Part shown: positions 1-64,000 of the stretch, piece after piece | Position numbering within the stretch: position 1 is the first letter of the stretch | Layout of the letters: each line of letters opens with the position of its first letter | Assembly (NCBI RefSeq): GCF_031199965.1 | Contig: NZ_CP133605.1 | Span: 1,892,501-1,956,500 of the forward strand | From: Paenibacillus sp. D2_2 | GTDB lineage: Bacteria; Bacillota; Bacilli; Paenibacillales; Paenibacillaceae | Reading direction: 5' to 3' | Length of the DNA: 64,000 bases | The notes under the pieces: generated by a model | The model's database searches: none | Seen by the model: the letters and a program-made list of their open reading frames with translations, nothing else | Told to the model about the DNA's origin: nothing | Position numbers and translations under genes: made by a program

Positions 1-2
1 GC

Positions 3-1313
3 TCTTGGAGCTTGAATGCTCATGAGCTGTCTCAATGGTTAAGTAGGCCAGTACAACAGATGAATGATCTGCTGTTTCGTGAGGTAATGCTTCGCTATGT
101 ACCTGATGATGTCGCTCTGACGCATTTTACCTTCAGGCTGATCGCAGCCGATCTGGTAGAAGGACAGTGGTACTCCTTACATGAGGTCCACGCTTCTCTG
201 ACGAAGCAAAGAATGCTCCATGAAGAGCTACCACAGGATAAGCTATTATGGATGAGAAGCTGGCTGGAGGCTCTATGCGGACTGGGTTGGTTGGATCTTG
301 GCGAGACCCAGGAAGGAGAGCTTGTATTTCGTTGGAGTATGAAGCCTTTATTTACCGAGCAGGATGCCATGTCCCTTCTTATAGCAGAGGAGTGCTTCTA
401 TATTCAGCCGGATTTTGAAATTATCGTACCGCCGGAGGTTTCCTACCGGGTACGCTGGGAGCTTGAGCTATATTGCGAGAACGTAACGATGGATGTCATG
501 TCCATTTATCGACTTAGTCGGACCAGTATAGCTGCCGCCACGCAGCAGGGGAGAACAGTAGAGGAAGCTATTGATTTCCTGCAAAATGGTTCGGCTGGCA
601 TTCCAGATAATGTCCTGCTGTCCCTGAAGCAATGGGCCAAGGAGATGGGCCGGACTTCTCTTGCTGAGGTCCAACTGCTTCGCTGCAAGGATGAAGAGGC
701 GGCTAGCAGGATTGCCGCTCATCCTGAACTGGGGGGCATGCTGGAGCAGATTGGACCACTCGTCTTCATCGTTGATCAGGATCGTCTGAACAAGGTGGAG
801 AAAGTTCTGGAGGAACTGAGTCTATCACCGCCCAGACCGGGCTTGGGACAATCATTGGAGTTGAAATATATTCAGCTGGAGACCGATGCGGAGATTGTGG
901 AACAAGAAGCTACTCATAATCGAGATATAACTGATCAACAAGCCTGGATATACAACGGGCGCGATTATCAGTTTTATGAGCGAGATATATCGATTCCTAA
1001 GGGTGATCAACTGTTCCCTGGAATGCAGGACATTCCTGGAGTATGGTTGAGAGAATTAAGGAAATACCATCCTTCTACAGCACGTAAGATCGCCCAGCAG
1101 GCCTTAGAGTGGAAGGCAAAAATGATATTGAAAATGGACGAGCAGTTGGCGGAATTTATTCCCGAGCGGATGGAGGGTGAAGAAAGTTGGCATATTCATG
1201 GTCTGCTCATGAATTTAGGCATGGATGGGAAGGATACGGGACAGGCACTACGCCAAGCTTCTCTTACGCCGGAGCAGTGGGATGAGATGCGAATTCTTCT
1301 GCCAGAATTATAA
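3..1313 (+). CDS. Helicase-associated (XPB/Ssl2 C-terminal-like) protein, 5' partial
   Basis: The reading frame is open to the left edge of the window, so this is probably the C-terminal part of a longer protein; the first in-frame start-like codon is TTG at 12. The visible part is about 433 residues. The segment around residues 130-150 (FYIQPDFEIIVPPEVSYR) resembles the 'iqpdleivvpp' motif of the helicase-associated C-terminal domain found in XPB/Ssl2-like bacterial proteins (Helicase_C_3-type). The rest is alpha-helical and charged, with no signal peptide or membrane segment. No Walker motifs are seen in the visible part, so the ATPase domain, if there is one, lies outside the window. The gene precedes ricF-ylbG, separated by a short interspersed repeat. 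The family assignment comes from motif recall and the exact function is unknown. Confidence 0.6.
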   Translation, partial: SWSLNAHELSQWLSRPVQQMNDLLFREVMLRYVPDDVALTHFTFRLIAADLVEGQWYSLHEVHASLTKQRMLHEELPQDKLLWMRSWLEALCGLGWLDLGETQEGELVFRWSMKPLFTEQDAMSLLIAEECFYIQPDFEIIVPPEVSYRVRWELELYCENVTMDVMSIYRLSRTSIAAATQQGRTVEEAIDFLQNGSAGIPDNVLLSLKQWAKEMGRTSLAEVQLLRCKDEEAASRIAAHPELGGMLEQIGPLVFIVDQDRLNKVEKVLEELSLSPPRPGLGQSLELKYIQLETDAEIVEQEATHNRDITDQQAWIYNGRDYQFYERDISIPKGDQLFPGMQDIPGVWLRELRKYHPSTARKIAQQALEWKAKMILKMDEQLAEFIPERMEGEESWHIHGLLMNLGMDGKDTGQALRQASLTPEQWDEMRILLPEL

Positions 1314-1319
1314 GTACGA

Positions 1320-1408
1320 GTTTAAAAAGTCAGATTTTCAGCACCGTGTTAGATATAGAATTTATTAAGTTTTCAGCGGGGGACTTTTTAACAACCTCTA
1401 TAAGACCT
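1320..1408 (+). repeat. Short copy of the GTTCAAAAAGTCCG interspersed repeat
   Basis: The left end reads GTTTAAAAAGTCAGATTTTC and the right end reads GGACTTTTTAACAACCTC, an imperfect terminal inverted repeat. The middle carries the module GTTAGATATAGAAT found in the long copy at 5321-5632, but only its left half. This copy therefore looks like an internal-deletion derivative of that element. It lies between the helicase-associated gene and ricF. Confidence 0.65.
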
Positions 1409-1533
1409 CTTTTCGCTCAGGTAGAGAGTATGATATGATTACTTCGTCGACTGTAGTCAATGAAGTAAGTCGCAAACGGCGGATGGAATGACTTGTCGTC
1501 GCAAATAATTGCATAGAATCGAGTTGATCATTC

Positions 1534-1995
1534 ATGAGCGTAACAGAGCGAGTTACGGTTGATATGGCCGAAGTACTGACATACGCCTATGAATTGGGTG
1601 ATATGATAAATAATTCTACTGCTGTCTCTGATTATTTATTTTGGAAGCAGCGTGTGGAGGAAAGTGCGGAAATTCAGAATCTAATCCGGAAATTGGACGC
1701 ACAAAAAGAACTGTTCGAGGAGACTCAGCGGTTCGGACATTTCCACCCCAACTATCACGAAGCAAAGGATCGGGTCACGGCGGTGGAGCTTGAACTGGAA
1801 CAGTTCGAGGCAGTAAGTAAATTCAAGGCGGCCGAAGCGGAGCTGGATGGTATCCTGCATCAAATGTCTGAGATCATTGCCTATTCGGTCTCCGATACGA
1901 TTAAGGTACCCAGCAATGATCCGAATCCCTCATCTGGATGTGGTTGCGGAGCGGCGGGTCATGCAGCTGCGGATAACGAACTGTACAAGCAATGA
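1534..1995 (+). CDS. ricF: YlbF/RicF family regulator of RNA maturation and development
   Basis: The product has 153 residues, close to the about 149 of B. subtilis RicF (YlbF). It is mostly alpha-helical (Com_YlbF-type) and ends in a cysteine-rich tail, SGCGCGAAGH near residues 132-141. In B. subtilis RicF forms the Y-complex with RicA and RicT. That complex binds iron-sulfur clusters, promotes maturation of polycistronic mRNAs with RNase Y, and affects sporulation, competence and biofilm formation; the C-terminal cysteines fit cluster binding. The start at ATG 1534 has only a weak ribosome binding site (GAGTTGATC). The next gene is the YlbG homologue, the same pairing as in B. subtilis. The identification rests on length, helical composition, Cys tail and context. 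Confidence 0.85.
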   Translation: MSVTERVTVDMAEVLTYAYELGDMINNSTAVSDYLFWKQRVEESAEIQNLIRKLDAQKELFEETQRFGHFHPNYHEAKDRVTAVELELEQFEAVSKFKAAEAELDGILHQMSEIIAYSVSDTIKVPSNDPNPSSGCGCGAAGHAAADNELYKQ

Positions 1996-2061
1996 CTGAA
2001 GGTTGCCATACTTGAAGAGGCTATGGCAGGCTGCATAGAGATAGTCGAAAGGAGAGGAAGC

Positions 2062-2325
2062 ATGTTTCCGGAGCGTACAGGCTACATTATTTGGGTAAGC
2101 GATTTGAAAGCGGCTAGAAATTTGGAGAAATACGGGAGCGTGCACTACTTATCCCGGCGGATGCATTATGTTGTTATGTATGTAAGCGCGGAGCGTGCCG
2201 AGGATACGATGAAGAATATTCGCCGTCTTCCTTATGTGCGCAAAATTGAGCGCTCGTATCGCAACGAGATTAAGACGGAATACAGTAAAGACGTTCCGGA
2301 TAAGACGCAATACTACGGCTTATAG
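2062..2325 (+). CDS. ylbG: YlbG family protein (DUF2129)
   Basis: A small protein of 87 residues beginning MFPERTGYIIWVSDLK, with the compact alpha/beta pattern of the YlbG/DUF2129 family. The frame extends upstream to an ATG at 2023, but AAAGGAGAGGAAGC sits directly in front of ATG 2062, so that start is preferred. It lies 66 bases downstream of ricF and is probably co-transcribed with it, as in B. subtilis. A strong terminator follows at 2372. The family's molecular function is not established; conserved co-occurrence with ricF suggests a link to the same RNA-maturation complex, but that is inference. Confidence 0.85.
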   Translation: MFPERTGYIIWVSDLKAARNLEKYGSVHYLSRRMHYVVMYVSAERAEDTMKNIRRLPYVRKIERSYRNEIKTEYSKDVPDKTQYYGL

Positions 2326-2371
2326 CCTTGGAATGCGATCTGAAATATGTTTCTGAGTGGGGATTTTAGAA

Positions 2372-2401
2372 GCAGCGGCAGATTCTTGCCGCTGTTTTTT
2401 T
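2372..2401 (+). terminator. Rho-independent terminator after ricF-ylbG
   Basis: The arms CAGCGGCA and TGCCGCTG pair perfectly around a six-base loop and are followed by seven T residues. It ends the ricF-ylbG unit. Confidence 0.9.
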
Positions 2402-2568
2402 GTTTTGTCAATAATTCCGAAAAAGCTAATAATAGTATGAAAGATCTATATCTTTTTATCTTATTAGCCCAATTTAACCGGATGCTGATCTTGTAGAATT
2501 ATAGGTTATAATGTAATATAATAGGCAAATATACATAGTTACAAAGTCCTATCGATGCGAGGTGCGGC

Positions 2569-3006
2569 ATGAGAGACAAGGCTACAGAACGATGGGGAAC
2601 CTATGAAGCTTTCCATGTTCCTCTGGGCGATAAAAGAATCGCTGATATCGTGATAACCAATCATGCCAAGGTCAGGTACGAGGATCGTATTAAGGATACC
2701 AAGGCCCGGTATGAAGATATCGCTCTTTGGCTGTGGGAACGCCTAAAACAAGGTCGGATAACCCCTTATTATAGAAAAGAAGAAGACGTATATTTAGTGG
2801 ATGATGACATCGTGATGGTTGCTGAGTTTAACGAGTTACCCGGAGAATTCGATCTAGCGGGACGACCGCTGCATCGTATGATCATCGTGACCTTCCTTGG
2901 CTTGATGTCGGAGACAATTGAGCTCCGTGATTTGAAATCGTATTATTCCTGGCTTCGCCATTCGCGGCGTATGACCTTGATGAAGAATAGCCGTAAACGA
3001 AAATAA
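2569..3006 (+). CDS. Conserved hypothetical protein
   Basis: The product has 145 residues and I do not recognise its family with confidence. It has no signal peptide or membrane helix. It starts MRDKATERWGTYEAFHVPLG, is rich in charged residues, and ends with a strongly basic segment (RHSRRMTLMKNSRKRK) that could bind nucleic acid or simply aid solubility. The start ATG 2569 is preceded by GAGGTGCGGC. Upstream, 2402-2568 is AT-rich with two TATAAT hexamers (2507-2512 and 2517-2522), so a promoter probably lies there, although no good -35 box is visible. Terminators flank it on both sides, so it is likely transcribed alone. Confidence 0.7.
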   Translation: MRDKATERWGTYEAFHVPLGDKRIADIVITNHAKVRYEDRIKDTKARYEDIALWLWERLKQGRITPYYRKEEDVYLVDDDIVMVAEFNELPGEFDLAGRPLHRMIIVTFLGLMSETIELRDLKSYYSWLRHSRRMTLMKNSRKRK

Positions 3007-3082
3007 GATCGGAACGTGCGAGGCGGAAGTGTCAGGAGTGCAAGTGACTGTCAACTACATACGATAATGGAGCAATTTTTAG

Positions 3083-3128
3083 GAGCCTTCCCTTGGTAGT
3101 ATAACTACTTAGGGACGGCCTCTTTTTT
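3083..3128 (+). terminator. Rho-independent terminator
   Basis: An imperfect long hairpin (GTAGT/ACTAC at the tip, CCCT/AGGG below, GAG/CTC at the base) is followed by seven T residues. It ends transcription of the 2569-3006 gene before the LysR gene. Confidence 0.75.
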
Positions 3129-3171
3129 TGTCATGTCCACCATGCTATTGTAAGAAAAGGGGGGATCAGAG

Positions 3172-4077
3172 TTGGCTTTAAATTTTCATCAATTACATAT
3201 TTTTTATACCGTGGCCGAGCGGGGGAGCTTCTCAGCGGCAGCTCAGGCACTTCATATGACACAGCCTGCGGTTACGATGCAGATTCAATCGCTGGAGGAT
3301 TACTTCGGTAGTAAGCTGTTGGTACGCTCTACGAAGAGGGTTGAGCTTACGGAAGCGGGCCAGACTCTGTATCCGTATGCGAAGCGAAGCATCGAGCTGA
3401 TGCGGGATGCCGAGAAGGCAATGTCTCGACATACTTATATGTTGGAGGGCAGACTGCAGCTTGGGGCCAGCCTGACTATCGGCGAGTATGTACTTCCGAG
3501 GCTGTTGGGACCTTTCGCTAGTCAATGTCCACATATTTCTATATCCCTCAAAGTGATGAACACGACGCAAATTATCGACGAGATCGTTAGTCATCAATTG
3601 AATTTCGGGTTAGTAGAAGCTCCGGTTCATCATCCAGATCTGAGCTTTGAGCCAGTGATGGAGGATGAACTGAAGCTAATTGTACCTGCCGAGCACCCAT
3701 TGGCGGAGCGGGAGCGGGTGACACTCCAAGAAGTAGTCAGCTATCCTTTCGTGTTAAGGGAGAAGGGCTCTGGAACGCGCCAAGTGATGGAATCGGAGCT
3801 GACGCATAGAGGGTTTGAGCCAGATCGAATCGAGTCTGTGATGGAGCTGGGAAGTACGGGAGCGGTCAAGTCAGCAGTGGAATCGGGGATTGGCATTACA
3901 ATCATCTCACCTTCTTCGGTGAAGCATGAACAAGCGCTCGGATTACTGAAAGTTATTGATATTGAGGATGCCGAGTTTAAGCGAAAATTTTACGCGGTTC
4001 ATTTGAAGTCGACCTTGCTGCCAGTCCCTGCGGTTACTTTTCTTACTTTTTTGAGAGAATATGGACAGTCTCTGTAG
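3172..4077 (+). CDS. LysR family transcriptional regulator
   Basis: The product has 301 residues, typical for LysR. The N-terminal winged helix-turn-helix is clear: FSAAAQALHMTQPAVTMQIQ at about residues 20-40, followed by the LVRSTKRVELTEAG wing. A periplasmic-binding-protein-like effector domain spans about residues 90-295. The start is TTG 3172 with the strong ribosome binding site AAGGGGGGATCAGAG. The architecture resembles CysL/CbbR-type regulators, but the effector cannot be read from the sequence. It precedes the PHP gene by 81 bases in the same direction; whether they share a transcript is not clear. Confidence 0.88.
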   Translation: MALNFHQLHIFYTVAERGSFSAAAQALHMTQPAVTMQIQSLEDYFGSKLLVRSTKRVELTEAGQTLYPYAKRSIELMRDAEKAMSRHTYMLEGRLQLGASLTIGEYVLPRLLGPFASQCPHISISLKVMNTTQIIDEIVSHQLNFGLVEAPVHHPDLSFEPVMEDELKLIVPAEHPLAERERVTLQEVVSYPFVLREKGSGTRQVMESELTHRGFEPDRIESVMELGSTGAVKSAVESGIGITIISPSSVKHEQALGLLKVIDIEDAEFKRKFYAVHLKSTLLPVPAVTFLTFLREYGQSL

Positions 4078-4158
4078 ATGCTAATTATGGTAGTGGCTTA
4101 GCAACTCTCGGATCGGAATTTATTTATATATATTACAATTATGAGGATGTGAAGATTA

Positions 4159-5028
4159 ATGAAGGAGACCAGAGAATCGATGTATGATTTACATACCCAT
4201 AGTCGTGCTTCTGACGGGATGAATACTCCAGAGGAAAATGTGATCTTGGCGAAGGAGAATGGGCTGACCGGACTTGCCGTGACCGATCATGATACCGTGG
4301 CCGGAATCGCTTTGGCTCTGGCAGAAGGTGAACGGATCGGTGTTGATGTTATTCCAGGTGTAGAGATAAGTACCCAAGCAGGAGGTAAGGATATTCATGT
4401 GCTTGGATATTTTTTGAATTATAAGGATCCCGTTCTGCTAGAGCGGCTGTCTGGGCTCCGTGCAACACGTGATGCCCGTAATGAGCAGATTATTAGCAAT
4501 CTTCAAGGTTTGGGCCTGTCGATTACCCTGCAAGAGGTTATCGATGGATTAGGCCGCATTTTGCGCCCGGATGAGAGCTTAGGACGACCGCATATTGCTG
4601 ATGCGCTGGTGCGAAAAGGCTATGTCCGTGATATGCGCGATGCCTTTGATCGATATTTGGCTGAAGGGAAGCCCGGCTATGCAGCTCAGCCGAGAATATC
4701 ACCGCAGCAAGCGATAGAGTGGATTCGCGAAGCAGGCGGTGCTCCGGTGATCGCCCATCCTGGCTTATACGGGGATGACGAGTTGGTCCGTACGATTATT
4801 GAAGCAGGCCGGCCTGCCGGAATCGAGGTATATCACTCGGACCACGGGCCTGCCGAGGAACATAGATATTTGACGATCGCTAGTGAGTATCATTTGATTC
4901 CAACGGGGGGATCCGATTATCATGGCGTCAGGCAGGGCGTTGTGTTTCATGGCGACCTTGGCAGTCGCTTCGTTACAGGAGAGACCGTGGAACGGCTGAG
5001 GCAAGCCGCCCAATCGCCCAACAATTGA
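4159..5028 (+). CDS. PHP-domain phosphoesterase (TrpH/YciV-like)
   Basis: The product has 289 residues. The metal-binding PHP motifs occur in order: HTHSRASDG (about residue 12), TDHDT, GVEIS, RPHIA, IAHPG and GSDYHG near the C-terminus. This is the arrangement of the TrpH/YciV/RNase AM group, whose studied members remove nucleotides from the 5' ends of short RNAs or hydrolyse 3',5'-nucleoside bisphosphates using a trinuclear metal centre. It is probably a cytoplasmic hydrolase, but its substrate here is not shown. Two starts are possible: ATG 4159 (after GAGGATGTGAAGATTA) or ATG 4180 (after AAGGAG), differing by seven residues. A repeat-filled gap of about 600 bases follows. Confidence 0.85.
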   Translation: MKETRESMYDLHTHSRASDGMNTPEENVILAKENGLTGLAVTDHDTVAGIALALAEGERIGVDVIPGVEISTQAGGKDIHVLGYFLNYKDPVLLERLSGLRATRDARNEQIISNLQGLGLSITLQEVIDGLGRILRPDESLGRPHIADALVRKGYVRDMRDAFDRYLAEGKPGYAAQPRISPQQAIEWIREAGGAPVIAHPGLYGDDELVRTIIEAGRPAGIEVYHSDHGPAEEHRYLTIASEYHLIPTGGSDYHGVRQGVVFHGDLGSRFVTGETVERLRQAAQSPNN

Positions 5029-5125
5029 GAGGGTAAAGGGCGGCGATATCTGATATAGTAGAGATTATTACTCTATCAGAACAGTATGCGTGGCTTCGAG
5101 TGAATTACTATAACGTTATGTTTCT

Positions 5126-5306
5126 AACGAAACAACAGATCGCTATTTACTCAAAAACAAAGGCAAAGGAAATCTAACGAAACACCATATCGTTATTTAG
5201 AAGAAAATCAGCTTTTGAGCCCTTAATTGGCTTGAATAACGATACCGAGTTTCGTTAAATTTTTTTGTAGTCGATTTTGGCTCAAATAGCGATACCACGT
5301 TTCGTT
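5126..5306. repeat. Four-unit inverted array of an AACGAAAC...CGCTATTT repeat
   Basis: Two direct units (5126-5148 and 5176-5198), about 50 bases apart, have the form AACGAAACNNNNNATCGYTATTT. Two inverted units follow at 5235-5256 and 5284-5306, with the same spacing. The whole block can therefore fold into two nested stems, the outer pair 5126/5306 and the inner pair 5176/5256. The array is intergenic, between the PHP gene and the HAD gene. Confidence 0.75.
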
Positions 5307-5320
5307 AGAGATTAAATAAA

Positions 5321-5632
5321 AGTTCAAAAAGTCCGGTTTTCAGCACCGAAGCTTATGCTTCCGATGTGCGTTTTTTCAAAACGCTTCAGTTGGATGAAGC
5401 TAGGGTCTGAGAAGCGGAGCGTACGTAGTTTGTACGTGAGCATCGGAAGGCCTGGGTGATGTCGTAGATACTTCCTGATTCACTTCGTGTTAGATATAGA
5501 ATTAATAAGTTATCAGCGTAGCTGATGTAATTCTATATCGCAAGAAAACCTACCTTTGAATCGCGGTCGCTCATCCATGAATTGGCCTCGATTGGTTTTC
5601 TTATCAAAAGCGGACTTTTTGAACTACCTCTT
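5321..5632 (+). repeat. Long copy of the GTTCAAAAAGTCCG interspersed repeat
   Basis: The left end is AGTTCAAAAAGTCCGGTTTT and the right end is CGGACTTTTTGAACTACCTCTT, forming a terminal inverted repeat. Inside are several stems: CTTCCGATG (5358-5366) with CATCGGAAG (5441-5449), a GCGTTTT/AAAACGC hairpin, and a long hairpin at 5493-5539 with perfect arms GATATAGAATTA/TAATTCTATATC and an ATCAGC-GTA-GCTGAT tip. The core GGATGAAGCTAGGGTCTGAG also occurs in the 54481 copy. The right end finishes 15 bases before the HAD gene, so transcripts of that gene probably carry element sequence. Confidence 0.8.
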
Positions 5633-5647
5633 AAAAAGGATGGCTGC

Positions 5648-6475
5648 ATGATGACTTATAAAATGATAGTACTAGATTTAGATGATACTTTACTCCGTGA
5701 TGATGGGACGATCTCGCCCCGTAATAAACAAGCGCTGATGTCTGCACAGGAAGCCGGCGTAAAAGTTGTGCTGGCATCTGGAAGACCTACGTATGCGATG
5801 AAATCACTGGCTGATGAGCTGGAGCTTGAGCGGTTCGGAAGTTATATTCTATCGTTCAACGGAGCGAAGATTATTAATTGGAAGACGCGGGAGGAACCGT
5901 TCAGCAGCACATTGACCCCGGAGACAGCCCACGCTCTTTATGAGATGAGTATTGAGGAGGGCGTATCAGCGTTGACGTATGTCGGCGACGATATTGTGAC
6001 GGAGCAGGCGAACGAGTACACTCATATAGAAGCACAAATTACCGGAATGAAGATTGCTGAAGTACCTAGCTTCATCGAGGCGGTTCAAGTTCCGGTTGTG
6101 AAGGTGCTGATGGTTGAAGACCCGGACAAGCTTGTAAGGGTTGAAGAGAAGTTAAAAGTGAAGTTAGCCGGAAAATTGAACGTTATGCGCTCCAAGCCAT
6201 TTTTCCTAGAGTTTACGGAGAATGGCGTCAATAAAGGAACCAGCCTGCATCACTTAATTAAAAAGTTGGGGATTGAACGTTCTGAAGTGATTGCGATGGG
6301 CGATGGGTACAACGATGTAGCGATGCTTGAATTTGCTGGTCTAGGGGTTGCAATGGGCAATGCTCCCGAGGAGATCAAAGCGTTGGCCGATTATGTCACA
6401 GATACGAATATGAATGATGGCGTAGCTCAGGTCGTGGAGTCATTTATTCTGAAAGACCTGATTCCAACGACATAA
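5648..6475 (+). CDS. Cof-type HAD-IIB family phosphatase
   Basis: The product has about 275 residues, the usual length for Cof/YidA-type HAD hydrolases. Motif I is VLDLDDTLLRDDG near the N-terminus, with the nucleophile and general-acid aspartates. Motif II is ASGRPT, motif III is the conserved Lys region around NVMRSKPFFLE, and motif IV is MGDGYNDVAMLE. The cap between motifs II and III is the IIB alpha/beta type. Members dephosphorylate sugar phosphates, flavin mononucleotide or pyridoxal phosphate; the substrate here is not known. The frame runs upstream into the repeat (ATG at 5582), but AAAAAGGATGGCTGC before ATG 5648 supports that start (5651 is a close alternative). A hairpin terminator follows. 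Confidence 0.9.
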   Translation: MMTYKMIVLDLDDTLLRDDGTISPRNKQALMSAQEAGVKVVLASGRPTYAMKSLADELELERFGSYILSFNGAKIINWKTREEPFSSTLTPETAHALYEMSIEEGVSALTYVGDDIVTEQANEYTHIEAQITGMKIAEVPSFIEAVQVPVVKVLMVEDPDKLVRVEEKLKVKLAGKLNVMRSKPFFLEFTENGVNKGTSLHHLIKKLGIERSEVIAMGDGYNDVAMLEFAGLGVAMGNAPEEIKALADYVTDTNMNDGVAQVVESFILKDLIPTT

Positions 6476-6497
6476 CACATATATGTGCATACGCAAG

Positions 6498-6526
6498 TGC
6501 TCCCCGGTATGGGGAGCATTCATTTT
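6498..6526 (+). terminator. Probable terminator after the HAD gene
   Basis: A perfect TGCTCCCC/GGGGAGCA hairpin with a short loop is followed by a T-rich stretch (TTCATTTT). The T tract is interrupted, so strength is uncertain. Confidence 0.65.
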
Positions 6527-6578
6527 AGGATAAGCTTTTAATTGCCAAACTTAATTGGAGGAAGTGAGGAATTATATA

Positions 6579-7268
6579 ATGGCGAAATCAATTGTTGAGA
6601 AGCTGAATTTGCATAAGTACGACCGAGTTGCGGTATTGAATAAACCGGATGGCTCGGATTATCTTGAGGAGTTAAGTGGTTATGATGCGGTGCTTGAGGA
6701 TCAAGCGTATGATCTCATATTCGCATTTGTATTAGATATGAAATCACTGCAGGAACTGGTTGATCACATCATCAAGCACCAGAACCTCCAAAGCGGGGGC
6801 TATCTCTTTGTTGCTTATCCTAAGAAGGGCAATAAGGTGTATCCGACCTACATTCATCGCGATGATCTGTTTCCGGGCCTTGGCAGTGATGAGGATGGTT
6901 TTATCGGAACAAGCACGATAAAATTCGCTCGTATGGTCGGTCTGGATGACGTCTTTACTGTCATCGGGTTCAAAGAAGATACCAAAGGTAAAAATAAGAG
7001 CATAGGCAGCACCTCCGCAAAACCGAGTCAGCGCGTAGGGGACTATATCGCTTTCATCCCTAACATTGAGAAGGATTTGGAAGACACCCCGGAGTTACTG
7101 ACCTTCTACAGCTCGCTTACTCCGGGATACCGTAAGGATTGGGCGCGTTATGTCTACAGCGCAAAGCAGGAGGAGACGGTGGCGAAGCGCCGCGAGGAGA
7201 TGAAGATGATTCTTCAGGCTGGTTACAAGACCCGTGAGCTTTACCGCCAATCCCAAGCCCAATCTTGA
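6579..7268 (+). CDS. YdeI/OmpD-associated (OmdA) family protein
   Basis: The product has 229 residues. The C-terminal 60 residues (FYSSLTPGYRKDWARYVYSA, then TVAKRREEMKMILQAG) match the OmdA signature, in which a helix ending in 'AK' is followed by 'eTRerRi...ll..Gk'. The N-terminal 150 residues (LNLHKYDRVAVLNKPDG) form a separate alpha/beta domain of unknown function that is also seen in Firmicute members. OmdA homologues have been linked to bacteriocin or cationic-peptide tolerance, but a biochemical role is not established. Start ATG 6579 follows GTGAGGAATTATATA; the upstream TTG 6555 lies in the Shine-Dalgarno region. The gene stands alone between a terminator and the convergent reductase gene. 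Confidence 0.75.
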   Translation: MAKSIVEKLNLHKYDRVAVLNKPDGSDYLEELSGYDAVLEDQAYDLIFAFVLDMKSLQELVDHIIKHQNLQSGGYLFVAYPKKGNKVYPTYIHRDDLFPGLGSDEDGFIGTSTIKFARMVGLDDVFTVIGFKEDTKGKNKSIGSTSAKPSQRVGDYIAFIPNIEKDLEDTPELLTFYSSLTPGYRKDWARYVYSAKQEETVAKRREEMKMILQAGYKTRELYRQSQAQS

Positions 7269-7284
7269 TTCAGTTATGATCCGT

Positions 7285-7809
7285 CTAAACTGTATAGACT
7301 AATGAGACGAATTGCCCCATTTGTTCTATATGCTTTAAGCGAAAAGCACTTGGGACTGTTCCCTGTGGAAACAGTGGAATACCCTCTCCGAGGATCTTTG
7401 GGGTAACGGTAATATAGAGTTCGTCCAGTAAACGTGCTTCCAGGAAGCCCGCTACAAGCTGTCCGCCGCCGACAAGCCAGACATCACCATCAGAATCGGC
7501 TTTTAAGCGTGGGATTAGAGTGTCCAGAGCCTCATTCGTAAATGTAACGTGTGGGGCTGGAGGATGCTCCTTCCTGGACAGGACATAACATGGCTTATCT
7601 GCATATGGGAACTCCTCGGATAGCTTAAGTATTTCGTCATACGTAAGCCGCCCCATCACCACCGTGCCCACGGTACTGTAAAATTCACCATACCCGTTAT
7701 CTCCTCCGTCTCCTTCCACATCAAAGAGCCAATCGACAGAACCGTCAGTTCTGGCAATATAGCCATCCAGACTCATCGCGACGTATAACACGATTTTATT
7801 GTTTTTCAT
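7285..7809 (-). CDS. Dihydrofolate reductase-like (RibD C-terminal domain) protein
   Basis: The product has 174 residues on the minus strand. The start MKNNKIVLYVAMSLDGYIAR is the classic opening of the YyaP/YwjB-type RibD C-terminal family. Further motifs are GTVVMGRLTYDEI, VLSRKEHP, VWLVGGGQLV (dinucleotide binding) and LYITVTPKILGEGIPLF. These proteins share the DHFR fold and are presumed NADPH-dependent reductases, but substrates are usually unknown. The ribosome binding site on the minus strand is AAGGGAGCGAT ahead of ATG 7809. The gene is divergent from the WYL regulator at 7874 with 64 bases between the starts, so that regulator may control it. Confidence 0.88.
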   Translation of the reverse strand: MKNNKIVLYVAMSLDGYIARTDGSVDWLFDVEGDGGDNGYGEFYSTVGTVVMGRLTYDEILKLSEEFPYADKPCYVLSRKEHPPAPHVTFTNEALDTLIPRLKADSDGDVWLVGGGQLVAGFLEARLLDELYITVTPKILGEGIPLFPQGTVPSAFRLKHIEQMGQFVSLVYTV

Positions 7810-7873
7810 TTTTTATCGCTCCCTTCTATAGATTATGTTACATTTGAATTATGACAATACTTGACGTAATTAG

Positions 7874-8791
7874 GTGAAGAGATTGAATCAACGCAGACTG
7901 ATGATTATGCGTCTATTGGACGCCAGAAAGAAATTTACGGCTCGTGAACTGGCTGAACGTTTTGACGTATCGATACGAACGATTCAGCGGGATCTCGACT
8001 ACTTACAGCAACTGGGTTTCCCCTTATATACCGAGGTTGGTGTCAATGGTGGCTATCGGGTTCTACCAAACCGGATTTTGCCTCCTCTGCAGCTTACCGA
8101 GCATGAGGCATTCGGTTTGTTCATGATGATGGAGTATTTACAGCAGGTTCCCGACTTTCCTTACGGCTCCATTCGTAGTCAGCTGTCTGATCACTATTTC
8201 TCTAGCTTGCCGAACGATGTCCAGGATAGGATTACCCGGATGGCTCAGCATATTGCATTTATACAGGATCACTCTATGCAGCCGGAAGCCCTAACTACGC
8301 AAATCATCAATGCTGCCATGGAGAAAAGACAGATCAAATTCACTTATGCTTCACGCAGTGGGCTGAAGGATGTAGAGGCTTACCCGATTGGCATCTATTA
8401 TGAGCATGGCTACTGGTATATGCCAGCCCAGAAGCGTGAGCGGGTACTGTTGTATCGGCTTGATCGGATGCGACAGGTGGAAATTCTTCACTGCACGGAT
8501 GATTCCGTTCCCACGCTGAAGGAATGGTTAGCCTCAACAGATGATAGGGAGAAGACAGAAGTGACGGTGCGGTTTACCGATTTCGGCGCTAGACTTGCTC
8601 AATCGGATCTTCATTTCAAGTCGGTGAAGGATCTTGAATGGAGGGGAATGGTTCCGCCGGAGGAATTCCCATTCATGGCCCGCAGGTTACTCGCTTACGG
8701 TCCTGAAGCGGAGGTTATCCAGCCGAAGCAAATACGGGAGCTTGTGAAGGAGTTACTGGAGTGTAGCTTAACTCCATATCGGCATGACTAG
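7874..8791 (+). CDS. YafY-type transcriptional regulator (HTH_11 plus WYL domain)
   Basis: The product has 305 residues. An N-terminal winged helix-turn-helix (FTARELAERFDVSIRTIQRD at about residues 17-36) is followed by a linker and a WYL domain at about residues 140-225, where the variant triplet is GYWYMPAQKRERVLLYRLDR. A C-terminal WCX-like extension follows. WYL regulators bind ligands such as nucleic acids or nucleotides and often repress a neighbouring gene; the divergent DHFR-like gene is the obvious candidate. GTG 7874 gives the usual N-terminus; TTG 7883, preceded by AGGTGAAGAGA, is an equally good start by Shine-Dalgarno spacing. A bidirectional terminator follows. Confidence 0.88.
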   Translation: MKRLNQRRLMIMRLLDARKKFTARELAERFDVSIRTIQRDLDYLQQLGFPLYTEVGVNGGYRVLPNRILPPLQLTEHEAFGLFMMMEYLQQVPDFPYGSIRSQLSDHYFSSLPNDVQDRITRMAQHIAFIQDHSMQPEALTTQIINAAMEKRQIKFTYASRSGLKDVEAYPIGIYYEHGYWYMPAQKRERVLLYRLDRMRQVEILHCTDDSVPTLKEWLASTDDREKTEVTVRFTDFGARLAQSDLHFKSVKDLEWRGMVPPEEFPFMARRLLAYGPEAEVIQPKQIRELVKELLECSLTPYRHD

Positions 8792-8824
8792 TGAAGCTCT
8801 TCGAACGATCTATTGCATAAAAAG

Positions 8825-8852
8825 ACCGTCCGGCATACAGCGCCGGACGGTT
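8825..8852. terminator. Bidirectional terminator
   Basis: The arms ACCGTCCGGC and GCCGGACGGT pair perfectly around a seven-base loop, with A-rich sequence on the left and T-rich on the right. It serves both the WYL gene (plus) and the convergent CofE-like gene (minus). Confidence 0.85.
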
Positions 8853-8859
8853 CTATTTA

Positions 8860-10050
8860 TTATTTCGTGTAATTGTCGAAGTAGCCTTGAATATAGATGA
8901 CAGGCGTACCTTTGTCGCCGCTTCCTGAGGTCAGGTCGGATAGGGAACCGATCAGATCGGTAAGCTTTCTTGGCGTGGTGCCTTGCGCTTCCATAGCTCC
9001 TGTAAGATCGGATTCCTTATTGTTAATGTACTCAGCGACCGCTTGCTGCAGTTCTTCGCCTCTCAGATGGGCAAAGTTGTTATCGGCCAAATACTTTAAT
9101 TTAACCTCGTTAGGCGTGCCGTCCAGGCCTGCGGTGTAAGCTGGGGATACAACCGGATCGGCGAGCTCCCAGATTTTACCCACTGGATCTTTAAAAGCAC
9201 CGTCTCCATAGATCATAACTTCAACCTGTTTTCCGGTCTTCTCTTTGAGCGCGGATTGAATTTTATCTACAATAGGCTGACAGTTGCGTGGGAAGAGCTT
9301 CACGCTGCTCTCAGTGGATTTATTGGAGCCAAGCAGACCGTATGACTCATTAAATCCGCCACCGTCCACAGACTCCGACAGGATATTGTCAAGGCTGAAG
9401 ACTTTCTCAGCACCATTTGCTGTTAAGATGCGTTTTGTTCTGAATCTCGTATGAATGTCGCAAGTCAGAACGCTCTTCGTATAATTCAGGATCGTCTTCG
9501 GATTGTTCGAGAAGATAACTTCACATTCAACGCCGTATTCTTCAATTAGTGATTTATAATAGTCGATGTAATCCACACCAGTAAATGTATGCTTGTTATA
9601 TCCGAAATGGTCGCGGAATTGCTGTTCAGTCAGTACATCCGTCCATGGATTGACTCCTTTTTCATCGAGCAGGTCCAGATCGACCAAGTGATTACCTACT
9701 TCGTCAGACGGATAGCTTAGCATTAATACGATCTTCTTAGCGCCTTTGGCAATGCCCCGGAGACAGATTGCAAAGCGATTGCGGCTCAGAATGGGGAAGA
9801 TGACTCCGATGGTATCATCACCGAATTTAGCGTTAACGTCCTTCGCGATCTGATCGATTGTCGCATAATTGCCTTGGGCGCGCGCTACGATCGATTCAGT
9901 GACCGTTACGATATCCTTATCGCCAATTTCAAATCCTTCGACTTCGGATGCTTTCAGTACACTGTCCACGACGATTGTCTCAATGCTGTCTCCCTGATTG
10001 ATGATCGGGCAGCGCAAGCCTCTTACCACAGTTCCAACTACTCTTTCCAA
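8860..10050 (-). CDS. Coenzyme F420-0:L-glutamate ligase-like (CofE family) protein
   Basis: The product has 396 residues on the minus strand, starting MERVVGTVVRGLRCPIINQG. The N-terminal half has the CofE pattern: GDSIETIVVDSV, then GDKDIVTVTESIVARAQGN, then the RNRFAICLRGIAKGAKK segment. The C-terminal 180 residues, including VEVMIYGDGAFKDP, are longer than in archaeal CofE (about 250 residues). In F420-making organisms CofE adds glutamates to F420-0 using GTP. Firmicutes of this type usually lack F420 synthesis, and no other cof gene is in the window, so a different acceptor, or another role, is likely. A divergently transcribed LysR gene starts at 10370 and may regulate it. The annotation is by family only. 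Confidence 0.7.
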   Translation of the reverse strand: MERVVGTVVRGLRCPIINQGDSIETIVVDSVLKASEVEGFEIGDKDIVTVTESIVARAQGNYATIDQIAKDVNAKFGDDTIGVIFPILSRNRFAICLRGIAKGAKKIVLMLSYPSDEVGNHLVDLDLLDEKGVNPWTDVLTEQQFRDHFGYNKHTFTGVDYIDYYKSLIEEYGVECEVIFSNNPKTILNYTKSVLTCDIHTRFRTKRILTANGAEKVFSLDNILSESVDGGGFNESYGLLGSNKSTESSVKLFPRNCQPIVDKIQSALKEKTGKQVEVMIYGDGAFKDPVGKIWELADPVVSPAYTAGLDGTPNEVKLKYLADNNFAHLRGEELQQAVAEYINNKESDLTGAMEAQGTTPRKLTDLIGSLSDLTSGSGDKGTPVIYIQGYFDNYTK

Positions 10051-10075
10051 TATTATCGCTCCTTGTAAGCTATAT

Positions 10076-10187
10076 TAGAGGTAGTTCAAAAAGTCCGATT
10101 TTGAATCAGGAAGCTGACTCGGCATCGAATCTTGAATTCAGCCGGGCCTTCCAACCTTCTTGGTGCTGAAAACCGTACTTTTGAACT
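10076..10187 (-). repeat. Inverted, internally deleted copy of the interspersed repeat
   Basis: It reads AGAGGTAGTTCAAAAAGTCC at the left and GAAAACCGTACTTTTGAACT at the right. Its middle (TCGAATCTTGAATTCA, CCAACCTTCTTGGTGCTGAA) matches the reverse complement of the 54481-54697 copy, but the conserved core is missing. It is therefore an inverted deletion derivative lying between the divergent CofE-like and LysR genes. Confidence 0.7.
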
Positions 10188-10189
10188 CA

Positions 10190-10228
10190 CACAATGATGA
10201 GTTGAACGAATATTCAACTCATATTGTG
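10190..10228. other. Long hairpin in the CofE-like/LysR intergenic region
   Basis: Arms ATGAGTTGAA and TTCAACTCAT pair perfectly around a six-base loop, extended by CACAAT/ATTGTG with one bulged G, for a 16-bp stem. It lies in a divergent promoter region and could be an operator or a structured leader. No T run follows, so a terminator is less likely. Confidence 0.5.
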
Positions 10229-10245
10229 AAGTCTCTATTTTTATG

Positions 10246-10292
10246 AGGTTGTTCAAATAGAGTTTGTTCAAAAATTCGCATTCTTTTTGAAC
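10246..10292. repeat. Minimal fragment of the interspersed repeat
   Basis: Two copies of the TIR-like motif, GGTTGTTCAAATAG and TTTGTTCAAAAA, are followed by the inverted end TTTTTGAACC. There is almost no internal sequence, so this appears to be a remnant of the same repeat family. Confidence 0.5.
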
Positions 10293-10369
10293 CTACCCTT
10301 GTAATATACATTGGATTAATGATATAAGTAAAATTAATATATTGAATGTCGGGTATAAGGAATGGTTAT

Positions 10370-11260
10370 ATGTCAGGCAAACTGGATTTATACAAAATAT
10401 TTTGCAAGGTCGGAAAGAGCGAGAGCTTCTCCAAAGCAGCCAGGGATCTATACCTGACTCAGCCAGCGGTTAGCCAAGCGATTATGCAACTGGAGGGTGA
10501 ATTGGACATCCGCCTGTTCAACAGAACGCCCAAAGGGGTATCTTTAACCGATGAAGGTAGTCTGCTTTTTGAATACGTGAATTCGGCGATCAATTTGATT
10601 CAGGCTGGGGAAGAGAAGATCCAAGGATTCAAGGATATGACGGTAGGAGAATTGAAGGTCGGTGTCGGGGACACGATTTCTCGTTATTTTCTGCTTCCCA
10701 AACTAGAGGCTTTTCATAATAAATATCCCTATATTAAATTCAAGATCGTGAACGGGACAACCCAGGAGCTATGCTCGATCTTAAAATCAGGCGAGGTCGA
10801 TATCGCGGTCTGCAACTTCCCACTTGCGGATTCAACACTGTTGCTCCGGCCCTGCCTCGATATCCATGATATATTTGTCTGCGGGGAGAAGTACCGACAG
10901 CTTCTGTCCGGTCCTGTGAGCCTGAATGAAGTCGTGAAGCAGCCGTTGATATTGCTGGAGAAGAACTCCAATTCCAGACGATATGTGGAGGAGTATATCC
11001 GGTCCAAGGGAATTCAGCTTTCGCCGGAATTTGAACTCGGCTCGCATGATCTGCTGCTTGAATTCGCCAAGATTAACCTGGGAATCGCTTGTGTAACGAA
11101 GGAGTTCTCTCAGGACTACTTGAAGAAAGGGATCTTGCATGAGGTTCCATTAAGCGAAGCAATTCCGCGAAGAAGCATCGGAGTATGCTCGTTAAAAGGT
11201 GTGCCCTTATCAATCGCTGCCAAGAAATTCGTTGAGATTATCGAAGACCAGCAGATGTAA
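10370..11260 (+). CDS. LysR family transcriptional regulator
   Basis: The product has 296 residues from ATG 10370. The DNA-binding motif FSKAARDLYLTQPAVSQAIM is followed by the wing RLFNRTPKGVSLTDEG. The effector domain begins near residue 95 (GELKVGVGDTISRYFLLPKL). The frame is open from ATG 10346, but AAGGAATGGTTAT directly before 10370 favours the internal start. The gene is divergent from the CofE-like gene with about 320 bases of repeat- and hairpin-filled sequence between them. LysR proteins commonly regulate the divergent neighbour, so the CofE-like gene is the first candidate target; this is inferred from position only. Confidence 0.85.
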   Translation: MSGKLDLYKIFCKVGKSESFSKAARDLYLTQPAVSQAIMQLEGELDIRLFNRTPKGVSLTDEGSLLFEYVNSAINLIQAGEEKIQGFKDMTVGELKVGVGDTISRYFLLPKLEAFHNKYPYIKFKIVNGTTQELCSILKSGEVDIAVCNFPLADSTLLLRPCLDIHDIFVCGEKYRQLLSGPVSLNEVVKQPLILLEKNSNSRRYVEEYIRSKGIQLSPEFELGSHDLLLEFAKINLGIACVTKEFSQDYLKKGILHEVPLSEAIPRRSIGVCSLKGVPLSIAAKKFVEIIEDQQM

Positions 11261-11286
11261 TCTCGGCTTCCCAGAGCGAAAATCTA

Positions 11287-11314
11287 TTGACATAAGGTCT
11301 AGTAAGTATATAAT
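11287..11314 (+). promoter_or_regulatory. Sigma-A promoter of the sugar-utilisation operon
   Basis: A perfect TTGACA (11287-11292) and a perfect TATAAT (11309-11314) are separated by 16 bp. The first gene downstream is the ROK regulator at 11408, leaving a leader of roughly 90 bases. Confidence 0.85.
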
Positions 11315-11367
11315 GTTTTGTAAAGGTCCAATACGGCCTTTATATTTTTCCTTAATTATTTAAGAAC

Positions 11368-11380
11368 ATTAATTAATTAC
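11368..11380. promoter_or_regulatory. Candidate ROK operator, copy 1
   Basis: ATTAATTAATTAC is a palindromic AT-rich core lying between the promoter and the ROK regulator gene. The same core, ATTAATTAATTGTG, lies at 17785-17798 ahead of the ABC transporter genes. ROK repressors bind AT-rich palindromes, so these may be the regulator's own operators. AT-rich sequence produces chance matches, hence the low confidence. Confidence 0.35.
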
Positions 11381-11407
11381 ATTGAATAAATTGAAAGGGG
11401 TGACTGA

Positions 11408-12538
11408 ATGAAGTCGTTTTTGCCAAATGACATTAAGGATGAGAATCGAAAGATTATTTTTGATATTGTGATGCAGAATCCGGAGTTAGCGAAAGTCGAA
11501 ATCACAGAGAAGACAGCGATGAGCTTTGTAACGGTGAGTAAAGTCGTCAATTTCTTCGAAGAGATTGGACTGTTGACCGCGACTGGAGAAAGCCGGGAAG
11601 GCTCTGGCGGCTTAGGGAGAAAAAGAACGGTATACCGATTTAATGAGAACAGCTATGTAACCGTCGGAATTCAAATTATAGGCAGCAGAATTACTGCGCT
11701 ACTCATCAATCTATATAGCAAGATTATTGATTCATATTCGATCGAGACAGATATTCCGTTCTATAGCGAAGAGTTTATCTCGATTTTTGAAGATATCATT
11801 TCGCGCATGAAGAGTGTAGCGGAGAAAACGAACAGCGTCGTCCTAGGTATCGGTATTGGGATCGATGGTGCGATAAACACAAGAAAGAAAACGATCAGAA
11901 TGAGGATTCAGGACAATAAGGAGCAGGACTACAATTATGAGCCAATTATTGAAAATCTGATCAATCGGGTTGATTTGCCTATTTTCCTTGAGAACGATGT
12001 AAACGCTTCTACCGTTGCTGAATTCCGAAATCTGGAGAACTCCGGAAAAGCGCTGGCTGATCTGGTTCATATTGCAGTAGGCGATGGGATCGGTGGAGGT
12101 TTGATCATCAATAAGGAGCTGCATAGAGGCTTCAACGCAAGCGCGGGTGAGCTCGAGTATATGTGTTTCGATCCCGATTACAGAAGATCACCTTCCTCTG
12201 TTGGCTGGCTGGAGAGCAAGCTGGGGATTCAGCATTTGCTTAGCCATTATGATCTAAGCTCCGAATCAGATAAGGAAGCCTGCGCAGATTACGTAGCCAA
12301 GCATATAGCTCTAACGATGATTAATATCATCAGCGTGCTGGACATCGACCAGATTATTATTAGCGGTAAGACGGTAGCTCTGTTCCCTGATCGGATTCTA
12401 GAGAGAACAAGATATTATGTTGGACAGTATGTGGAGTGGACTCCAACGATCACTTATAGTGATTCGCATCATTCGACAGCTGTTGGAGCGGCCATCCTCT
12501 CTCTTCAGCATGAGATGATCAAAGTAATATCCGGATAG
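11408..12538 (+). CDS. ROK family transcriptional regulator (NagC/XylR type)
   Basis: The product has 376 residues. The N-terminal winged helix-turn-helix (about residues 10-60) includes ITEKTAMSFVTVSKVVNFFE and ends in the wing GSGGLGRKRTVYRF. It is followed by a ROK sugar-kinase fold with VLGIGIGIDGAI and VHIAVGDGIGGGLIINKEL. The ROK zinc signature (CxCGxxGCxE) is absent: the corresponding region reads AGELEYMCFDP with only one Cys. Ligand-binding regulators of this group respond to a sugar or sugar phosphate. As the first gene of the cluster, behind a near-consensus promoter, it is probably an autoregulated repressor of the downstream amino-sugar and glycoside genes. The next gene starts nine bases after its stop. 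Confidence 0.85.
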   Translation: MKSFLPNDIKDENRKIIFDIVMQNPELAKVEITEKTAMSFVTVSKVVNFFEEIGLLTATGESREGSGGLGRKRTVYRFNENSYVTVGIQIIGSRITALLINLYSKIIDSYSIETDIPFYSEEFISIFEDIISRMKSVAEKTNSVVLGIGIGIDGAINTRKKTIRMRIQDNKEQDYNYEPIIENLINRVDLPIFLENDVNASTVAEFRNLENSGKALADLVHIAVGDGIGGGLIINKELHRGFNASAGELEYMCFDPDYRRSPSSVGWLESKLGIQHLLSHYDLSSESDKEACADYVAKHIALTMINIISVLDIDQIIISGKTVALFPDRILERTRYYVGQYVEWTPTITYSDSHHSTAVGAAILSLQHEMIKVISG

Positions 12539-12547
12539 GAAGTGAAC

Positions 12548-13267
12548 ATGATGATTAAGATTTTTGCGACGGAAGAGGAAGTGGCAGATGCCATTGCCAA
12601 AGAGATGAAGGAGCATCTATCGTATGAGCATCCAGTGTTCTGCTTGGCATCAGGCAGCACACCGCAGAAGAGTTACCTGAAATTTGCGGGTGACGCAGAT
12701 CTCCATTCCAGGATTCAACAGCTTAGAATCGTCAGTTTGGATGAGTGGGTAGGAATAAGCAGAGAGTCTGAGGGAAGCTGCTATCAAATGCTGAATCAGG
12801 ATTTATTCTCACTTGTACATTTAGACTCAGACCAAATCGAATTCTTTGATGGGACGGCACCGGACCTGGAACAGGAATGTCTGAGAATCGACCAGTTTAT
12901 TGCTGAGCATCCCATTACTTTCAGTCTCATGGGAGTTGGAATGAATGGTCATATTGGTCTGAATGAGCCAGGCTGCTCGTTGCTGGATCATAGCAGTGTC
13001 GTTGATCTTTCGGAGACGACCAAGACGGTGGCTCAGAAATACTTCCTACAACCTACGGAATTGGATAAAGGAATCACCTTAGGTTTAAATCAGGTGGCGG
13101 GTAGCAAAAGGGTGATTGTAGCGATTACCGGTGAACGCAAAGCCGGGATCGTTAGAGAAATATTTACAAATCCAGAAGCAAAGCTACCTGCTCAGGAGCT
13201 GCTTGGTTATGAACATATCGATTTCTTCCTGGATGCGGAGGCAGCGAAATATATAAAACAGCGATAA
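12548..13267 (+). CDS. nagB: Glucosamine-6-phosphate deaminase (NagB-type)
   Basis: The product has 239 residues, the short Firmicute length. Motifs are the phosphate-binding FCLASGSTPQKSY, the catalytic RIVSLDEWVG and GVGMNGHIGLNEPG, which carries the active-site His and Glu. NagB converts glucosamine 6-phosphate to fructose 6-phosphate and ammonia, bringing amino sugars into glycolysis. No NagA deacetylase is present in the cluster, so the pathway either uses free glucosamine units or a nagA elsewhere; a NagB-like isomerase with another substrate is also possible. The start is ATG 12548 behind AGGAAGTGA; GTG 12542 is an in-frame alternative. It lies between the ROK regulator and the ROK kinase in a tight operon. 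Confidence 0.85.
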   Translation: MMIKIFATEEEVADAIAKEMKEHLSYEHPVFCLASGSTPQKSYLKFAGDADLHSRIQQLRIVSLDEWVGISRESEGSCYQMLNQDLFSLVHLDSDQIEFFDGTAPDLEQECLRIDQFIAEHPITFSLMGVGMNGHIGLNEPGCSLLDHSSVVDLSETTKTVAQKYFLQPTELDKGITLGLNQVAGSKRVIVAITGERKAGIVREIFTNPEAKLPAQELLGYEHIDFFLDAEAAKYIKQR

Positions 13268-13286
13268 AAACTGAGGAGTTCAAATC

Positions 13287-14207
13287 ATGAGTAACAGCGT
13301 CATTGGAGTAGATATTGGAGGTACGAACATACGAGTCGGGTTAGTGAATGAGAAGCTTGAATTGGTCTGCAAAGAGACAACATTGACTAGTGATTTTCGA
13401 ACTGCCAATGAGATGTTTATGGCTATCAAGCAAATGATCGAACGAGTAGATGACCATAAGTCAGCCGACAAGATAGGGATTGCTTTACCCGTACCATGGA
13501 AACAGCGGACCAAGACTATATATGATGCGACCAATATTCCTTGCCTAGAAGGGATTGAAATTTCATATATTAAGCGTTTCTTTACTGGCTATGAAGTTCA
13601 TTTCGAGAATGATGTAAATGTCGTGACTTTGCTCGAATCAGAGCATGGCGCTTCCCAGGCATATGAACAATCGATCTATATTACAGTAAGCACGGGAATT
13701 GGCAGCGGTATCATTTTGAATAATGAGGTTCATCATGGGGCACATGGTTATGCCGGCGAGATTGGAAGTATGGTGATATCCGATAACGGCAGGACCCATT
13801 CGACATTATATCCGGGCACGCTCGAAGCTCTATGCAGTGGTAGAGCACTGGAGCAAGAGAGTAGGAATCTATACGGTAACGAGGCTACGGTGCATCTGTT
13901 GTTTGAGAAGTATCAGCAGCATGACGAGAAGGCGATAGGTGTGGTGAATACCTGGATTGAGTACTTCTCAAATGCAATTGCTTCATTAATGCAGACGATC
14001 GATCCGGATATATTTGTCATTGGAGGAGCGGTCATTTATAACAACCAATGGTTGATAGATAAAATTGTTGAAAGCGCTAAAACCAAGGTGTTTGAGCACT
14101 TAAGCGACAAAGTCAATGTAGTCCTATCTAAATTTGGCCCTGATGCAGGTGTCATTGGAGCGGGTTACATGGCGTTAAAAAACGATAAAGGAGTCAGAAC
14201 AGCATGA
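13287..14207 (+). CDS. ROK family sugar kinase
   Basis: The product has 306 residues. The ATP phosphate-binding loop IGVDIGGTNIRVGLV is at the N-terminus. The substrate-binding FENDVNVVTLLESEHG contains the catalytic Asp, and the second phosphate motif is YITVSTGIGSGIIL. The HGAHGYAGEIGSM segment provides the usual His and Glu contacts. The CxCGxxGCxE zinc motif is absent. ROK kinases phosphorylate glucose, N-acetylglucosamine, N-acetylmannosamine or fructose. Next to NagB the likely substrate is glucose, glucosamine or a related hexose released by the GH4/GH3 enzymes; which one cannot be read from the sequence. It is preceded by CTGAGGAG and its stop overlaps the GH4 start (ATGATGA), indicating translational coupling. 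Confidence 0.82.
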   Translation: MSNSVIGVDIGGTNIRVGLVNEKLELVCKETTLTSDFRTANEMFMAIKQMIERVDDHKSADKIGIALPVPWKQRTKTIYDATNIPCLEGIEISYIKRFFTGYEVHFENDVNVVTLLESEHGASQAYEQSIYITVSTGIGSGIILNNEVHHGAHGYAGEIGSMVISDNGRTHSTLYPGTLEALCSGRALEQESRNLYGNEATVHLLFEKYQQHDEKAIGVVNTWIEYFSNAIASLMQTIDPDIFVIGGAVIYNNQWLIDKIVESAKTKVFEHLSDKVNVVLSKFGPDAGVIGAGYMALKNDKGVRTA

Positions 14208-15588
14208 TGAAAATGAAAGTAGCGTTAGTCGGAGCGGGAAGCGTCTCCTTTGCTTTAGGGGCATTGCAAGATATGGTATTGTCCGAGCGTTTGAAAACTC
14301 AGGTCCAGCTTGAAATCGCCTTGATGGACATTGAAGAAGAAAATGTAGCTAGAACCTATAAGTACGCTACAGATATGTTTACCGCTTTCTCACATCCGGC
14401 GAACATCTGGCAGACAACAAACTTGGAAGATGCGCTGAGAGCAGCGGATTTCGTCATCGTGGCGATCGAAGTAAATCGTTATTTCTACTGGTCGCAGGAT
14501 TTCCATATTCCACGCCGCTTCGGAAGCAAGCAAATTTACGGGGAGAATGGCGGCCCTGGGTCGATGTTCCATACCCTTCGAAATCTTGGCCCGATGCTTG
14601 AAATCGCCCGTACGATGGAGCGTGTCTGCCCAGATGCTTGGTTCATTAACTATACGAATCCTGAAGCGAAATTGGTTGAGGCTATCTCGAAGCTTACTTC
14701 GATCAAAATTGTCGGTCTATGCCATGGACTCGATATGGGGATCGAACAACTGTCCCAATTCCTGGAGATGGATATCGCCGATATCGGAATGGAAGGCGGT
14801 GGCTTGAATCACTTCGGCTTCTTCACCAAGATCTGGAACAAGAAGACGGGAGAAGATCTGTATCCGTTGTTTGATGAGAAGGAGAAGCAGGCCAATCGTC
14901 TGGCGCAATTCGATCATGTCGCACTATCCAGAACGATGTACCGTACTTATGGCTATTATCCTTACCCTGGAACCAACCATTGCGGTGAATATGTTTCTTA
15001 TGCCGAGGATTTCTATGCTGGCTTGTCTTTGCAATACCGTTATGACCCGATTCGCGAGAAGCTGTGGAGAAGGACTCAAGAACTCCTGATTTCGTATATT
15101 GTGCAAGCGGCAACAATCTGGATCAAGGCTTATTCTCAAAGATTCAGACACAAGAACTGTGGGTGGAAGAGGCTTATATTTTCGATAAAGAGAAAGTTAA
15201 TAGAAGTAATGAATATGCGATTCCAATTATTGAGGCCATCTTCTTTGACGATGAAATTGAGCTGAATGCGGTCAACTTGCCGAACCACGGCGCGATCAAA
15301 AGACTTCCTGACGATATGGTTGTTGAGACGCAAGCGATCGTTAACGGCAGCGGAATTACGTTGAAGCCGATGACGGTGGAACTACCGACTGCGGTTATCG
15401 GTACGATTCATATTCAAGGCTCGATCCATAAGTTGCTGCTCGAAGCTTTTGTAGAACAGTCCAAAACGAAGCTGCTGCAAGCGATTCTGTTAGATCCGCA
15501 GTCGCCAACGTATTACCAGGCTTGTGCAATGATCGACGAGATGTGTGAGATGCAGAAAGATATTTTACCTAAGCTGGAGTGGAAGTAA
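14204..15588 (+). CDS. Glycoside hydrolase family 4 enzyme (frameshifted near 15067)
   Basis: GH4 enzymes cleave alpha- or beta-glycosides by an NAD+- and Mn2+-dependent redox-elimination mechanism. The N-terminal Rossmann motif is VALVGAGSVSFALGAL. Also present are YGENGGPGSMFHTLRN, INYTNPEAKLVEA, the metal-ligand Cys in GLCHG and the metal-ligand His in GGGLNHFGF. The reading frame breaks near 15067: one G is missing in TGTGGAGAAGG, and restoring it gives REKLWEKDSRTPDF and joins the two parts into 461 residues, a normal GH4 length. A sequencing error is more likely than decay because both halves are intact. The subfamily resembles alpha-galactosidase/alpha-glucosidase members; the substrate is unproven. 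It is co-transcribed with the ROK kinase and the GH3 gene. Confidence 0.8.
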
Positions 15589-15598
15589 AGGGGACCAT

Positions 15599-17721
15599 AT
15601 GAATAATACAAAGATCATTGAGTTGCTTCAGGAGATGACTCTTGCCGAGAAGATCGGACAGCTCTCACAGACGACCGGGGAACATTATGTCGGCAAAATT
15701 GATAACGAAATGGTCGAGACCGGCCCGGCTTCCCAGATCATATGTTAGAGGGAAATACGCTGTACACGATGGGTAGTATTATTGGCGTGTCGAGCGCTAA
15801 GATCACGAACCTGATTCAAAGTGAGTACTTACAGAAGTCACGGCTTAAGATACCTCTTCTTTTCATGCATGATGCGATACACGGATATAGAACGATTTTC
15901 CCGATCCCATTGGGACTCTCTTCTACTTGGGATGAGAGGATTGTGCAGCAGGCAGCGGAGGATACGGCATCAGAATTGCGCGCTGCGGGCATCCATGTTA
16001 ATTTCTCGCCGATGGTTGATCTAGTGCGCGACTCTAGATGGGGAAGAGTGATGGAGTCCTTCGGTGAGGATCATCTGCTGTCCGGTAATCTTGGCCGGGC
16101 GATGATCCGAGGCTATCAGAAAGGCGAGAACGGAGAGATTTCCGAATCAGGAGTAGCAGCTTGTTTGAAGCACTTTGCTGCGTATGGAGCAGGTATTGGC
16201 GGCAAGGACTACAACACGGTGGATATGTCCTGGAGAGAATTTTACGCCTATTATGGCAAGCCTTATGAAATCGCACTTCAGGAGAAGCCTAAATTCGTGA
16301 TGAGCTCCTTCAACACTTTCAACGGGGTTCCCGTAAGCGCGAGTGAGCAAATGATGAAGGATATTCTAAGAGGCACCTATCAATTTGAAGACATAGTCAT
16401 ATCAGATTGGGGGGCTGTTGCTGAACTGCAGAATCACCGTGTTGCCGGCGATGGCAAAGAAGCCGCTGAATTGGCCTTGAAAGCAGGCATCGATATCGAA
16501 ATGGTCTCGACGTTGTACCTTGAACATTATGAGCAGATTCTACAAGAGAATCCAGAGCTGATTCAAGATATCGATGCGGCGGTACTGAAAATTTTGCAGC
16601 TGAAAAATGAGATGGGTTTATTCGAGAATCCTTATGTTGACGAAGCGGCTGAGAATGAAATCATCCTTAATGCACGGTTTCAAGAACATGCTAAGGAAGC
16701 TGCCAAGAGAAGCTGCGTGCTGCTGAAAAATGAACAAATGTTGCCAATACGCAAGGATTACAAAAAGATCATCATCGTCGGCCCATTTGCCGGGAGTAAT
16801 CAATTACTGGGCAATTGGCAGTGTAAAGGTAGCTTTGAGGACGTAGTTACCTTAGCGGAAGGGATGAAGCGGGTAGACGATTCATTCGATCTGCATGTTT
16901 ACGAATCTTTAGAGGATTGTCCTCAAGACACGCTGGAGCAATGCGATTATATTGTCGTAGCAGTCGGTGAGGATTGGCAATTGAGCGGCGAAGGGCACAG
17001 CAGCGTGAACATTGAGCTTGCTGGCGATCAGCAGCATTTGATTCGTGATGTGAAACAGACGAACAAACCGTATGCATGTGTCTTCTTCTCGGGTCGTCCA
17101 TTAGTACTTCAGAGCATTATCGATGATATCCCTGCTCTTCTGTGGTGCTGGTATCCGGGAACACAAGCCGGGAGTGCGATTGCGGAACTGCTTACGGGTC
17201 AAGACACCCCATCAGGGAAATTAACGATGTCGTTCCCGCGTCATTCAGCGCAGACGCCGATTTATTATAATGAGTACAGTTCAGGCCGTCCGGCTAATGA
17301 AACGAGCTATAGCAGTAGGTATCAGGATTGTGAAGTTGGGCCACTATTCCCGTTCGGGCACGGGCTGACTTATACCGGTACGCAATATTCTGATTTTGAA
17401 ATTTCGAGTCATGATCTGTCAAGTGATCAGGAATTGACAATCTCTTTTCAGGTGAGCAATCCAAGCGGGTATCATTATTCTGAAATCGCTATTCTGTACA
17501 TCGAAGATCTTGTCTCCAAGGCCGTCCGTCCTGTGCGTGAGATGAATAAATATCAGCTCGTGGACGTACCGGCTGATCAGACCGTTACCGTACAGATGAC
17601 GCTATCTTCGGCGGATCTTCAATATTTGAATGCCAATTTGCAGCATACGATTGAACCGGGAAAATTCAATATTTACATCAACAGTCTTGAACGTCCCGTG
17701 TTCACGATTGAATACCGATAA
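15599..17721 (+). CDS. Glycoside hydrolase family 3 beta-glycosidase (frameshifted near 15736)
   Basis: After correction the protein has 707 residues, typical of BglX-type GH3 enzymes. It starts MTLAEKIGQL after a short lead, and the KHFAAYGAG and VISDWGAVAELQNH motifs mark the (beta/alpha)8 domain; the Asp in SDW is the nucleophile. The C-terminal alpha/beta sandwich has SGEGHSS, and a fibronectin-III-like domain covers the last 120 residues. There is no signal peptide, so it should act inside the cell on imported oligosaccharides. One G is missing near 15736; adding it gives GPASQDHMLEGNTLYTMGSI across the break. The start ATG 15599 has AAAGGGGACCAT. It likely works with the GH4 enzyme on glycosides delivered by the downstream transporter. 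Confidence 0.82.
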
Positions 17722-17784
17722 GAATGTCGTACTCACAACATATTTTATGAAATGATCACTAGGCTCGCTCAATTATTAAATTAA

Positions 17785-17798
17785 ATTAATTAATTGTG
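17785..17798. promoter_or_regulatory. Candidate ROK operator, copy 2
   Basis: ATTAATTAATTGTG shares its core with the site at 11368-11380. It lies in the 196-base gap between the GH3 gene and the transporter genes, where a second promoter would be expected. See copy 1 for limits. Confidence 0.35.
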
Positions 17799-17852
17799 TA
17801 AAATTTATCCAACCACAAATCCAAAATATTTGAGGGAGCCTAGAAGATTTTG

Positions 17853-17866
17853 GGATAACGCTTACA
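17853..17866. promoter_or_regulatory. Candidate CcpA binding site (cre)
   Basis: GGATAACGCTTACA matches the cre pattern TGTAANCGNTTACA at most positions, including the central CG and the TTACA arm. It lies about 50 bases before the first permease gene. It would place the transporter under carbon catabolite repression. Confidence 0.5.
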
Positions 17867-17917
17867 AGGTCAGATAGAACTGACCATGCAGTACCTGAAG
17901 AGAGAGGAGGCATACGG

Positions 17918-18829
17918 ATGAAATCCAAGTTTAAAGACAAGTTTCTGTCCCAGTGGGAGCTTCAAGCTATGATCTGGCCGAGCATTATCTTAATGATTAT
18001 TTTCTCGTTCGTGCCGATGTTCGGATTGATCATTGCTTTTCAGGATTATTCTCCGTTATCCAGTTTTACGGGCTCGGAATTTGTAGGTCTGGACAATTTC
18101 AAAGCCTTTTTGGGGGACCAAGATTTCTATAATGTACTGACGAATACACTGGCCATCAGTCTGATGAAATTGTTAATCGGCTTCCCGCTTGAGATCATCC
18201 TAGCTATATTAATTAATCAAATTAGATTAAGCTTCTTCAAGAAATTTACGCAGACGATATCTTATTTGCCGCACTTTCTGTCATGGGTTATTCTGGGCGG
18301 CATGATTATATCGTGGCTCGGCTCGACGGGGCTGGTAAACAGCTTCCTGCTATCGACGCATCTCATATCTGAACCGATCTCCTTCCTGTCTAATGCTGAT
18401 GCTTATTGGTGGGTAGCGACGCTGTCGGATATATGGAAAGAGGTTGGCTGGGGAACGATTCTCTATCTTGCGGCCATCGCGGGAATTGATCCTTCATTAT
18501 ATGAGGCGGCCAGGGTTGATGGAGCGAAAATCTTAAAGAGAATATGGTATATCACGCTTCCCGGTATCAAAAATATTATCGTCCTAATGTTTGTACTTCG
18601 TGTAGGTTCTGTCCTGGGAGCGAATCTGGAGCAGACCCTCGTATTGCAAAATTCTACGAATATGCTGCGCAGTGAAGTCATCGATTCCTATGTATATCAT
18701 TTGGGTCTGACGCAAGGAGACTTTTCCTTCGCGACTGCGGTCGGGATCTTCTCGTCTGTCGTATCCGTCATACTGCTGCTGATTGCTAATTTCTTAACTA
18801 GGAAGCTTAGCGATAGTTCAATTTTTTAG
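17918..18829 (+). CDS. ABC sugar transporter permease, LplB/MalF-like
   Basis: The product has 303 residues with about six transmembrane segments, the first near residues 19-42. The cytoplasmic EAA loop that contacts the ATPase reads YEAARVDGAKILKRIWYITLPG near residues 192-213. It starts with a strong ribosome binding site (AGAGAGGAGGCATACGG). It belongs to the CUT1 family together with the next permease and the lipoprotein. No ATPase gene is nearby, which is usual for lpl-type systems because they share an MsmX-type ATPase encoded elsewhere. It follows the glycosidases in the same direction, so the system probably imports the oligosaccharide they degrade. Confidence 0.88.
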   Translation: MKSKFKDKFLSQWELQAMIWPSIILMIIFSFVPMFGLIIAFQDYSPLSSFTGSEFVGLDNFKAFLGDQDFYNVLTNTLAISLMKLLIGFPLEIILAILINQIRLSFFKKFTQTISYLPHFLSWVILGGMIISWLGSTGLVNSFLLSTHLISEPISFLSNADAYWWVATLSDIWKEVGWGTILYLAAIAGIDPSLYEAARVDGAKILKRIWYITLPGIKNIIVLMFVLRVGSVLGANLEQTLVLQNSTNMLRSEVIDSYVYHLGLTQGDFSFATAVGIFSSVVSVILLLIANFLTRKLSDSSIF

Positions 18830-18844
18830 AAGGGAGGGAGCTAT

Positions 18845-19716
18845 ATGCGGCTAGATAGAGGCGAGAAAATATTTAATGTGTTCAACGCGATATTCATGCT
18901 GTTCTTCATCTGCATCATCGTATTTCCATTGATCAACATCATTGCCCTTTCATTCAACGATGGGTATGACGCAATGAAAGGTGGCATTTATCTATTTCCA
19001 AGAAAGTTTACGCTAGTAAACTATGAGACCATATTGAAGGATACGACCATTTACCGGGCGTTTGGAGTTACGGCGGCTAAGACTGTAATCGGTGTCATCG
19101 GACACTTGGTTATCACAGGGGCTGCAGCCTATGCGATGAGCAAGCCTTATTTATTGGGAAGAAGATATTCATCCGTATGGGCGTTATCACGATGTTTTTC
19201 TACGGTGGAATGATTCCGACATTTCTAGTCATTAAGTCGGTAGGTCTATTGAATAGCTTCTGGGTGTACATCATTCCTGTGTTATTCAGCTTTTACGACA
19301 TGATTATATTGATGAATTTCTTCAGAAGTTTACCGGACTCTATTGAAGAATCGGCCAAGATTGACGGAGCTAACGTATTTCAGGTTTTCTTCAAGATTAT
19401 TATCCCGTTATCTTTTCCGGTGTTGGCGACGATCGCCTTGTTCCACGGGGTGTATCAATGGAATGATTTTTTCGTGGCCAAGCTCTATGTGACAGATAAG
19501 ACGCTTTACCCGATTCAATATTATTTGTATCAGCTCTTAACGAGCACTGCCGCTGCGAGCTCGGCCAAAGCGGGAGTATATATCTCCAAGGCGTTTACGA
19601 CCCAGTCTTTGCAGCAGGCGACGATGATCGTTACAACTTTACCAATTATGCTGATCTATCCTTTCCTTCAGAAATACTTTATTAGCGGCATGCTTGTCGG
19701 AGGAGTTAAAGAATAA
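18845..19716 (+). CDS. ABC sugar transporter permease, LplC/YtcP-like (frameshifted near 19169)
   Basis: After correction the protein has 290 residues with six predicted membrane spans. The N-terminus is VFNAIFMLFFICIIVFPLIN. The EAA-type loop is ESAKIDGANVFQVFFKIIIP in the second half, and the C-terminus ends GMLVGGVKE, as in YtcP/LplC proteins. The frame breaks near 19169, where one T is missing (TATTCATCC for TATTTCATCC); repair gives GRRYFIRMGVITMFFYGGM. It starts 15 bases after the first permease, behind GAAGGGAGGGAGCTAT. It forms the membrane channel with that permease. Confidence 0.85.
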
Positions 19717-19736
19717 TAAAAGCGAGGGATAACATT

Positions 19737-21356
19737 ATGAAGAAATCAATCTTACTTCTGACTTTGGTCGCCTTAGTAGTTTCATTGACTGCCTGCGGGG
19801 GCAAGAAGTCAAGCGCGGAATTACCGGATTCAACGATTGAAGTGGACAAGGATACACCAAGCTGGAAAAATGACAAGGCAACGGCTGATCTTGACTGGTA
19901 TATCAATTTCGATTGGTTCGCCCAAACCTGGGGTAAAGATGTATCTTCCAAATATATTTCGGAGGATACCGGGGTGAACATTACTTACTTAGGTGGCAGC
20001 GATGATAAGCTGAATACGATGATGGCTTCCGGATCGCTTCCAGACATTATTACTGTAGATGGAAGCAACCCTTTTGTTAAGGAAGCTGAAAAATTTGCGA
20101 TACCACTGGATGTTCTGGCTGAGAAATATGATCCTTATTTTCTAGAAAAAGCGGCCAAGCCGGAAACGCTTAAGTTTTTCACAAGAGACGACGGCCATAT
20201 TTACGGGTATCCGAACTTCTCAAATACGAAATCGGATTATGAGAAGGGTGGTATTTATGCGAACCAGGGGTTCCTGGTGCGGAAGGATATTTATGAACAG
20301 CTTGGTAAGCCTGATATGACCACACCGGAAGGCTTCATCTCGGCACTGGAAGCAGCACAGAAGCTGGGAGTGAAGGATGAACTGGGGAAATCGGTCATTC
20401 CGATCGGGATGTCTGATTTTAATGAGGGCTCGGAGCTAAACGGAATATTCAATAGAACGTTGGCGGATTTTATCGGAGTTCCTATGTTAACGGAAGATGG
20501 CAAATATTATGACCGTTATACAGATGCGGATTTCCAGAAATGGTTGAAAGTAATCGTCGATGCCCGCCAGAAAGGGCTGACAGACCGCGACATGATTACG
20601 ATGACCAAGGATGACAAGGACGCGCGGGTAACGAATGGCAGCTACTTCGTCTACTTCGTTTCAGACTTGAATAGTGAGACAGATACGTTGACTGTATGGG
20701 CAAATGAGAACCCGGATAAAGAGTATATTGCCGTTAACGGACCATCTTCTACAGTAGGCAGAAAGACAGCATTGCCGGGTACTTCCATAGAAGGCTGGAC
20801 GCAGACTTTCATTACTAAGGACTGTAAGAACCCGCAAAAAGCTATGGAGTTCTTGACCTATTTAGTTAGTGAGTATGGTGACACCGTAATGAACTACGGA
20901 CGTGAAGGTGAAACCTACACGATGGTGGACGGAAAACCTGTGTTGAATGCTGATCTTCTTAAATTTAAGCAAACCGATCCTGCTGGCTTCGAGAAGGAAA
21001 TCGGATTGACAACTCACTTATGGGTGCAGGATAGCGCTTTGCTCTCCCGTCAAATGGGACTTGATCAATTCCCGAAAGCATTGCAGCAAGCAAAAGAGTG
21101 GACAGTAGATTATGTAGTGCCACAATTCGAACTAGCGGGTCTGGATGTCTATTTAACGAAAGAATCATCCAGAAATGCAGAGAAAATCAACCAGAACTGG
21201 TCACAGACGATCGCCAAGATTTTGGATGCCAAATCGGATAGTGAAGTCGATCAAGCGATGAACGAGTTCATTAAGTATCGCCAGGATAATGGCTATGGCA
21301 AATTGGTAGAAGAGAGAAACAAACAAATCGAGGCTAATGCGAAGAGATTGGACTAG
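19737..21356 (+). CDS. Extracellular solute-binding lipoprotein (LplA/LipO-like)
   Basis: The product has 539 residues. The signal peptide MKKSILLLTLVALVVSLTAC ends in a lipobox (LTAC), so the mature protein should be a membrane-anchored lipoprotein starting at Cys20. The body has a large type-1 substrate-binding fold, with LPDIITVDGSNPF and FITKDCKNPQKAMEFLTYLV typical of the LplA/LipO group. Its size, above 500 residues, fits oligosaccharide binding rather than monosaccharide binding. It is the last gene of the transporter set, starts 20 bases after the second permease behind GCGAGGGATAACATT, and is followed by a long palindrome. The bound sugar is unknown. Confidence 0.88.
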   Translation: MKKSILLLTLVALVVSLTACGGKKSSAELPDSTIEVDKDTPSWKNDKATADLDWYINFDWFAQTWGKDVSSKYISEDTGVNITYLGGSDDKLNTMMASGSLPDIITVDGSNPFVKEAEKFAIPLDVLAEKYDPYFLEKAAKPETLKFFTRDDGHIYGYPNFSNTKSDYEKGGIYANQGFLVRKDIYEQLGKPDMTTPEGFISALEAAQKLGVKDELGKSVIPIGMSDFNEGSELNGIFNRTLADFIGVPMLTEDGKYYDRYTDADFQKWLKVIVDARQKGLTDRDMITMTKDDKDARVTNGSYFVYFVSDLNSETDTLTVWANENPDKEYIAVNGPSSTVGRKTALPGTSIEGWTQTFITKDCKNPQKAMEFLTYLVSEYGDTVMNYGREGETYTMVDGKPVLNADLLKFKQTDPAGFEKEIGLTTHLWVQDSALLSRQMGLDQFPKALQQAKEWTVDYVVPQFELAGLDVYLTKESSRNAEKINQNWSQTIAKILDAKSDSEVDQAMNEFIKYRQDNGYGKLVEERNKQIEANAKRLD

Positions 21357-21368
21357 TCTCCATAAAAT

Positions 21369-21408
21369 ACAAGAAGAGGACTCTCGATATCGAGAGTCCT
21401 CTTCTTGT
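21369..21408. terminator. Perfect 40-bp palindrome between convergent genes
   Basis: The left arm ACAAGAAGAGGACTCTCGAT is followed at once by its exact reverse complement. It lies between the binding protein (plus) and rqcH (minus) and can fold identically on both strands, so it probably acts as a bidirectional terminator. There is no T run directly after it on the plus strand; on the minus strand it is followed by TATTTTATG. Confidence 0.65.
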
Positions 21409-21442
21409 GTACTCCACAGTGTGATTGTAATTTCTATCGCTA

Positions 21443-23229
21443 TTAATTTTTCACCACATTAGGCATGTTCTTGATCATCTGTTCATTCGGAGTAACAAAC
21501 AGAGTCTTCTGATGATCATAGATCACGAAACCTGGCTTAGCCCCGCTTGGCTTGCGGACATGGCGGATCAATGTGTAGTCGACCGGAACACTGCTGGATT
21601 GCTTAGCCTGACTGTGATATGCAGCTAACTGTGCCGCTTCGTCGAGGGTCGCATCACCGAAGGAGTTACTGCGAATCAGCACGTGTGAGCCTGGTATATC
21701 CTTTGTATGCAGCCACGTATCGTTCACATTGCCGATTCGGTTAGTGACATAGTCATTCTGCAGATTGTTCTTGCCTACATAGATCTCGATCCCTTCTGAA
21801 GAAGTGTAGACATGGAGCGTCGGCTTGTCGTTTTTCTTCTTCTTTTTCACCTTTTTGCTCCGATCGCGCAGATACCCTTGCTGGATTAATTCTTCGCGGA
21901 TTTCATCGATATCGTCAAGCGTAGCATGAGAGAGCTGCTGCAATAGCTGCTCCATATAGCTGATCTCTTCGCGGGTAATCTTCATTTGTTCATCGATGAC
22001 TGTCAGGCTGTTCTTGTACTTATTGTATTTCTTAAAATAACGCTGGGCATTCTCTGATGGCGTCAATAGCGGATCAAGCTCAATCTTCTCTGTTCCCTGG
22101 TTCTCATCGTAGTAGTTGATTAATTCTACGGATTTATCTCCCTTATGCATCAGGTGCAGGGAGGAGAACAGTAGTTCACCCCGGATGCGGTATTGCTCGG
22201 CATCCCCGGCTTCAGCCAAGTCCTCTTCTAGTTTAGACATTTTCTTAACATTTTTACTCAGTTCATTGTGCAGGAACCGTAGTAGATCGCTTGTCTTCTG
22301 CTTAACGGTGTCTCTTAAAGCCTTGTCGCCGTAGTATTCTTCCATGCAATCGCTAATCGAATCATATGTGTGCAGATCCCTCTGGATCAGCGTGAGCTTC
22401 ACGGCAGAGAATATACTCTTTCCTTTGGCATTCTCGCCGTAACCGGTTCATAGCGATGCTCGCGAATTTGCGTCATCAGGTCGGCAAAAGAGCTCCAGAG
22501 CGAAGTTACTTTACCCGTTGTCATCTCATGAGAGACATTGTTATCTGTGGCTACTCCCGCTATGGCTTCCTCTGCCTGGCTTGCCCTCAGACATATCTCT
22601 TCAGCGATGAGTGGGCTAAGTCCACTAAAGGTGGATACAAGCCAGCTCTTGTCCGTAGTTCCGATCTCAGCCTGCCGATAGGCCTCCATGAACTGTTCCT
22701 GGGCAACTTCAAGCGGATGCAGTTTATGCTGCTGTGGGGGCTCTGTATAAGTGAAGCCGGGCATGACGATCCGGTAACTGCTGATTGACGGGGTTACATG
22801 GTGAATTCCGTCCAGCTGCGTTCCCGACGCGGGATCGAACAGAATAATGTTGCTGTGCCGCCCCATTAATTCAATGATGATGCGCTTCAAGGATTCATCC
22901 CCAAGCTCGTCGCGCTGCCGTATGTCAATATGGATAATTCGTTCCATCTCTTGCTGGGTGACCGCTTCAATCACACCGCTTTCACAGTGCTTGCGAAGCA
23001 GCATGCAGAACATCGGGGCTTCCAGCGGGTTGGGGAAGGATTGTTCAGTCATTTGTACCCGAGGATATGTCGGGTTGGCTGAAAGCAGCAGACGCCGGTT
23101 ACCTCCTCTGGAGCGCAATTGAATAATGATGTCGTTATCCGTAGGTTGATGTATTTTATTGATGCGTCCACCGACGCAAATCTGCAGTTCGTGAACGATG
23201 GAGCGCGTTACTATTCCGTCAAGTGCCAT
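21443..23229 (-). CDS. rqcH: RqcH, ribosome quality control factor (NFACT family, frameshifted near 22431)
   Basis: On the minus strand the corrected protein has 595 residues, similar to B. subtilis RqcH (YloA). It starts MALDGIVTRSIVHELQ, typical of the NFACT-N domain. The middle is a long coiled coil (KQKTSDLLRFLHNELSKNVK), a basic linker follows (KKVKKKKKNDK), and the C-terminal NFACT-R domain contains NDTWLHTKDIPGSHVLIR. RqcH binds stalled 50S subunits and adds alanine tails to the nascent chain. The frame breaks near 22431: one T is missing on the plus strand, an A in the message, and repair gives TARNAKGKSIFSAVKLTLIQ. It is convergent with the binding-protein gene and divergent from the Ca2+ ATPase gene. 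Confidence 0.88.
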
Positions 23230-23394
23230 ACCATATAATCTCCTGTCTTTTTATACTCTCCTCTATGATGCCATAACTGGGGCAAAACTTAAGAGCTTCT
23301 TCTGTGATAATTTGGGACTGGCCGGAATACATTTACCCTAGGTGGATAAGCCTCACGCTGTTATCGTACTAAATACGGGAGGGGAAAAAGGAGA

Positions 23395-26195
23395 ATGGAA
23401 CAAAAAAACTGGCACCAGTGGAATGGGGAAGAGCTTCTGGAGCTGTTGAACGTGAAGCGCGAACAGGGCCTGACCCGGGATGAGGCGCAGAGGAGACGGG
23501 AAGAGAACGGCTGGAACGAATTGTCGGAAGGCAAGCGTGTATCCCCGCTACTACTGTTCCTGAACCAGTTTAAGGATTTTATGATGCTCGTATTGATGGG
23601 AGCTACGCTCATATCGGGAATTCTAGGCGAATATTTGGACGCCATTACGATTATTGCCATTGTGATCCTGAACGGTGTGCTCGGGTTTATTCAGGAATTC
23701 CGGGCTGAACGCTCATTGCGAGCTTTGAAGCAGTTGTCTGCTCCGAGCGCGAAGGTATTGCGTGATGGGTCTATCGAGCATATTCCGGCCAAGGAGCTCG
23801 TTCCTGGCGATATCGTCATCGTTGAGAGCGGAGACCGGGTTCCAGCAGACGTGCGCTGGCTGTCTGTGAGCAGCTTGGATGTGGAGGAGTCTGCATTGAC
23901 CGGGGAGTCCCATCCGGTTGGCAAGCACGCCGGGGTGCTCCGCGAGTCCGAGGTGTCTTTGGGCGACCAGAAGAACCTAGGCTTCATGGGTACGATGGCA
24001 ACCCGTGGCAGTGGCAGAGGGATCGTCGTTCGTACTGGCATGGATACAGAGATGGGTAAAATAGCGGATCTGATCCAAAATACCGATTCCCAGGAGACTC
24101 CACTGCAGCGTCGTCTTGAACAGTTGGGCAAAATATTGATATATCTCTCGTTGGGACTTACGGTATTAGTTGTCCTCGTTGGCATTTTGCATGGACAACC
24201 GCCTGGGCGATGTTCTTAGCTGGGGTGAGCTTGGCAGTAGCGGCGATTCCCGAAGGTCTTCCGGCGATCGTCACCATTGCATTGGCGCTTGGCGTGCAGC
24301 GTATGATCAAGCGTAAAGCGATTGTCCGCAAGCTTCCTTCCGTAGAGACATTGGGCTGTGCTTCGGTTATTTGCTCCGATAAGACGGGGACGTTAACTCA
24401 GAACAAAATGACAGTAACCCATGTGTGGGTTGAAGGACGCGCACTGGAAGTGACAGGTGACGGCTATGAGCCAGTAGGTCAGATATTGGAGCATGGGCGA
24501 TCGGTTGATCTCAAGAAGGATCAGAGCTTGCGAAGGCTGTTGCAGGTCAGCTCGTTGTGCGGAAATGCCGTGATCTATGAGGAAGATGGCGAGCAGCAGG
24601 CGAAGCGCAAGGGAAAGGAACTGGATGAGACTGCTGCTTCGAGATGGAAGCTAAAAGGGGATCCGACTGAAGGAGCGCTCATTACACTGGCAGCGAAGAT
24701 GGGCTTATCTCCAAGCGCGCTCAGCAGCATGTATACACGCGATAAGGAATTGCCATTCGATTCCGATCGCAAGCGGATGTCCGTTATCGTATCTCATCAA
24801 GGTGGCAAAATGGCGCTTGTCAAGGGAGCTCCGGATATGCTTCTGGAGAAATGCTCCTATATATTATGGGATGGCAAGGTGGTTCCTTTCACGGGAACTT
24901 TCCGTCAGAAGGTACAGGCTGCCAATGAGGAGATGGCACGGAACGCACTGCGGGTGCTTGGAATGGCCTACCGCGATTTGCGGCCAACGGATCCCGCGGA
25001 TTCTGAAGCGGATGTTGAGTCTCAATTAATATTCATCGGACTGGCAGGAATGATTGATCCGCCACGCCGAGAAGCGCGCGAGGCGATATCTGTCTGCCGC
25101 CGTGCTGGTATCAAGACGGTAATGATTACAGGCGACCATGGTCTGACGGCCGAAGCGATCGCCGCCGATCTCGGTATCATTCCAAGGGGCGGACGTTCCA
25201 TGTCCGGTAATCAGCTGGCTACACTAAGCGACGAAGAGTTGGATCATCAAATCGATCAGATCTATGTTTATTCCCGGGTTGCTCCGGAACATAAGCTGCG
25301 AATTGTGAAGTCGCTGCAGCGCAAAGGGCATGTCGTGGCAATGACCGGTGATGGGGTCAATGACGCACCGGCGATTAAGGCGGCGGATATCGGGATCGCA
25401 ATGGGCATTACTGGTACTGATGTATCCAAGGAGGCCTCTTCCTTAATACTCAGTGATGACAATTTCTCCTCCATCGTGGCAGCGATTGAGGAGGGACGGA
25501 ATATTTATGAGAACATCCGTAAGTTTATCCGCTACTTGCTTGCTTCCAATGTCGGTGAGATATTAACGATGTTCTTCGCCATGTTGGCTGGGTTACCACT
25601 ACCACTGCTGCCGATTCAGATCCTATGGGTCAATCTCGTCACAGACGGTCTACCAGCGATGGCGCTTGGCGTAGACCAGCCGGAGAAAGATTTGATGGAG
25701 CACAGGCCGCGCGGAGCGAATGAAAATATTTTTGCACGAAGACTGGGTTGGAAAATTATTAGCCGCGGATTGCTGATCGGCTTCTGTACACTCGGAGCCT
25801 TCTGGCTTACGTTGCACACCGCGCCGAATGATCCGGCTCAACTAGCCAAGGCCCAATCGGTTGCCTTTGTAACACTGGTCATGGCCCAGCTCATCCATGT
25901 GTTCGACTGCCGGAGTTCGCGTTCGATTTTCCATCGCAACATCCTTCAGAATCGTTATCTGGTCATAGCTGTGCTATCATCGGTCCTTCTGCTGCTCGGG
26001 GTAATGTATATTGAGAGCCTGCAGCCGATCTTCAAGACGGTACCACTTGGTTTCCGGGAATGGGCGCTCAGCTTCGTTGCCGCAGGCATACCGACATTCC
26101 TGCTTGGGGCGGGTAGTGTCTGGTCGGGTCGTCGTCGCAAGTATAACGGTCCGAGACAGATGATTCCAGCGAAAAGTACAAATATTCGTGCATAA
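23395..26195 (+). CDS. Calcium-transporting P-type ATPase, YloB/SERCA-like (frameshifted near 24200)
   Basis: After correction there are 933 residues, the SERCA-like P2A length. The N-terminal cation-ATPase domain starts [15 protein letters not shown]; the actuator motif is [10 protein letters not shown]; the ion-site helix M4 reads [11 protein letters not shown]; the phosphorylation motif is [13 protein letters not shown]; the hinge is [20 protein letters not shown]; helix M6 has [13 protein letters not shown]. These match calcium pumps such as B. subtilis YloB. It exports Ca2+ from the cytoplasm using ATP. One G is missing near 24200; repair gives [17 protein letters not shown]. It lies beside rqcH (YloA), the yloA-yloB neighbourhood of B. 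subtilis, which supports orthology. Confidence 0.88.
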
Positions 26196-26287
26196 AATCA
26201 ATACCTTTCCTCTGAAGTAAAATATAGACTAACCCCATAAAGTATTGCTCTGATCACAAAGACAGGGCTCTAGGGAGTGGGGTTCAA

Positions 26288-27121
26288 ATGGAATTTACGA
26301 AAATGCATGGCCTTGGTAACGATTTTCTGGTGTTCTATGGTGAGAAGGAATTACCGCAGAATGTCTCGGATTTGGCTATAAAATGGTGCAATCGGTATTT
26401 CGGTGTGGGAGCGGACGGTCTGGTGTTTATTTTGCCATCTGATCGAGCTGACTTTAAGATGAGAATTATTAACTCCGACGGTACAGAGGCTGAACAATGT
26501 GGGAATGCGATCCGCTGCGTTTCTAAATACGTCTATGAAGCAGGGCATACAGAAAAGCAGCGGATGACGTTTGAGACGCTTGGCGCCGGCGTCCAGGAAG
26601 TCCATCTTCAGGTGGAGAATGGAGCTGTGAAAAACGTCCGGGTCGATATGGGTGAACCGATTCTGGAGGGAGTAAGAATCCCCACAACGCTGGAAAGTGA
26701 ACCTATTGTAGCCTATCCGATTGAAAGTGATGGGCAGCGATTCAGCTTCACAGCGGTATCGATGGGTAATCCCCATTGCATTATTTATGTGGATGATGCG
26801 CCGCATTTTGAACTGGAGAAGTGGGGGCCGCAGTTTGAAGTACATCCTTACTTTCCAAGGAAGACGAATGTGGAATTCGCGACCGTTACCTCGCCTGAAC
26901 GGATTGAGATGAGAGTATGGGAGCGTGGAGCGGGTCCAACACTAGCCTGCGGAAGCGGCGCATGTGCCACTTTAGTATCCTCCGTATTGAACGGGTACAC
27001 GCAGCGTAAGGCCTGGGTCGGTTTGAAGGGCGGCGATCTCTATATTGAATGGAACCCTAGCGACAACCATGTGTATATGACTGGTCCGGCGGTGATCGTA
27101 TATCAGGGTGTAATTGAATGA
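26288..27121 (+). CDS. dapF: Diaminopimelate epimerase
   Basis: The product has 277 residues. DapF interconverts LL- and meso-diaminopimelate for lysine and peptidoglycan synthesis. It starts MEFTKMHGLGNDFLV. The first catalytic Cys is in EAEQCGNAIRCVSKY and the second in LACGSGACATLV; both belong to the duplicated half-domains typical of this PLP-independent epimerase. FTAVSMGNPHCIIYVDD is the third family signature. The start ATG 26288 lies behind AGGGAGTGGGGTTCAA. It stands as a single gene between the Ca2+ ATPase and a strong terminator. Confidence 0.95.
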   Translation: MEFTKMHGLGNDFLVFYGEKELPQNVSDLAIKWCNRYFGVGADGLVFILPSDRADFKMRIINSDGTEAEQCGNAIRCVSKYVYEAGHTEKQRMTFETLGAGVQEVHLQVENGAVKNVRVDMGEPILEGVRIPTTLESEPIVAYPIESDGQRFSFTAVSMGNPHCIIYVDDAPHFELEKWGPQFEVHPYFPRKTNVEFATVTSPERIEMRVWERGAGPTLACGSGACATLVSSVLNGYTQRKAWVGLKGGDLYIEWNPSDNHVYMTGPAVIVYQGVIE

Positions 27122-27131
27122 TAATATGTGC

Positions 27132-27155
27132 AAAAAGGCCTAAGGGCCTTTTTCT
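27132..27155 (+). terminator. Rho-independent terminator after dapF
   Basis: AAAAAGGCC and GGCCTTTTT form a compact hairpin whose right arm runs into the T tract. Confidence 0.85.
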
Positions 27156-27343
27156 ATTTAAAGTATTTTAGCAGTAGATCTATCTCTCGCTTTATTGCTA
27201 TAAGAGAAATATAACGATAGAAAGTTCTATCAATTCCTTATCAATTGGCGGAAATTATGATAAATTAATATGAAACTAAGGCGAAAAGGTAGTCTCTATA
27301 CCGTTCAATTCGTACTATGATCATATATTAAGGAGGGGCTCAT

Positions 27344-29229
27344 ATGAGGCCTGATCTACGTCAAACGTGGCAAAATGAAGTTCTTATCGGCGATGGAGCT
27401 ATGGGTACCTACTTGCACCAATTGGGCTTTTCCGTCGGCATATCTTATGAAGAGATGAATATAACTCGGCCTGAGGTGATTCAAGATGTACACCGCCGTT
27501 ATATTGATGCAGGTGCGAGATTAATAGAGACAAATACGTTCTCCGCGAATTTCTATAAATTGTCCAAGTTCGGTTTGGAAGGTCAAGTAGCTGACATTAA
27601 CCGTGCTGCCGCACGCATTGCTAGACAGGCTGCAGGCCCAAATGTTTTTGTTGCCGGTGGTGTTGGCACAATTCGAGGCGGCAAGCGAATAAATGTGACT
27701 GACCAGGAATTGGTCAAGTACTTCGAAGAGCAGATGTCCGCTCTACTGGCTGAGGATGTAGACGCGCTTATCTTGGAGACTTTCTACGATTTAAAAGAGA
27801 TGCGTATAGCGCTCGGACGAGCCCGTCATCTGACGAGCTTGCCGGTCATTTGCCAGTTCGCGGTTGATCAATTAGGCAGAACATTAGATGGCTACACCAT
27901 TGAGGAAGCCTTTGGTATTCTTCAGGGGAAGGGGCCGATGTGCTTGGCTTCAACTGTCATTCCGGACCAAAAGGCATTATGAGTGTCATGGAGAGACTGG
28001 ACGGACCTCTGGATATACCAATGTCCGTATTTCCGAACGCAGGTTTGGCGGATTACGTAGATGGAGAATATGTATATGGGGCCACTCCCGCATATTTTGG
28101 AGAATGTGCGGTAACATTTGCTGATTTGGGATCACGATTGATTGGCGGATGTTGCGGTACGACGCCGGAGCATATAGCTGCTACTGCTAGGGCGCTGGCT
28201 GAATATGTCCCTGCCTCACTTACAGAAGGACGCTCACTTCCAGCTGTACGTGAATCGATTCAGGTGCTTGAGCGTGAACAGGATAACGGAGGCTACCGTC
28301 TGACGGGCAATAATCCAAATATCGTTGAGTTGGTTAAAGAACGGCATACGGTTATCGTGGAGCTAGATCCCCCTCGCGATCTGGATACAAGCAAGTTCAT
28401 GGAGGGCGCAGCCGCTCTTAAAAAAGCAGGGATTGATGCTTTAACATTGGCGGACAATTCCCTGGCCGTAACAAGGATGAGTAATATGGCGCTCGGTTTG
28501 CGAGTACAATCTGAGCTCGGCCTAAGACCACTCATTCATATCGCCTGCCGCGATCGTAATCTGATCGGCACACAGTCGCATATGATGGGATTCGATGCCC
28601 TTGGTATCGATCATGTTCTAGCCGTGACTGGTGATCCGGCCCGCTTCGGGGACTTACCGGGAGCCAGCTCAGTTTACGATCTCACCTCGTTTGAGATTAT
28701 TCGTATGATCAAGCAATTAAATGAAGGGATCGCATTCTCGGGCAAACCGCTTAAGCATCGCGCCAACTTCGTGATCGGTGCTGCTTTTAACCCGAATGTG
28801 AAGCATCTGAACAAAGCCGTAGAGCGGCTTGAGAAGAAAATTGCTTCTGGTGCGGATTACATCATGACCCAGCCGGTCTATGATCCTGAACTGATCGTGG
28901 CAATCCGGGAAGCTACCGCGCATCTTGATATTCCGATCTTCCTCGGCATTATGCCTCTGGCAAGTGGTAAGAACGCCGAATACCTTCATAATGAGGTCCC
29001 GGGCATCACATTGTCTGAGACCGTCCGCAAGCGGATGGAGGGGCTTCAGGGAGCAGAAGGCCGTGCTATGGGCGTAGAGATTGCCAAGGAACTACTTGAT
29101 ACAGCAATGCAGCATTTTAATGGTATTTATTTAATGACTCCTTTTATGTTCTATGAAATGACAGTAGCTTTGACAAATTATGTCCATGAGAAGTCGATGC
29201 ATGGGGCTTCCCACTTGTCTCGTTCATAA
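27344..29229 (+). CDS. yitJ: Bifunctional homocysteine S-methyltransferase / 5,10-methylenetetrahydrofolate reductase, YitJ-type (frameshifted near 27933)
   Basis: After correction there are 628 residues, close to B. subtilis YitJ (612). The N-terminal domain is a homocysteine methyltransferase with GDGAMGTYLHQLG, TNTF and the zinc-binding GGCCGTTPEHI. The C-terminal 300 residues form the FAD-dependent MTHFR barrel (VELDPPRDLDTSK, HIACRDRNLIG, AVTGDPARFGD, TQPVYD). The protein would make methyl-tetrahydrofolate and methylate homocysteine to methionine. One G is missing in the G run at 27931-27934; repair gives GILQGKGADVLGFNCHSGPK. The start is ATG 27344 behind AAGGAGGGGCTCAT. I saw no SAM riboswitch in the 188-base leader between the dapF terminator and the start. 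Confidence 0.88.
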
Positions 29230-29264
29230 TTATCAATTACAATAGGGTAACGGATGTGATGTTC

Positions 29265-30152
29265 ATGTCTCACAGTATGACTGGGTACGGTGGTTCCGTC
29301 AGACATTATGGCGGTTATAACCTTCAATTTGAAATAAAATCTGTCAATCATCGGTATTCTGAGGTTGTACTTCGGATGCCCCGAGAGTGGACTTGCTACG
29401 AGGATAAGCTGCGGCGGATAGTACAGGAGCATGTGAAACGCGGCAGAATTGACGTGTTCATAAGCAAGGAACGGGATGATGACAGTTCCTTGCCTTTTGT
29501 ACTGAACCGTCCGGTTGTTGAGGCTTATATACGGGCGAATGAAGAGCTAAGGCAGCATTATGGTCTTGACTCTTCGCTTACCGCCAAGGATTTGCTCACA
29601 CTGCCGGATGCCGTTATTACTCCGGATCCATTAATGGACGGAACTGTGACGGACGAACAGTGGGAGACGGTTCTAATCGAAGGCCTTGAAGAAGCACTGG
29701 AAGGGCTTATCGCTATGCGTGAGCAAGAAGGGCTTCACTTGGTCTTTGATTTGGAACAGCGTCTATCCAGGTTGCAGGAGATCCACGCGGACATCGTCAG
29801 GTTGGCGCCAGAAGTAGTAATGGACTACCGTAATCGGCTCAAAGGGCGACTCGCCGAACTGTTGGAGGGGGCTTTTGATGAACAGAGATTCGCGATGGAG
29901 GTCGCCGTATTTGCGGATCGTTCCAATATCGACGAAGAACTAATTAGACTGAAGAGTCACTTCGAGCAGTGCCGCGGATTATTGCAATCGGAAAGGCCGG
30001 TTGGACGGAAGCTGGATTTTTTGATACAGGAAATGAACCGGGAGACGAATACGATTGGTTCAAAGGCTAATCACCTGGCTCTGGTCAACCATGTAGTCGA
30101 GATGAAAGCAGAACTAGAGAAAATTCGTGAACAAGCGGCCAATCTCGAATAG
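29265..30152 (+). CDS. yicC: YicC/YloC family endoribonuclease
   Basis: The product has about 295 residues. It starts MSHSMTGYGGSV, the family's invariant beginning, with FEIKSVNHRYSEVVLRMPRE following. It ends in the DUF1732 signature DFLIQEMNRETNTIGSKANH. The E. coli YicC protein is a metal-dependent endoribonuclease involved in small-RNA turnover. The reading frame opens at GTG 29256 and ATG 29259, but GGATGTGA placed before ATG 29265 gives the best start. It opens the ylo-type cluster and is followed 41 bases later by remA, exactly as yloC precedes remA in B. subtilis. Confidence 0.9.
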   Translation: MSHSMTGYGGSVRHYGGYNLQFEIKSVNHRYSEVVLRMPREWTCYEDKLRRIVQEHVKRGRIDVFISKERDDDSSLPFVLNRPVVEAYIRANEELRQHYGLDSSLTAKDLLTLPDAVITPDPLMDGTVTDEQWETVLIEGLEEALEGLIAMREQEGLHLVFDLEQRLSRLQEIHADIVRLAPEVVMDYRNRLKGRLAELLEGAFDEQRFAMEVAVFADRSNIDEELIRLKSHFEQCRGLLQSERPVGRKLDFLIQEMNRETNTIGSKANHLALVNHVVEMKAELEKIREQAANLE

Positions 30153-30193
30153 CGAGACTAAGAGTCAAGTAAATTAGGGGGAAAAACCTGGAT

Positions 30194-30454
30194 ATGGCAA
30201 TTAAACTTATTAACATTGGCTTTGGTAACATCGTATCAGCCAACCGAATCATTTCAATCGTGAGTCCTGAATCTGCGCCGATCAAGCGGATTATTCAGGA
30301 GGCAAGAGACCGCCACATGCTGATCGATGCGACCTATGGACGTCGCACGCGTGCGGTAATTATTACCGACAGCGATCATGTCATATTGTCAGCAGTGCAG
30401 CCGGAGACGGTTGCTCATCGCTTATCCACCAAAGATGATGACAACGACGAGTAA
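30194..30454 (+). CDS. remA: Extracellular matrix regulatory protein RemA
   Basis: The product has 86 residues, matching the RemA (DUF370) family. It starts [20 protein letters not shown] and contains [20 protein letters not shown]. In B. subtilis RemA binds DNA as ring-forming oligomers and activates biofilm matrix and osmoprotection operons. The C-terminus is acidic (TKDDDNDE). It lies between yicC and gmk, the conserved position. The start ATG 30194 is preceded by TTAGGGGGAAAAACCTGGAT. Confidence 0.95.
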
Positions 30455-30467
30455 AATGGAGAGAACT

Positions 30468-31051
30468 ATGGCTAAAGGGTTATTAATCGTATTATCAGGG
30501 CCGTCCGGTGTAGGCAAAGGGACGGTCTGCAATGAGTTGCGGGCACGTATGCCTGAACTTATTTATTCCGTATCTGCGACGACACGGCAACCGCGCCTGG
30601 GTGAAGAGAACGGGGTTAATTATTTTTTTAAGTCTCGTGAGCAATTTATAGAGATGATCGAGAAGGATCAGTTGCTTGAATATGCAGAATATGTAGGAAA
30701 TTATTACGGTACTCCACGTGATTTCGTCGAGGAGACGCTCGAGAGCGGCCGTGATATCATTCTTGAAATCGAGGTGCAGGGTGCGCTTAAGGTGAAGGAA
30801 AAGTTCCCACAGGGCGTGTTCGTATTTCTTCTTCCTCCTTCCTTGGATGAATTGAAGGACCGCATTCAGGGACGGGTACAGAGACTCAGGCGACGATCGA
30901 CCATCGGATGTCGGTTGCGGCTGATGAGATTGGACTGCTTGAACAATATGATTACGCCGTAGTCAATGATGAGATTGATCATGCCTGCAGAAGAATTGAG
31001 GCCATCATTGCGGCGGAGCATTGCAAAATAAGAAAAACTGCCAATGTTTAA
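30468..31051 (+). CDS. gmk: Guanylate kinase (frameshifted near 30876)
   Basis: GMP kinase makes GDP from GMP and ATP and is essential. The P-loop is [12 protein letters not shown] at the N-terminus. The GMP-binding residues lie in [20 protein letters not shown], and the segment [12 protein letters not shown] is the family signature. One G is missing in GACGGGTACAG at 30874-30876; repair gives [20 protein letters not shown] and extends the frame to TAA at 31049-31051, for 194 residues, close to the family norm. As an essential gene it is almost certainly intact in the organism. ATG 30468 follows GGAGAGAACT. It lies between remA and rpoZ. Confidence 0.92.
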
Positions 31052-31092
31052 CTTTTGGTAAATGACTCTAAATAGAAGAGGTGTGTTGTTTC

Positions 31093-31314
31093 ATGCTATA
31101 TCCATCCATAGATAAGATGCTAGGCATCGTTGGTAGTAAGTATTCCCTAGTTGTAGCTGCTTCTCGTAGAGCTAGACAGCTCAGAGAGGGCTCCAAGAGT
31201 GATCTGGAGCATCCAAGATCCCATAAACAAGTCGGTTTGGCTTTAGAGGAAATTTACGGCGGTTACGTCAAGCTTAAACCGGAAGTTGTACAACCGGAAA
31301 CAATCGAGAAATAG
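31093..31314 (+). CDS. rpoZ: RNA polymerase omega subunit
   Basis: The product has 73 residues. It starts MLYPSIDKMLGIVGSKYSLV and contains AASRRARQLREG, the Rpb6-like core shared by bacterial omega subunits. Omega assists assembly and stability of RNA polymerase. The preferred start is ATG 31093, behind AGAGGTGTG; GTG 31081 is in frame but lies in the Shine-Dalgarno region. It follows gmk and precedes coaBC, as in B. subtilis (yloH). A terminator follows. Confidence 0.93.
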   Translation: MLYPSIDKMLGIVGSKYSLVVAASRRARQLREGSKSDLEHPRSHKQVGLALEEIYGGYVKLKPEVVQPETIEK

Positions 31315-31346
31315 AATAGATCGACCTCGTGGTCATGTTGACTTTG

Positions 31347-31387
31347 AACAACCTCTTTAGATACAACCGCGAGGTTGTTATTTTTTT
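31347..31387 (+). terminator. Rho-independent terminator after rpoZ
   Basis: The perfect nine-base arms AACAACCTC and GAGGTTGTT are followed by ATTTTTTT. The left arm (TTTGAACAACCTCTT) is the end of the interspersed repeat family, so a repeat remnant may have supplied part of the terminator. Confidence 0.85.
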
Positions 31388-31476
31388 CTGCTCGTTTTGG
31401 TAAAGGCTGATTTCACGGATCTGTTGTAAAGGCAGGGAATTGACTTCGTGATAATGTGAAAGCGGGGGATTGGACG

Positions 31477-32697
31477 ATGTTAATCGGCAAAAAAATATTG
31501 CTTGGCGTTACAGGGGGGATCGCTGCGTTTAAAGCAGCTTCGCTATGCAGCAAGCTTGTGAAGGAGGGGGCGGAGGTTCGCGTCATCATGACCGAATCGG
31601 CAACGAAATTCATTAGCGAGCTGACATTGCAAGCCTTGTCCAAGAATGTGGTATATACCGACACCTTTGATGAGAAGAAGCCGGAGGCAATTGCACATAT
31701 AGAACTGGCTGATTGGGCAGATCTAGTTCTTGTCGCCCCGGCTACGGCCAATATGATCGGTAAAATGGCTGCGGGTATCGGAGACGATATGTTATCGACG
31801 ACTCTACTTGCTGTTACAGCACCGATTATGCTGGCCCCAGCAATGAATGTACATATGTACACCCATCCAGCTGTCGCTAGAAATATGGCAGAGCTGCAAT
31901 CACGCGGGGTTCATATGATTGAGCCGGGTGTCGGCTTGCTGGCCTGTGGATATACCGGCAAAGGGAGAATGGAGGAGCCTGAAGCGATTGTAGATGCGGT
32001 GAATCAATTCTTTTCGCGTCAGGCTACACGGGCTGAACTTCCACTTGCCGGCAAGCAGGTTGTCGTAACCGCAGGGGGAACGATCGAGCGCATTGATCCG
32101 GTTCGATATATTACGAATGACTCCTCAGGTAAGATGGGATTTGCCGTAGCTAAGGCTGCTCAGGAGCTTGGTGCTAATGTTACTCTTATCGTTGCCCGCA
32201 CACAGGTAGCTCCTCCAGTTAATATCAATACCGTACATGTAGAGTCAGCTATGGAGATGTATGAAGCTGTTGCTGCTGTGTGGCAGGACACGGATATTTT
32301 AGTGAAGGCGGCTGCCGTAGCAGATTATAGGCCGAAGAATCCAGCGCAGCATAAAATAAAAAAATCGGGTGACGATTTGCAATTGGAACTCATTAAAAAT
32401 ATTGATATTTTGCAGACAATGGGTCAGCAGAAGACGTCACAGTTCCTGATCGGATTTGCAGCCGAGACCGACAATCTGGAGCAGTACGCCATGGATAAGC
32501 TGCAACGTAAAAACTGTGATTTGCTGATAGCTAATGATGTAACTCAAGCAGGGGCGGGCTTTGGAATCGATACGAATATCGTGAATATCTATGATGCGCA
32601 AGGTCTGGTGGAATCTTTGCCTATGATGACAAAAGAGGAAGCTGGGCTCCGAATTATGGAACTGGCTGCGGAACGACTGGCGGGAGCCAGCAAATGA
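31477..32697 (+). CDS. coaBC: Bifunctional phosphopantothenoylcysteine decarboxylase / phosphopantothenate-cysteine ligase
   Basis: The product has 406 residues and carries out two steps of coenzyme A synthesis. The CoaC half starts KKILLGVTGGIAAFKAASL, with the active-site His in IEHIELADW-like sequence (here IAHIELADWADLVLVAPATA) and PAMNVHMY for FMN and substrate binding. The CoaB half begins near residue 190 with VVVTAGGTIERIDPVRYITN and SSGKMG, and contains VKAAAVADYRPKN. The frame is open from GTG 31456, but GGGGGATTGGACG before ATG 31477 supports that start. Its stop overlaps the priA start by four bases (ATGA), so the two are translationally coupled. Confidence 0.94.
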   Translation: MLIGKKILLGVTGGIAAFKAASLCSKLVKEGAEVRVIMTESATKFISELTLQALSKNVVYTDTFDEKKPEAIAHIELADWADLVLVAPATANMIGKMAAGIGDDMLSTTLLAVTAPIMLAPAMNVHMYTHPAVARNMAELQSRGVHMIEPGVGLLACGYTGKGRMEEPEAIVDAVNQFFSRQATRAELPLAGKQVVVTAGGTIERIDPVRYITNDSSGKMGFAVAKAAQELGANVTLIVARTQVAPPVNINTVHVESAMEMYEAVAAVWQDTDILVKAAAVADYRPKNPAQHKIKKSGDDLQLELIKNIDILQTMGQQKTSQFLIGFAAETDNLEQYAMDKLQRKNCDLLIANDVTQAGAGFGIDTNIVNIYDAQGLVESLPMMTKEEAGLRIMELAAERLAGASK

Positions 32698-35237
32698 ATT
32701 GCAAAATCGCCAGAGTAATTGTTGACGTTCCGAGCCGTGGTACGGATCGTCCCTTCGATTATATTATTCCAGATACGATGAAGGATTGGATCGAAATCGG
32801 TAGCCGAGTTGGCGTTCCATTCGGACACCGGACGGTACAGGGCTTCGTTATTGATCTCCGGCCTGATTCCGAGTTGAATTTCGCGCGTATGAAGCCGATT
32901 CAGGAACTGCTAGATCTAATGCCACCACTCCCACTTGATCTAGTCAAGCTGGCCGAGTGGATGAGCCATAGGTATGCTTGTAGTATGATCTCTGCGCTTC
33001 AGGCTATGATTCCTACAGCCCTTAAAGGTAAAGCGGAGAGATACATTCAACTCCATGAAGATTTAGATCATACGGATGCTGATCATGAGGACGAAGCTTT
33101 ATATGCGGCACCGCCACTGCTGACTGGTGAGGAAGAGCAGATCGTCGCTTACATTAGAGCGAATGGATCGGTTCTGATGACGATGACTCATCTGAATGCT
33201 CAGTTTCCTGGTCAAGGGGAGACGATCAAAGGCTTATTGCGGGCCGGTGTACTGACAGAGACTCAAATGATCAAGGATAAAGTCCGTAAAAAGACCGTCA
33301 AGACGGTAACAGCAACGGTAAGCGGGGAGCAGGCGGAAGCTGTACTCGCCTCCTTCAGCGCTCAAGCGCGCAGGCAGAAGGAGGTTCTGCAGTTTTTGCT
33401 TGAGGTAGGGATTACCATATCTCTCCAGGAACTGCTAACGACGCTAGGCGTTACGGCTGGAACGGTCAAGAAGCTTGCAGAGAAAGGCTTCGCGGTTATA
33501 GAGGACGCTGAGGTATTCCGTGATCCGTATCAGGATAGGCACTTCAAACGGACAGAACCGTTGCCGCGTACGCCGGAGCAAGAGTCTGTCTACAGAAAAG
33601 TAAGCGAAGTGCTGGATAATAGATCCTATGGCGCTTTTTTGTTGCATGGGATAACCGGAAGCGGTAAGACTGAGGTTTATATGCAGACGATTGAACGCTG
33701 CATATCATATGGCCGACAGGCCATTGTACTCGTGCCGGAAATCTCATTGACTCCGCAGATGGTAGAGCGTTTTAAGGGACGATTCGGTAATAAGGTTGCT
33801 GTTATGCACAGCCGCCTGTCAACCGGCGAGCGCTATGATGAGTGGCGGAAAATTAGAGAGGGACGTGTGCAGGTTGCAATCGGTGCCCGATCCGCAGTCT
33901 TCGCCCCTTTTTCCGATCTCGGATTAATAGTTATGGATGAGGAGCATGAGACCTCCTATAAGCAGGAAGAGACTCCTAAATATCATGCTCGGGACGTGGC
34001 AATCCGGCGAGCCAAGCATCATCATGCTGCTGTTATCCTTGGTTCGGCTACACCGTCACTGGAGAGCTACCACGCAGCCAGATCACTCGATAATGAGCAC
34101 TATACGCCTATGCTGCTGGAAATGAATGCACGTGCTTCAGGCAGCAAGCTGCCAGGTATACAGATTGTGGATATGCGGGAAGAATTGCGAGAAGGGAACC
34201 GCTCCATGTTCAGCCGACAGCTTCATGCTGGATTAGAGGCTAGACTTGAACGCGGTGAACAAAGTGTGTTGTTCCTGAACCGCCGCGGATTCTCGACATT
34301 TGTCATGTGCCGTACTTGCGGATATGTGGCCGGCTGTCCGGATTGTGATATATCACTGACCTATCATCAGAAGTCGAACAATTTACGTTGTCATTATTGC
34401 GGCTATGCCATCCCTGCACCTTCGGTATGTCCGGAGTGCGGGAGTGAGCATATCCGATATTTTGGAACTGGTACCCAGCGAGTTGAGACTGAACTGTCCA
34501 AGCTGTTTCCTGGGATTCGGGTTATTCGTATGGACGTAGATACGACGACTGAAAAGGGCTCACACGAGAAGTTGCTACAGGCTTTCCGAGAGAAGAAAGG
34601 CGATGTGCTGTTGGGAACGCAGATGGTAGCCAAGGGACTGGACTTTCCGGATGTTACGTTAGTGGGCGTTATTGCTGCGGATACTGCGCTTAATTTCCCG
34701 GATTTCCGGTCTGCGGAGAAGACTTTTCAGTTGCTGACGCAGGTGGCCGGCAGGGCGGGACGTCACCAGCTCCCGGGCGAGGTTGTGATCCAGACGTATA
34801 TACCAGATCACTATTCGATCGTACACGCCAGCTCACATGATTATAACTCGTTTGTACGCGAGGAGCTGCTGCACCGTAAAGCTCTTCATTATCCGCCATA
34901 TAGCCGCTTGATTCTTGTAACGCTGTCCCATGAGAAGCTACCGTTATTACTACGGATGGCCGAGAACTTCACAGCGAACTTGCGCGGCAAGGCCCAGCAG
35001 TTGGGATGGTTCGGCAATATGGATCGTTTTACGAGAGACGTCTTGGATATTCTCGGTCCTGTCGCCTCACCAATCCCGCGGATCAAGAACCGCTACAGAT
35101 TCCAATGCATGGTAAAGTACCGCGGTTCACTGGATGCGGCAGAACTGGTACGCAGTGTAGCTGAGACCATGCTGAATGATATGCGCGACTCATCATTTCA
35201 GATCAGTATTGATGTGGACCCGCAGATGTTGATGTAA
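32694..35237 (+). CDS. priA: Primosomal protein N' (replication restart helicase PriA)
   Basis: The product has 847 residues. PriA reloads the replicative helicase at repaired forks. The N-terminal 3'-DNA-binding domain has RPFDYIIPD and GSRVGVPFGHR. The helicase core carries Walker A GITGSGKTEVY, Walker B with VMDEEHETSYKQEETP, and the GSATPSLES motif III. Eight zinc-binding cysteines follow in pairs (CRTCGYVAGCPDCD and CHYCGY with CPECGS). The helicase C domain contains LLGTQMVAKGLDFPDVTLVG. It overlaps the coaBC stop and lies upstream of def. Confidence 0.95.
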   Translation: MNCKIARVIVDVPSRGTDRPFDYIIPDTMKDWIEIGSRVGVPFGHRTVQGFVIDLRPDSELNFARMKPIQELLDLMPPLPLDLVKLAEWMSHRYACSMISALQAMIPTALKGKAERYIQLHEDLDHTDADHEDEALYAAPPLLTGEEEQIVAYIRANGSVLMTMTHLNAQFPGQGETIKGLLRAGVLTETQMIKDKVRKKTVKTVTATVSGEQAEAVLASFSAQARRQKEVLQFLLEVGITISLQELLTTLGVTAGTVKKLAEKGFAVIEDAEVFRDPYQDRHFKRTEPLPRTPEQESVYRKVSEVLDNRSYGAFLLHGITGSGKTEVYMQTIERCISYGRQAIVLVPEISLTPQMVERFKGRFGNKVAVMHSRLSTGERYDEWRKIREGRVQVAIGARSAVFAPFSDLGLIVMDEEHETSYKQEETPKYHARDVAIRRAKHHHAAVILGSATPSLESYHAARSLDNEHYTPMLLEMNARASGSKLPGIQIVDMREELREGNRSMFSRQLHAGLEARLERGEQSVLFLNRRGFSTFVMCRTCGYVAGCPDCDISLTYHQKSNNLRCHYCGYAIPAPSVCPECGSEHIRYFGTGTQRVETELSKLFPGIRVIRMDVDTTTEKGSHEKLLQAFREKKGDVLLGTQMVAKGLDFPDVTLVGVIAADTALNFPDFRSAEKTFQLLTQVAGRAGRHQLPGEVVIQTYIPDHYSIVHASSHDYNSFVREELLHRKALHYPPYSRLILVTLSHEKLPLLLRMAENFTANLRGKAQQLGWFGNMDRFTRDVLDILGPVASPIPRIKNRYRFQCMVKYRGSLDAAELVRSVAETMLNDMRDSSFQISIDVDPQMLM

Positions 35238-35301
35238 CTGGACATTTATTTAGTTGAATTTTTGCAATTAAGTATTCGCGATAATTCTATTAATCAAAGA
35301 G

Positions 35302-35331
35302 GACTTTTTAACGACTTATAAAAGGATGGTG
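35302..35331 (+). repeat. Partial end of the interspersed repeat before def
   Basis: GAGGACTTTTTAACGACTTA resembles the right terminus of the repeat family (CGGACTTTTTGAACNACCTCTT). Only this end is recognisable, just upstream of the def ribosome binding site. Confidence 0.45.
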
Positions 35332-35338
35332 TGTTTAT

Positions 35339-35839
35339 ATGGCATTGCGGATTATTGTCCAAGAACCGGACGAAGTGCTACATCAGTTAGCTAAAGAAGT
35401 TAAGAAAATTACTCCGAACGTACAGAAATTACTGACCGATATGGCGGAGACAATGTATGATGCCGAGGGCGTTGGGCTTGCGGCACCGCAGGTTGGCATT
35501 CTGAAGCGAGTCATTGTCGTGGATGTAGGCGATGAGCATGGGTTGATTGAATTGATTAATCCCGAGATTGTCAGCAAAGAAGGAGAGCAGTTTGGACCTG
35601 AGGGCTGCTTGAGCATCCAGGGTTTACGTGGGGATGTGCGCCGGGCACAAACAGTAACGGTAAAAGGCCTCGACCGTAATGGTAATGAAGTAACTTATAC
35701 AGGATCTGATTTGCTCGCGAGAGCTTTCCAGCATGAAATTGACCATCTGAACGGTGTTCTATATACGGATGTTGCGGAGAGAGTATATGAAATTACTGAA
35801 ATTACTGAAATTACCCCTGAGGGTGAAGAAAAGGTGTGA
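35339..35839 (+). CDS. def: Peptide deformylase
   Basis: The product has 166 residues. The three catalytic motifs are present in order: GVGLAAPQVG, EGCLSIQG (metal-ligand Cys) and QHEIDHLNGV (two His ligands and the catalytic Glu). It removes the formyl group from N-terminal formyl-methionine of new proteins. The C-terminus contains EITEITEIT, from a tandem nine-base repeat (GAAATTACT) near 35790-35815, which is unusual but lies outside the catalytic core. ATG 35339 follows AAGGATGGTGTGTTTAT. It is directly coupled to fmt, the enzyme that adds the formyl group to the initiator tRNA. Confidence 0.95.
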   Translation: MALRIIVQEPDEVLHQLAKEVKKITPNVQKLLTDMAETMYDAEGVGLAAPQVGILKRVIVVDVGDEHGLIELINPEIVSKEGEQFGPEGCLSIQGLRGDVRRAQTVTVKGLDRNGNEVTYTGSDLLARAFQHEIDHLNGVLYTDVAERVYEITEITEITPEGEEKV

Positions 35840-35847
35840 AGGATAGG

Positions 35848-36792
35848 ATGAATATCGTATTTATGGGGACACCTGCTTTTGCGGTTCCGTCTCTGGAGTC
35901 TCTGATTGCAGAAGGCTATAACGTAGTTGGTGTCGTGACTCAGCCGGATCGCCCACAGGGGCGGAAGAAGGTATTGACTCCGACTCCGGTAAAAGAAGCG
36001 GCTTTGCGCCACGGGCTTCCTGTGCTTCAACCGCAGAAAATGCGCGCACCGGAAGCTGTTGAAGAACTGGCTGCACTGCGTCCTGATCTTATTGTTACGG
36101 CAGCCTACGGACAGATTCTGCCTAAGGCTGTGTTGGAGTTGCCCAAGTATGGCTGTCTGAATGTGCATGGATCACTCTTGCCCGCTTACCGTGGAGGGGC
36201 GCCGATCCAACGCTCGATCATCAACGGTGAGAAGGAGACCGGAGTTACGCTGATGTATATGGCAGAGGGTCTGGATACGGGCGATATGATCGAGAAGGTT
36301 GTCGTTCCGATCGAGGATGAGGATAACTCGGGCACGATGTTCGAGAAATTAAGTCTTGCTGGGGCGAAGCTGCTGATGGAGCAGTTGCCGCTTATTTTGA
36401 ACGGTACCGCCAAGCGGATCCCGCAGAACAATGAAGAGGCTTCGTATGCTTCTAACTTGTCGCGCGAGGATGAGCGGATCGATTGGACGGCATCTTCACG
36501 CGATATTTTCAATCGAGTTAGAGGCTTAGTACCATTTTCGGGTGCTTTTGCGACATGGAATGATGAAGTATTCAAAATATGGTCGGTAGCCAAGCCGACA
36601 GGAACAGGATCAGCATCGGCTTCCGAGACAGTTCCCGGGACTGTGCTTGAACTGTCCGAGCAGGGAATCGAAGTGAAGACTGGCGATGGTTCGGTCTGGC
36701 TGACCCGTGTTCAGCCTGCTGGGAAGAAAGCAATGGAGGCTGCTGAATTTATTCGCGGCGGTGTTATGAAGAAAGGTATGGTATTGTCATGA
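35848..36792 (+). CDS. fmt: Methionyl-tRNA formyltransferase
   Basis: The product has 314 residues from ATG 35848 (318 from GTG 35836, which overlaps the def stop). It formylates initiator Met-tRNA using 10-formyl-THF. The N-terminal Rossmann-type domain starts MNIVFMGTPAFAVPSL; the folate and catalytic region contains NVHGSLLPAYRGGAPIQRSI (catalytic Asn and His) and GVTLMYMAEGLDTGDM (catalytic Asp). The C-terminal OB-like domain covers about residues 210-314. Its stop overlaps the rsmB start (ATG 36789). The order def-fmt-rsmB is the standard Firmicute arrangement. Confidence 0.94.
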   Translation: MNIVFMGTPAFAVPSLESLIAEGYNVVGVVTQPDRPQGRKKVLTPTPVKEAALRHGLPVLQPQKMRAPEAVEELAALRPDLIVTAAYGQILPKAVLELPKYGCLNVHGSLLPAYRGGAPIQRSIINGEKETGVTLMYMAEGLDTGDMIEKVVVPIEDEDNSGTMFEKLSLAGAKLLMEQLPLILNGTAKRIPQNNEEASYASNLSREDERIDWTASSRDIFNRVRGLVPFSGAFATWNDEVFKIWSVAKPTGTGSASASETVPGTVLELSEQGIEVKTGDGSVWLTRVQPAGKKAMEAAEFIRGGVMKKGMVLS

Positions 36793-38256
36793 GCGACATG
36801 AAAGGCCATTCCGGCAAGGCGGGCGGCAACAAGAGAAGACAGGGGAATCACGCTGGAGCTGGCATGGGCTCGAATGCTGGCAATAGAAACAAGAAGGCGC
36901 AACCTACTGCACGGGATACCGCTCTGGATGTGCTGACCTCTGTTGAGCAGGAAGGGGCATACAGCAACTTGCTGCTAAATGGAGCATTGCAGAAATCCGG
37001 ACTAAATGGTCCGGATGCAGGTCTCGCTACAGAGCTTGTGTACGGTACGATATCGCACCTAAATACGATTGATTATTTTTTGGAGTCCTTTGTTAGCAAA
37101 GGGGTGGCCAAGCTGCAGCCATGGGTCAGAAATCTATTACGGCTGAGTTTCTATCAATTGTATTATTTGGATCGTATACCGCCCATGCTGCGGTGAACGA
37201 GGCTGTAAATATCGCAAAACGGCGCGGCCATCAAGGGATCTCCGGTATGGTGAATGGGGTGCTGCGTAATGTGTTACGTCGCAAAGAAGAGTTGTCCCTG
37301 CCTAGTGATCTCCCTTCGGCGGCACGGATCTCACTTGCTCACTCCCATCCGGAATGGCTCGTCTCACGTTGGATTGAGCAGTACGGGGAAGCTGTTGCGG
37401 AAGCGATTTGTATCGCCAATAATGAACCTCCTTCCGTCAGCGTTCGTGTGAATCGTTCGCGGACGAGCCGAGAAGAGATGATCGCTATTATGAAGGAACA
37501 GGGGATGGAGGTTGCTCCGTCGCCTATATCACCGGATGGTATTTTAGTATTAAGCGGCGGTAACATGGCACTGACTAAATGGTATAAGGATGGGCTTATA
37601 TCAATCCAGGATGAGAGCTCGATGCTCGTTGGCGCGGCTGTTCAGGCAATGCCAGGTATGAAGGTGCTTGATTGCTGCGCCGCTCCCGGAGGTAAGACAT
37701 GTCATATCGCTGAACGGATGGAAGGTCGCGGTCAAGTAATCGCCAATGACATCCATACGCATAAGGCGCAGTTGATCGCCGATCAGGCAGAGCGGCTTGG
37801 GCTTACCAACATCGAGACGATGACGAACGATGCAGCCAAGCTATCCGAGCGCTTTGCAGCAGAGTCATTCGACCGTATTTTACTAGATGCTCCATGTTCA
37901 GGGCTAGGTGTAATTCGCCGGAAGCCAGATATGAAATGGACAAAACACCCGGCGATATTACGGAGATTAACGCGATTCAGCATACTGTATTGGACGCCGT
38001 GTGTAGACTGCTGAAGCCGGGCGGAATTCTGGTTTACAGCACCTGTACGATTGAACGGAGTGAAAATGCGGGCATGGTGGAAGCTTTTCTACAGCGTCAT
38101 CCGGAATTTTCACTTGCGGAGGATATGCCGGAGGACTGGCAAGCCTTACAGGAAGCGAATACCAGAGAGAAGACAGGACTGCAGATCCTACCGCAGGACT
38201 ATCATTCTGACGGATTTTACATCGCGCGTCTCGTGAAAACTTCGCCTGTAAAATAA
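36789..38256 (+). CDS. rsmB: 16S rRNA (cytosine-967-C5)-methyltransferase RsmB (two frameshifts)
   Basis: After correction there are 489 residues. A basic, Gly/Asn-rich N-terminal extension of about 40 residues precedes the NusB-like RNA-binding domain (RDTALDVLTSVEQEGAYSNL). The methyltransferase domain has the SAM-binding motif VLDCCAAPGGKTCHIAERM, the catalytic Cys in LLDAPCSGLGVIRRKPD, and YSTCTIERSENAG. The frame breaks twice: one G is missing near 37181 (repair: YLDRIPAHAAVNEAVNIAKR) and one A near 37944 (repair: DMKWTKTPGDITEINAIQH). It is the last gene of the left ylo block; in B. subtilis rlmN follows directly, whereas here an accessory island intervenes. Confidence 0.9.
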
Positions 38257-38287
38257 AGGGATTCAAATGTTAGTTAATACTTAATCC

Positions 38288-38317
38288 TTTACGAAATACC
38301 CACAATTGTTATATACT
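38288..38317 (+). promoter_or_regulatory. Candidate promoter ahead of a terminator
   Basis: TTTACG (38288-38293) and TATACT (38312-38317) are 18 bp apart. The element sits between rsmB and the terminator at 38331, so its transcript would be very short unless the terminator is bypassed. Confidence 0.4.
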
Positions 38318-38330
38318 GGAATCAGTGAAG

Positions 38331-38376
38331 CACACTTCTACTTATTGTTAAGAACGATAATAGGAGTGTGTTTTTT
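38331..38376 (+). terminator. Terminator or attenuator upstream of the SLH gene
   Basis: CACACTTCTACTTATTGTT pairs imperfectly with AACGATAATAGGAGTGTG and is followed by six T residues. It ends the rsmB transcript, but lies about 100 bases before the SLH gene and just after a promoter-like sequence. Confidence 0.75.
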
Positions 38377-38472
38377 GTACATAAATAGGCCCTAATTGGG
38401 CTTATTAGGCTTGGGTAGTAATTCATATGAGTTTGTGAATTCATCTATAAGAGATTAGGAGAGTTGATTTTA

Positions 38473-39696
38473 ATGAAGAAATGGTTACCCCTTCTGTTGA
38501 GTGGAGCAATTGGTTTAGGAGCAGTAAGTATGCCTGTGTCGGTGAACGCGGCTGATGGCTTCAAGGATGTTAAAGCAGATCATTGGGCAAAAAGTGCGAT
38601 CGAATCTGCAGCCAGCAAAGGATATTTCAAAGGATATGCTGATGGTACATTTAAACCGAACGCTACTCTGACTCGCGCCGAATTTGCTGCAACATTAGCA
38701 CGGCTTTCCAAGGTTGATGGTGTGGAGAATCCTGACCATGTCTTTGCTGATCTATCTGGGCATTGGAGCGAAGCTGAGGTAAACCGCGCGGTATCATTAG
38801 GATTTATCGATCCTAAAGATTATCCAAATGGATTTAAACCGAATACACCGGTGACTCGATTTGAGATTGCCAAATGGATGACCTCCGGTCTGGCTGCTGT
38901 TGATGAGGATTATAAGCAAGCGCTGGAAGATACAAAGACGACAGTTATTCCAGTTAAAGAGTACTTTACACCAGGCATTCCTGAATCAAAAGCTCCTTAT
39001 GTAGCGGTGGCTATGGGCACGAAGCTGCTTGGGGGTTATCCGGATGGGACATTTGGGCTTAACAGCAATGCAACCCGTGCAGAAGCTTCTACGATTCTAT
39101 TAAGATATGAATCTGTTAGCGGCAAGAAAGCAGATGAATTCCTGGGGTTAACGGAGCTACGCCAAGTTGGAACAGAGCGTACGAATATGGAAACGATCAG
39201 TCCGTTTACTACTAAACCGTCGTCTTTTAATAATGTAGTAGAAAAGAGCTATACGTTTCGTAATAATGCTGGAAGCTTGAAACTGCATAATTATATTGTA
39301 GTGGATTCTGAGAATTTCAAAAATATTGAGAGTATTTATGCTCCGTTATTTATTGATGATAAGAGTTATAATAGTCGTCTTGATGAGAAAGGAATATACA
39401 GAGCGTATATTCAAATAACAATTTACCCTAAATCTAAGGAATTTGATCTTGATCATTATATGGGTGGTGTACGTGCTGGAGTTGTACACGGAAGTAGAAT
39501 AAATAATGGAAATATAGCGGGGAAGTACGGCTACCTTACTTTACCTAATACGGACACAAAACAGTTCTTTATAGATCAAAAAGATCAGGATGGGGGAATC
39601 ACAGTTTGGGTTCAAAGATATTTGGATTCCAATAATATTGGAGACCAACTAGTAACGGATGATAATTCATTTCTTAGTATCAAGACTAAAAATTAA
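38473..39696 (+). CDS. S-layer homology (SLH) domain protein
   Basis: The product has 407 residues. A Sec signal peptide (MKKWLPLLLSGAIGLGAVSM, ending near AVSMPVSVNA-A) is followed by three SLH repeats: FKDVKADHWAKSAIESAASK, then FADLSGHWSEAEVNRAVSLG, then a variant third copy with YVAVAMGTKLLGGYPDGTF. Each ends with a TRAE or TRFE motif. SLH triplets anchor proteins to pyruvylated secondary cell-wall polysaccharide. The C-terminal 190 residues are beta-rich with no recognised domain. ATG 38473 follows TTAGGAGAGTTGATTTTA. The next gene encodes another secreted protein 15 bases downstream, so the two probably form one surface-protein operon. Confidence 0.88.
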   Translation: MKKWLPLLLSGAIGLGAVSMPVSVNAADGFKDVKADHWAKSAIESAASKGYFKGYADGTFKPNATLTRAEFAATLARLSKVDGVENPDHVFADLSGHWSEAEVNRAVSLGFIDPKDYPNGFKPNTPVTRFEIAKWMTSGLAAVDEDYKQALEDTKTTVIPVKEYFTPGIPESKAPYVAVAMGTKLLGGYPDGTFGLNSNATRAEASTILLRYESVSGKKADEFLGLTELRQVGTERTNMETISPFTTKPSSFNNVVEKSYTFRNNAGSLKLHNYIVVDSENFKNIESIYAPLFIDDKSYNSRLDEKGIYRAYIQITIYPKSKEFDLDHYMGGVRAGVVHGSRINNGNIAGKYGYLTLPNTDTKQFFIDQKDQDGGITVWVQRYLDSNNIGDQLVTDDNSFLSIKTKN

Positions 39697-39710
39697 ATGG
39701 AGTATTCATT

Positions 39711-42201
39711 ATGATAAAAAAGTGGATTTGTAGCTTTGTTACACTCATACTCCTATTAAATGAAATCCCGATTTTTTCCAATGCTGCTTTTAATGAAGGT
39801 TATCCTACCTCTGGATATAAAATAAGTGCTCCTTCATATATGCAAACCTTGGAAGTGAATGTATCAGGTAGGACTGATGCTACTCCTAAAGTGGTTTGGA
39901 CTCAAACAGATAAACAGATCTGGACTGCAACTTTCGCTGATGGCGTTGTAGAAACACCTAATGTCGGTAAGGGATGGGACGCATTACCAAAATCGAAAGA
40001 AACTGCAGAAAAAATAGATATGACCGTATATGTACCTGATTCAATGCGAGACACTGCAGATAACAAATATAAGAGAGAATATATCCGAAATCTTGGTATA
40101 GCAGATATGAATTGGATACGAGCCGACTCGTACTCGAAAGTTGATGCAAAGCCTGACTTCAAAGTTGGAGAAATTACCGCAAATATTAAGGTTATAACAG
40201 GAAACTTACAAGAATATAACAGTAAACCACAATATTCGACTCAACCAAATGGAGACCCTAAGTTTAATGCCCATTATTGGATTCCCATGGATGTAACATT
40301 TCAGGGAACTATCGTGGAAAAGAAGCAAATTCGTGTACTAGAATCTGCAGCCTTAAATATTAATGATACGAAGGATATGATCGCTCAGGTAAGAACCTTA
40401 GAATATAGTATGTCCGATTGGAATGATAAATGGACAACCGTGACCACGGCAACTGAGTGGCAGTCTAGTGATCCAAGTGTGGCAACCATTGATGCTAACG
40501 GTAAAGTTACTGCAAAAAAGAGGGAAAGACAACGATTAGCGCGGCATGGAAAAAATTCCCTTATGAGCTTAAGACAACAGCTCTTATTACAGTAGGTGAA
40601 AACACGGAAAACGGTTGTTTATTAGACCCGACTGCTCCTGAGTGCGGTGGTGGTGGTGGTGATGGTGGTGACGGAGGAAGTGTTGATTGCTCGTCACCTG
40701 ATCTAGGACAAACTATGTCTGGGCAAGATTTCACACCTAATGTCAGTGCGGTAATTAAAGCAGATAGTCGCGGAAATGAGCGGTTTAATGTTCTTGATGG
40801 AATACCGACAACAGAGAGTTTATACGGAAATGTGTGGTCGAAAGATTACCTAAGTAAATATCAGTATCAGGAAATGAAAGGTAAATGTACGTTTAATGTT
40901 AATGTTACCGTAATGCCGCCACCAGTTCCAAATGACCCTGCCCCAGCCCCTGGTCCAGATCCTGGAGAGAGTGGGGAAGAATCAGGGACTACGGTTCAGG
41001 TCATCATAGAGAAAGAATATTCTTATTGGACGATTCTGAACGTTGATGTTTATCAAATTAAGGAAGCAGCACTGTGGAACTATGCCTTTGATGGTGGAGG
41101 CATTCGGATTCAGCCGAGCGGGTACAACGCTCCGTATTATTCAACATCCCAGACTGCCGGTTATGAAGCATCTTCGGTTCCTGAGGACATTACAGTCAAT
41201 TTCGATGCAGATCCACAGGCTGCTGCAGAATCGGCCGTATATGTTAATGTCAGCAATGATACATTCACTTTTAATAATCAGACTTTGATGAATGGATCAA
41301 CCACAAGCAATCATGGATCGACACCGAGAGCGATTCCAATCGCTCCTATGACAGGGACAATGTCCTTTATAGTCCTAATAACATGATTCCAATGAGTAAA
41401 ACGAATAAACCTAACGAACCAAGTTCAGGAACCATTTTTTATGGACAAGTCAACGGATCGGGTACGATGGACTTTACAATCGATGGTATTAATCCGGTTA
41501 CCGTACATACACCAGTCGTTATTTATCCGGGAGTATCCGACGATAAGGCTCATAACCAGAAGACGAATCCGGCATTAAGCCGTTCGGCGATTATTCTGGA
41601 GCGTCCCTTTACCGTACAGATGCCGAATAGCGGACAGCATACCAATTATGTAGGGTATGGAAATCGTAATTATTTAAAATACATAGGAAGTAAGCAAATT
41701 CGCTTTCCATTTGATGTGTACAATGAGGCGAAGACGATCTTTTATCCGAAGAACACTTGGATTGAGGTGGAGAAGTCACAGGAATCCTTTACCTTTTATT
41801 TACCGGTATGGGTAGATGAAGGCTTCTACGATGTAGAGTTCAGAACGATTGCTCATAACGCGCCTGTCGGTGCGACTCATGAGACGAATGCAAACTTGAA
41901 TCTAACGCATCATATCGCCTATGGCACTGTTCCCGTAGATGTTATCGGCCGTGTGTACGATTTTCATGTAACAGATATTGCTGACTACAACTGGGAGAGC
42001 GTATTTCGTAAGGAGATCGGAAGTGCGGAGCCCACAAGCGCATCTTACTGGGTCGGACTGGTGGAATCGATGGGGCGCCGCGGGGCAATACAGAGAGATA
42101 CACCCTCCCGATTCGCTCTGGAAGTCATCCTCAATATAAAAACGCGGTACTCAAACCTGGCTATCATTTTAAGTTTGATTTAAAGACAAAGGGCAATATG
42201 T
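39711..42201 (+). CDS. Large secreted protein, exon 1 (interrupted by a group II intron; three frameshifts)
   Basis: This is the 5' part of a gene that resumes at 44794. The start MIKKWICSFVTLILLLNEIP is a signal peptide. Around residues 260-290 there is a bacterial Ig-like segment (WQSSDPSVATIDANGKVTAK), then a Gly/Asp-rich and a Pro-rich linker (PPPVPNDPAPAPGPDPGES) and a long beta-rich region. The frame breaks at about 40516 (one A missing, giving VTAKKEGKTTISAAW), 41320 (one G, HGSDTESDSNRSYDRDN) and 42060 (one G, WVGLGGIDGAPRGNTERYTL). With these, the fourth break in exon 2 and the intron removed, the gene encodes 1090 residues. The function is unknown; it probably acts at the cell surface with the SLH protein. 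Confidence 0.75.
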
Positions 42202-44793
42202 GTGCGACTTGTTTTGCTATAACTGAGTAAAATCAGGAAATGCAAGGACTTTCAAAAGTCTAACTTTCTATCTGAGGACAGGAATGAGGAATCCAAGTTT
42301 TCCGAAACTGTTCCGTTGAGACTCCTACATGCCTCCTGTTCAGCAGAAATAAGAGGTATGAAGCTAGGTGAAGTCGGCAGAAAGAAGGCTACAGCCACCT
42401 ATTAAGGAAGGTATGCCAACCGATATGCCGGACGGCTGAAAAAATTGTCTATGGTGAGAATGTTCATATGGGAACCGACGAAACTCCGAATTTACGAATC
42501 TAAATGCCTACCTCATGGAAACATGTTGACCAACGAATGTTGGGGCAAGCGGCGTAAAGTACGATTACATGTTAGGAAATACGCTATACCGAACAATGGC
42601 GGTATCACACTTGCAGGTTCAAAGGAGTCACCTAAGGACAATATGCATAGCTAAGATAGAAGGAACAAGGAAACCAAGGGACGTCGCAACAATGGACTGC
42701 TATCCAAGACGGTTGCTATAAGGTTAATTCCGAAATGCATTTATCCTTGCGAGAGTAAGGGCACTACCAATGAAGCTTCTGTAACGGGAGTGGAGGAACA
42801 GCCCTGAGTCTTGCTATTATGATAAACAACTTCCAAAAGTGAACTGTATCGGTCGGGTATGAAAGTGGGGACAATCTCTACAAGGAGGTTGCCACAATAC
42901 AGGCTCTACGTTATTGGGATTACTACAACTTAACGGATACCTTTACTGATTTACATGAACGTGCTAAGCAAAAAGGGGCATTTAACCGTCTGTATGAATT
43001 AATCACATCAAAGGAAACTATTCTTCTTGCCTACCGCACAATTAAGTCAAATAAGGGATCGAAGACAGCAGGAACAGACGGCAAGACAATTGAGAACCTT
43101 AAAGTAATAACTGATAGCGACCTTGTAAATCTCATTAAAACAAAACTGGAAAATTATCATCCTAAGAAAGTTAGACGAGTCTATATTCCTAAAGCCAATG
43201 GAAAAATGAGACCATTGGGGATTCCATGCATCCTAGACCGATTAATACAACAATGCTTTAAGCAAGTGCTTGAACCAATTGCCGAGGCACATTTTTATAA
43301 ACATAGTTATGGGTTCAGACCGCTACGATCTACCCACAACGCATTGGCCAGAGTGCAATTTTTGATTAATAATGGAGGACTCCATTACATCGTAGACATT
43401 GATATAAAAGGATTCTTCGACAACATTAATCACTCAACCTTATTAAAGCAGCTATGGAATCTAGGGATACATGACCGTAAAGTCTTGCGCATCATCAGTC
43501 GAATGCTGAAAGCTGAGGTTGAAGGCGAAGGCATTCCTGAAAAGGGAACCCCCCAAGGTGGGATACTATCCCCTTTGCTTTCCAATATTGCATTGCACGA
43601 CCTGGATGTATGGGTAGCTGGGCAATGGGAGAACTTCCAACCCAATCATGCATATACAAAGAGGAATAAATACAACGCTTTGAAGAAATCAAAGCTTAAA
43701 GAAGGATTCATCGTTAGATACGCTGATGACTTCAAGATCCTCTGTCGTGACTGGAAAACAGCCCAAAAGTGGTTTCATGCCGTAAGACTATACTTGAAAG
43801 ATCGTCTAAACTTGGATATCTCCCCAGATAAATCGAAAATCTTAAATCTTCGAAAGAAGAAATCCGAGTTTCTTGGATTTACTATTAAGGCTACGATAAA
43901 GGGGAAAAAGGCAGTTGCGCATACCGGTGTGATTGATAAGAAAAAACAACAAATAAAACTGCAATACAAAAAACTCATTCAAGATATTAAAAAATCACCT
44001 TCGGCTGGTAATGCACACCGCTTCAACAGTTTTGTTCTTGGGATTCACAATTACTTTAAGAAAGCAACGCATGTATTTATCGAGTTCTCACGACTTGCCT
44101 ATGACCTGAAAAAGTTCACCTATAATCGTTTAAAGCAGATTGGTAAATACGAGCATCCGAATAATCCACCTCCTACATATAGGAAATTCTATTCAACAAG
44201 TTATCGAACATTTAATGTTGATGGGATATACCTGTATCCAATAGTGGATGTAAGAACCTCCAAAAACCTGAACTTCAGTCAAGAGATGACACCATTCACT
44301 GTGGAGGGACGGAGCCTCATTATCAAAAAGCTTAGTGGGCATGTACAAACAGAAATCATCAAAATGATGAAATCTGACAATCCACAACGAAGCGCTGAAT
44401 TTCTGGATAATCGGATTAGTCGGTACAGTATGGTGATGGGGAAATGTGAAATTACAGGCATGTTCCTATTTGCGAATGATGTACACTGTCATCATTATGT
44501 ACCAACGTATCTCGGTGGAGATGACAAATATAATAACTTACGCATCCTTCATCGAGATGTCCATACACTAATTCATGCTACGAATGAACAGACGATTATT
44601 GGACTCAAGCGTATGCTTGGTTTAACAGAACCTATGTTGCAAAAAGTTAACCAATACCGCAAAATGAGTAACTTGGAAATAGTTGTTTAAAACATAATAG
44701 CAAGATGGAGCGCCGTGTGCGGTGAAAGTCGCATGCACGGTGCGGAGGTGGGGAAAAGGTGGCGACTCCAGTCAAAACCTTACCTATACCTAT
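42202..44793 (+). mobile_element. Group II intron with reverse transcriptase/maturase
   Basis: The 5' end reads GTGCGACTTG, matching the GUGYG intron start. The 3' end is CTATACCTAT, ending in AY. Domain V is at about 44708-44744 (GAGCGCCGTGTGCGGTGAAA, then GTCGCATGCACGGTGC), with its GAAA-type loop and AGC near the base; domain VI follows with a candidate branch A in CCTTACC. The 2592-base intron encodes a full maturase. Removing exactly 42202-44793 joins ATGT to TCGGT and continues one frame as GNMFGTQDQIRITPSFYF, which fixes the boundaries. The intron sits in a coding gene, so splicing is needed to make the host protein. Confidence 0.93.
42897..44690 (+). CDS. ltrA: Group II intron-encoded protein: reverse transcriptase, maturase, HNH endonuclease
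   Basis: It would have 597 residues from codon 42897. The N-terminal RT0 region reads LRYWDYYNLTDTF and SNKGSKTAGTDGKTI. RT motifs include YGFRPLRSTHNAL, GTPQGGILSPLLSNI and the catalytic FIVRYADDFKIL. A maturase (domain X) segment follows. The C-terminal HNH nuclease has CEITG, then CHHYVPTYLGGDDKYNNLRI and HRDVHTLIH. It helps the intron splice and inserts it into DNA. There is no ATG, GTG or TTG in frame between the stop at 42840 and ATG 43206, yet homology starts upstream. AAGGAGG ends eight bases before ATA 42897, which suggests an AUA start or a changed ATG. Starting at 43206 would remove essential RT motifs. Confidence 0.88.
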   Translation: MQALRYWDYYNLTDTFTDLHERAKQKGAFNRLYELITSKETILLAYRTIKSNKGSKTAGTDGKTIENLKVITDSDLVNLIKTKLENYHPKKVRRVYIPKANGKMRPLGIPCILDRLIQQCFKQVLEPIAEAHFYKHSYGFRPLRSTHNALARVQFLINNGGLHYIVDIDIKGFFDNINHSTLLKQLWNLGIHDRKVLRIISRMLKAEVEGEGIPEKGTPQGGILSPLLSNIALHDLDVWVAGQWENFQPNHAYTKRNKYNALKKSKLKEGFIVRYADDFKILCRDWKTAQKWFHAVRLYLKDRLNLDISPDKSKILNLRKKKSEFLGFTIKATIKGKKAVAHTGVIDKKKQQIKLQYKKLIQDIKKSPSAGNAHRFNSFVLGIHNYFKKATHVFIEFSRLAYDLKKFTYNRLKQIGKYEHPNNPPPTYRKFYSTSYRTFNVDGIYLYPIVDVRTSKNLNFSQEMTPFTVEGRSLIIKKLSGHVQTEIIKMMKSDNPQRSAEFLDNRISRYSMVMGKCEITGMFLFANDVHCHHYVPTYLGGDDKYNNLRILHRDVHTLIHATNEQTIIGLKRMLGLTEPMLQKVNQYRKMSNLEIVV

Positions 44794-45571
44794 TCGGTAC
44801 ACAGGATCAGATTCGCATCACGCCAAGCTTTTATTTTATTAGTGCCCAGGATGGAAATCGGACTTTGGTGGACTTGTATTATCATACAGGGAGCAGCAGT
44901 TACGTGAAGATCGGTTCGCCGCTGGATGAGGTAGAGCGCTATGTCGTCTTGAATGAGCGGCTGCGAAATGTACCAGACGAGGAACTTACAGATACGGCGC
45001 TATATAAATATGATCATGAATATACGTTTGGACAGGTTGCTAACATAGGGCGTGCTCAATACGTTCAATACTATAAAGAAAAGATGACAAAGCAGAAAAC
45101 GATGGTCGGCAGTCTCAGTCTGTTGCAGCTTCCTGCAAATGTCCGAACTTTGCTTGGACCCAAGAATGGCTTGCCTGAAGGCGTGGACGTAGCACGGGCC
45201 AATGCTTCGATTCAGCGATGGTATGGGGAGTACAGCCTGCCTGCAGAATTGTTTGCGGTTAAAGCAGGGACGAATGTGGCTGAATATGGACGTACTCATC
45301 AAGGGTTAACGGATAAATCTCCGATTTTTCTAAGAGATGGGTATATTGTTGTGAATTTTAACATTGAGACGGTGCGTGACGGGCAGACGGACAAGCCATA
45401 TTTGCAATATATCCACGCCCCACTGATGAATCAATGGCAGCAGATGGAAGGCTTCAAGCGTCAGATTACGGACCGTATGGCCGTGCCTATACACTTTTGG
45501 ATGGAGATGTAGTATTCTACCAAGCGGATCAATCTAGCCGTGATGATTTTCGATCGATGGTGACACATTGA
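44794..45571 (+). CDS. Large secreted protein, exon 2 (frameshifted near 45480)
   Basis: This continues exon 1 after intron removal (FGTQDQIRITPSFYFISAQD). It is beta-rich, with VDLYYHTGSSSYVKIGSP and a helical middle (DVARANASIQRWYGEYSLPA). A TAG appears at 45512 in the raw sequence, but one G is missing near 45480: restoring it gives TDRMGRAYTLLDGDVVFYQA and the frame continues to TGA at 45569-45571. Exon 1 plus exon 2 with the four restored bases is exactly 1091 codons. No cell-wall anchor motif is seen at the C-terminus. I do not recognise a functional domain. Confidence 0.72.
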
Positions 45572-45593
45572 GTGGATATAAGTAAGGAATTAA

Positions 45594-45639
45594 GACCGGG
45601 TTTGCCTAATAAAACAGGGGAGCCCGGTCCTATCTTTTT
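45594..45639 (+). terminator. Terminator after the secreted protein gene
   Basis: Seven-base arms GACCGGG and CCCGGTC enclose a 22-base loop; CTATCTTTTT follows. The loop is long, but the arms are GC-rich. Confidence 0.7.
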
Positions 45640-45752
45640 GTTACGCTAAACCCCTGTCAAGGGCTTCCTCTTTAGTGTTATTATATTTTATGCTAAAATA
45701 GGTGGAATGAGTATGGTTATATACTTGATACTATAAGAATAGGTGTGTGAAG

Positions 45753-46798
45753 ATGAATCCTTTTATATATGATTTGAGTTTGGAAGAACTTCAGGAATGG
45801 GCAGTACAGCAAGGAGAGTCAGCCTTCCGCGGCGCACAGATATTTGACTGGCTTTATGTAAAGCGCGTAAACTCTTTTGATGAGATGACGAATTTATCCA
45901 AGACGCTTCGGCAAAAAATGGACGAACAGTTCTCGTTCGTAACCTTGAATGAAATTGCGAAGTATGAATCCAAGGACGGTACGGTCAAGTTCCTGTTCGG
46001 GCTACATGATGATCACGCCATTGAGACGGTTATCATGAAGCATAACTATGGAAATAGCGTCTGTGTTACCACTCAAGTCGGCTGTAAAGTGGGTTGTACG
46101 TTCTGTGCCTCTACTTTGGGTGGACTTAAGCGGAATCTCAATCCTGGGGAAATCGTGGCTCAGGTTGTACAGGCTCAGAAGATTCTTGACACACGCGGCG
46201 AACGAGTAAGCAGCATTGTCATCATGGGAACAGGTGAACCATTCGAAAATTATGAAGCGACGATGAAATTTTTACGGATTATGATTCATGAGAAGGGCTT
46301 GAACATTGGACAACGGCATATTACTGTATCAACGAGTGGTATCGTTCCTAATATATATAAATTTGCTGATGAGGATACCCAGATCAACCTGGCGATTTCG
46401 ATTCATGCGCCGAACGATGCGCTTCGCTCTAAGCTGATGCCTGTAACCAGCGTTTCCCGTTCGATGATGTCATCGAGGCGCTGCGTTATTACATCGCTAA
46501 GACCGGGCGTAGAGTAACATTCGAGTATGCGCTGATTGGCGGCGTCAACGATCAAGCGGAGCATGCTGAGGAGTTGGCGGAGGTACTTAAAGATATGCTC
46601 TGCCACGTGAATCTGATCCCGGTCAACCATGTTCCGGAGCGGAAATATGTCAGAACCTCAAGAAACGATATTTTTCAGTTTCAACGCATATTGGCGGATA
46701 AGGGCATTAACGTAACGATTCGTCGGGAGCAAGGACATGATATTGCAGCGGCTTGCGGACAACTGCGGGCCAAACATATGGAGTCTGGTACGAGGTGA
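45753..46798 (+). CDS. rlmN: Dual-specificity RNA methyltransferase RlmN (frameshifted near 46446)
   Basis: After correction there are 348 residues. RlmN is a radical-SAM enzyme that methylates C2 of A2503 in 23S rRNA and A37 of some tRNAs. The radical-SAM cluster motif is [27 protein letters not shown] and [17 protein letters not shown] follow. One A is missing near 46446; repair gives [20 protein letters not shown] and continues to the conserved [12 protein letters not shown] and the C-terminal catalytic Cys in [13 protein letters not shown] 45753 follows AGGTGTGTGAAG. It restarts the ylo block and precedes prpC. Confidence 0.92.
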
Positions 46799-46804
46799 TA
46801 AGGA

Positions 46805-47578
46805 TTGATAAAAACGGCTTATGTAAGTGATGTAGGAAAAGTTCGCTCTATAAACGAGGACAGCACATGGGTTGCCAGGCCTGGAACAAGGGTATACGCT
46901 TGCGATTGTAGCTGATGGTATGGGCGGACATCAGGCTGGGGATACGGCCAGCCGCCTGACCGTCGAGACAATTGTGCAAGATTTACAGGCATTGCCTTCA
47001 CACTTGTCTCCTCAAGAGTTCGGAGATGAGCTGCAGCGGGCAATTCTGCATGCCAATGAAATCGTGTATCGTGAAGCGAAAGAGCATGTGGAGTACTACA
47101 ATATGGGGACCACGGTTGTTGCCGTCCTTCTCAATGAACGTGAGGGCATCATCGGCCATATTGGGGACAGCAGGGTCTACCAATTCCGAAATAGCGTGCT
47201 GACTCAAATTACTGAAGATCATTCTCTCGTTAATGAGTTAGTTAAGAATAAGCAGATTAGCGAGCAGGAAGCGAACGTGCATCCACATCGGAATGTCGTA
47301 ACCCGGGCACTCGGAACCGATGAACAGGTTGTTGCCGACATGTATTCGGTGATGTTAGAAGAAGGGGATATACTGCTGCTCTGCAGTGACGGTCTCAGCA
47401 ATTATGTAACCCCGGATCAAATGATTCATACGCTTGGAGTTGACCAGCTTCCACTGGATCAGCGTGCTCATCAATTACTTCAATATGCCCTGGATGCAGG
47501 GGCGACGATAATATTACAGTCGCGTTATTGGAGTATCATGATGAGTCCGTGTCAAGCGCAAAGGGGTGGAATTTATGA
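46805..47578 (+). CDS. prpC: PPM-type serine/threonine protein phosphatase PrpC (two frameshifts)
   Basis: After correction there are 257 residues, similar to B. subtilis PrpC (254). The N-terminal motif is SDVGKVRSINEDS from TTG 46805 (after GATAAGGA). Metal-binding motifs are VADGMGGHQAGD, IGHIGDSRVYQF and LLCSDGLSNYV. An extra G in TGGG near 46870 breaks the frame; removing it gives NEDSTWLPGLEQGYTLAIV, the same spacing as the B. subtilis protein. A missing G near 47500 breaks it again; repair gives LDAGGDDNITVALLEY, which restores the conserved metal-ligand DN, and the frame ends at TGA 47576-47578. The stop overlaps the prkC start. It dephosphorylates PrkC and its targets. Confidence 0.9.
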
Positions 47579-49740
47579 TCGGTCACGAGTTAGGTGGTCG
47601 TTACCAAATTATTGAACGAATTGGCGGGGGAGGAATGGCCCTCGTATATCGTGCTCAGGATATTCTATTAAATCGTAATGTAGCTATTAAAGTTTTGCGT
47701 CAACAATTTGTGAACGATGAGGAATTCATCCGCCGCTTCCGTCGTGAGGCACAATCAGCTGCTTCACTGTCACATCCGAACATCGTTAGCGTCTATGATG
47801 TTGGACAAGAGGGCGATGTGCATTACATTGTTATGGAATATATTGAAGGTCGCAACTTGAATGAAATTATCAAAGAGCGTGCTCCACTACAGGTAGATGA
47901 GGCAGTTCGTATCGCTTCGCAGATCGCTGATGCCTTGGATCATGCGCATACGAATCATATTATTCATCGTGATATTAAACCTCATAATATATTAATCGGT
48001 CGCAACGGCTGGGTAAAAGTGACTGACTTCGGGATCGCACGTGCTGTATCCTCAACGACGATTACGCAGACGGGCTCCGTCATCGGTTCCGTTCATTATT
48101 TCTCACCTGAACATGCCAAAGGGGTAACAACTGGCGAGAAATCGGACCTTTATTCACTCGGTATTGTACTCTATCAGATGCTGACTGGACGTCTTCCGTT
48201 CCTTGGGGAGAGCCCGATCAGTGTGGCACTGAAACATTTACAGGAGCATTTTGACGAACCACGCTCGGTGAATCCAATGATTCCGCAGAGTGTGGAGAAT
48301 ATTATATTGAAGTCGATGCGCAAGAATCCCGGCGAGAGATATGAATCTGCTAAGGAAATGCTCCGTGATCTGGAGACTAGTCTGCTACCGGAGCGTAGAA
48401 CCGAGAACAAGCTTACTTTTGTCGAGGACGAGGATGAGGATAGCACCCGTGTAGTTCCAGCTATCAAACCTCAGAATAGGCAGAATAGTGGAGGTTCGAA
48501 GCTGTCTCGCGATGATCAGGGATCTGATGAAAGACAAAAGCAGAAATCGAACAAGAAACCAACAGGCAACAAGACTAAATTATGGGTCGGTATTACGCTG
48601 ATTGTGATCGTTGCGATGCTTGGTATTGCTTGGTATGTGAACAAGCTCGTCACGGTGGAAGAAGTAAAGGTACCGAATGTGCTTAATATGTCCATTGAAC
48701 AAGCTACTGAGGAGCTCTCCAAGGTTGGCATTGTGGTTGGGAATGTCGCTCAGGTATATAAAGAGGGCGTAGATGAGGGAATTGTCTATGAACAGAGCAA
48801 GTCAGAGGGAACCGCTGTGAAGGAAGGTTCGTCGATTGATTTGACGGTAAGTACGGCGAAGGAGCTACCGCAGATGCCGATGCTGATGGGTGGAACCTAT
48901 ACCTATGAGGAAGCTGTTGCACAGCTAGAGCAGCTCGGAGTGTCGAAAGACAGGATTCGCAAGGATGAGGAAAATTCCGATAAGGATACTGGTGAGGTCA
49001 TTGGGCAAACCCCGGATGCCAATGCAACATTTAATCCGGATACCGATCAGATTATCTTGAAAGTGAGTAAAGGCCCAGCAAATATCAAGATGCCTAAGCT
49101 GGAAGGGTTAACTCAGGCTGCTGCTGTGAAGGCGATTGAGGATGCAGGGCTGAAGCTGGCGAAGGACGGAATTAAGCAGAAATCGAGCTATGATAAACCA
49201 TCAGGTGAAGTTATGGAGCAGTGGCCATATGCGCCAGGTGGAGATGTAGCACCGGGCTCGGAGGTAACGATATTCGTCAGCTCCGGCTACCCTTCCGAAG
49301 CGATCGAGTATACATTCGAGGTTCCTGTCGTCCCGTCCACAGATGGTCAGAAGAGTAAAATCCATATTATCTATGGGGATGCTCGCGGCGAGAATCAAGA
49401 CTGGGGTACAAGGACGATTACCAAGCCGCAATATATCTCGGTGGATCTTGTTCTGGCGCCTAACAAAGACGGTTATGTCTATGTGAACCGTGATGGTGCA
49501 TTAACGGATACCTACAAGGTCTCGTATATTGATGCTAAGCAGGGGACTGTGCCGCAGCCATCATTGCCTGTAACGAATCCTACACCGGATGAATCAAATA
49601 ATGATCCTAATGGCAACAATGGTGACAATAATAGCGGGAACAATGATCAGAACCCTCCTGATACAGGAATGGTCAACAAATCCAAGATAACTGGACGGTT
49701 AGCAAAGGCTGATATGAAGGGATCCAAACACCACAATTGA
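47575..49740 (+). CDS. prkC: Serine/threonine protein kinase with PASTA repeats
   Basis: The product has 721 residues. The kinase domain (about residues 8-270) has IGGGGMALVYRAQD, the Lys in NVAIKVLRQQF, IIHRDIKPHNIL, VTDFGIAR and the activation loop. A charged linker precedes one transmembrane helix (LWVGITLIVIVAMLGIAWYV). Outside the cell are three PASTA repeats that bind peptidoglycan fragments, then a beta-rich domain (residues about 560-660) and an Asn/Asp/Gly-rich tail (NNDPNGNNGDNNSGNND). PrkC signals cell-wall status and triggers spore germination in response to muropeptides. The start ATG 47575 has AAAGGGGTGGAATTT and overlaps prpC. The domain after the PASTA repeats is unlike B. subtilis PrkC, whose extracellular part ends soon after them. 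Confidence 0.93.
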   Translation: MIGHELGGRYQIIERIGGGGMALVYRAQDILLNRNVAIKVLRQQFVNDEEFIRRFRREAQSAASLSHPNIVSVYDVGQEGDVHYIVMEYIEGRNLNEIIKERAPLQVDEAVRIASQIADALDHAHTNHIIHRDIKPHNILIGRNGWVKVTDFGIARAVSSTTITQTGSVIGSVHYFSPEHAKGVTTGEKSDLYSLGIVLYQMLTGRLPFLGESPISVALKHLQEHFDEPRSVNPMIPQSVENIILKSMRKNPGERYESAKEMLRDLETSLLPERRTENKLTFVEDEDEDSTRVVPAIKPQNRQNSGGSKLSRDDQGSDERQKQKSNKKPTGNKTKLWVGITLIVIVAMLGIAWYVNKLVTVEEVKVPNVLNMSIEQATEELSKVGIVVGNVAQVYKEGVDEGIVYEQSKSEGTAVKEGSSIDLTVSTAKELPQMPMLMGGTYTYEEAVAQLEQLGVSKDRIRKDEENSDKDTGEVIGQTPDANATFNPDTDQIILKVSKGPANIKMPKLEGLTQAAAVKAIEDAGLKLAKDGIKQKSSYDKPSGEVMEQWPYAPGGDVAPGSEVTIFVSSGYPSEAIEYTFEVPVVPSTDGQKSKIHIIYGDARGENQDWGTRTITKPQYISVDLVLAPNKDGYVYVNRDGALTDTYKVSYIDAKQGTVPQPSLPVTNPTPDESNNDPNGNNGDNNSGNNDQNPPDTGMVNKSKITGRLAKADMKGSKHHN

Positions 49741-49800
49741 AGTAAAGCTTAAATGAGCTTTAATCGTTATACAGACAGACATGAAAGCGAGGCCTGCAAG

Positions 49801-50704
49801 AATGCCTGAAGGCTTAATCGTTAAAGCACTAAGCGGATATTACTATGTGAAGCCTGCAGACCCGGTGTTGGACGAAATTGTCCAGTGCCGGGGACGCGGC
49901 ATTTTTAAGAAAAAGGCATAACACCTCTTGTTGGAGATCGGGTCATGTATAGTCCGACGGAGAACGGTGAAGGGATGGTAGATGAAATTTTACCACGCAT
50001 TTCGGAGCTGATTCGTCCGCCGATCGCTAACGCCAGACTTGCAGTACTGCTGTTCTCACTGAAAGAGCCTGATCTGAATTTGCAGCTTCTGGACAAGTTC
50101 TTGGTACATATTGAACATGCGGGGCTGCAAGCGCTGATCTGTTTGACCAAAGAGGATCTGCTTGATGCGGAGAAGAGGATGCGGCTAGCACCACAGAGCA
50201 GGTGGCGCGTCTCTATGAGCAAATAGGATATGAAGTATTCATTACAAGTTCTCTGACCGGCAAAGGGACGGAAGCCGTGAAATCACGTCTCGCTGGAGAG
50301 ATTAGCGTCTTTTCCGGTCAGTCCGGGGTAGGCAAATCAACGCTGCTGAATGCGATGTTCCCTGGATTGTCGCTGGAGACGAGTGAAATAAGCATGAAGC
50401 TTGGCCGGGCAGACATACGACCCGTCATGTAGAGCTGATTGAGCTTGAAAATGGCGGATATGTGGCGGATACTCCTGGATTTAGCCAGCTTGATTTCCTT
50501 GAGCTTGGAGTGGAGCAGCTCTCTACCTGCTTCCGCGAATTCCGCGAGCTCGCAGAGGGCTGTAAATTCCGCGGCTGTACACATCTGCATGAGCCTAACT
50601 GTAAAGTGAGGCAGGCGGTTGATGATGGGACTATTGCAGCGGGACGCTACGAGCATTATGTGCAGTTTTATGAGGAAATGAAAGACAAAAAACGGAGGTA
50701 TTGA
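49801..50704 (+). CDS. rsgA: Ribosome small-subunit-dependent GTPase RsgA (four frameshifts)
   Basis: After correction there are 301 residues, close to B. subtilis CpgA (298). It starts [20 protein letters not shown]. It is a circularly permuted GTPase: the OB-fold comes first, then LTKED (G4-like), [12 protein letters not shown] (G1) and [11 protein letters not shown] (G3), ending in a zinc-binding region ([20 protein letters not shown]). RsgA matures the 30S subunit. Four breaks are present: an extra C near 49862 (removal gives [16 protein letters not shown]), a missing G near 49916 ([16 protein letters not shown]), a missing base near 50183 (before [14 protein letters not shown]), and a missing G near 50408 ([19 protein letters not shown]). 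It lies between prkC and rpe, as in B. subtilis. Confidence 0.9.
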
Positions 50705-50708
50705 CTTC

Positions 50709-51374
50709 ATGAACGACATCTATATTGCACCGTCGATATTGTCGGCTGATTTTGCCAAGCTGGGTCAAGAAGTGGTCGAGGTAGAACACAGCGGAGCCGA
50801 TTGGCTTCACGTCGATGTCATGGACGGACATTTCGTACCTAACATTACATTCGGGGCGCTTGTGATGAGAGCAATTGCTCCACTAACCAAGCTGCCGCTT
50901 GATGTTCATCTGATGATCGAGAATCCTGAGCAATATATTCCGGATTTTGCAAAGGCAGGGGCTCACCTGATAACAGTTCACCAGGAAGCTTGCGTACATT
51001 TGCATCGCGTCCTGCATTTGATTAAGGAGCATGGTGTTAAGGCGGGTGTAGCTATCAATCCGGCAACACCTGTATCTTCGATTCGAGAAGTACTTGAGGA
51101 TGTGGATTTGGTGCTCGTGATGACTGTAAATCCAGGCTTTGGCGGCCAAGCTTTTATTCCGTCGACCCTTCGTAAGATCAAGGAACTGAAGGAACTCAGG
51201 GAGGAACTGGGGCTGAAGGATCTCCGTATTGAGGTTGATGGAGGAATCACGGCCGTTACAGCGCCGCTTGTTGTAGAAGCAGGGGCAGATGTACTGGTCG
51301 CGGGTAATGCAGTGTTCGGCCGCAGCGACCGCAGTGCGGCTATTCAAGAGATTCGCAGCAGTATACAAGAATAG
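50709..51374 (+). CDS. rpe: Ribulose-phosphate 3-epimerase
   Basis: The product has 221 residues forming a TIM barrel. It interconverts ribulose 5-phosphate and xylulose 5-phosphate in the pentose phosphate pathway. Signatures are [29 protein letters not shown] (metal and catalytic Asp), [29 protein letters not shown] and IEVDGGITA. Its start lies five bases after the rsgA stop behind AAACGGAGGTATTGACTTC, so they are likely co-transcribed. A terminator follows at 51483, separating it from spoVM. Confidence 0.95.
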
Positions 51375-51482
51375 CACTTCTGATAGTTCTTGTAATATTT
51401 CTGATCGAAGCTATATTATCTTCATATTTGGCAGGTTTCACTTTGTCCGGTTGGCATAGTGATTCGACCTGACGCATACAAT

Positions 51483-51517
51483 GGGTTACATGAGCGGGTT
51501 CTCATGCAGCCCTTTTT
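51483..51517 (+). terminator. Rho-independent terminator after rpe
   Basis: The arms GGG..CATGAG and CTCATG..CCC pair around a short loop and run directly into six T residues. Confidence 0.85.
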
Positions 51518-51551
51518 TGTCGGTGAAAATACACAGAGAGAGGGCGCGGAA

Positions 51552-51560
51552 CATACACTA
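51552..51560 (+). promoter_or_regulatory. Sporulation sigma-E/sigma-K-type -10 element of spoVM
   Basis: CATACACTA matches the sigma-E -10 pattern (CATACANT) and also the sigma-K one (CATANNNTA). It lies 36 bases before the spoVM start. The -35 region is not clear. B. subtilis spoVM is transcribed in the mother cell under sigma-E, which this fits. Confidence 0.5.
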
Positions 51561-51595
51561 TGATGAGGGCATGAGAATGATGGGGAGGGTGAACG

Positions 51596-51676
51596 ATGAA
51601 ATTTTACACATTCAAGCTGCCTAAGTTTTTGGGAGGTTTCGTCAAAGCGGTGTTGAATACGTTTCACAAGAACTAG
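51596..51676 (+). CDS. spoVM: Stage V sporulation protein M (SpoVM)
   Basis: A 26-residue protein, MKFYTFKLPKFLGGFVKAVL plus NTFHKN, nearly identical in pattern to B. subtilis SpoVM (26 residues, MKFYTIKLPKFLGGIV...). SpoVM is an amphipathic helix that recognises the convex forespore membrane and anchors the SpoIVA coat basement layer. The Pro at position 9, important for membrane insertion, is present. ATG 51596 has a strong ribosome binding site (GGGGAGGGTGAACG) and a sporulation-type -10 box upstream. Its place between rpe and rpmB agrees with B. subtilis. Confidence 0.96.
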   Translation: MKFYTFKLPKFLGGFVKAVLNTFHKN

Positions 51677-51784
51677 GCAGCAACAACTGCCGCTATCATG
51701 GAATTCGGGCGGCGCAAATCCCGCCTTCCATCACGCGGTTTGTGGCGATACTGTTTTCCGGTTGCTGAAGTGGCAGGAGAATAC

Positions 51785-51819
51785 GAAAAAAGCACCTCTA
51801 TTAAGAAAAGGTGCTTTTT
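51785..51819. terminator. Bidirectional terminator between spoVM and rpmB
   Basis: AAAAAGCACC and GGTGCTTTTT form an inverted repeat with A and T tracts on either side. It would stop rpmB (minus) and transcripts from the left. Confidence 0.88.
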
Positions 51820-51841
51820 GTCTATATACTTATTCTCACCA

Positions 51842-52030
51842 TTATACGCGAGTCAGTTTACCGGATTTTAAAGCCCGAGTGCTGACGTATACGCGTTGTG
51901 GCTTACCGTCTACCAAGATCCGGACTTTCTGTACGTTAACGCCCCAAGAACGACGATTACGGTTGTTTGCGTGGGATACATGGTTACCGCTGCTTGGTTT
52001 CTTGCCTGTTACATAGCATTTGCGAGACAT
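51842..52030 (-). CDS. rpmB: 50S ribosomal protein L28
   Basis: The product has 62 residues on the minus strand: [20 protein letters not shown], then [18 protein letters not shown]. This is the standard L28 sequence pattern. The single Cys at position 5 shows it is not the four-Cys zinc form. The gene lies opposite to all its neighbours, the same orientation switch found at this locus in B. subtilis. A good promoter lies about 150 bases upstream on the minus strand (52180-52209) and a terminator follows at 51785-51819. Confidence 0.96.
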
Positions 52031-52179
52031 TCATTACACCTCCTGTTCCGATACACCTGTCTTGAAAATAACAGTTTATTATTGAAGTTAACAGTTATTG
52101 TTCAAGCCGGCTTTAGCCGGTTGATTTCCCTCATTAAGCCTATAAATGCATAGGAAACCGCATAAAACAATACTTACAT

Positions 52180-52209
52180 ATAATATCACAGTAAAAAAAC
52201 GTCCGTCAA
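52180..52209 (-). promoter_or_regulatory. rpmB promoter (sigma-A)
   Basis: On the minus strand TTGACG (52204-52209) and TATTAT (52180-52185) are 18 bp apart. It lies upstream of rpmB with a leader of roughly 140 bases containing small AGCCGG/CCGGCT hairpins. Confidence 0.7.
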
Positions 52210-52329
52210 CCGATCGACAAACTTTATTTCTATAGACGCTTGTCGCGCTTTGTTTATTTATTTATCTTTGTTCTTATAGTACAATATGGTTTAGCCCATA
52301 ATAATTTCAAGGGAGGAGTGAGCGTAGGC

Positions 52330-52687
52330 GTGGCAATACAACTTGAGACCGAATATGGACGTGTAGATATTTCGGAGGAAGCAGTAGCTGTGATCGCCGG
52401 GTCGGCCGCCATGGAATGTTATGGACTCGTAGGAATGGCAAGCCGGAAACAATTCAAGGACGGCATTGCTGAATTGCTGGGGCGTGAATTTAGCCCGGGG
52501 TGTGGAAGTAAAGCTCGATAATAAGCGATTGGCAATTCATCTTTATATCATAGTCAGTTATGGTACGAAAATTTCCGAGGTTGCCTACAACATACAGCGA
52601 AAAGTAAAATATGTGTTAAATGAAGTCGTTGGACTCGAAGTGGCTCAAGTCAATGTTGCAGTTCAAGGCGTTCGTGTATCAAGCTAG
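52330..52687 (+). CDS. yloU: Asp23/Gls24 family envelope stress protein YloU (frameshifted near 52488)
   Basis: After correction there are 119 residues, as in B. subtilis YloU (120). It begins with GTG 52330 (MAIQLETEYGRVDISEEAVA), behind GGGAGGAGTGAGCGTAGGC. The family motif AMECYGLVGMASRKQFKDGI and the C-terminal YIIVSYGTKISEVAYNIQ and VNVAVQGVRV are typical of Asp23/Gls24 proteins. The frame breaks near 52488: two bases, probably AA, are missing, and repair gives LLGRENLARGVEVKLDN, matching the spacing of the B. subtilis homologue. It sits directly upstream of fakA, as in most Firmicutes. Its molecular role is unknown. Confidence 0.9.
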
Positions 52688-52702
52688 GAAGGGGAATTCT
52701 CA

Positions 52703-54465
52703 TTGAGTAAGCGTTCTATTAACGGAACAGATTTCACCGCCATGGTACTAGCCGGGGCGAAGCGGTTGGGGATCATGCTGAGCATGTCAACTCTCTAAAT
52801 GTCTTTCCAGTTCCTGATGGAGACACCGGAACAAATATGAATCTCACGATGACGGCCGGAGTGGCCGAATTGAATAATAACGGATCAGGCGGACTTGGTA
52901 GCCGGGCAAATACGTTGTCCAAGGGATTGCTGATGGGGGCTAGAGGAAACTCTGGCGTTATTCTATCCCAGTTGTTCCGCGGCTTTGCCCGTTATGCATC
53001 TTCTTATGAAGAGCTAGATGCTATTCAATTTGCCTCAGCTTTACAAAGCGGGGTGGATACAGCCTATAAGGCCGTAGTAAAACCGGTAGAGGGAACAATC
53101 CTTACGGTAGCGAAAGAAGCTGCCAAGCATGCGGTTCACCAGGCTAGACGTACTACCGATATCGTAGATTTGATGGCTGATGTGCTAGCGAAGGCTAAGG
53201 AAGCTCTAGCGAATACGCCAGAGCAATTGCCTGTACTGAAGCAGGTCGGAGTTGTTGATTCCGGCGGACAAGGTCTTGTATATATTTACGAAGGCTTTAT
53301 GGAGCAATTAACAGGCAAAGCAAAGCCTATCGATTCAATGCCCGCACAATCTAAAGCAGGGTCTATCTCTGCCGTTGCAGCCGTACATCCGGCCGAACAT
53401 CATGATGCCACTGCTCAAGCGAAGCTTGTTACAGAGGATATTGAATTTCTCTATGATATGGAATTTTTCATAAGTCGTACCCTAGGTGGAGTACCGCATT
53501 CGAATTTTGACGAAGATCAATTTCGGAAAACGTTATCACTGAACGGTGACTCTATTATCGTGATTGCCGATGATGAAGTAGTCAAAGTTCATGTACACTC
53601 CAAAGCGCCCGGCGAGGTTCTGAATCTCGCTCTGAACTATGGGGAAATTACTCAGATTCATATTCTAAATATGCGTGAACAGCATCGTGAGCTGTTGTCA
53701 ACCGGGCTTGATGCCGCTCCAATGCCAGAGTTGTTCGCTGACATCCCGGCTGAACCTGCCCGTTCTGTAGACCCGGCTGAGGTTCCTGCGGACGAATTGG
53801 CTCCTTACGGATTTATTGCTGTAGCGTCCGGACAAGGAATCTCAGATATCTTCAAGAGTCTTGGCATTGACGTTGTTCTATCTGGCGGACAGACGATGAA
53901 TCCAAGTACGGAGGATTTCGTTAAGGCGATTCATTCGATCTCTGCGCAGCATGTATTCGTGTTGCCGAACAATTCGAATATCGTTCTTGCCGCTCAACAG
54001 GCCCGAGATTTGCTGGAAGATGAGCGTAGTGTCACAGTTATTCCGTGCAAGAGCATTCCGCAAGGAATCGCTGCTGCCTTCGCGTTCCAGGAAGAGGAGA
54101 GTGCTGACGTTAATACGGATCATATGATGAGTGCCGTATCTCATGTCAAGACAGGACAAGTTACCTACGCGATCCGTGATACGATGTTCGACGATCTGGA
54201 GATCAAGGCTGGTCATTATATCGGTATTGAGAACTCCAAGATCGTTGCAACCGAAGAACAATTGCTTGAGACAAGCCAAGCATTGCTTACTAAAATGCTG
54301 TCCAATGGGGATGAGATCGTCACTGTCCTGATTGGAGAAGAGGCGACAGAGGAGACTACAGCGTCGTTAGTGAGTTGGCTGAATGAAACTTATCCTGATG
54401 TCGAAGTAGAGACTCATGATGGCGGACAACCGATCTATTATTATTTATTCTCGGTTGAATCCTGA
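52703..54465 (+). CDS. fakA: Fatty acid kinase FakA/YloV (DhaL-type; frameshifted near 52769)
   Basis: After correction there are 587 residues. The N-terminal DhaL-like ATP-binding domain begins MSKRSINGTDFTAMVLAGAK, with the Mg-binding NVFPVPDGDTGTNMNLT and GARGNSGVILSQLFRGFA. VGVVDSGGQGLVYIYEGFM ends that domain, and EFLYDMEFFIS starts the middle domain. The C-terminal third resembles a DegV fold (GGQTMNPSTEDF). In S. aureus FakA phosphorylates fatty acids bound to FakB, a DegV-family protein. One G is missing in the G run at 52768-52771; repair gives AKRLGDHAEHVNSLNVFPV. TTG 52703 follows AGGAAGGGGAATTCTCA. A DegV gene follows after a repeat element. Confidence 0.88.
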
Positions 54466-54480
54466 TCGTCCTAATAATAT

Positions 54481-54697
54481 AAGTTCAAAAAGATCGGTTT
54501 TCAGTACCGAGAAGGTTGGATGAAGCTAGGGTCTGAGGAGTGGAGCGTACGTAGTTTGTACGTGAGTACCTGAAATGTTACCGTAGGTAACATGACTTCG
54601 TAAGCATCTGCTTAGGCCAGGGTGAATTCAAGATTCGAAGCCGAGTTACTCCTTGATTCACTTCGTAATCAAAAGTGAACTTTTTGAACAACCTCTT
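54481..54697 (+). repeat. Long copy of the GTTCAAAAAGTCCG interspersed repeat
   Basis: The ends are AAGTTCAAAAAGATCGGTTT and GTGAACTTTTTGAACAACCTC. The core GGATGAAGCTAGGGTCTGAG and GAGCGTACGTAGTTTGTACG matches the 5321-5632 copy, but the enclosing stem is different: TTCAGTAC pairs with GTACCTGAA here. A second hairpin, ATGTTACC-GTA-GGTAACAT (54575-54593), uses the same GTA loop as the tip in the other copy. It is intergenic, between fakA and the degV gene. Confidence 0.8.
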
Positions 54698-54732
54698 GCA
54701 AAAGGGGGAATGATGAAAGGGTGAAGATACCT

Positions 54733-55602
54733 ATGAGTCAGATCGTTATTGTAGCTGACAGTACGGCTGACGTTCCTGCTTCGCTGGCTGCTGAGTATGG
54801 TATTCATATCGTGCCAATGCGGCTAGCCTTCGGGGATGAGTCTTACCTGGAAGGAATCGACATCACGGTTGAAGAGTTTTATGACAAGCTGGCGAAGTCC
54901 AAGGATCTCCCGACGACTTCGCAGACCTCGCCTGCTCAGTATGTAGAGGTGTATCAGAATTTAATGAAGCAGTATCCTGATTCTCCTATCCTCTCGATAC
55001 ATTTATCTTCTGGGATGAGCGGCACCTATCAATCCGCTCAGCTGGCAAAGTCGATGATAGAGGAAGATTCTACAGAGCCGGTAAATATTACGGTGGTCGA
55101 CTCGCTCTGTGCTAGCTATGGCTTCGGCATGATGGTAGTGCATGCAGCAAGATTGGCGAAGCAAGGGGTTTCCGTTGAGCAGATTTGCACCGAGTTAGAG
55201 CGTCTTGGACAAGAGCGCAGGCTTTATTTTCTGGTTGATACACTAGAGTATTTGCAAAAAGGTGGTCGGATCGGCAAGGCGGCGGCCATTCTTGGCACAT
55301 TGCTGAATATTAAGCCGATTCTTTCTGTAGACCATGAAGGCATTATCTATTCGGTAGATAAGGTAAGGGGCCGCAAGAAGGCGGTATCTCGTGTAATTGA
55401 GTTATTCAGGAATGATTTCCCGAACCACAAGGATTTGAACGTTGCTGTGTGCGATTGTGTGAACCCTGAAGGAGCGGAAGAGATCATTCAGCTGTTGTCA
55501 GAGCATTTTACCCTGCATGAGATCGTACGCAACAGCATTGGTTCTGTTGTAGGTACTCATGTAGGTCCTGGTACTGTGGCTATCTTCGTATGGCCGGCTT
55601 AA
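54733..55602 (+). CDS. DegV family fatty acid-binding protein (FakB-like)
   Basis: The product has 289 residues. It starts MSQIVIVADSTADVPASLAA, and has TSQTSPAQYVEVYQNLM, SIHLSSGMSGTYQSAQ and VVDSLCASYGFGMMVV, the ligand-binding loops of the DegV fold, followed by LVDTLEYLQKGGRIGKAAA and the end GSVVGTHVGPGTVAIF. DegV/FakB proteins hold a fatty acid and present it to FakA for phosphorylation. It is directly downstream of fakA, so the two probably act together. ATG 54733 follows AAAGGGTGAAGATACCT; GTG 54721 is a less likely alternative. Confidence 0.9.
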   Translation: MSQIVIVADSTADVPASLAAEYGIHIVPMRLAFGDESYLEGIDITVEEFYDKLAKSKDLPTTSQTSPAQYVEVYQNLMKQYPDSPILSIHLSSGMSGTYQSAQLAKSMIEEDSTEPVNITVVDSLCASYGFGMMVVHAARLAKQGVSVEQICTELERLGQERRLYFLVDTLEYLQKGGRIGKAAAILGTLLNIKPILSVDHEGIIYSVDKVRGRKKAVSRVIELFRNDFPNHKDLNVAVCDCVNPEGAEEIIQLLSEHFTLHEIVRNSIGSVVGTHVGPGTVAIFVWPA

Positions 55603-55605
55603 AGA

Positions 55606-55635
55606 AGTTGTTCAAAAAGTTAAGCTTTTTGGACT
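55606..55635. repeat. Minimal repeat copy between degV and recG
   Basis: GTTGTTCAAAAAGTTAAGCT and CTTTTTGGAC make a short stem (CAAAAAG/CTTTTTG) resembling joined termini of the repeat family with no interior. It lies just before the recG ribosome binding site. Confidence 0.5.
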
Positions 55636-55661
55636 TGTATTTAAAGCGAGGGATTTGAACG

Positions 55662-57706
55662 ATGGATTTGCATGAAATCCCCGTAAAGCAAGTCAGCGGC
55701 GTGAGTGCTCTCAAAGCAGGAGAGCTTCACGCCTTTGGCATCTTTACGGTAAATGATCTAATTGAATACTATCCGTTTCGTTACGAAGATTACCGACTTA
55801 AATCTTTGACAGAAGTCAAGGACGGAGACAAGATTACGGTTCAGGCCAAAATTATGGGGATTCCTGTTCTGCAGCGCTATGGGCGCAAATCAAGAATGAC
55901 CTGTAAAATGGTGGCCGAGGATTGGATGTTCACGTCGACATGGTTCAATCGCCACTTCCTGCGCGATCAATTGGTTGCCGGAAGAGAGATCATATTAACC
56001 GGGAAATGGGATCTAAAGCGTAATCAGCTTACAGTATCAGATTCGGAATTCCCGGATAAAGGCGTACAGCGAAGTGGCACCGTTCAGCCAGTCTATTCAG
56101 TTGGCGGGAAAATTACACAGAGCTGGATGCGCAAGGCGATTCATCAGGCGATGCAGCAGTATGGGGAGCTGGTTCCTGAAATCCTGCCTGAGGGGCTGCT
56201 GAAGCGCTATGATCTTATGTCGAGAAAACGGGCTATTCAGCGGATCCATCTGCCTGAGGATCAGACTGAGGGGCAGCAGGCTCGCCGCCGTATGGTCTAT
56301 GAGGAGCTGTTCCTGTTCCAACTTAAGCTGCAAGCATATCGCGCGATTAACCATGAGCGAATGGATGGCGTTACCCATATCTTTGAGAACCGGGCGATTC
56401 GGGAATTCGTGCACAGCCTCCCGTTCGAGCTAACCGATGCGCAGAAGCAAGTTGAGCTGGAGATCTTGCAGGATATGCGCTCTCCTTATTGCATGAATCG
56501 GCTACTGCAAGGCGATGTGGGTTCCGGGAAGACCGTTATCGCCGCGATTGCGCTGTTTGCCGCGGTGAAATCGGGCCATCAGGGAGCCTTTATGGTTCCT
56601 ACGGAAATTTTGGCGGAGCAGCATGCCCGTTCGCTTGCGAAGATGTTCGAGCCCTTTGGTATCTCAGTAGGGCTGCTGACGGGGAGTGTATCAGGTCGTA
56701 AGCGCAAAGATTTGCTCGCTTCCTTGCAGATGGGGCTGACGGACGTCCTTATCGGTACCCATGCTTTGATTCAGGAGGATGTCTTCTTCCGTTCGATGAG
56801 TTTGGTCGTTACGGATGAGCAGCACCGCTTCGGCGTGAATCAGCGCAGCATTTTGCGGCGCAAGGGGTTCAACCCCGATGTGCTGACGATGACTGCTACT
56901 CCGATACCCAGGACGCTGGCGATTACCGCCTTCGGAGATATGGACGTCTCCACACTGTCGGAGCGACCAAAGGGACGAAAGCCGATTTCAACCTATTGGG
57001 TGAAGCATGACATGATGGATCGTGTGCTCGGTTTTATTTCCCGTGAAATATCGCAGGGAAGACAAGCTTACTTGATTACACCGCTGATTGAGGAATCGGA
57101 AAAGTTGGATGTCCAGAATGCGATTGATCTGTACGTGTCGATGCAGCAGGCATTCCCGGACATCCGTGTTGGACTGCTGCATGGGAGAATGACCCCGAGC
57201 GAGAAGGACGAGGTCATGCGGGCGTTCTATGCGAACGAGGTGCAACTGCTCGTATCAACTACAGTTGTAGAGGTCGGCGTGGACGTGCCTAATGCTACGC
57301 TGATGATCATCATGGATGCCGACCGCTTCGGCTTGTCGCAGCTGCATCAGCTGCGCGGCCGTGTAGGACGGGGGAGCACGCGTCTTACTGCGTGCTCATC
57401 GCCGATCCGAAGACGGAGGTAGGTCAGGAACGAATGAAGGTCATGACCGATACGGACGACGGCTTCGAAGTGTCACGCCGGGACCTGGAGCTACGCGGCC
57501 CTGGGGATTTCTTCGGCACGAAGCAGAGCGGCGTGCCGGAATTCCGAATCGCGGACATGGTCAGCGATTTCGCAGTGCTCGAGGCGGCGCGTGATGACGC
57601 CGCCCGGCTGGTGGCGGACGCGTCCTTCTGGACGTCGCCCGAGTATGAGCCGCTGCGCGGCTACCTGCAGCGGGAGCAGGTGCTGCAGGGCGAAGTGATC
57701 GATTGA
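55662..57706 (+). CDS. recG: ATP-dependent DNA helicase RecG (frameshifted near 57372)
   Basis: After correction there are 681 residues, the same as B. subtilis RecG within one or two. The wedge domain (N-terminal OB fold) carries the region around GDKITVQAKIMGIP. The helicase core has LLQGDVGSGKTVIAAIA (Walker A), VTDEQHRFGVNQR (Walker B variant DEQH), TMTATPIPRTLAI and VSTTVVEVGVDVPNATLMII. One G is missing in the G run near 57370-57374; repair gives RGRVGRGEHASYCVLIADPK and leads into LRGPGDFFGTKQSG, the C-terminal RecG motif. RecG remodels stalled forks. ATG 55662 follows AAGCGAGGGATTTGAACG. Confidence 0.93.
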
Positions 57707-57707
57707 T

Positions 57708-57745
57708 GGGACACTTTGGGCTAGTCGATTAGCTCAAAGTGCCCC
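57708..57745 (+). terminator. Hairpin after recG
   Basis: GGG.CACTTTG.GCTA and TAGC.CAAAGTG.CCC pair with small interruptions immediately after the recG stop codon. It has no T run of its own; the later hairpin at 57871 does. Confidence 0.55.
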
Positions 57746-57770
57746 AAATCTGTTGCCTGCTCTCTACAAA

Positions 57771-57955
57771 ACTGCAAAAATACTTCTTTTTTTAAATAAA
57801 ACGGACCACCTAAGTGAAATTGCTGCAAATATGCATCTTTTTGATGCGAAATGCGAAGAATTAGGATGATTTTGAGAAAAAAACTGCATAATTGCAGTTT
57901 TTTTCTCAAATCTGGTGAGTTTATGGAAGAAAAGCTGCATTTTTGCAGTTTTTTT
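57771..57955. repeat. Cluster of CTGCA/TGCAG hairpin repeats
   Basis: Four related units occur within about 185 bases: ACTGCAAAAAT at 57771, TGCTGCAAATATGCATC near 57821, a hairpin at 57871-57910 with perfect 18-bp arms (TTTGAGAAAAAAACTGCA and its complement around TAAT), and GCTGCATTTTTGCAG near 57934 followed by TTTTTTT. The last two also have terminator form. This fills the gap between recG and the SpoVIF-like gene (about 380 bases); I see no gene in it. Confidence 0.65.
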
Positions 57956-58087
57956 AATTTCCGTCGGCCCTGGGTACATTTTTATTAACCATACTAGCAT
58001 CCCTAAATTCATTTTCAAGACACTATGTACAGGCCTCCCGTCATATATCTAGAAAGTAGGTGTGAATGAGGGAGGTGCAATGAGCTT

Positions 58088-58375
58088 TTGAGTTACCAAC
58101 AATTTGGCATTAGTTCGCAGTTAGTAGAGCGGGTGAAGCTTAAAATGAAGAATCCGGCCACAAAGGATCGTATGAAGATGCTGGTGGATGGTTTAACGAA
58201 ATCGGATTTGCAGGATCGCGTGAAGGTGCGCCGAATGGTGAAATCGGCAGCAGGTATATTGAACGAGCGTTTGACGGGTGTACAGGAAGAACAGATTGTC
58301 TCATTTGTAGTTGCTCAGAAAATTGATCCACGCAATACATTTCACCTGATTAAGCTGTGGGGAATGTTCCGATAG
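58088..58375 (+). CDS. Stage VI sporulation protein F-like (SpoVIF)
   Basis: The product has 95 residues from TTG 58088. The sequence KMKNPATKDRMKMLVDGLTK, SDLQDRVKVRRMVKSAAGIL and EEQIVSFVVAQKIDPRNTFH resembles the SpoVIF (YjcC) helical family, which acts late in coat assembly. The start is uncertain. ATG 58080, preceded by GGGAGGTGCA, has the far better ribosome binding site but hits TGA after three codons; one more T in the TTTT run near 58087 would join it in frame and give 98 residues. Given the many one-base losses in this sequence, that is likely. A strong terminator follows. Confidence 0.75.
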   Translation: MSYQQFGISSQLVERVKLKMKNPATKDRMKMLVDGLTKSDLQDRVKVRRMVKSAAGILNERLTGVQEEQIVSFVVAQKIDPRNTFHLIKLWGMFR

Positions 58376-58389
58376 TAGTTAAACCAAAG

Positions 58390-58426
58390 GTGAAGGTTCT
58401 TGTATAAAGAGCCTTCACTTTTTTTT
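58390..58426 (+). terminator. Rho-independent terminator
   Basis: GTGAAGGTTCT and AGAGCCTTCAC form an 11-bp stem followed by at least eight T residues. Confidence 0.92.
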
Positions 58427-58450
58427 ATAAACGAAGTGTATCGTTCCCTC

Positions 58451-58479
58451 TTTACTTCATAGTTGCCGATCGGTATAAT
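58451..58479 (+). promoter_or_regulatory. Promoter of the AraC-family gene
   Basis: TTTACT (58451-58456) and TATAAT (58474-58479) are 17 bp apart. It lies about 60 bases before the preferred start at 58538, which argues against the longer reading frame that begins at 58463 inside the promoter. Confidence 0.7.
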
Positions 58480-58537
58480 CCGAACCAATGAATGTGTACA
58501 CATCACTCGACCAATGGATGGGAAGGAGAAGCTAGAA

Positions 58538-59329
58538 TTGCAGATGTTTGGTTTCCCCTATGAGCTTATATTGTATTTTAGTCAGGATCATATCTCTTTT
58601 CTTACAAACAAAGTAGACGCCGACGATCACAGCCATCATTACATACAACTTACGATAGGACTCGAACAGCCCGTATCTATTACGGTGGAAGGTCAGCAGA
58701 TACAGGCTTCGGGACTCTTTCTCCGATCCAGTGTGATTCATCAATTACAGGGCTATCAACAGTGGCAGTGGTACATGCTGATCAATCCTGAATCAACCTT
58801 GGGAGAGCTAGTAAAGCGGGTGTATTTACAGGATTCTAATGTCTGTGTATTAGAACAAGATCAGGTCGATCAACTGCGGCAGCTTGCTACTAGGCAATTA
58901 TCTTCGATAACTAGCCAGAATGATTACAATCAGAGTATGAGGAATTTTATGCAAATTTTGCGGCTGCAGGGACAGGAGGATTATGAACATAAGTCTGATC
59001 TGGATGACCGTATCGGGGACATATTGCTCACTGTCGAGACATTTCCGGGTCATGAACTGACGGTTAGAGCGCTTAGCAAACACATGTATATTTCCGAGAG
59101 CCGATTATCGCATTTTTTCAAAGAAAAGGTAGGTATATCACTGGCAAGCTACATTGTACATCATAAATTAAGAACGGCATTCCAGGCGATTTTTAATGGC
59201 GTGTCGATGACAGAAGCTGCGATAGAGGCCGGCTTCAGTAGTTCCTCTCATTTCTCTAGAACCGTTAGAAACAAGCTGGGCATGACCGCACGCTCGATCG
59301 TGCAGAATAGCAGATTTTTGAAAGTGTAA
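58538..59329 (+). CDS. AraC family transcriptional regulator
   Basis: The product has 263 residues from TTG 58538, which lies nine bases after AAGGAG; ATG 58544 is an alternative. The C-terminal AraC domain contains two helix-turn-helix units: VRALSKHMYISESRLSHFFK and MTEAAIEAGFSSSSHFSRTV, ending FLKV. The N-terminal 150 residues form a small sensory domain (HHYIQLTIGLEQPVSITVEG) of the cupin-like type. The inducer is unknown. The transglutaminase-like gene follows 44 bases downstream in the same direction and is a possible target or partner. Confidence 0.87.
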   Translation: MQMFGFPYELILYFSQDHISFLTNKVDADDHSHHYIQLTIGLEQPVSITVEGQQIQASGLFLRSSVIHQLQGYQQWQWYMLINPESTLGELVKRVYLQDSNVCVLEQDQVDQLRQLATRQLSSITSQNDYNQSMRNFMQILRLQGQEDYEHKSDLDDRIGDILLTVETFPGHELTVRALSKHMYISESRLSHFFKEKVGISLASYIVHHKLRTAFQAIFNGVSMTEAAIEAGFSSSSHFSRTVRNKLGMTARSIVQNSRFLKV

Positions 59330-59373
59330 CGATCGTCATCTTCCTTATACTTATAGCAAAAGGGGGGATGATC

Positions 59374-60084
59374 GTGGAAGCATTCCTACAAGCTACAGTA
59401 TTAGTAGACTATAAACATCCATCGATTGAGCAGCTCATTAGGACGAAGGGCTGGAGCCGGGACGAGCTTACCGAATACGAAAAAATCCGTCAAATCTACG
59501 ATTATGTAAGAAATCAGATCAAATTTGGCTACAACCGCGGCGATGACATTCCTGCTTCGGAGGTGCTTGCTGATGGATATGGGCAATGCAATACCAAGAG
59601 TATTCTATTGATGGCACTGCTGCGGGGCGCAGGGATTGCGTGCCGAATTCATGGCTTTTATATCGATAAAAAAATGCAAAAGGGCGCGCTTACTGGCATC
59701 ATTTATACCTTTGCACCTGCGAATATCGTTCATGCGTGGACAGAAGTATGGTTTGAGGGAAAATGGGTAGCTTTGGAGGGAGTTATTATCGATGATCCTT
59801 ATCTCAAGCAGGTGCAGGATAGACTTTGCAGCTATAACGGAGGTTATATCGGATACGGGATTTCGATCAAAGATAAGGCGGGGATTAATCTCTGCTGGCG
59901 CGGGGAGAGCACCTATATTCAGAGCTTCTCGATTACCGAAGACTTAGGGTATTTCGACCATCCTGATGATTTTTTCGCCAAGTACAACAATGTCAAAGGC
60001 GCTGTGAAAAAATTATTATTAAATCTGCTGCGCAAACGGGTTAACCGGCAAACGGACGCGATTCGAAAGGGTAGAAGGCAATAA
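59374..60084 (+). CDS. Transglutaminase-like domain protein
   Basis: The product has 236 residues from GTG 59374, which is six bases after AAGGGGGG (ATG 59368 sits too close to it). The Cys-His-Asp/Glu papain-like triad of bacterial transglutaminase-core proteins is visible: GYGQCNTKSILLMALLRGAG (Cys about 72), NIVHAWTEVWFEGKWVALEG (His about 120) and the acidic residue in ALEGVIIDDPY. There is no signal peptide. Members act as proteases or amidases more often than as true transglutaminases, so the reaction is unknown. The C-terminus is basic (RKRVNRQTDAIRKGRRQ). It probably shares a transcript with the upstream AraC gene; a terminator follows. Confidence 0.82.
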   Translation: MEAFLQATVLVDYKHPSIEQLIRTKGWSRDELTEYEKIRQIYDYVRNQIKFGYNRGDDIPASEVLADGYGQCNTKSILLMALLRGAGIACRIHGFYIDKKMQKGALTGIIYTFAPANIVHAWTEVWFEGKWVALEGVIIDDPYLKQVQDRLCSYNGGYIGYGISIKDKAGINLCWRGESTYIQSFSITEDLGYFDHPDDFFAKYNNVKGAVKKLLLNLLRKRVNRQTDAIRKGRRQ

Positions 60085-60089
60085 ACAAA

Positions 60090-60126
60090 TGAGGTTAGCC
60101 TCTTCAACAGGCCGACCTCATTTTTT
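60090..60126 (+). terminator. Rho-independent terminator
   Basis: TGAGGT.AGCC and GGC..ACCTCA pair around a ten-base loop and are followed by six T residues, just after the transglutaminase-like gene. Confidence 0.9.
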
Positions 60127-60183
60127 ATACCATTGTTTCTCCTTGAGTATAGAAAAATACTATTTACATATCTGTCTTGTTTT

Positions 60184-60211
60184 TTGCCAGGGATTGATGT
60201 ATTTTTATATT
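60184..60211 (+). promoter_or_regulatory. Promoter of the TetR gene
   Basis: TTGCCA (60184-60189) and TATATT (60206-60211) are 16 bp apart and lie 34 bases before the TetR start. Confidence 0.5.
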
Positions 60212-60229
60212 GACATGTTAGTAGGTCAA
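60210..60229. promoter_or_regulatory. Candidate TetR operator
   Basis: TTGACATGTTAGTAGGTCAA has TTGAC and GTCAA arms separated by ten bases and overlaps the end of the -10 box. This position would allow autorepression. The 'TTGAC...GTCAA' arms are typical of TetR-family sites, but this is unproven. Confidence 0.45.
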
Positions 60230-60244
60230 AAAAAGGAGGCAGAC

Positions 60245-60925
60245 ATGACTCCGCGTACAAAAGAACAAAATGAAGAAATTCGAAATCGGCGGATTGCTGA
60301 AATTATCCAAGCTGCGGCTGATGTTTATTTAGATAAGGGTATGCTGCTGGAGATTCGTGATGTTGCCCGCTTGGCCGGCCTCGGTTATGGAACGGTATAT
60401 CATTACTATAAGAACAAAATAGACTTATTGCATGACTTGCTGTGGCAAGCTCTGGAGAGAACCGCAGCGGTTGTTGATCGGTTAATCGATGAATCGCGGA
60501 CGCTCCCCGGTGGCACACTTCCTTATACAGTAGAAATATCGGGGGGCACAGCCTTGGCTAGGACTAAAGAAACGGAACCTAAGGTCTGGCATGTTCTTGT
60601 CGCAGGCCTCTTGAGGACCTGGTCAGAGGATCATGCAGCGTATTTGGTGTACCAGCTTGGTAATGAGGATTACCGCCAGCTTCCCGAGGAACAGGCTTTG
60701 CCTCTAAGCAAGGCGTATCGGGAGCATATAGTGATTCCACTATCTCAGCTGATTGAACAAGGGGTGGTAGAAGCTACCCCAGGCATGTCTGCCCTAGATA
60801 CGGAGGCCAAAATACGGATGCTGTTGTCGGCGATGACAGGCTGCACGTTGCTGCCGCTTCGGCGAGGGACGCTATACACCGAAGCGGAGGGAATTGCTAG
60901 CTTCCTGTGTGCGGGACTGACTTGA
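60245..60925 (+). CDS. TetR family transcriptional regulator
   Basis: The product has 226 residues from ATG 60245, which follows AAAAAAAGGAGGCAGAC. The frame is open upstream into the preceding terminator but the ribosome binding site is decisive. The N-terminal helix-turn-helix has IAEIIQAAADVYLDKGMLLE and IRDVARLAGLGYGTVYHYYK at about residues 18-60. The C-terminal ligand domain is helical and not recognisable by function. It probably autoregulates through the inverted repeat at 60210. No target gene is obvious; map follows in the same direction after 127 bases. Confidence 0.88.
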   Translation: MTPRTKEQNEEIRNRRIAEIIQAAADVYLDKGMLLEIRDVARLAGLGYGTVYHYYKNKIDLLHDLLWQALERTAAVVDRLIDESRTLPGGTLPYTVEISGGTALARTKETEPKVWHVLVAGLLRTWSEDHAAYLVYQLGNEDYRQLPEEQALPLSKAYREHIVIPLSQLIEQGVVEATPGMSALDTEAKIRMLLSAMTGCTLLPLRRGTLYTEAEGIASFLCAGLT

Positions 60926-61015
60926 GGATTGGTCGATGGGTAACTTTGTAGACCAGACCCTTAAGTCGCGTTTGTTGATGGGATATTACTGTCCGCCGTA
61001 TGGAGGTTAAAGGGT

Positions 61016-61084
61016 ATGCAAATGCCCGAAAATGAAGGAGTGGAAGAGAAAGATGATTATTTTAAAATCACCGCGAGAGATTGA
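61016..61084 (+). CDS. Short upstream ORF overlapping the map start
   Basis: A 22-codon frame, MQMPENEGVEEKDDYFKITA then RD, starts at ATG 61016 with a much stronger ribosome binding site (GGAGGTTAAAGGGT) than map itself. It overlaps the first 32 bases of map in another frame. It may be a leader peptide coupling translation, or a sign that map's start region contains an indel. It has no recognisable domain. Confidence 0.35.
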   Translation: MQMPENEGVEEKDDYFKITARD

Positions 61085-61799
61085 AGACATGAAACCAGCT
61101 AGCCAAATTGTGGCCGATTGCCACCGCGAGGTTGCTAAGCTGATCAAGCCGGGGATTACTACCCAGGAGATCAACGACTTCGTGGCTAGACATATTACCA
61201 AGCTTGGCGGTAAGCAGTTTACGAAAGGATACCACGGCTTCCCTGCTGAGACCTGTGCCTCGGTGAATGATGTAGTGGCACATGGCTTTCCCGGTAATCG
61301 ACCTCTAGAAGAAGGCGACTTGCTTAAACTGGATATCGTTGCTGAATATGACGGATGGTTCGGCGATTCCTGCTGGTGCTATGCTGTCGGCCAGATTAGT
61401 CCTCAGGCTGAGCAGTTGATGAAGGTGACGAAAGAATGCCTCGATATCGGGATAAGTAAAGCTCTACCGGGTAATCGTCTCGGCGACGTTACATCAGCAA
61501 TTCAGCAACATGCTGAATCGAACGGCTTCTCAGTTGTTCGCGACTTGCTAGCACACGGGATCGGGCGCAGCTTGCATGAAGATCCTAGCTTCGAGCATAT
61601 TGGTGTTGCAGGGAAGGGGCTGCGTCTAAGGGAAGGCATGGTATTAACTATTGAACCGATGATTAATCAAGGCACGTTCCGGATTACGATCGACGATGAT
61701 AAATGGACAGCAAGAACGGCTGATGGCAAACTCTCTGCTCAATTCGAGCATACTGTGGCGCTTACTCAGGATGGTCCGCTTGTTCTGACCGCGCATTAA
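61053..61799 (+). CDS. map: Methionine aminopeptidase type I
   Basis: The product has 248 residues from ATG 61053, which follows GGAAGAGAAAG. It starts MIILKSPREIEDMKPASQIV. The metal-binding residues of MetAP are present: two Asp in LKLDIVAEYDGWFGDSCWCY, His in LLAHGIGRSLHEDP, Glu in LTIEPMINQGT and Glu in FEHTVAL. It removes the initiator Met from new proteins after deformylation. The ribosomal-protein cluster usually contains a map gene, so this may be a second copy. It is preceded by a short overlapping frame with a better ribosome binding site. Confidence 0.93.
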   Translation: MIILKSPREIEDMKPASQIVADCHREVAKLIKPGITTQEINDFVARHITKLGGKQFTKGYHGFPAETCASVNDVVAHGFPGNRPLEEGDLLKLDIVAEYDGWFGDSCWCYAVGQISPQAEQLMKVTKECLDIGISKALPGNRLGDVTSAIQQHAESNGFSVVRDLLAHGIGRSLHEDPSFEHIGVAGKGLRLREGMVLTIEPMINQGTFRITIDDDKWTARTADGKLSAQFEHTVALTQDGPLVLTAH

Positions 61800-61835
61800 T
61801 AAATAAGATCCTCAATCAGATAGTCACTCATTCAG

Positions 61836-61869
61836 AACCGGTTAAGCTTAATTGCTTGGCCAGTTTTTT
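61836..61869 (+). terminator. Terminator after map
   Basis: AACCGGTTAAGC and GCTTGGCCAGTT pair imperfectly (with G-U pairs) around a six-base loop and end in TTTTTT. Confidence 0.75.
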
Positions 61870-61929
61870 ATTTGTAGAAATAACCAGCAATAACCTATTG
61901 CCAAGGGGAATATTTGTTCGTATTATGAG

Positions 61930-61949
61930 TATAATAGGAACAAACGTTC
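61930..61949 (+). promoter_or_regulatory. LexA (SOS) box with overlapping promoter
   Basis: GAACAAACGTTC (61938-61949) matches the Gram-positive LexA box GAAC-N4-GTTC. It lies directly after TATAAT (61930-61935), where bound LexA would block transcription. No clear -35 box is visible. It puts the polymerase operon downstream under SOS control. Confidence 0.8.
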
Positions 61950-61967
61950 TTACGGAAGGTGAGTTTA

Positions 61968-61999
61968 TGATTTATAGCTTGCGAAGTGGGCTAAGATGA
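61968..61999 (+). CDS. Ten-codon leader frame coupled to the next gene
   Basis: ATG 61968 follows GGAAGGTGAGTTT, an excellent ribosome binding site. It encodes MIYSLRSGLR and its TGA overlaps the ATG of the next gene (61996). This could be translational coupling by a leader peptide, or the true N-terminus of that gene displaced by an indel. Confidence 0.35.
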
Positions 62000-62404
62000 G
62001 CCCAATTCCTTGGCAGACGCCAGAAGAGGCGGAGTTCGTGAAGGAATCGATTCTGCTGCCGATCATCCTGGATGTGCTAGAGAGACCGTACAGCGGTAGT
62101 TCGGGCGGGATTGAAGCTGCCGGAGATATATGGCGAACTAATCGATTTGCTACAAAAGGCAGCTACGATGGAGTTAACCCGGGCTCGGCAAGGCTTGCGC
62201 CAACATGGAATGAAGATCTATAAGGAGCGCCGAACGGTGCTTGGCATCGAGGCGGATTATTTATGCCGTGGGTATCATTATGAATTTTCTATGTTGTGGG
62301 GGCTCGTCAAGGCGGAAATCCTGCAGCGGATTCGCAGCTATCTGAGCATCTCTCCAGGTGGCTCCCTAGAAGTCTACAATGCAAAAGAAGGGGATGGCTC
62401 ATGA
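61996..62404 (+). CDS. Conserved hypothetical protein of the SOS polymerase operon (frameshifted near 62083)
   Basis: After correction there are 136 residues. I do not recognise a domain. It starts MSPIPWQTPEEAEFVKESIL and is strongly helical, with basic stretches (RARQGLRQHGMKIYKERRTV). The frame breaks near 62083: two bases are missing from a GAGAGA run, and repair gives VLERDRTAVVRAGLKLPEIY. It starts after the SOS box and its stop overlaps the start of the polymerase gene (ATGA), so it is very likely co-expressed and may assist that polymerase, in the way YolD-like proteins are thought to. That role is inferred from position. Confidence 0.68.
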
Positions 62405-63639
62405 AGCAGCGGGACCGCGTCATTATGATGGGAGACTGCCAGTCGTTCTATGCCAGTGTCGAGAAGGCAGACTATCCGCAATATAAAGATCGTCCGTTGA
62501 TCGTTGCCGGCGATCCCAAACGCCGTTCCGGCATTGTGCTGGCGGCTTGTCCGATCGCCAAGCGTTACGGGGTAACGACTGCGGAGAATGTAGGGACCGC
62601 GCTGGCAAAATGCCCCGAGCTCGTTGTAATGAGGCCAAGAATGGAGAAATATATCCAGGTATCGCTGCAGATTACGGATATTATGAGGCAATTTACTGAT
62701 CTGGTAGAGCCCTATAGCATTGATGAACAGCATTTGGATGTAACCGGGAGCCTATCCTTGTTCGGAGACCCGGATACTCTGGCGCGTATAATTCAGGCCG
62801 ACATCCAGAATAAGACGGGAGTGCGCTGCCGATTTGGGATTAGCTATAACAAGGCGGTCAGCAAGATGGCCTGCGATATTTTCGCTAAGAAGAATGCGGA
62901 TGGTATCTATCTTCTTCCCCAGGAGAAGCTTCAGAAGGTGCTCTGGCCGTTGCCAATTCGGAAATTGTTGATGGTCGGCTCGCGAATGGAAGGGCATCTT
63001 ATCAAAATGGGAATGCCGACAATTGGCCATTTGGCGAATGCCCCGATGCAGAGGCTCAGAGCTCGCTTCGGAGTAAATGGGGAATTGTTGTGGCGTCTGG
63101 CCAATGGCATCGATCCTTCGCCAGTGAATCCCTATAGCCATCAAGGCGTCAAATCAATCGGTCATGAGATGACATTGCCGCGTGATTACTACTCCCTGGA
63201 GACGATTGCCGTTCCGCTCTTAGAGCTGACGGAACTCGTCTGCCGACGATGCCGGGATAAAGGGTTCATGGGTAGTGTGGTCAGCGTTAGCTGCCGGGGA
63301 GCGGATTTCGACCAACCAGCCGGATTTTCACGGCAAATGAAGCTGGCTGACCCGACAAATGTCACCAACCAGATCTACGAAGCGGTGATGGCGCTGTTCC
63401 GCAAGCATTGGAACGATCTCCCTGTGCGCAAGGTGGGCGTTACCTTGTCAGGATTAGTAGAGGATGATGCGTATCAACTGACCTTATTTGATGAGCGGCC
63501 CAAATATCAGGCACTGGAAAGAGCGACGGATGAGATTAAGCGAAAGTACGGAGACTCAGCTATTCTCAGAGCGGTATCACTAACGCCTTCAGGCCAAGCC
63601 AGAGACCGGGCAGGCAAGATTGGAGGACATTATCGATGA
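62401..63639 (+). CDS. Y-family DNA polymerase (UvrX/YqjW/UmuC-like)
   Basis: The product has 412 residues from ATG 62401 (after AAGGGGATGGCTC); the frame extends upstream, but the overlap with the preceding stop codon favours this start. Catalytic motifs are MGDCQSFYASVEKA (first Asp; Tyr at the steric-gate position, as in UmuC) and YSIDEQHLDVTGS (second Asp and Glu). The thumb has two helix-hairpin-helix-like segments and the little finger begins near residue 240. Such enzymes copy past DNA lesions with low fidelity. An SOS box lies upstream and a YolD-like gene follows, overlapping the stop (ATGA), the arrangement of B. subtilis yqjW-yqjX. Confidence 0.9.
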   Translation: MKQRDRVIMMGDCQSFYASVEKADYPQYKDRPLIVAGDPKRRSGIVLAACPIAKRYGVTTAENVGTALAKCPELVVMRPRMEKYIQVSLQITDIMRQFTDLVEPYSIDEQHLDVTGSLSLFGDPDTLARIIQADIQNKTGVRCRFGISYNKAVSKMACDIFAKKNADGIYLLPQEKLQKVLWPLPIRKLLMVGSRMEGHLIKMGMPTIGHLANAPMQRLRARFGVNGELLWRLANGIDPSPVNPYSHQGVKSIGHEMTLPRDYYSLETIAVPLLELTELVCRRCRDKGFMGSVVSVSCRGADFDQPAGFSRQMKLADPTNVTNQIYEAVMALFRKHWNDLPVRKVGVTLSGLVEDDAYQLTLFDERPKYQALERATDEIKRKYGDSAILRAVSLTPSGQARDRAGKIGGHYR

Positions 63640-64000
63640 CAGGAAAATTGCAAGGCAACGGGATGTGGGAGTCTTCGCGGATGATGCTGCCGGAGCATAA
63701 GGAGGCAATTTTGAGAAGCAATCGTCATTTACAGAAGAGGACGCGGGTACAACTGGATGAACAGGAGCTCGAGAGAGTCTCACGAATTTTAATGGAATCG
63801 CTGCATGAAGGAAGGGAGATAGCACTTCGGCTATTTGGTGAATATGAGGATCGGGGACTTTATGGAACCGTCACTCGCCTGGACCTGGCGGGCGGCGGGT
63901 TTGTCTACAGACAGATTATGGAATGGAGTGGGTGTTATGGCGTGATATTGTTAGCGCCGAATTCGCAGCAGAATATCAGGGTGATTAAGAAAGTATGGTA
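63636..64000 (+). CDS. YolD-like protein, 3' partial
   Basis: The frame starts at ATG 63636, overlapping the polymerase stop, and is still open at the window end (at least 121 residues). The YolD pattern is clear in RMMLPEHKEAILRSNRHLQK, RVQLDEQELERVSRILMESL and the strand-rich end. YolD-like proteins are often paired with Y-family polymerases and may act as UmuD-like partners, although this is not proven. It is the third gene of the SOS operon. Confidence 0.8.
   Translation, partial: MTGKLQGNGMWESSRMMLPEHKEAILRSNRHLQKRTRVQLDEQELERVSRILMESLHEGREIALRLFGEYEDRGLYGTVTRLDLAGGGFVYRQIMEWSGCYGVILLAPNSQQNIRVIKKVW

Follow-up and report, generated by a model that had tools for sequence, protein, structure and literature searches.

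Group II introns at three sites of a DUF5704 gene in Paenibacillus and its family

A group II intron that lies in the sense orientation within a protein-coding gene raises the question of how it came to be there and whether the gene can still yield its protein. The locus studied here poses this question in Paenibacillus sp. D2_2 (genome G000, a single contig of 5.75 Mb). The stretch analysed, referred to below as the window, comprises 64,000 nucleotides (C1:1892501-1956500). In two articles (PMC4424553, PMC8919778), most bacterial group II introns are described as lying outside housekeeping genes, with which the original prediction for this locus agrees. The intron in the window is real: a complete group II intron of 2592 nt occupies positions 42202-44793 on the sense strand of a DUF5704 gene. 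The prediction of a sense intron in a coding gene, with these ends, is upheld by Rfam, by homologous loci and by EBS1-IBS1 pairing. The features of the locus are as follows.

39711-42201, plus strand: 5′ exon of the DUF5704 gene, opening with an apparent signal peptide (several open reading frames, split by single-base indels)
42191-42195, plus strand: IBS2 (GGGCA), pairing with EBS2 at 42505-42509
42196-42201, plus strand: IBS1 (ATATGT), pairing with EBS1 (mean of 0.90 over 24 rows)
42202-44793, plus strand: group II intron, 2592 nt (Rfam, empty sites of homologues, 99.7% identical intron at the same site in genome G011)
42259-42442, plus strand: ribozyme part, group-II-D1D4-5 (Rfam)
42505-42509, plus strand: EBS2 (TGCCT; exon-pairing column test)
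42567-42572, plus strand: EBS1 (ACATGT; exon-pairing column test)
42897-44690, plus strand: RT/maturase of 597 amino acids with YADD, an HNH-like C-terminus and an apparent ATA start (open frame, profile matches)
44710-44743, plus strand: domain V, 34 nt (Rfam Intron_gpII; exact limits and CGC triad by eye)
44794-45568, plus strand: 3′ exon of the DUF5704 gene (end taken from the match to the G031 homologue)

The intron begins with GTGCGAC at 42202 and ends with CTAT at 44793, in agreement with the GUGYG and AY rules. In an Rfam cmscan search, the group-II-D1D4-5 family (RF02004) matches at 42259-42442 with 97.9 bits (cut-off 34.5) and domains V and VI (Intron_gpII, RF00029) match at 44708-44793 with 59 bits (cut-off 40), the last base of the latter match being exactly the proposed 3′ end. 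No second domain V was found at gathering score in the whole 64-kb window, so the locus does not have the several D5/6 motifs of the C.te.I1 type. Plasmid and phage carriers of this intron were considered and rejected: the best plasmid match among the matches listed has only 67.5% protein identity, plasmid DNA matches cover at most 1% of the query, and the best phage match is only 57.4% identical at the protein level.

The frame of the intron-encoded protein (IEP) is open from 42882 to 44690. The protein matches the NCBIfam profile TIGR04416 (group_II_RT_mat) with 336 bits (336.1; cut-off 300) and RVT_1 with 129 bits, and its best match by sequence among solved structures is LtrA, a group II intron protein. 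The RT-maturase claimed for the intron is intact, YADD included; of the fuller claim of an RT-maturase-HNH protein the RT/maturase part stands, while HNH (17.5 bits, Pfam cut-off 21.4) and GIIM (12.3 bits, cut-off 23) are detected only below threshold. The frame contains no ATG, GTG or TTG codon before 43206. The apparent ATA start at 42897 is preceded by an AGGAGG-like site and is kept in the copies checked from the clade at the same insertion site (G011, P. dendrobii, P. lemnae and Paenibacillus sp. 2.1); GTG stands at this position in two relatives at site A (see below) and in two others. The 80 related loci kept of 97 found belong to the Bacillota by their titles, at most consistent with class B (Firmicutes IIB).

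Many of the loci L063-L126 form a large Bacillota sister group, in which a GTACGAC or GCGCGAC start follows a conserved ..CTAACGG.. stretch. This stretch looks partly complementary to the 3′ flank, and the true 5′ splice site may precede the motif. Among the relatives with such starts that were tested, there is none in which the two flanks stay open in a single phase for 60 codons, so residence in a gene is not general for this intron family. Elsewhere among the relatives, Paenisporosarcina sp. TG20 has two introns back to back (L061 859-4344), the second of only 843 nt.

The interrupted gene probably encodes a secreted DUF5704 protein. The host reading frame starts at 39711 with a signal-peptide-like sequence, judged by eye, and its 5′ exon carries Big_2 in the ORF at 39711-40595 and DUF5704 in the ORF at 40715-41386; the intact homologue in genome G031 has DUF5704 alone in Pfam. 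Homology to the G031 protein begins at 40610, and at E 1e-5 nothing in the window matches residues 1 to ~300 of that protein. The N-terminal part of the protein family seems far more variable than the rest. The host reading frame itself has no SLH domain; that domain lies in a separate upstream ORF (38464-39696), which ends before the host frame starts. In gene order, the window has an rlmN-PP2C-kinase block following the DUF5704 gene (at about 45634); the two adjoin in G025 and lie ~380-470 kb apart in G011 and G031. G000 yielded no homologue besides the interrupted gene (one match to a 218-residue query), which supports the claim that production of the host protein would depend on splicing, and a single homologue is likewise found in seven of the nine intron-bearing genomes described below.

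As assembled, the window's own DUF5704 gene is not open. The single-base indels that split its exons, taken with the insertion itself, might be read as marks of a decaying pseudogene that houses a splicing-dead intron. Where they align with G031, over ~1.5 kb in exon 1 and 0.78 kb in exon 2, the host exons show three single-base gaps and one 3-base gap; all host-gene comparisons were made on the sequence as assembled, with no base restored. However, the same kind of indel is present in the neighbouring conserved genes, where 12 indels not divisible by three occur in 6367 bases aligned with G011, a rate of about one per 530 bases, and the completeness of the G000 genome is 93%, compared with 99% for most of the genus. 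For these two reasons, assembly errors fit the host-exon indels better than a decaying gene does, although the errors would not be uniform, since the intron itself has zero indels against G011 over 2592 columns. The four homopolymer repairs by which the original prediction arrived at 1091 codons are in keeping with this indel background. The ribozyme elements and the RT are intact, and at the same insertion site the exons are open in four other species. A dead intron in a decaying gene is therefore very unlikely.

Introns were found in the DUF5704 gene in nine of 394 genomes of the family, a lower bound that is set by the sensitivity of the search, and they occupy three sites within about 210 nt. 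The site of the window's intron, site B, is occupied in G000, G011, G170 (P. dendrobii), G189 (P. lemnae) and G264 (Paenibacillus sp. 2.1). Site A lies 69 codons upstream of site B and is occupied in G011, G261 (P. assamensis), G258 and G266; P. assamensis has two such loci, both cut off by a contig edge so that 22 nt of 5′ exon remain. Site C, about ten codons before site B, is represented by a single genome, G137, in which the contig ends before the 3′ end of the intron. The species names given for G170, G189, G261 and G264 are based on intron proteins that are identical or on contig coordinates that agree. The junctions at sites A and B are both in phase 1. At site B the exons are open for 836 codons on the 5′ side and 261 on the 3′ side in P. 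dendrobii, 837 and 251 in P. lemnae, and 865 and 254 in Paenibacillus sp. 2.1; the corresponding 91 and 258 codons in G011 include, in the former figure, an extension back into the other intron of that gene. G011, which belongs to the same genus as the window's genome, has two introns that bound a 207-nt exon (L047 5889-6095). Both ends of this exon are in phase 1, so that its skipping would keep the reading frame.

Queried against the same 394 family genomes, the intron protein finds matches at E 1e-200 or better in 19, the window's ribozyme DNA in 35 and a protein-less intron from G266 in 51 (at E 0.001, many of them weak); the protein query also finds 22 of 392 genomes drawn from the order, a set that overlaps the family set. 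Partial 5′ intron pieces in G336, G304 and G157 and an exon of G149 have no DUF5704 match at E 0.001. The DUF5704 copy of Paenibacillus sp. 2.1 (L102 4306-6881) is 14 nt shorter than its sisters and has no open protein of 540 residues, and several intact near-identical copies are present elsewhere in the genome. These extra copies (L050-L053 and L105) have a 5′ flank in common, ..GGGCCTAAAAGGCAATATGT or close to it, which gives the impression that a dispersed repeat became a second target.

The introns at site B are far more alike than the exons around them. Between G000 and G011 the intron is 99.7% identical over 2592 nt, whereas identity is 81.1% (over 207 nt) and 85.2% (over 600 nt) in the flanking exons and 89% along 6.3 kb from elsewhere in the chromosome. 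Between P. dendrobii and P. lemnae the intron is 96.2% identical and the exon fourfold sites are 23-35% identical. At site A, the two P. assamensis intron copies do not differ at all (100% identity), while the 3′ exons that follow them agree at 60% of fourfold sites. Because the intron of G000 and G011 is 99.7% identical between exons of 81-85%, we infer recent site-specific homing for this pair, and the same contrasts suggest that the introns spread by retrohoming, with horizontal transfer between species. Old vertical inheritance would also place introns at the same site in several species, and it suits the protein-less site-A pair of G258 and G266 described below. As an account of the same-site presence as a whole it is highly improbable, given the intron-exon contrast at site B and the P. 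assamensis copies. Recent homing also means that the near-identical window copy, taken alone, shows no sign of long-term selection for splicing.

Homing of this kind would be guided by pairing between intron and exon, which also bears on where the intron ends. The column test aligned 37 rows that start with GTGCG or GTGTG and have a found 3′ end; 24 rows with different flanks were retained, five of them from site B in different species and two from site A, the remaining rows being dropped, and G-U pairs were scored as half. The best alignment column for EBS1-IBS1 has a mean of 0.90, the next 0.52 (mean over columns 0.34, s.d. 0.07), and the 24 rows contain 13 different EBS1 sequences. For exon bases -7 to -11 the best column scores 0.78, compared with 0.49. 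The pairing in the window is 5.5 of 6, with one G-U; rows L091, L115 and L157 pair weakly, at 4-4.5 of 6. Among 14 loci of the same genus, the site is uninterrupted in 13, reading KGNM-FG in 11 and KGNM-MD in two (L011 and L012), the fourteenth (L004 of G011) being itself interrupted. The comparison with intron-free homologues, proposed at the outset as a check, accordingly yields 13 loci that read straight through at the proposed junction.

Frame restoration had been expected to fix both ends of the intron. The junction is indeed in frame, and a 5′ end at 42200 is excluded by the frame, but a 3′ end at 44787 (also ..CCTAT), 6 nt upstream, would leave the same frame, so frame alone does not settle the 3′ end. 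The ends are placed at 42202 and 44793 because the homologue junctions, the Rfam 3′ end and the EBS1 register all agree on them; both the 5′ candidate at 42200 (GTGTG) and the 3′ candidate at 44787 are contradicted by the homologues and by the exon pairing. Splicing at other ends, for which the frame-keeping 44787 and the 5′ site of C.te.I1, 8 nt upstream of GUGYG (PMC3919590), might be invoked, is hardly credible in the face of this agreement.

With the ends placed at 42202 and 44793, the locus can be read as follows. EBS1 and EBS2 would pair with the codons around KGNM^FG and direct a mobile intron into one conserved position, site B, within a DUF5704 protein gene that is conserved in the Paenibacillaceae. 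Its own RT/maturase would then help it to splice from the sense mRNA, leaving a message from which the host protein could be produced, and the gene would be a recurrent target, at sites A, B and C. In one lineage at site A the protein would have been lost, and the intron apparently persists in a splicing-only form. We consider it very probable that the window holds a mobile intron that homes to site B and splices with its own RT/maturase, in a gene that is targeted recurrently; splicing in the cell is deduced here from sequence.

The recurrence is reflected in a tree of 66 intron proteins, in which the introns of sites A, B and C occupy different positions. Eight rows carry the DUF5704 label, one of them by proxy: Paenibacillus sp. 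2.1 is represented for site B by L057, a near-identical copy elsewhere in its genome, its site-B copy having a broken protein. This label needs four changes on the tree, forced by well supported branches. One relative of the site-B introns resides in a ZnuA gene, and the site-C row is on a long branch, which makes its placement less sure. In view of the tree placements and the different EBS1 sequences, the simplest reading is that the DUF5704 gene was invaded separately at least three times.

The site-A introns of G258 and G266 differ from the others in size and content. They are 736 and 737 nt long and encode no protein, yet D1-4 and D5/6 are both present at Rfam gathering score, so each is a complete ribozyme without an IEP, and their EBS1 is, by eye, complementary to their own exon. 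The exons are open for 759 and 752 codons before the intron, respectively, and for 319 after it in each, and the DUF5704 gene is the only homologue found in either genome. No maturase of more than 41% identity was found in G258 or G266, the best RT match in each genome being 41% identical over part of the protein. A distant maturase acting in trans could apply, and maturase splicing in trans is reportedly a known mechanism, from work said to have appeared in JBC in 2005. In both G266 (L181 3278-3383) and G258 (L187 225-120, minus strand), a TPP riboswitch is present on the downstream side of this gene.

Over a 7-kb region the two genomes are colinear and 81% identical. The introns are 89.8% identical (a figure that includes one exon base), whereas in the 5′ exon 88 of 147 fourfold sites agree (60%), and a comparison of 400 codons gives identities of 91, 89 and 66% at codon positions 1, 2 and 3. 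Paired positions differ less often than unpaired ones, both in D1-D4 (25 of 327 versus 41 of 302) and in D5-D6 (3 of 60 versus 5 of 35), and the G266 intron folds better than all 20 of 20 shuffled sequences (z = -2.03). Against conservation of structure, 11 of the 163 predicted D1-D4 pairs have changed so that one or both introns no longer form a standard pair; among the pairs kept, eight changes are one-sided and two are two-sided. The case for structural conservation rests mainly on the paired and unpaired counts, with a consensus structure taken from the same alignment. An intron that is 90% conserved where fourfold sites are 60% identical, in a syntenic 7-kb region and with no close maturase, is most simply read as having descended vertically under selection for splicing. 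The pair suggests a splicing-only, vertically inherited bacterial intron.

No report of introns in a DUF5704 gene was present among the matches listed in a search of titles and abstract openings, mostly outside the subscription journals, and DUF5704 is mentioned in no paper of the searched literature, whose scope excludes most such journals. An intron in the recA gene of Geobacillus kaustophilus reportedly provides another case of a chromosomal bacterial protein gene that is interrupted, to judge by its title, and a twintron is said to occur among introns of bacterial genes in Trichodesmium.

A close comparison by description is C.te.I1, which lies in a surface-layer protein gene of Clostridium tetani; its 5′ site is shifted, it encodes no IEP, and its four D5/6 motifs lead to isoforms (PMC3919590). 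The window's intron likewise interrupts a Gram-positive gene for a probable cell-surface protein; unlike C.te.I1, it has a single D5, canonical ends and an IEP. The site-A introns of G258 and G266 resemble C.te.I1 in having neither an IEP nor a close maturase in the genome. A 2015 review regards protein-less introns as a rarity among bacteria and gives C.te.I1 as the sole example whose genome has no related protein (PMC4424553). Six protein-less introns in phage genomes are described in a 2025 paper, in which those that interrupt coding regions are taken to be active (PMC12350094); they share the lack of a protein with the G258 and G266 introns but are, by description, hosted by phage genomes. 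The near-identical introns in diverged exons of G000 and G011 recall Ll.LtrB and Ef.PcfG, which are described as 99.7% identical at the same conserved position of diverged homologous relaxase genes in two species (PMC5072309). The host of that pair is a relaxase gene of conjugative elements, whereas the host in the window is a chromosomal protein gene.

A broader interpretation can be put forward tentatively, as a possibility that we hold at somewhat short of even chances: that the DUF5704 gene is a bacterial counterpart of the intron-bearing genes of organelles. The three sites within about 210 nt would then have been invaded independently by separate lineages, one of which lost its protein and its mobility and has been kept vertically because its single-copy host needs splicing, and the skippable 207-nt exon of G011 may give rise to two protein forms. 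The usual view of group II introns in bacteria is of retroelements that avoid important genes. In contrast, one conserved chromosomal gene holds mobile, two-intron and apparently immobile protein-less forms in related species, which could allow bacteria to be used for studying how a mobile element turns into a resident intron.
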